From the NCBI GenBank assembly GCA_903879995.1, contig CAIRNW010000130.1:1-18673 (forward strand): a stretch of 18,673 bases of DNA, written 5' to 3'. Under the pieces are notes generated by a model, which saw only the letters and a list, made by a program, of their open reading frames with translations, searched no databases and was not told the origin of the DNA. Both the position numbers and the translations under genes were made by a program. This document shows positions 1-18,673 of this stretch, piece after piece. The DNA comes from an uncultured Bacteroidota bacterium (GTDB taxonomy: Bacteria > Bacteroidota > Bacteroidia > Chitinophagales > Chitinophagaceae). Each line of letters starts with the position of its first letter. Positions within the stretch are counted from its first letter, which is position 1.

Positions 1-815
1 TGATCATGGGCGCTGTGAAGCGTGGTAATCGTGAAATTACCATTGAAGCAAAAGATGGTGTTCAAAAGAAATACTTAGTGCCGCTCACTCGTCAGATCCT
101 GGCGCAGGATGGCGACTTTGTAAAGGCAGGTACTGCTCTTTCTGATGGTCAGATTGCACCGTTTGATATCTTGTCGATTAAAGGTCCATTTGCTGTACAG
201 GAGTATGTGGTGAACGAAATCCAGGAAGTTTATCGACTCCAGGGTGTTAAAATCAACGATAAGCACATTGAAGTAATAGTTCGACAAATGATGCGTAAGG
301 TTAACATCGTGGATCCAGGAGATACTCGATTCTTGGAGGATGACCTGGTCGATAAGTTTGAATTTGTAGAAGAAAACGATTACACATTTGATAAAAAAGT
401 GGTAACTGAACCAGGCGATAGTACCAAACTTCGTGCTGGACAAATTGTAAACCTGAGAGAACTACGGGAGGAGAATTCAATTCTTCGTCGTTCCGACAAG
501 AAAGTGGTAGAGTATCGCGATGCGAAGCCTGCTACTTCGTCCCCAACGCTTTTAGGTATTACAAAAGCTTCATTGGGCGTACAAAGCTGGATTTCAGCTG
601 CCTCGTTCCAGGAGACTACCAAAGTGCTTTCCTCTGCCGCTATCAACGGAAAAACAGACGAAATGCTCGGTCTCAAGGAGAACGTTATCACAGGTCATCC
701 GATACCAGCCGGTACGGGCTTGCGCGAATTTGAGCGCATGATTGTAGGAAGCAAGGAGGAATACGAGTTGCTTCAGACAACCCGAGAGGCCATGGCCTTT
801 GATGAGGAAGAATAA
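1..815 (+). CDS. rpoC: DNA-directed RNA polymerase subunit beta' (C-terminal part)
   Basis: This is the last 270 or so codons of the RNA polymerase beta' subunit; the 5' part lies outside the window, and complete codons begin at base 3. The stretch covers the C-terminal end of the catalytic subunit. Recognisable conserved pieces are [18 protein letters not shown] and [11 protein letters not shown], followed by the trigger-loop-distal block with [21 protein letters not shown] and the [16 protein letters not shown] segment near the end. The insertion with [12 protein letters not shown] is in the style of Bacteroidota RpoC. A TAA stop at 813-815 is followed 15 bases later by a strong intrinsic terminator, so this is the end of the rpoBC transcription unit. 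Identification is secure; only the start is missing. Confidence 0.98.
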
Positions 816-830
816 GATGCAAAAACACGA

Positions 831-862
831 AGGCCGTTTCTCCAGAAGCGGCCTTTTTTTTA
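831..862 (+). terminator. Intrinsic terminator after rpoC
   Basis: A 10-bp stem (831-840 with 845-854, containing one G-T wobble) closes a 4-base loop and runs straight into a tract of eight T residues. It lies 15 bases after the rpoC stop and points in the same direction, so it should end the rpoBC transcript and insulate the following operon. Confidence 0.9.
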
Positions 863-873
863 ACGTTTAATGC

Positions 874-906
874 CTTGCAAAAAATCTCACTCCCCAGTAT
901 AATTTA
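874..906 (+). promoter_or_regulatory. Candidate promoter for the OmpH-like operon
   Basis: A TTGC at 874-877 is followed after 20 bases by TATAATTTA (898-906), which resembles both a -10 box and a degenerate Bacteroidetes -7 element (TAnnTTTG). It sits between the rpoC terminator and the ATG at 939, where a promoter is needed. The match to the Bacteroidetes consensus is imperfect, so confidence is low. Confidence 0.3.
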
Positions 907-938
907 AAGGGAGATACTTAACTTCAAAAAAAAATTCA

Positions 939-1523
939 ATGAATAAGGGATTTATAGTTTGGAATGTGTTGCTCACTGCTGCGTTACTTTTTTTGGGCGT
1001 TCGCTATTTCAGTGGTGGAGCTAATATCAGGTCTGCACAAGCAAGTGCTCCAGGATCTTTCAGTATGGCTTATTTTGAAATGGATTCTATTGAGGCCAAT
1101 TTTGATCTTGTAAAAGAACTGAAAGAGGAGTTGGCAAAGAAAGAGCAGACCATGGAACAGGAAATGCAGAAAATGGCTGGGAATGCTCAACAACGGTATA
1201 ATTACTATCAACAACAGGCTAGCACTGGTTTGATGAATGAAACGCAAAGCGAAGCGGCGGGAAGGGAGTTGCGAAACCTCGAGGAGCAGATGAAAAACAG
1301 AAAGCAAGCCTTAGATGCTGAATATGGCGATTTTGTGATGCGCAGACAGAATGAAATTAAATCAAAGATTGAGGCTTATTTGCAGGAGTATAACAAGAAC
1401 CACAACTATACTTATATAGTTTCTTACGAGCAGGGACTTTTTTATTACAAAGACTCTGTCAATAATATAACTGCCGATTTGATCAAAGGGTTGAATGAGC
1501 GCTATAAGCCATCCTCGAAGTAA
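939..1523 (+). CDS. OmpH/Skp-family periplasmic chaperone
   Basis: A 194-residue protein of the OmpH/Skp type, a family that escorts unfolded outer-membrane proteins across the periplasm. Residues about 5-24 form a hydrophobic signal or signal-anchor (IVWNVLLTAALLFLG). The mature part begins near the characteristic SMAYFEMDSIEANFDLVKEL, equivalent to the 'YVD.d.i' opening of the family. A long charged helical stretch rich in E, K and Q (about residues 50-135) follows as the coiled-coil tentacle, and the C-terminal part returns to the core strands (YTYIVSYEQGLFYYKDS). The length suits the family. The leader is A-rich with no clear Shine-Dalgarno site, as usual in Bacteroidota. It is the first gene of a four-gene operon, with the next start 6 bases after its stop. 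The family assignment is good; the client proteins are unknown. Confidence 0.85.
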   Translation: MNKGFIVWNVLLTAALLFLGVRYFSGGANIRSAQASAPGSFSMAYFEMDSIEANFDLVKELKEELAKKEQTMEQEMQKMAGNAQQRYNYYQQQASTGLMNETQSEAAGRELRNLEEQMKNRKQALDAEYGDFVMRRQNEIKSKIEAYLQEYNKNHNYTYIVSYEQGLFYYKDSVNNITADLIKGLNERYKPSSK

Positions 1524-1529
1524 TAGGGT

Positions 1530-2132
1530 ATGAATGCAGATCAGTGTAATACTATTTTTAAAAAGGCAATCGCTGACTATCATTTGATTGACCAGGTGGA
1601 CGCACCTCTTATCAATCCTTATGCAATGGGATCCATTGAGGCATTGCTATATCATAAATGTTGGGTGGACACGGTTCAGTGGCATTTGGAGGATTTAGTA
1701 AGAGACCCTGCCATTGACCCGGTTGTTGGACTATCGTTAAAACGACGCATCGATGCTTCCAATCAACTCAGAACAGATCTGGTTGAGCAAATAGACGATT
1801 ATCTGATTCAGCTTTTTAGTGTTGTTCAAACTGCTGCAAATCGTATCAATACGGAGAGCCCTGCATGGGCAATAGATCGGCTTTCTATCTTGGCGCTCAA
1901 GATTTATCACATGGAGCATGAGGTAAATAGAAAAGATGCTGCAATGGAACACCAGCAGCGTTGTAGCGCTAAATTGGCTGTTTTAATAGAGCAGCGTGAG
2001 GATTTGTCCCTTTCCATCAATCAGCTTCTGGAGTCAATTCGGGGTGGTCAAATACGAATGAAGGTGTACCGACAAATGAAGATGTACAATGATGCCACGT
2101 TAAACCCCGTTTTGTATCAGCAAAAGTCATGA
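1530..2132 (+). CDS. DUF4254 family protein
   Basis: A 200-residue, probably cytoplasmic, mostly alpha-helical protein without signal peptide or membrane segment. I recognise it as the Bacteroidota DUF4254 family from the block with NPY..GS, the CWVDTVQWHLEDLVRDP motif (about residues 44-60), the LKRRIDASNQLRTDLVEQIDDY block (about 70-91) and the C-terminal RMKVYRQMKMYNDATLNPVLY (about 177-197). No catalytic function is established for the family as far as I know. Its stop overlaps the start of the downstream GT9 gene by 4 bases (ATGA), so the two are likely translationally coupled. That pairing suggests, by inference only, a helper or regulatory role in lipopolysaccharide or other glycan assembly. 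Confidence 0.85.
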   Translation: MNADQCNTIFKKAIADYHLIDQVDAPLINPYAMGSIEALLYHKCWVDTVQWHLEDLVRDPAIDPVVGLSLKRRIDASNQLRTDLVEQIDDYLIQLFSVVQTAANRINTESPAWAIDRLSILALKIYHMEHEVNRKDAAMEHQQRCSAKLAVLIEQREDLSLSINQLLESIRGGQIRMKVYRQMKMYNDATLNPVLYQQKS

Positions 2133-3145
2133 GCATTTCCACGGCCAACAAGTTGCTGGTGATACGCTTTTCATCAATGGGTGATGTAGCGATGACCGTT
2201 CCCGTTTTACGCACGTTGCTATTGCAACACTCCTCGTTAAAAGTGATCATGATTTCCCAACAAGCCTACGCTCCACTTTTTGATGGGATCGAGCGACTGC
2301 AGTTTATCGGAGCAGATTTAAAGGGGAGGCATCGAGGTGCAATTGGGGTATGGAGGCTATATAAAGAAGTTTATAAAATCGCAGGGACTATTTCGGTTGC
2401 TGATCTACACAATGTGTTGCGTACTCAGTTGCTTTCTTTCTTCTTTAAAATAAATGGATCTAGGATTGTTTCCCTTGATAAGGGAAGAAATGAAAAACGT
2501 GCGTTGACTCGACGGAATCATAAAGTGCTAAAGCCGCTGGTCACTACATTTGAGCGCTATGCAAAGGTTTTTTCTTTACTTGGCTATGCTGTTCAACTAG
2601 AAAAAAGTGTAGTCTTAAAAAAAGAAGCACAGCCGGTAAACATAAAGATTGGATTTGCTCCCTTTGCAAAGCATCTTGGAAAATCGCTTCCTATTCCCAT
2701 TGCAAAGCAATTTATTGCAACACTGCTCGAGTCAGTTCCTTGCCAGTTATTTCTTTTTGGAGGCGCAGGTCGGGAAGCAGCGCAATTTGCTTTATGGGAG
2801 CAAGAGTTTCCTTCCGTAAAAAATATGGCAGGTCAACTAGCACTCAGCCAGGAATTACAGTTCATGGCAACACTGGACTTGATGATTACGATGGATTCCG
2901 CTAATATGCATCTTGCTTCGATAGTTAATACCCCTGTTATTTCGATCTGGGGGGCTACACATCCTTTTGCGGGCTTTCTAGGATGGGGGCAGTCGACAAG
3001 TCAAGTAGTGCAAACTGATTTGTCTTGTCGTCCTTGTTCAGTATTTGGTAATAAACCTTGTTTCAGAGGTGATTATGCTTGTTTACAGCAGATCCAACCG
3101 GCGCATATTGTCCAACAAGTTCGCTCCTATCTTTGTATTTCATGA
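2129..3145 (+). CDS. Glycosyltransferase family 9 (heptosyltransferase-like)
   Basis: A 338-residue GT-B fold glycosyltransferase of family 9, which contains the ADP-heptose:LPS heptosyltransferases WaaC, WaaF and WaaQ. The N-terminal lobe opens with LLVIRFSSMGDVAMTVPVLR (SMGDV at 16-20), the family signature, and has ADLHNVLRT at 91-99. The C-terminal donor lobe has MDSANMHLAS (D256, H261), equivalent to the usual DSGPMHLA, then ISIWGATHPF. A cysteine set (C300, C303, C311, C318) near the end is common in family members. The likely role is adding a sugar to lipid A core on the cytoplasmic face of the inner membrane. The sugar could be heptose or another residue and cannot be read from sequence. 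The gene overlaps DUF4254 upstream and ispD downstream by 4 bases each. Confidence 0.9.
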   Translation: MSISTANKLLVIRFSSMGDVAMTVPVLRTLLLQHSSLKVIMISQQAYAPLFDGIERLQFIGADLKGRHRGAIGVWRLYKEVYKIAGTISVADLHNVLRTQLLSFFFKINGSRIVSLDKGRNEKRALTRRNHKVLKPLVTTFERYAKVFSLLGYAVQLEKSVVLKKEAQPVNIKIGFAPFAKHLGKSLPIPIAKQFIATLLESVPCQLFLFGGAGREAAQFALWEQEFPSVKNMAGQLALSQELQFMATLDLMITMDSANMHLASIVNTPVISIWGATHPFAGFLGWGQSTSQVVQTDLSCRPCSVFGNKPCFRGDYACLQQIQPAHIVQQVRSYLCIS

Positions 3146-3813
3146 AAAAGCATGCTGTTATAGTGGCAGGTGGTACAGGAGTTCGAATGGGAACTTCGCA
3201 GCCAAAGCAGTTTTTAGAGATTGCAGGGGAGCCAGTAATTGTACATACGCTCCGTGCATTTCTAACCGCATTCGAGGATATAAAGCTAACCGTGGTGTTA
3301 CCTGTAAATCACATTCAAAAGGGCACACAATTAATTACCAGCAGGGTTGATTATCCGGTTGAAATTGTGGAAGGAGGTGAAACACGCTTCCACTCAGTGC
3401 AGCGTGGACTTGCAACTGTAAAAGAGAAGTCCGTAGTTTTTGTACATGATGCGGTTCGTTGTTTGGTAAGTACACAATTAATACAGTCCTGTTATCAGCA
3501 AGCATTGACCACGGGAAGTGCTGTGCCTGTGCTATCCTCTCGGGATAGTATACGTTTTCTCGAAGAGGGAAAGCATCGCGTCTTAAATCGGGAACAAGTA
3601 CTTCTTGTGCAAACTCCTCAGGTTTTTCATTCTGAATGGATTCTTTCAGCATTTCAGGTTCCTTACAATTCATCATTCACAGATGAAGCAACCGTAGTTG
3701 AAATGGCTGGTTATCCAATTAAGTTGATTGAGGGGGAAGAGTCCAATATTAAAATTACACGTCCTGTAGATTTACACATTGCAGCTGAATGGCTGCAAGA
3801 AAAAAAACGTTAA
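3142..3813 (+). CDS. ispD: 2-C-methyl-D-erythritol 4-phosphate cytidylyltransferase
   Basis: IspD (223 residues) makes CDP-methylerythritol from CTP and MEP, the third step of the non-mevalonate isoprenoid pathway. The CTP-binding loop AGGTGVRMG..QPKQF is at residues 9-24, with R15 and K22 matching the catalytic R20 and K27 of the E. coli enzyme. VHDAVR carries D103; R150, T158 (QTPQ), TDEATVVE (180-187) and NIKIT (K204) complete the active site. The chosen ATG at 3142 overlaps the GT9 stop by 4 bases. An in-frame upstream start at 3079 would add 21 residues with no family similarity and lies inside the GT9 gene. The stop overlaps the convergent oxidoreductase stop by 4 bases, leaving no room for a terminator. 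Confidence 0.96.
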   Translation: MKKHAVIVAGGTGVRMGTSQPKQFLEIAGEPVIVHTLRAFLTAFEDIKLTVVLPVNHIQKGTQLITSRVDYPVEIVEGGETRFHSVQRGLATVKEKSVVFVHDAVRCLVSTQLIQSCYQQALTTGSAVPVLSSRDSIRFLEEGKHRVLNREQVLLVQTPQVFHSEWILSAFQVPYNSSFTDEATVVEMAGYPIKLIEGEESNIKITRPVDLHIAAEWLQEKKR

Positions 3814-4796
3814 AGTCCAATCAGCTGCTGATTGATTTTCTCTAATATTTGATGTGCGACGTCCATTGCTAACATGCCATCGGTTTCTGTAACCAGGGTT
3901 CGCGAGTTGTGGAGTATAGCATCCCTGAATGAGATTAGCTCAGATTGAATTGCATTGATCGCTGGAACTTCTGGACTGGAAATAGAAATGGTCTTGACAC
4001 CTGCGTGGGTCTCTATATCGAATGTAAATGCGTTTTCCTCTTCGAGTTCTCCTTTTAATTTGATGACTTCAGTTTTTTTATCCAAAAAATCAATACCGAT
4101 ATATGCATCTTTTTGAAACAGCCTGATTTTTCGCATTTTTTTCATTGAAATGCGACTGCTGGTTAGATTGGCTACACATCCATTATGAAATTCAATGCGA
4201 ACATTGGCAATATCAGGGGTATCCGTTAAAACGGCCACTCCGCTTGCAGAGATTTGCTTGATATCGCTTTTGACTATACTTAAAATGATGTCGATATCAT
4301 GGATCATGAGATCGAGAATTACACTCACTTCTGTTCCTCGTGGATTGAACTGTGCCAATCGATGCACTTCGATAAATAAAGGCTGTAATGAAAGATCTTT
4401 AATGGCTAGATACGCTGGATTAAATCGTTCTACATGTCCCACCTGCAATTTGACGCCAGACTCACGTGTTAATGCCACAATTTTTCTTGCCTCATCAAGT
4501 GAGGCGGCCAAAGGTTTTTCTACAAAAACATGTTTTCCTTTTCGAATAGCTTTTTCACACCACTCTAAGTGATGGTCGGTGGGGGCTGTAATGTCAACCG
4601 CATCGCAAGCATCAATAAGTTGTTCCCCCGATTCAAAAGCGGGTATGGAAAGTTCCTGAGAGATAGCTGCTGCTGTTTCGGGATTTGGGTCAAAGAAGCC
4701 AACTAAATCAACTTGTTCAATTTCTTTCCAATTGGTCAAGTGAATCTTGCCCAAATAGCCCGCTCCAATAAGTCCAACCTTGAGGTGTGTTCCCAT
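3810..4796 (-). CDS. Gfo/Idh/MocA family NAD(P)-dependent oxidoreductase
   Basis: A 328-residue dehydrogenase of the Gfo/Idh/MocA family, which mostly oxidises sugars or sugar nucleotides. The Rossmann loop GLIGAGYLGKIH is at 8-19 and the family EKP motif (FVEKPL) at 91-96. HVERFNPA (121-128) and the catalytic block DLMIHDIDII (D162, H166) follow. The HVERFNP and LDLMIHDID signatures resemble the branch that includes the UDP-GlcNAc 3-dehydrogenase GnnA, used to make diamino-sugar lipid A. That makes a sugar-nucleotide role plausible, but the partner aminotransferase is not in this window, so the substrate is unproven. The ATG lies only 14 bases beyond the tRNA-Asp terminator hairpin, so expression probably depends on read-through from the tRNA promoter or on an unseen promoter. 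Confidence 0.85.
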   Translation of the reverse strand: MGTHLKVGLIGAGYLGKIHLTNWKEIEQVDLVGFFDPNPETAAAISQELSIPAFESGEQLIDACDAVDITAPTDHHLEWCEKAIRKGKHVFVEKPLAASLDEARKIVALTRESGVKLQVGHVERFNPAYLAIKDLSLQPLFIEVHRLAQFNPRGTEVSVILDLMIHDIDIILSIVKSDIKQISASGVAVLTDTPDIANVRIEFHNGCVANLTSSRISMKKMRKIRLFQKDAYIGIDFLDKKTEVIKLKGELEEENAFTFDIETHAGVKTISISSPEVPAINAIQSELISFRDAILHNSRTLVTETDGMLAMDVAHQILEKINQQLIGL

Positions 4797-4800
4797 GGGT

Positions 4801-4836
4801 TTAAAATAAAAACCCCGGTATTGTTCTACCGGGGTT
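4801..4836 (-). terminator. Intrinsic terminator between tRNA-Asp and the oxidoreductase
   Basis: On the minus strand a perfect 10-bp stem (4827-4836 with 4811-4820, core ACCCCGGTA) with a 6-base loop is followed by a T-rich tract (4801-4810). It ends the tRNA-Asp transcript 12 bases after the mature tRNA 3' end. It also lies directly in front of the oxidoreductase ATG, so it may act as an attenuator for that gene. Confidence 0.85.
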
Positions 4837-4848
4837 GTCCAGTTTTAG

Positions 4849-4922
4849 CGGACCGGACGGGACTCGAACCCGCGACCTCCGCCGTGACAGGGCGGCATTC
4901 TAACCAACTGAACTACCGATCC
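4849..4922 (-). tRNA. tRNA-Asp (anticodon GTC)
   Basis: A 74-nt cloverleaf on the minus strand. The acceptor stem GGATCGG pairs with CCGGTCC (one T-G wobble) and carries discriminator G. The D arm contains AGTTGGTTAGA, the anticodon stem CCGCC/GGCGG closes loop CTGTCAC with anticodon GTC, and the T arm contains GGGTTCGAGTCCC. The 3' CCA is not encoded (the next bases are CTA), so CCA must be added after processing. This fits the nearby RNase Z, which acts on CCA-less precursors. Confidence 0.97.
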
Positions 4923-4942
4923 GTTTCCCATTTTTGGGAGGG

Positions 4943-4974
4943 CAAAGATAGCGTTGGACTATTTCTGTTCCAAA
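4943..4974 (-). promoter_or_regulatory. Bacteroidetes-type promoter for tRNA-Asp
   Basis: On the minus strand TTTG (4971-4974) is followed after exactly 20 bases by TATCTTTG (4943-4950), a full match to the TTTG-N19-21-TAnnTTTG consensus of the Bacteroidetes primary sigma factor. The predicted transcription start is around 4936, about 14 bases ahead of the mature tRNA 5' end. It probably also drives any read-through into the oxidoreductase gene. Confidence 0.8.
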
Positions 4975-5065
4975 TCATTTTTGACCCCAATAGCCCGCCG
5001 CTGTCTTGTCTTGAAAGAGGCCAATTCCCGCATTATCTGTAATTTCGACCCTTACGCATAAGGCC

Positions 5066-6034
5066 ATGCCAGCAAATAAAAACAGACAGTTTATTGACTT
5101 CGAGCAGCCCCTTAAGGAGTTGATTGAAGAAATTACCGACCTGGAGCAAAAATCTGCAAAAGGTAAAGTTGATTACACGGCGGTGATTGAAAAATTAAAT
5201 CAACAAGTACTCGAGAAGAGAGGTGAATTGACCAAAAATTTAACCAGTTGGCAGCGCGTGCAACTGAGCCGTCATCCCGACAGACCTTATACGCTGAAGT
5301 ACATTGAAAAAATGACTACCAATTTTGTAGAGTTGTTTGGAGACCGCAATGTAAAAGACGATAAGGCTATGGTTGGCGGATTTGCGTCTTTGGATGGTGA
5401 AACTGTTATGTTTATCGGGCAGCAAAAAGGGATTAACACAAAAACACGTCAGCTACGGAATTTTGGGATGGCAAATCCAGAAGGATATAGAAAGGCGCTT
5501 CGATTAATGAGGCTTGCGGAAAAGTTTAATAAACCCATTGTTACGCTGATTGACACCCCTGGAGCCTTTCCTGGTCTGGAAGCAGAAGAAAGAGGACAGG
5601 GTGAAGCAATTGCGCGAAATATCTATGAAATGATTCGACTCAAAGTTCCTGTGATATGTGTAATCATTGGCGAGGGTGCTAGTGGAGGTGCTTTGGGTAT
5701 TGGAGTGGGGGATCGGGTGTACATGATGGAGAATACATGGTATACAGTGATTAGCCCCGAGAGTTGCTCTTCTATTTTATGGAGAAGTTGGGATAAAAAA
5801 GAGATTGCTGCAGAGCAACTTCGATTAACAGCCGATAGAATGCTTGAGTTTGGATTGATTGATGGGATCATTCCGGAACCAGCTGGAGGGGCACATTGGG
5901 ATTACGATCAGGCAGCACAACAACTCAAAGATTTTCTGATTCCGGTATTACGTTCTTTACGAACAATCCCCGCTGAGCAGAGAGTGCAAGATCGAATAGA
6001 GAAATTCGGTAGAATGGGATTTTGGGAAGAATAG
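5066..6034 (+). CDS. accA: Acetyl-CoA carboxylase carboxyltransferase subunit alpha
   Basis: AccA (322 residues) pairs with AccD to move the carboxyl group from carboxybiotin to acetyl-CoA, giving malonyl-CoA for fatty acid synthesis. An N-terminal helical region (about 1-60) is followed by [19 protein letters not shown] (62-80) and the crotonase-like core. That core has FGDR (91-94), [25 protein letters not shown] (161-185) and the oxyanion-hole stretch [16 protein letters not shown] (202-217). [12 protein letters not shown] (228-239) follows. Length and motifs are standard. accB and accC lie 11 kb away in this window and accD is absent. The 5' region (4975-5065) holds a possible -7 element TAATTTCG at 5040-5047, but no TTG at the right spacing, so the promoter is not settled. 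dapA follows after 27 bases. Confidence 0.97.
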
Positions 6035-6061
6035 TCAATTCAGCATTTAGGATTATCAATC

Positions 6062-6958
6062 ATGAATCTTCAACAGACATTTAGTGGGACGGGTATTGCC
6101 ATTGTAACGCCATTTAATGAGGAAGGTGCAATCGATTGGGCATCCCTTCAGCGATGTCTTGACTTTTGGATACAGGGTGGTGTAGAGTACCTGGTAGTGA
6201 TGGGCACCACTGGGGAAAGTGCCACGATTCATGGCGAGGAGAAGCAAGCAATTTTTTCCTTTGTACAGGACTATACAGCCGGTCGAATACCTCTTGTTGC
6301 CGGAATTGGTGGCAACGACACACAGGAAGTTATACATGCGTTAACGCATTTTGATCTTACAGGATATTCGGCCATTCTCTCAGTTAGTCCATATTATAAC
6401 AAACCTAATCAAGAAGGTATTTTTCAGCATTATAAACTAATTGACCAGCATACACCTCTTCCCGTTATTATGTATAATGTTCCAGGAAGAACTGGTCAGT
6501 CAATTACTGCTGCAACACAGCTTCGAATTGCCCGAGAGTGTAAATCTGTGTTTGCCACTAAAGAAGCGAGTGGGAATATGGATCTGATTCTGCAATTGTT
6601 AAGAGATAAACCTGCTGATTTTATGGTCATCAGTGGGGATGACCCCATTACACTGCCCCTTATTGCTGCAGGTGCTTGTGGCGTGATCTCTGTTGTAGCC
6701 AATGCTTTTCCAAAAGAATTTTCTGAAATGGTTCGCTTTTGTCTGGCAGGGGATTTTGAAAATGCCCGTCCGATACACAATAAGTATCTGGAAATTATTG
6801 CTGCTTTATTTGCGGAGGGTAGTCCCGCTGGAATCAAAGCATTGATGGCCGAAATGGGGCTTTGTAAAAATACTTTTCGAATGCCAGTGTGGCCTGTGAG
6901 TGCATCCCACCAGGAGAAAATTAAATTGCTTCTAAACCAGGTACGTAACTCCTTGTAG
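6062..6958 (+). CDS. dapA: 4-hydroxy-tetrahydrodipicolinate synthase
   Basis: DapA (298 residues) condenses pyruvate with aspartate semialdehyde, the first committed step of lysine and meso-diaminopimelate synthesis. It is a TIM-barrel lyase. The pyruvate-binding GTTGES is at 48-53 (T49, T50), YY at 111-112, MYNVPGRTG at 137-145 (Y138, R143), and the Schiff-base lysine is K167 in FATKEASG. Length is typical. It lies 27 bases after accA with no terminator between, so the two probably share a transcript. Its 3' end overlaps the convergent RNase Z gene by 27 bases. Confidence 0.97.
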   Translation: MNLQQTFSGTGIAIVTPFNEEGAIDWASLQRCLDFWIQGGVEYLVVMGTTGESATIHGEEKQAIFSFVQDYTAGRIPLVAGIGGNDTQEVIHALTHFDLTGYSAILSVSPYYNKPNQEGIFQHYKLIDQHTPLPVIMYNVPGRTGQSITAATQLRIARECKSVFATKEASGNMDLILQLLRDKPADFMVISGDDPITLPLIAAGACGVISVVANAFPKEFSEMVRFCLAGDFENARPIHNKYLEIIAALFAEGSPAGIKALMAEMGLCKNTFRMPVWPVSASHQEKIKLLLNQVRNSL

Positions 6959-7723
6959 TGCGTTTTCGCTTGCGCTGAAAACCTCTCTTGCTTCTTCCTC
7001 AAATGCTTGTATGTGCTCGTATTGGCTGCTAAAGTGCCCAAGCAAGAGTCTATTTACGTTTGCTTTTTTTGCAAAAGTTGCAGCTTGTTTTGCAGTGGCG
7101 TGAAAGCGAAGTTCTGCTTTCTCGAACTGGTCGTGCAAATAGGTGGACTCATGATATAATAGATCAGCTCCCTCGACAAAGGGCAGGATTCGTTCGTCAT
7201 ATCGTGTATCCGCACAATAAGCGTAGGAGCGTGGTTTGGGTCGTTGTGCCGCCAATTTGCGGGGAAGCTCTTTCTCCTGAAATAAAAACCCATAGCATTC
7301 GATGCGATGGTCCGTTGGGAAGCAAGATATTTTAAACTCCGCAGTCTCTACCAATATGCCTGGGGAGTTAATTGTGTGAATTTGTAATAAAAATGGAAGT
7401 CGGGTGGAAGCAACTTGAAGCTGCATTTCAATAATCTCCTTAAGCGGGGCAGGGCCATAAATATGCAGATCCTGTTGCCTGTTAAGCAAGCCAAAGCTGT
7501 TGATAAGTCCAATTAAACCAAAGTAATGATCGCCATGAAGATGAGAAATAAATACATGTGAGATGCGACTATATCTAATCTTAAACCGCATTAATTGCAT
7601 CTGTGTTCCTTCGCCACAATCAATTAGAAATTTATTACCATTTAAAGAAACTAATTGGCTGGTTGGAAACCGTTCGTAGGCAGGAACCGCTGAATTATTT
7701 CCAAGTATGGTCACTGAAAACAT
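6932..7723 (-). CDS. rnz: Ribonuclease Z (short form)
   Basis: A 263-residue metallo-beta-lactamase-fold nuclease of the RNase Z family, which cuts tRNA precursors after the discriminator base. The N-terminal TILGNNSAVP..ERFPTSQ is diagnostic. The zinc motif HLHGDH is at 61-66, followed by TDHR with the next histidine, the YCADTR aspartate, YHEST, and the final LLLGHFSSQY histidine. All zinc ligands appear present. Bacterial enzymes are usually about 300 residues; here the region between TDHRIECYGF and SYAYCADT is only about 33 residues, so the flexible arm with its GP motif seems to be missing. I chose the ATG at 7723 because the family starts with M-x-x-x-LG. The in-frame start at 7759 would overlap the upstream gene by 23 bases and add a tail without homology. 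It is downstream of the STAS-like gene. Confidence 0.92.
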   Translation of the reverse strand: MFSVTILGNNSAVPAYERFPTSQLVSLNGNKFLIDCGEGTQMQLMRFKIRYSRISHVFISHLHGDHYFGLIGLINSFGLLNRQQDLHIYGPAPLKEIIEMQLQVASTRLPFLLQIHTINSPGILVETAEFKISCFPTDHRIECYGFLFQEKELPRKLAAQRPKPRSYAYCADTRYDERILPFVEGADLLYHESTYLHDQFEKAELRFHATAKQAATFAKKANVNRLLLGHFSSQYEHIQAFEEEAREVFSASENALQGVTYLV

Positions 7724-7736
7724 AAGTTCAAAATAA

Positions 7737-8141
7737 TTATTCTTTTTCTTCAGAATCATTCAACAATTCTCTTTCAATCTCTTCCATCTGCAAGATATCC
7801 CATGCCTCGCTTTCTGTAGGGGTGATATTCATCATCTCGTAAACACCTGCTTGCGAAAGAGCGGCCTCTACCGACGGTTGTAAGCCACAATAAACAAATG
7901 AATGATGTTGCGCATAGAATTCTTGTTGAATTGAAGCCAGTGATGTTGAGGTTTCTTTTTCAATTTCTTGTACCTCAGACATGACCACTACCAGGTGGGT
8001 GAACGATTCGGCCGATGAACTGTCAGCTTCATGCCCTTTTTTGAGAATTTCCAAGAATTCGGCTGCCAACCTAGCAGTTAAAACGGGCTCAAGAATGGTT
8101 ACAACTTTGAAACGTTCTTTGGTATCAATTTTGATTCTCAT
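7737..8141 (-). CDS. STAS-domain-like protein (anti-anti-sigma-like)
   Basis: A 134-residue protein that I read as a divergent STAS domain, the fold of SpoIIAA-type anti-sigma factor antagonists. It has the expected order: an N-terminal strand set (KIDTKERFKVVTILE), a helix (TARLAAEFLEILKKG), the central strand THLVVVMSEV (48-57), the loop-helix ETSTSLASIQQEFYA (63-77), strand SFVYCGL (81-87), and helix SVEAALSQAGV. The canonical D-S-S-G phosphoacceptor loop is replaced by E-T-S-T-S (63-67), with S65 nearest the usual phosphoserine by my alignment. The C-terminus is strongly acidic (EEIERELLNDSEEKE). It precedes rnz by 13 bases, so the two are probably co-transcribed. No partner kinase or sigma factor lies nearby, and the function is unknown. 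Confidence 0.65.
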   Translation of the reverse strand: MRIKIDTKERFKVVTILEPVLTARLAAEFLEILKKGHEADSSSAESFTHLVVVMSEVQEIEKETSTSLASIQQEFYAQHHSFVYCGLQPSVEAALSQAGVYEMMNITPTESEAWDILQMEEIERELLNDSEEKE

Positions 8142-8244
8142 AGACTTGGATCGGAGAATGGTTTATTAACAGGGGTTTATAACTGCCTCATTACCCTTCC
8201 CGAAATTATTCGTTAATATTGTAACAACAGTAATATTCTGTAAA

Positions 8245-10779
8245 ATGGATAATAATTTTTCAGCACAGGTCAAGGAAATTATCTCCTTCAGTAGGGAGGA
8301 AGCATTGCGTTTGGGCAATGATTTCATTGGTACTGAGCACTTACTCTTAGGAATGATTCGTGAGGGTGAAAACACAGCTGTACGTATTCTAAAGAGTTTT
8401 AATGTGGATTTGTATGAACTCAGAAAGGAAATCGAGTTGGCTGTAAAAGATAAAACCGGAAAGAATGTAGCGAATATCAATTCACTGCCCCTGACAAAGC
8501 AAGCAGAGAAAGTGATACGTGTTACAGTATTAGAGGCAAAGGCTTTAAAAAGTAATACGGTTGAAACGGAACACTTGATGCTTTCCATTTTGAAGAACAA
8601 GGAAAATATTGCCACACAAATACTTAACCAGTTTGATGTGGACTACGATTTATTCCGACAAGAATTGGGTATTGTAAAATCAAATGAACCGCGTGCTGAA
8701 TTTCCTGAGGAAAATGAAGAGGAATTTGAGGAAGAAAAAAAATCGGGCTCTTTGAAATCTGCGCCCAAGTCTACGGGTACTACCAAGAGTAAAACGCCCG
8801 TTCTCGATAATTTTGGACGTGATATTACAAGAATGGCGGAAATGGGAACACTGGATCCCATCGTGGGAAGAGAAAAAGAGATTGAAAGAGTATCTCAAAT
8901 TCTTTCTCGACGCAAGAAGAATAATCCTATTCTAATTGGGGAGCCCGGCGTTGGTAAAACTGCCATCGTGGAGGGGCTGGCACTGCGTATTGTTCAACGC
9001 AAAGTTTCTCGTGTACTATTTGATAAGCGTGTTATTTCACTAGACCTGGCTGCTTTAGTAGCGGGTACCAAATACCGTGGACAATTTGAAGAGCGAATGA
9101 AGGCGATCATGAACGAATTAGAAAAGAATCGAGATGTGATCCTTTTTATTGATGAGTTACATACAATTGTAGGTGCGGGTGGGGCTAGTGGATCGCTGGA
9201 TGCTAGTAATATTTTTAAGCCTGCATTAGCCCGGGGAGAACTCCAATGCATTGGTGCCTCAACCTTGGATGAATACCGTATGCATATAGAGAAAGATGGC
9301 GCATTGGATCGTCGTTTTCAGAAAGTGATCATTGATCCACCTAGTGTTGACGATACCATTCAGATCTTAAATAATATCAAGAATAAATACGAGGATTATC
9401 ATAATGTAAACTATGACCAGCAAGCAATCGATGCGTGTGTAAAGCTCAGTGACCGATATATTACAGACCGCCTGCTGCCTGATAAGGCTATTGACGTCTT
9501 AGATGAAGTAGGTGCTAGAGTTCACTTGAAAAATATCAATGTTCCGCCGTCTATCACAGAGCTGGAACAGAAAATCGAGGAAGTAAAAGTTGAAAAAAAT
9601 AAAGTAGTAAAAAGTCAAAAGTTTGAAGAAGCCGCTTCGCTTCGCGATACGGAAAAAAAGTTGCAGGAGGAATTAGAGCGTGCTAAGGGTGAATGGGAGG
9701 AAGAGAGCAAGCATCGTAAATTCCCTATTGGTGAGGAAGATATTGCAGAGGTGATCAGTATGATGACGGGTATACCAGTCAAGCGAATGGTACAAGCAGA
9801 GACGGAGAAGCTGCGTCGTATGGCGGATGATATGCGTGGCATGGTGATTGGTCAGGATGAAGCCATTCAAAAAGTGGTAAAAGCAATTCAGCGTAATCGA
9901 GTGGGTTTAAAGGATCCTAAGAAACCCATTGGAACCTTTATTTTTCTAGGCCCAACGGGTGTTGGTAAAACAGAGCTGGCCCGTGCTTTGGCACGTCACC
10001 TTTTTGATTCGGAGGATTCCCTCATCCGGATTGATATGAGTGAGTATATGGAAAAATTTACTGTGAGTCGTTTAATTGGGGCACCTCCAGGCTATGTGGG
10101 GTATGAAGAGGGTGGTCAGTTGACGGAACGAGTTCGTCGTAAACCTTATAGTGTAATTCTTTTGGATGAAATCGAAAAAGCGCATCCCGACATCTACAAT
10201 ATTTTATTGCAAGTTTTGGATGATGGATTATTGACGGATGGATTAGGTAGAAAAGTAGATTTCAAAAACACGTTAATTATCATGACCTCTAACATTGGGG
10301 TAAGACAACTCAAGGATTTTGGAACTGGGGTTGGCTTTACCACCACTGCTAAGATGGAATCCGAGGATGAAGCCAATAAAGCTGTGATTGAAAAAGCACT
10401 GAAGAAAACATTTTCACCGGAGTTTTTAAACCGTATTGACGATGTTATCATATTCAACAGCCTGACACGTGAAAACATCTTTAATATCATTGATATCCTG
10501 ATGAAGGGGGTGATGAAGCGATTGACTAACCTTGGATTTAGTTTAGAGCTCACCGAAAAAGCAAAAAGCTTTTTGGCGGACAAGGGGTATGATGTTCAAT
10601 TTGGTGCCAGACCACTACATCGGGCTATTCAGAAGTATTTGGAAGATCCACTAGCCGAGGAAATTTTGAACCTCAATGTAAAAGAAGGCGATGTGCTGAT
10701 TGCGGATACCGATGAACAACAAACAAAATTGTTCTTCACTTTCAAGGAAAGAGCTTCCGCACCTACACAGGCCTCCTGA
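8245..10779 (+). CDS. clpC: ATP-dependent Clp protease ATP-binding subunit ClpC
   Basis: An 844-residue Hsp100 AAA+ unfoldase that feeds substrates to ClpP. Two Clp N-terminal repeats occupy about 1-145, followed by an acidic linker ([18 protein letters not shown], about 151-165). AAA-1 has Walker A GEPGVGKT at 232-239 and Walker B LFIDELHT. The UVR-type middle domain spans about 440-480 ([18 protein letters not shown]), which marks ClpC rather than ClpB or ClpA. AAA-2 has Walker A GPTGVGKT near 569-576 and the sensor region [14 protein letters not shown] tripeptide near residue 695 fits the ClpP-docking loop. In the 103-base gap upstream a TAATATTG at 8214-8221 resembles a -7 element, without a good -33. 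There are no mcsA, mcsB or ctsR neighbours. The gene is followed at once by cmk. Confidence 0.97.
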
Positions 10780-10785
10780 TTGCTA

Positions 10786-11484
10786 ATGTCAGATCAAAAG
10801 ATCATTATTACCCTGGATGGGTGGTCCAGCTGTGGTAAAAGCACGCTGGCTAAGGCGCTGGCTGCTGCCTTGGGCTATGTGTTTGTGGACAGTGGTGCCA
10901 TGTATCGTGCCATTACACTTTTTTTTATTAGGCATCAAGTAAATATTGCTGACCCTCTTGCCGTTGAAAAAGCATTAGGGTCTATCCAACTGCATTTTGT
11001 CTTTAATCCTTCAAGAGGCGCTAGTGATATTGTATTGAATGGGGAGAATGTGGAGGCTTTAATTCGGGAAATGGCGGTTGCCTCCCGTGTTAGCGAAGTT
11101 GCAGCACTGGCCCGCGTACGTCAATTTGCGGTTCAGCAACAACAACGATTGGGTAAGGAAAAAGGAATTGTTATGGATGGCCGAGACATTGGAACTGTTG
11201 TTTTTCCGCAAGCCGAATTGAAGATTTTCATGACCGCCGATAAAGAAATTCGAGTACAACGTCGGTTGAAGGAATTGCAAGCTACTAATCCAGCCATTAC
11301 GGTTGACATGGTTCGTGAAAATCTTGAGCAACGTGATTACCTCGATGCAAATAGAACGGAAAGCCCCCTGCGACAGGCAACTGATGCCCGCGTGTTGGAT
11401 AACTCTAAGCTGAGTCCGTCACAGCAATTTGAAATGGCCTTGCTCTGGGCGCGGGAAGCAATTCGTAAAGCCAATGCTCAATAA
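10786..11484 (+). CDS. cmk: Cytidylate kinase
   Basis: A 232-residue CMP/dCMP kinase that makes CDP or dCDP from ATP. The P-loop is DGWSSCGKST at 11-20, an S-S-C-G-K-S form in place of the usual P-S-G-S-G-K. FVDSGAMYRA follows, then VMDGRDIGTVVFP, KIFMTA, the lid RRLKELQ and the RDYLDANRTESPL block. The ATG at 10786 follows the clpC stop by 6 bases. A TTG at 10780 is also in frame but adds only two residues. Co-transcription with clpC is likely. The stop codon directly abuts the stop of the convergent FKBP gene, with no terminator between. Confidence 0.95.
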   Translation: MSDQKIIITLDGWSSCGKSTLAKALAAALGYVFVDSGAMYRAITLFFIRHQVNIADPLAVEKALGSIQLHFVFNPSRGASDIVLNGENVEALIREMAVASRVSEVAALARVRQFAVQQQQRLGKEKGIVMDGRDIGTVVFPQAELKIFMTADKEIRVQRRLKELQATNPAITVDMVRENLEQRDYLDANRTESPLRQATDARVLDNSKLSPSQQFEMALLWAREAIRKANAQ

Positions 11485-12231
11485 CTAGCTTTTCCTTTTC
11501 ACTCCAATTAGCTCTACCTCAAATAACAAGGCAGATCCACCTGGTATGGACATATAGTCATATTCGCCATATCCAAGCTGATAGGGGATATAGAATTTAT
11601 ATTTAGCCCCCACTTTCATTAATTGTAAGCCCTCGGTCCAACCCTTGATCACTCCATTGAGTGGAAAAGTAATGGGTTGACCACGATCATAGGAATTGTC
11701 AAAACCTCTTCCGTCAATAAACGTACCTCTATAATGGCAGGTAACAGAATCTGTAGCCGCAGGGCTTTCGCCAGTACCTGCAGTGAGAACTTCATACTGT
11801 AAGCCACTCTCCGTGGTTATCACACCTGCTCTTTTTTTATTCTCTGCTAAAAATTTTTCTCCAGCTTCTTTGTTTTGTTTTGATTTTTCACTTTGTAAAC
11901 GAGTCATATAAGTGTTTAAAAGGGTGTTTGAAATTGTATTGTCAAGCAATGGGGTACGTCCGCTTAAGAAATCAGTTACTGCTGCTCCTAATAAAGCTCC
12001 ATTTAATTGTGAAACGCCTTGCGATTGATAATAGCTGGCAAGACTCACTCCTAGAGCATAACTGACTGAATCGAGCTCATTTTTTAATACAGGTTCAGCG
12101 GGTTTTGTCGCTACGGCCTTTACTGCCGGGGTAGTAGTTTTTTTAACTGGAGTAGGGGTAGTAGTTTTCTTGGTTTGACCAAAGGAAGCTACTGTGCCAA
12201 AGAATAGAAAAGTAAAGAGTAATTTTTTCAT
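11485..12231 (-). CDS. Secreted FKBP-type peptidyl-prolyl cis-trans isomerase
   Basis: A 248-residue exported prolyl isomerase. Residues 1-19 form a signal peptide (MKKLLFTFLFFGTVASFGQ) with likely cleavage after Gly18 and no lipobox cysteine. A Lys/Thr/Pro-rich linker (20-45) contains a 9-residue repeat beginning KKTTTP. The FKBP N-terminal dimerisation domain spans about 52-135 (LDSVSYALGVSLASYYQSQG), and the catalytic FKBP domain about 142-245. Pocket residues are present: CHYRG (Y167), GFDNSYDRG (F177, D178), VIKGW (V194, I195, W198), LGYGE (Y221) and LLFEVEL (F237). This is the Mip/FkpA architecture, expected in the periplasm, and it helps fold envelope proteins. It is divergently transcribed from the thioesterase gene over a 74-base gap. 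Confidence 0.93.
   Translation of the reverse strand: MKKLLFTFLFFGTVASFGQTKKTTTPTPVKKTTTPAVKAVATKPAEPVLKNELDSVSYALGVSLASYYQSQGVSQLNGALLGAAVTDFLSGRTPLLDNTISNTLLNTYMTRLQSEKSKQNKEAGEKFLAENKKRAGVITTESGLQYEVLTAGTGESPAATDSVTCHYRGTFIDGRGFDNSYDRGQPITFPLNGVIKGWTEGLQLMKVGAKYKFYIPYQLGYGEYDYMSIPGGSALLFEVELIGVKRKS
12128..12168 (-). repeat. 27-base-period direct repeat in the FKBP linker
   Basis: GGGGTAGTAGTTTT occurs at 12128-12141 and again at 12155-12168 (plus-strand reading), exactly 27 bases apart. In the minus-strand gene this is an in-frame 9-codon repeat giving two KKTTTP motifs in the proline/threonine-rich linker. Such a linker repeat can expand or contract without disrupting the frame. Confidence 0.6.
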
Positions 12232-12247
12232 ATGTTAAGTGTGTTTG

Positions 12248-12255
12248 CAAAGGTA
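12248..12255 (-). promoter_or_regulatory. -7 promoter element for the FKBP gene
   Basis: TACCTTTG on the minus strand matches the TAnnTTTG consensus and lies 16 bases ahead of the FKBP ATG, giving a leader of roughly 10 bases. No clear TTTG is found 19-21 bases further upstream. Confidence 0.5.
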
Positions 12256-12293
12256 ATGGCTGGCTATTAAATTAACACCATATTGAAAGCAAT

Positions 12294-12301
12294 TACCTTT
12301 G
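12294..12301 (+). promoter_or_regulatory. -7 promoter element for the thioesterase gene
   Basis: TACCTTTG on the plus strand matches TAnnTTTG and ends just 4 bases before the ATG at 12306. If used, transcription would start at or next to the start codon, giving a leaderless mRNA. A -33 element is not evident. Confidence 0.45.
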
Positions 12302-12305
12302 CACG

Positions 12306-12752
12306 ATGAACTATAAATTGCCCCTCCAACTTCGTTGGGCTGATATTGACGCTAACTTTCATGTCCGTCATTCGGTTTATTATGATTGGGCTGCTCTTTG
12401 CCGTATTTCATTTATGCATGAAAAGGGCTTGACGGAGTCTGTCTATCACCAATTTAATATGGGCCCCATTCTTTTTAGAGAGGAATGTCGATTCAGAAGA
12501 GAAATCAGGATGGGCGATTCGATTGCAATTGATCTGGAGTTGGTCAATGCACGACGCGATTTTTCTCGTTGGACCATTCAACACTCCATTTGGAAATCTT
12601 CCTCCGTTGAAGCAGCTCGGTTAACGGTTGAGGGAGCCTTTATTGACCTTCATCTCCGAAAGCTTGCCATTCCTCCCTCTTTGGCTCAAGTTGTTTTTGA
12701 ACAAATGCCTCGATCCTCCAATTTTCAATGGAGCGATACAGCCAATCCCTAA
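12306..12752 (+). CDS. Hotdog-fold acyl-CoA thioesterase (4HBT family)
   Basis: A 148-residue single-domain hotdog protein of the 4-hydroxybenzoyl-CoA thioesterase group, expected to hydrolyse an acyl-CoA or acyl-ACP thioester in the cytoplasm. The signature LRWADIDANFHVRHSVYYDW (9-28) corresponds to the usual RW.D.DanGHVNN.vY. D15 is the likely catalytic acid, while the customary G-H-V-x-N has become F-H-V-R-H. The strand block GPILFREECRFRREIRMGD, equivalent to the family's second motif, supports the fold. The substrate cannot be read from sequence. Its stop overlaps the stop of the convergent exonuclease gene by 4 bases. Confidence 0.85.
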   Translation: MNYKLPLQLRWADIDANFHVRHSVYYDWAALCRISFMHEKGLTESVYHQFNMGPILFREECRFRREIRMGDSIAIDLELVNARRDFSRWTIQHSIWKSSSVEAARLTVEGAFIDLHLRKLAIPPSLAQVVFEQMPRSSNFQWSDTANP

Positions 12753-14113
12753 AGGGGTTTAATTTTTTCAGGAAAACTCTCTTTAAAAAGTCGAATTGTT
12801 TTTTGAATGGTGCTGTTGTTTCGGTAAGGGGTCAGGTAGTTTTTTACGTCTGTTGTATTTTGTACTGCTACGTTAGTTGGAATATAACCCATTCCATAAA
12901 AGCTTCCCTTTTCAATCAATACACAGGACGTCTCTTTATTGTTTCTTCCTTTGTCAATAATCATGTAGTTCTCAGCTGCAATTAATTCTTCGAGGGCACT
13001 ATCCACGCGTTGGTTATAAGAAGCTGCTTTTTCTTTTTTTACACAAGCCCCTTTGCAATTGGCAGCAAATTCTCCCGCACAAGCGCCGGAAGTCTGTTGC
13101 ATGAAACAGAGTCGAAGACATAAGTGGTGTGAACGTGCAATTTTTCGGATGATGGCTTGACCTTCAGCAAGCGTATACAAATGTAAAAGGGAGGACACAT
13201 TTTTTTTTATTTTATCCACGGCTATTCTCTTGTAGCCGTGTTGATCTTCAAAAACAAATATTCCAAATATGTCTTCTCTTTTTTTCTGTGCTGCATTGTA
13301 ACGGGGCCACCGGTGTTTGATTTCAGCGGACTCCAAGAGTGATGCCATCAAGGGAGTGGCGCATTCTTGGTAAGTGATCCGATATACGTTTCTGATAAAT
13401 TTTTGTTTTTGCCAAGTGGGCGCATCGTTGCTAAAATGACTATTAACCCGGTAACGTATATTGATGGCTTTTCCAACATACACTATTTTATCTTTTTTAT
13501 CATGGAAATAATAAACGCCAGGTTTGGTAGGTAGTCGATCAAAATCTGCTCGTTGAACATGAGGAGGTAGTATCCACTCTTTTGAATTTCGTTTTAAGCT
13601 TTTTGCAATTTGGTTGGATTTGTCCTCGTGTAATAATTTTTTAAAGAGTGCAACCGTGGCGGCTGTATCTCCACCGGCGCGGTGTCTATTTTCTAAAGAA
13701 ATGCCCAAGGATCGACACAGTTTACCCAAACTGTAAGATGGATAGCCCGGTAAGATTTGTCGGCTTAATCGAACGGTACAAAGTTTGGAGCAATTGAGCT
13801 CAAAACCGTCGGATTTAAGTTGCGCTTTTACAAATGAGTAATCGAATTGTACATTATGGGCTACAAAAATCTGGCCTTGCAATAAGCTGAAAACTCGTTC
13901 GGCTATAGCAGAAAATGGAGGTGCGTTCGCCACCATTTGGTTGGTGATTCCTGTCATTTGCTGGATAAACGGCGGGATGGGTTGTAATGGATTCACCAGC
14001 GACTCAAATTTCTCCACCACTTCAATTCCATCAAATACATGTATGGCAATTTCTGTGATTCCATTTGCGGCTGCATAGGAGCCTGTGGTTTCAATGTCTA
14101 CAATTGCGTACAT
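12749..14113 (-). CDS. DEDDh exonuclease / GIY-YIG nuclease fusion with UvrC-like cysteine motif
   Basis: A 454-residue fusion. Residues 1-165 are a DnaQ-type 3'-5' exonuclease: IVDIETTG (D6, E8), HNVQFDY (D91) and HRAGGD (H144, D149) give the complete DEDDh set. Residues about 195-275 are a GIY-YIG domain of the UvrC/Cho type: PGVYYF, VYVGKA, R220/R222, LLESAEIK (E261) and RYN (N273) are all present. Residues 330-360 hold LRLC...GAC...NCKGAC, with C336-x8-C345-x7-C353-x3-C357. The last two spacings equal those of the UvrC iron-sulfur motif. The C-terminal 90 residues have no domain I recognise; UvrB-binding and RNase H-like UvrC halves are absent. The likely role is a DNA repair nuclease akin to Cho, cutting at damage and trimming the end. 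The exo-GIY-YIG arrangement is known in other bacteria. Confidence 0.88.
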   Translation of the reverse strand: MYAIVDIETTGSYAAANGITEIAIHVFDGIEVVEKFESLVNPLQPIPPFIQQMTGITNQMVANAPPFSAIAERVFSLLQGQIFVAHNVQFDYSFVKAQLKSDGFELNCSKLCTVRLSRQILPGYPSYSLGKLCRSLGISLENRHRAGGDTAATVALFKKLLHEDKSNQIAKSLKRNSKEWILPPHVQRADFDRLPTKPGVYYFHDKKDKIVYVGKAINIRYRVNSHFSNDAPTWQKQKFIRNVYRITYQECATPLMASLLESAEIKHRWPRYNAAQKKREDIFGIFVFEDQHGYKRIAVDKIKKNVSSLLHLYTLAEGQAIIRKIARSHHLCLRLCFMQQTSGACAGEFAANCKGACVKKEKAASYNQRVDSALEELIAAENYMIIDKGRNNKETSCVLIEKGSFYGMGYIPTNVAVQNTTDVKNYLTPYRNNSTIQKTIRLFKESFPEKIKPL

Positions 14114-14165
14114 ACAATATGCTAAATTCGTTAAAAATTAAGTGGTGTTTGAGGCAAAATTGGAG

Positions 14166-15095
14166 ATGTTTCGCAACCGGTTGGAAAAGGTAAATCGTCA
14201 TTTGGGTAAACTAGCTCGCCGGAAAAACGTAGAGGCCTACCGAATTTACGATCATGATCTTCCAGAGTTCCCGTTTTGTATTGAACGGTATGGTAGCCAA
14301 ATTTGTCTGGCAGAGTATAAGCGAAGACATGGTATGGAGGAGTCTTTTTACCATTCTTGGTTACAAGGATCCCTGCAAATTATAAGTCAGGTTTTGCAGG
14401 TTCCCTCAGAAAATATCCATCGAAGAGTGAGGCAGCGGAAGTTGGGGAGACAGGGGCAGTACCAAAAGTTAGAAGGGCAGGAGGGACTTGGTTTTTTTAG
14501 CGTGGTAGAAAACGGTCTTTCATTTTGGATCAATTTGGAGGATTATTTGGATACCGGACTTTTCCTGGATCATCGAGATACAAGACAACTGGTGCGAGAA
14601 CAAAGCATGCAAAAGCGAGTACTAAACCTCTTTGCTTACACCGGTTCTTTTTCTGTGTATGCAGCAGCCGGTGGTGCAAGTTTAGTAACCACTGTTGATT
14701 TGTCTAATACTTATCTTGATTGGGCCAAACGAAATATGCAAAGCAATGGTTTTGAGGGCTCCGCTTTTCAATATGAGAGAGCCGACGTTAAGCAATGGTT
14801 AGAGCTTGTTCCCGCTGACGCATATGATATAATAGTAATGGATCCTCCTACTTTTAGTAACAGTAAAAAAATGACTGAGATACTCGATATTCAGCAAGAT
14901 CATGTCAATCTTATTCGCGCTTGCATGCGGGTATTATCTTCCACAGGTGTGTTATACTTTAGCACCAATTATACGGGGTTTAAGTTGAATAGGGAGGCGC
15001 TGAGTGGATTTGTAATGAAGGATATTACGCGTGCAACCACCCCATTTGATTTTGAAGGAAGACTCAAGCGAGTTTGCTATACAATTCAGCAATAA
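14166..15095 (+). CDS. RlmK-like class I SAM-dependent rRNA methyltransferase
   Basis: A 309-residue methyltransferase corresponding to the C-terminal half of E. coli RlmKL, the part that makes m7G2069 in 23S rRNA. Family landmarks are NRLEKVNRHLGKLARR (4-19), AYRIYDHDLPEF (24-35), RQ.KLGRQGQYQKL (89-102), YLDTGLFLDHR (127-137), SAM motif I NLFAYTGSFSVYAA (154-167), TVDLSNTYLDWAKRN (176-190) and the motif IV DPPTFSNSKKM (226-236). The THUMP and RlmL (m2G2445) half is absent, so it is a stand-alone RlmK-type enzyme. GTG codons at 14142 and 14145 are in frame and would add eight or seven residues. I prefer the ATG at 14166, which begins where the family homology begins and has GAGG 11 bases upstream. 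A possible -7 element TAAATTCG lies at 14123-14130. Confidence 0.88.
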   Translation: MFRNRLEKVNRHLGKLARRKNVEAYRIYDHDLPEFPFCIERYGSQICLAEYKRRHGMEESFYHSWLQGSLQIISQVLQVPSENIHRRVRQRKLGRQGQYQKLEGQEGLGFFSVVENGLSFWINLEDYLDTGLFLDHRDTRQLVREQSMQKRVLNLFAYTGSFSVYAAAGGASLVTTVDLSNTYLDWAKRNMQSNGFEGSAFQYERADVKQWLELVPADAYDIIVMDPPTFSNSKKMTEILDIQQDHVNLIRACMRVLSSTGVLYFSTNYTGFKLNREALSGFVMKDITRATTPFDFEGRLKRVCYTIQQ

Positions 15096-15119
15096 AAAAA
15101 GCCCCAGTGGGGCTTTAAT
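15094..15119. terminator. Bidirectional intrinsic terminator
   Basis: An 8-bp stem (15098-15105 with 15109-15116, AAAGCCCC/GGGGCTTT) with a 3-base loop lies between the convergent methyltransferase and mdh genes. On the minus strand it ends in seven T residues, a strong stop for mdh. On the plus strand the T tract is short, so termination of the methyltransferase transcript may be weaker. Confidence 0.85.
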
Positions 15120-15136
15120 CATGTTATGAAACCGTA

Positions 15137-16066
15137 TTAAAGTGTTTTCAGCACGTCATTCATACTACGTACTGCTGCAGCACTTTTGTCAAATGCAGTT
15201 TGTTCGGCATCGTTCAATTGGAAGTCAATGATCTTATCCCAGCCATTCTTTCCAATAATAACGGGCACCCCCAAGCAAATATCATTTTGCTTGTATTCCC
15301 CATTCAAGGAAACGCAGCAGGTAAACAGTTTCTTTTCGTCTCTGACAATTGATTCTACTAATGCAGCAGCGGCAGCGCCGGGGGCATACCAGGCTGAAGT
15401 TCCAATCAAAGCTGTGAGGGTAGCACCACCAACCATGGTGTCTTTTACAATTTTATCTTGTTGCTCTTGATTTAAAAATTGGGTAACAGGCACACTATTC
15501 CAAGTAGCCATTCTAATCAATGGAATCATGGTAGTGTCACCATGTCCGCCAATCACTACCGCATTCAGATCAGAGGGGCTGCAATGTAAGTGTTGGCTAA
15601 GCTGATATTTAAAACGGCTGCTATCCAGTGTTCCACCCATTCCGATGATTCTATTTTTGGGAAGTCCGGTGGATTGAAGTGCCAGATAAGTCATCGTATC
15701 CATGGGATTACTTACCACGATGATAATTGCGTTGGGAGAATATTGCAGAATATTGGCACATACTCCCTTTACGATACCCGCATTTACACCAATTAGTTCC
15801 TCTCTGGTCATTCCTGGCTTACGAGGTAGGCCAGAAGTAATTACCACTACGTCGCTACCCGCTGTTTTTGAGTAATCGTTAGTACTACCCACAATACGTG
15901 TATCAAAACCCAATAGGGTTGCGGTTTGCATCATATCCTGCGCTTTCCCCTCGGCAATTCCCTCTTTGATGTCAAGCAATACTAGCTCTTGGCAGAGTTC
16001 TTTTCTGGCAATATTATCGGCGCAGGTGGCACCAACTGCTCCTGCTCCTACAACGGTAATTTTCAT
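15137..16066 (-). CDS. mdh: Malate dehydrogenase (LDH-like)
   Basis: A 309-residue NAD-dependent dehydrogenase that interconverts malate and oxaloacetate in the citric acid cycle. The Rossmann loop GAGAVG is at 7-12 and D32 after the second strand selects NAD. SGLPRKPGMTR (R82, R88) carries the substrate arginines; an arginine rather than glutamine at the first position favours malate over lactate. VVSNPMDTMTY (N120), R151 in LDSSRFKY, and the catalytic H175 in IGGHGDTT complete the site. The ATG at 16066 is used; a TTG at 16084 would add six residues lacking homology. It is divergent from efp and shares the 78-base region between them. Confidence 0.96.
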   Translation of the reverse strand: MKITVVGAGAVGATCADNIARKELCQELVLLDIKEGIAEGKAQDMMQTATLLGFDTRIVGSTNDYSKTAGSDVVVITSGLPRKPGMTREELIGVNAGIVKGVCANILQYSPNAIIIVVSNPMDTMTYLALQSTGLPKNRIIGMGGTLDSSRFKYQLSQHLHCSPSDLNAVVIGGHGDTTMIPLIRMATWNSVPVTQFLNQEQQDKIVKDTMVGGATLTALIGTSAWYAPGAAAAALVESIVRDEKKLFTCCVSLNGEYKQNDICLGVPVIIGKNGWDKIIDFQLNDAEQTAFDKSAAAVRSMNDVLKTL

Positions 16067-16081
16067 AGAGAAAAATTTTCG

Positions 16082-16089
16082 CAAAGGTA
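16082..16089 (-). promoter_or_regulatory. -7 promoter element for mdh
   Basis: TACCTTTG on the minus strand matches TAnnTTTG and is 15 bases upstream of the mdh ATG. No TTTG stands 19-21 bases further upstream, so only the -7 half is convincing. Confidence 0.5.
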
Positions 16090-16094
16090 GCAGT

Positions 16095-16125
16095 TTTGTG
16101 GTGAGGGAGTCACGTTGTATCTTCG
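16095..16125 (+). promoter_or_regulatory. Promoter for efp
   Basis: TTTG at 16095-16098 is followed after 19 bases by TATCTTCG at 16118-16125, matching TTTG-N19-21-TAnnTTTG except for one position. The predicted start is near 16132, giving a leader of about 13 bases before the efp ATG at 16145. It lies back to back with the mdh -7 element. Confidence 0.65.
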
Positions 16126-16144
16126 CGGCCTCAAAAATTTTGTA

Positions 16145-16714
16145 ATGGCAAATACAGCAGACATCAGCCGCGGGCTTATCATCAAGTTAGATGGCAGTCT
16201 TTATTCCGTAGTGGAATTTGGAGAGAATAAAACGGCACGTGCAGCGGCCAAAGTTTGGGCAAAACTCAAGGGGATCGATAACAATCGTACCATTGAAAAA
16301 ACTTGGAACTCAGGGGATACTATATTTCCGGTTCGAGTAGAGCGCAAAGCTTACCAATACTTATACAAGGACGACACGGGTTATAATTTCATGGATAATG
16401 AAACATTTGAGCAGGTTGCTGTACAGGAAGCCTTGGTAGACGCACCCCAGTTTTTAAAAGAGGGGCAGGAGGTAAGCGTTCTCTTCAACACGGAAACAGA
16501 GGCTCCTATGTCTGTCGAGTTGCCTGATAAGATTGTCTTATTAGTAACTTATACTGAGCCAGGTTTAAAAGGAGATACCGCCACACGAACCTTGAAGCCT
16601 GCTACCGTTGAAACAGGCGCAAAAGTCAACGTTCCTCTTTTTGTCAACGAGGGCGAACTGATCCGGGTCAATACAAAAACCGGCGACTATGTAGAGCGCG
16701 TAAAAGAAGCATAA
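16145..16714 (+). CDS. efp: Elongation factor P with arginine at the modification site
   Basis: EF-P (189 residues) enters the ribosomal E site and rescues ribosomes stalled at polyproline. Three beta-barrel domains are visible: the KOW-like domain 1 (ADISRGLIIKLDGSLYSVVEF), an OB domain with YLYKDDTGYNFMDNETFEQ, and a C-terminal OB domain with YTEPGLKGDTATRTLKPATVETGA and VNEGELIRVNTKTGDYVERV. The tip loop of domain 1 is unusual: EFGENKTARAAAKVWAKLKG (24-43) replaces the common EF.HVKPGKG.AFVR.KLK. The modified lysine is replaced by R32 (codon 16238-16240). The start is the ATG at 16145; a TTG at 16115 lies within the promoter. A terminator follows, then accB-accC. Confidence 0.96.
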   Translation: MANTADISRGLIIKLDGSLYSVVEFGENKTARAAAKVWAKLKGIDNNRTIEKTWNSGDTIFPVRVERKAYQYLYKDDTGYNFMDNETFEQVAVQEALVDAPQFLKEGQEVSVLFNTETEAPMSVELPDKIVLLVTYTEPGLKGDTATRTLKPATVETGAKVNVPLFVNEGELIRVNTKTGDYVERVKEA

Positions 16715-16730
16715 ATTAATTTTACTTTAT

Positions 16731-16763
16731 AGCCCGATTTTTAATGAAATCGGGCTTTTTTTT
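16731..16763 (+). terminator. Intrinsic terminator after efp
   Basis: A perfect 10-bp stem, AGCCCGATTT (16731-16740) with AAATCGGGCT (16747-16756), closes a 6-base loop and continues into eight T residues. It separates efp from accB even though the three genes form a commonly conserved cluster, so accBC needs its own promoter or read-through. Confidence 0.93.
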
Positions 16764-16838
16764 GCCTTTTTAGCCCTTTTTTGACCAAAAAATGATAAAA
16801 AATAGGTCGATTTACGGCATTTCTGATTACCCAGTCCT

Positions 16839-16846
16839 TACCTTAG
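16839..16846 (+). promoter_or_regulatory. Candidate -7 element for accB
   Basis: TACCTTAG matches TAnnTTTG at all but one position and would start transcription near 16853, leaving a leader of about 38 bases before the accB ATG at 16891. No clear TTTG lies 19-21 bases upstream. The position between the efp terminator and accB supports it. Confidence 0.4.
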
Positions 16847-16890
16847 CACCCCGATCCGGGTTCATCAAAACCAATTTAAACTTGAAAAAC

Positions 16891-17376
16891 ATGGATTTTA
16901 AACAGATTCAGGAGTTGATCAAGATGGTCAACAAATCCAATATTGGAGAAGTTACCATTGAGCAAAAGGACTTTAAAGTTACCGTCAAGCAAAAAGAGGA
17001 TAAGATAACCCAGGTAGTAAGCGCAGTTGCTCCCATGCAATCGGCGCCCGTATCAGCTCCTCCAGCTCCTGTAGCCGCTGCACCCGCCTCTGCACCAGCA
17101 GCTGATAAACCAAAGCCACCGGCATCTACAGATAATTTGATAACTATTAAAAGTCCCATGATCGGAACTTTTTATAGGAAGTCCTCTCCGGATAAACCCA
17201 ATCTAGTTGATATAGGGACAGAAATTTCACCCGGTAGTGTGGTGTGCATTATTGAGGCTATGAAGCTCTTTAACGAAATCGAAAGTGAGATAAAGGGTCG
17301 TGTTGTAAAAGTACTGGTTGATGATGCATCACCTGTTGAGTACGATCAGCCTCTATTCTTGGTTGAACCTGCCTGA
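16891..17376 (+). CDS. accB: Acetyl-CoA carboxylase biotin carboxyl carrier protein
   Basis: BCCP (161 residues) carries the biotin that shuttles CO2 between AccC and the AccAD carboxyltransferase. The N-terminal helix and strand DFKQIQELIKMVNKSNIGEVTI (2-23) is typical. A flexible Ala/Pro linker (about 45-79) leads to the biotinyl domain from ITIKSPMIGTFYR (84-96). The attachment site is K125 in EAMKLFNE, and the thumb region is present. The ATG at 16891 starts at the family's N-terminus; the in-frame ATG at 16792 would add 33 residues without homology from the leader. accC follows after 23 bases. Confidence 0.96.
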   Translation: MDFKQIQELIKMVNKSNIGEVTIEQKDFKVTVKQKEDKITQVVSAVAPMQSAPVSAPPAPVAAAPASAPAADKPKPPASTDNLITIKSPMIGTFYRKSSPDKPNLVDIGTEISPGSVVCIIEAMKLFNEIESEIKGRVVKVLVDDASPVEYDQPLFLVEPA

Positions 17377-17399
17377 TTTATTAAAACGAATTAGACATT

Positions 17400-18673
17400 A
17401 TGTTTAAGAAAATCCTCATTGCCAACAGAGGCGAGATTGCCTTGCGTGTGATACGGACGGCGCGGGAGATGGGTATCAAAACAGTAGCCGTTTATTCTAC
17501 TGCGGATCGTGATAGTTTACATGTAAAATTTGCTGATGAGGCTGTTTGCATAGGAAAGCCACAGAGCAGTGATTCCTATCTGAATATTGCCAATATCATG
17601 TCTGCAGTTGAAATTACCAATGCAGATGCTGTTCATCCTGGATATGGATTTTTAGCAGAAAATTCTCGATTTGCAAGAATCTGTAATGAGCATGGTATTA
17701 AGTTTATTGGCCCCACACCCGAGATGATTAATGCGATGGGGGACAAGATTACTGCTAAGGAAACCATGATCAAAGCTGGTGTTCCAGTAGTGCCAGGGGG
17801 AGAGGGGTTGTTGCAAAGTGTAGATGAAGCCAAAGGCCTGGCGCGTGAAATGGGTTATCCCATTATTCTAAAAGCTACGGCGGGTGGTGGAGGAAAAGGA
17901 ATGCGAATTGTTTGGGAAGAATCTGAGTTGGAAAAAGCATACGATACGGCTAAAGCAGAGGCGCTTGCTTCATTTAAGAATGACGGGATTTACATGGAAA
18001 AGTTTGTGGAAGAACCTCGTCATATAGAAATTCAAGTAGCCGGTGATCAGTACGGTAATGTTTGTCATTTAAGTGAACGTGATTGCTCCATACAGCGTCG
18101 CCATCAGAAGTTAGTAGAGGAATCTCCCTCTCCATTTATGACAGACGAGCTACGTTATAAGATGGGGGAGGCTGCGAAAAAAGCAGCGGCTGCTATTAAT
18201 TATGAAAGTGTGGGTACCATTGAGTTTTTAGTGGACAAGCACCGTAATTTTTATTTCATGGAGATGAACACCCGTATACAGGTGGAGCATTGTGTTACGG
18301 AGGAAGTGATTAATTACGATTTAATCAAAGAGCAAATTTTGATTGCGGCAGGACACCGTATATCGGGGAAAGACTATTTTCCTCAAATGCATTCAATCGA
18401 GTGTCGAATCAATGCGGAGGATCCTTATAATGATTTTAGACCCTCTCCTGGAAAAATTACAGTTTGTCATCAGCCCGGTGGACACGGCGTTCGTGTGGAT
18501 AGTCATGTTTACGCTGGGTATGTTATACCACCTTATTACGATTCCATGATTGGAAAATTAATTACGGTGGCACAAACTCGACAAGAAGCCATTCAAACCA
18601 TGTATCGTGCTTTGAGTGAATATGTAATTGAAGGGGTTAAAACAACTATCCCGTTTCATTTACAATTAATGCA
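17400..18673 (+). CDS. accC: Acetyl-CoA carboxylase biotin carboxylase (3' end missing)
   Basis: Biotin carboxylase uses ATP and bicarbonate to carboxylate the biotin on AccB. The window holds 424 codons from the ATG at 17400; the family is about 450 residues, so roughly the last 25 are outside. The reading frame is open to the window edge. The opening [20 protein letters not shown] is diagnostic. The ATP-grasp glycine loop [10 protein letters not shown] lies at 158-167, HQK with K237 near the bicarbonate site, and E288, N290 and R292 in [10 protein letters not shown] occupy the same numbers as in the E. coli enzyme. A cysteine follows (EHCVTE) where E. coli has proline. It is co-transcribed with accB. 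Confidence 0.97.

Follow-up and report, generated by a model that had tools for sequence, protein, structure and literature searches.

The elongation factor P (EF-P) of the Chitinophagaceae sampled carries an arginine, R32, at its tip as a fixed trait, and this tip is probably either bare or decorated by a modification of a new kind, the known decorating enzymes not having been found in the family genomes. The reading that we favour as the probable one is an arginine-type EF-P that is independent of EarP and works unmodified. To be fully active, an EF-P is generally believed to require a lengthened lysine or arginine at its tip. An arginine tip without EarP is already known elsewhere; a Chitinophagaceae-wide switch with this loop was not found in the literature searched, whose supplementary sequence lists lay outside the search and may already contain such sequences, and words beginning with Bacteroid are absent from the main texts of PMC6544042, PMC11611912, PMC2821294, PMC4739656 and PMC5885033.

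The efp gene and its tip arginine

The gene lies in the window, by which we mean the whole stretch of 18,673 nucleotides that was analysed, and is composed as follows.

16145..16714, plus strand: efp, encoding elongation factor P of 189 aa and matched once in the genome (open reading frame, Pfam and NCBIfam)
16220..16261, plus strand: rebuilt stretch from beta3 through the loop to beta4, coding for residues 26-39 (GENKTARAAAKVWA)
16229..16249, plus strand: codons of the tip loop, seven residues from K29 to A35 (KTARAAA), with predicted strands 18-28 and 36-43 at its sides (AlphaFold model)
16238..16240, plus strand: tip arginine R32, codon CGT (codon reading and alignment with solved EF-Ps)

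The reading frame is complete, from the ATG at 16145 to a stop codon ending at 16714. Its product belongs to the EF-Ps by its three Pfam domains, all above their cut-offs (PF08207, 49.1 bits; PF01132, 66.2 bits; PF09285, 97.1 bits), and by the curated NCBIfam model TIGR00038 (efp; 211.6 bits for a cut-off of 185.8). It is the one EF-P match in its genome, an assembly of 410 contigs that totals 2.1 Mb and is 96.7% complete. A second, lysine-type efp, which an earlier note on this DNA had named as the possible functional copy, was looked for in the own genome and in the family genomes and was not found. When aligned with solved EF-Ps, the loop required no gap and R32 fell opposite their tip lysine or arginine, as the same note had read it. 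The change from P-G-K-G to T-A-R-A that it described is exact but too narrow, as eight positions within residues 26-39 differ together.

We propose that this is the ordinary and sole EF-P of a Chitinophagaceae genome, which would have the ribosomal role of other EF-Ps: it would sit beside a stalled P-site Pro-tRNA, where the tip of domain I would steady the CCA end. R32 would most likely be bare, and T30, A31, K36, W38 and A39 of the loop and strand would give the fit that is supplied by a modification elsewhere. We infer the unmodified state of R32, its contacts and the compensation by the other loop changes.

The arginine loop is fixed in the family sampled

The signature G26-N28-T30-A31-R32-K36-W38-A39 was present in 226 of 226 family rows, representing 205 distinct proteins. 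These rows comprise 146 loci from 142 sampled genomes (four of which occur twice), all 146 with arginine at the tip, and 80 partly overlapping named records. EFP_N was matched in 140 of the 147 family genomes scanned, once per genome, and the tip loop was read in all 140 as well as in two further family genomes. The named records are the best 80 of 577 EF-P-encoding stretches of named genomes; NKTAR occurred in all 80, a choice biased toward the window's protein, which served as the query, while the family genome scan is free of this bias. About 19 of these best 80 are not labelled MAG (e.g. Niastella, Terrimonas, Chitinophaga and Segetibacter), and the two lineages checked are Chitinophagaceae. 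We take the scanned family to be Chitinophagaceae on the strength of 13 proteins common to the scan set and the named set. Since a 99% identical EF-P (locus L062) is present in another assembly and the arginine tip occurs in every family row, the window's own included, the R32 loop is neither an assembly error nor a product of chance. No EF-P match was obtained in 7 of the 147 family genomes, 3 of them at least 97% complete, which we count against the favoured reading. Genomes without any EF-P match at an estimated completeness of 97-100% were G465, G524 and G545 from the family, and G372.

Outside the family, the signature was found in none of 117 other rows read from the phylum sample, a non-random set consisting of the 30 best-scoring loci, order mates and picked genomes, many of them picked for a low EFP_N score. 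Their tip residues were lysine in 72, asparagine in 43, arginine in one and glutamine in one. HVKPGKG was kept in all 24 order mates read, and the same eight positions read Q/L/M-V-P-G-K-F-R-T/C/A in 37 lysine-type rows of the same order or class; the 80 remaining rows of the phylum sample were of lysine, asparagine or odd types. No intermediate loop was seen, the order mates read being 24 of 117 genomes with an EF-P match. The earlier note's suggestion of a lineage-wide trait is borne out, and the trait is placed at Chitinophagaceae. At the base of the family, a lysine tip, HVKPGKGxAFVRT, would have become an arginine tip, GxNKTARAAAKVWA, the surrounding strand being rebuilt too.

Known tip-modifying enzymes were not found

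R32 had been proposed to be a substrate of EarP, to carry another arginine modification or to work unmodified. The search for modifier genes suggested along with this proposal found rmlD in the own genome (315.5 bits for a cut-off of 224.05), left earP unmatched and gave no epmA or ymfI above cut-off in the order genomes. EarP (PF10093) was matched neither in the own genome nor in 296 phylum genomes, both in runs without a control that rang, nor in 76 Chitinophagaceae genomes, own genome included, in a run where the positive control, an Ilyobacter plasmid record with earP adjoining efp, rang at 3.3e-99. EpmA (TIGR00462) exceeded its cut-off in 0 of 139 order genomes, the own genome included, and in 2 of 14 controls; most of the best matches listed fell in reading frames some 500 aa long, which we read as LysRS. 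YmfI (NF047420) likewise exceeded its cut-off in none of the 139 order genomes and in 1 of 14 controls, this being a weak search with a best match of 236.2 bits against 238. The Chitinophagaceae EF-P has neither the lysine in PGKG that marks the EpmA type nor the tip lysine of the YmfI type.

The window's protein shares with EarP-type EF-Ps (those of Pseudomonas, Neisseria and Shewanella and, among the sequences used here, of Ilyobacter and Aeromonas, called EarP-type from the adjoining earP and from the loop, respectively) an arginine tip without proline at position -2. Among 1166 EF-Ps, 14.75% are reported to have an arginine tip, which rarely goes with proline at -2 (PMC6544042). The EarP-type loop reads SGRNSA, in contrast to TARAAA in the window, whose family is without an earP match. 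Furthermore, the residue preceding the arginine is A31 in 226 of 226 family rows, a position where glycine is described as needed by EarP of P. putida and where the exchange G31A left P. putida EF-P with less than 1% of its rate of rhamnosylation by EarP (PMC6544042). An EarP-type EF-P was rejected on the lack of an earP match in the genomes searched and on A31; the first of the three states proposed for R32 is not supported.

We considered the possibility that R32 receives rhamnose from an EarP so divergent that PF10093 fails to match it. The tip without proline at -2 would agree with this, and so would the rmlD match, by which the own genome may be able to make dTDP-rhamnose. The 296 phylum and 76 family genomes without PF10093, the latter searched with a control that rang, the alanine at -1 and a loop unlike that of the two EarP-type EF-Ps all speak against it, and we regard it as very improbable.

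Given that no known tip-modifying enzyme was found, R32 most likely acts bare, although absence of the known modifying enzymes is not absence of modification. The earlier remark that the modifier, if any, may differ from that of Pseudomonas is sound.

A bare arginine or a new modifier

The main rival of a bare R32 is its modification by a not-yet-described enzyme encoded away from efp, since the arginine EF-Ps of EarP organisms, when bare, do badly on E. coli ribosomes. Without their modification, those of P. putida and S. oneidensis (PMC6544042) and of N. meningitidis (PMC4739656) are reported to be inactive or inhibitory in E. coli, the last having some function on its own ribosome and none in E. 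coli (PMC4739656); E. coli EF-P K34R is described as retaining 20% of its activity (PMC6544042). The identity of eight positions in all 226 family rows would also be expected of an enzyme recognition site, and the searches for EarP, EpmA and YmfI yielded no known enzyme that fits. Against a new modifier stand reports that suggest working bare arginine tips in EfpL, in B. subtilis K32R EF-P and probably in Thermus EF-P: R33 of E. coli EfpL is unmodified by mass spectrometry and function is lost in R33K (PMC11611912), K32R EF-P of B. subtilis relieves the swarming defect of ymfI (PMC5885033), and R32 of Thermus is discussed as an adaptation to a missing modification, arginine being found in 24.1% of EF-Ps from organisms without yjeA/yjeK (PMC2821294). 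The genes around efp also bear on this rival. Downstream of efp, the window contains the following features.

16731..16756, plus strand: hairpin followed by a T tail, resembling a terminator, in the gap from efp to accB (1 observed; 1.1 expected in shuffled sequence)
16891..17376, plus strand: accB, biotin carboxyl carrier protein (TIGR00531, 161.5 bits for a cut-off of 115.2; the start codon is our reading)
17400..18671, plus strand: presumably an accC-like biotin carboxylase, judging by its sequence; truncated where the window ends

The neighbourhood survey covered 131 family loci, including 1.5-3 kb of flank per side where contigs allow. In 120 of these, efp was followed by accB in the same orientation, and accC was present in 119, presence alone being counted for the latter. 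The upstream side was variable: the commonest cluster, on the other strand, occurred in 42 loci and mdh in 28. No modifier-like gene recurred beside efp in most of the 131 loci, and a modifier encoded there was rejected, only accB and accC being widespread. This lack of a widespread candidate within the flanks also argues against a new modifier, which we consider unlikely; an unmodified R32 remains the favoured one of the states first proposed.

A further solution for an EF-P tip, beyond those described, is possible but doubtful as a whole. It could take the form of a new arginine modification by an enzyme unlike EarP, which is unlikely, or of a bare arginine that becomes fully active only in combination with matching changes in the ribosomes of the family, for which we see still less chance. 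Either would, if true, be a natural switch from a lysine-type to an arginine-type EF-P inside one bacterial order. In a family with cultured members, lysine changed to arginine together with seven neighbouring positions, and the order mates read kept lysine. Neither EarP nor EpmA was found in the family or its order mates, which makes these a natural pair in which one may ask what a bare tip arginine needs, or seek a new modifier.

Two other genes lie upstream of efp. At 14142-15095 on the plus strand is a stand-alone RlmK-like 23S rRNA methyltransferase, which matches the RlmKL profile in its second half alone (positions 395-700; 372.4 bits, below the cut-off of 466). No counterpart was matched in the 131 other family loci, which cover 1.5-3 kb per side of efp. 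The RlmK target, G2069 according to the model's name, is near C2064/C2065, reported to be touched by R32 of Thermus EF-P (PMC2821294). At 12749-14113 on the minus strand, a DnaQ-type exonuclease and a UvrC/Cho-like endonuclease domain are joined in one protein, for which the long models scored below their cut-offs and TIGR00573 above its own.

Comparison with known EF-Ps

Among known systems, the EF-P of Thermus thermophilus (R32; PDB 1UEB, 4V6A) resembles that of the window in its arginine tip, equal loop length and lack of proline at -2, and beta4 is similar (AKVVAKFK in Thermus, AKVWAKLK in the window). The flanks of the arginine differ, with glycines in Thermus (L-G-R-G-G) and T-A-R-A-A in the window; the two proteins are 36.7% identical over domain I and 45.5% over domains II/III. 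R32 of Thermus is described as contacting C75 of initiator tRNA (PMC2821294). In the control genome of Thermus composti, EF-P was present and EarP unmatched.

EfpL (YeiP) of E. coli has the tip S-P-T-A-R-G-A-A-T and shares T-A-R-x-A-A with the Chitinophagaceae EF-P. It is described as a paralog beside an EF-P, with a loop two residues longer and proline at -3 (PMC11611912). Unlike EfpL, the window's family has a single EF-P, a predicted seven-residue loop and K29 at -3. Membership in EfpL was rejected: the EfpL model NF003392 gave 109.1 bits on the window's protein for a cut-off of 216, the predicted structure has no loop extension, proline is lacking at -3 and no paralog was matched in the own genome or in the 140 family genomes that gave a hit. 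With an identity of only 14.5% in domain I, we take the resemblance of the tips to be one of design and not of kinship.

The EF-P of C. glutamicum (PDB 6S8Z), a lysine EF-P of the unmodified, actinobacterial kind, is the best structural match by Z (20.3) and, unlike the window's arginine loop, keeps a lysine-type loop, HVKPGKGPAFVR. We take the EF-Ps described as having a stiffened, unmodified loop to be those of Actinobacteria. Such a stiffened loop is reported to function without modification (PMC11611912). An arginine tip has also been reported for Borrelia and Deinococcus, in Borrelia without EarP (PMC4739656), and these are likened to the window's EF-P by description only.

Structure and origin of domain I

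An AlphaFold model of the window's EF-P, built with 51 sequences, had a mean pLDDT of 83.4 and a pTM of 0.65, with pLDDT of 79 and 75 in residue blocks 21-30 and 31-40. It predicts strands 18-28 and 36-43 with R32 in the middle of the intervening loop 29-35, whose predicted length is canonical, without the extension of EfpL. Thermus EF-P ranked first in Foldseek; by Z, the C. glutamicum EF-P led, followed by that of Thermus (19.3).

Quick domain trees of 91 rows were calculated, which included arginine-type EF-Ps of other phyla (Thermus, Ilyobacter, Aeromonas, EfpL) and six other references. For domains II/III, the 21 family rows formed one branch (SH-aLRT 94) within 60 Bacteroidia-type rows (SH-aLRT 91). 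The family stem measured 0.889 changes per site in domain I, five-fold longer than the ordinary 0.173 in domains II/III, while summed branch lengths within the family were lower for domain I (1.79) than for domains II/III (3.25). Identity of the family to its order mates was 36.4% in domain I and 54.0% in domains II/III, the reverse of lysine-type rows compared between order and class (61.2% and 53.0%). The long stem, the low later change and this contrast in identity point to a burst of change in domain I, or its replacement, at the base of the family, followed by a freeze.

The domain I tree, which rests on 62 columns and has long branches, does not separate a burst in place from a replacement: in AU tests, grouping with Bacteroidia (p 0.265) and with Thermus (p 0.32) were both left unrejected. 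Whatever the modification state, domain I might have been swapped in from a foreign arginine-type EF-P by recombination after transfer. Besides the stem and the identity contrast, a swap would agree with the Thermus-like beta4 (AKVxAKxK) and with a domain I as near to Thermus as to the average order mate. Yet no donor was found among the few arginine-type EF-Ps of other phyla compared, the grouping with Bacteroidia is not rejected, and at least 15 base changes, reachable stepwise, would lead from one order-mate-like sequence to residues 26-39. We consider a swap rather unlikely.

Polyproline motifs in the family

Polyproline motifs were counted in crude ORF calls on twenty 20-kb stretches from 20 family genomes (289 ORFs) and on 20 stretches from 18 order-mate genomes (318 ORFs). 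PP occurred 15.0 times per 10,000 aa in the family and 13.6 times in order mates, and PPP 1.65 and 0.87 times, the latter from raw counts of only 19 and 10. Relative to the number expected from proline content, PP stood at 0.83 in the family against 0.87 in order mates, which we count against the favoured reading. A purge of polyprolines was not clearly seen in the family stretches compared with those of order mates. The PPP motif of ValS was present in 27 of 27 valS genes above cut-off, of which the family contributed 17; in the window's own genome, ValS was not matched above cut-off. EF-P activity thus seems, as far as these motifs can tell, to be still needed in the family. Should the factor instead have lost its polyproline role and do something else, a loop unlike that of any of the 117 other rows read would be understandable. 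PPP is not reduced, though, ValS keeps its motif, all three EF-P domains are conserved and EF-P was matched once per genome in the 140 family genomes that gave a match, and we give this idea hardly any credence.

Other unusual EF-P tips in the phylum sample

A second, separate arginine tip, HVQTGRGGAY, was observed in genome G196, which also encodes an asparagine-tip EF-P (loci L173 and L202). In a family of the same class (f3), the EF-P has an asparagine tip (HRTPGNLRAFYQ), and 5 of 7 genomes looked at encode a second EF-P with HRTPGKGGAF (L196, L197; L203/L223; L194/L218; L190/L219); L196 and L197 each have both copies within one stretch of about 3 kb. Another family of the class (f8) has both lysine-tip and asparagine-tip EF-Ps, in different genera (L208 and L211 compared with L006 and L022), a mixture that hints at possible replacement of efp by transfer. 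Finally, genome G228 encodes an odd extra EF-P (L226) whose loop, RHAGSGQMQGF, has one additional residue ahead of the tip, and its other EF-P (L185) is of the asparagine type.
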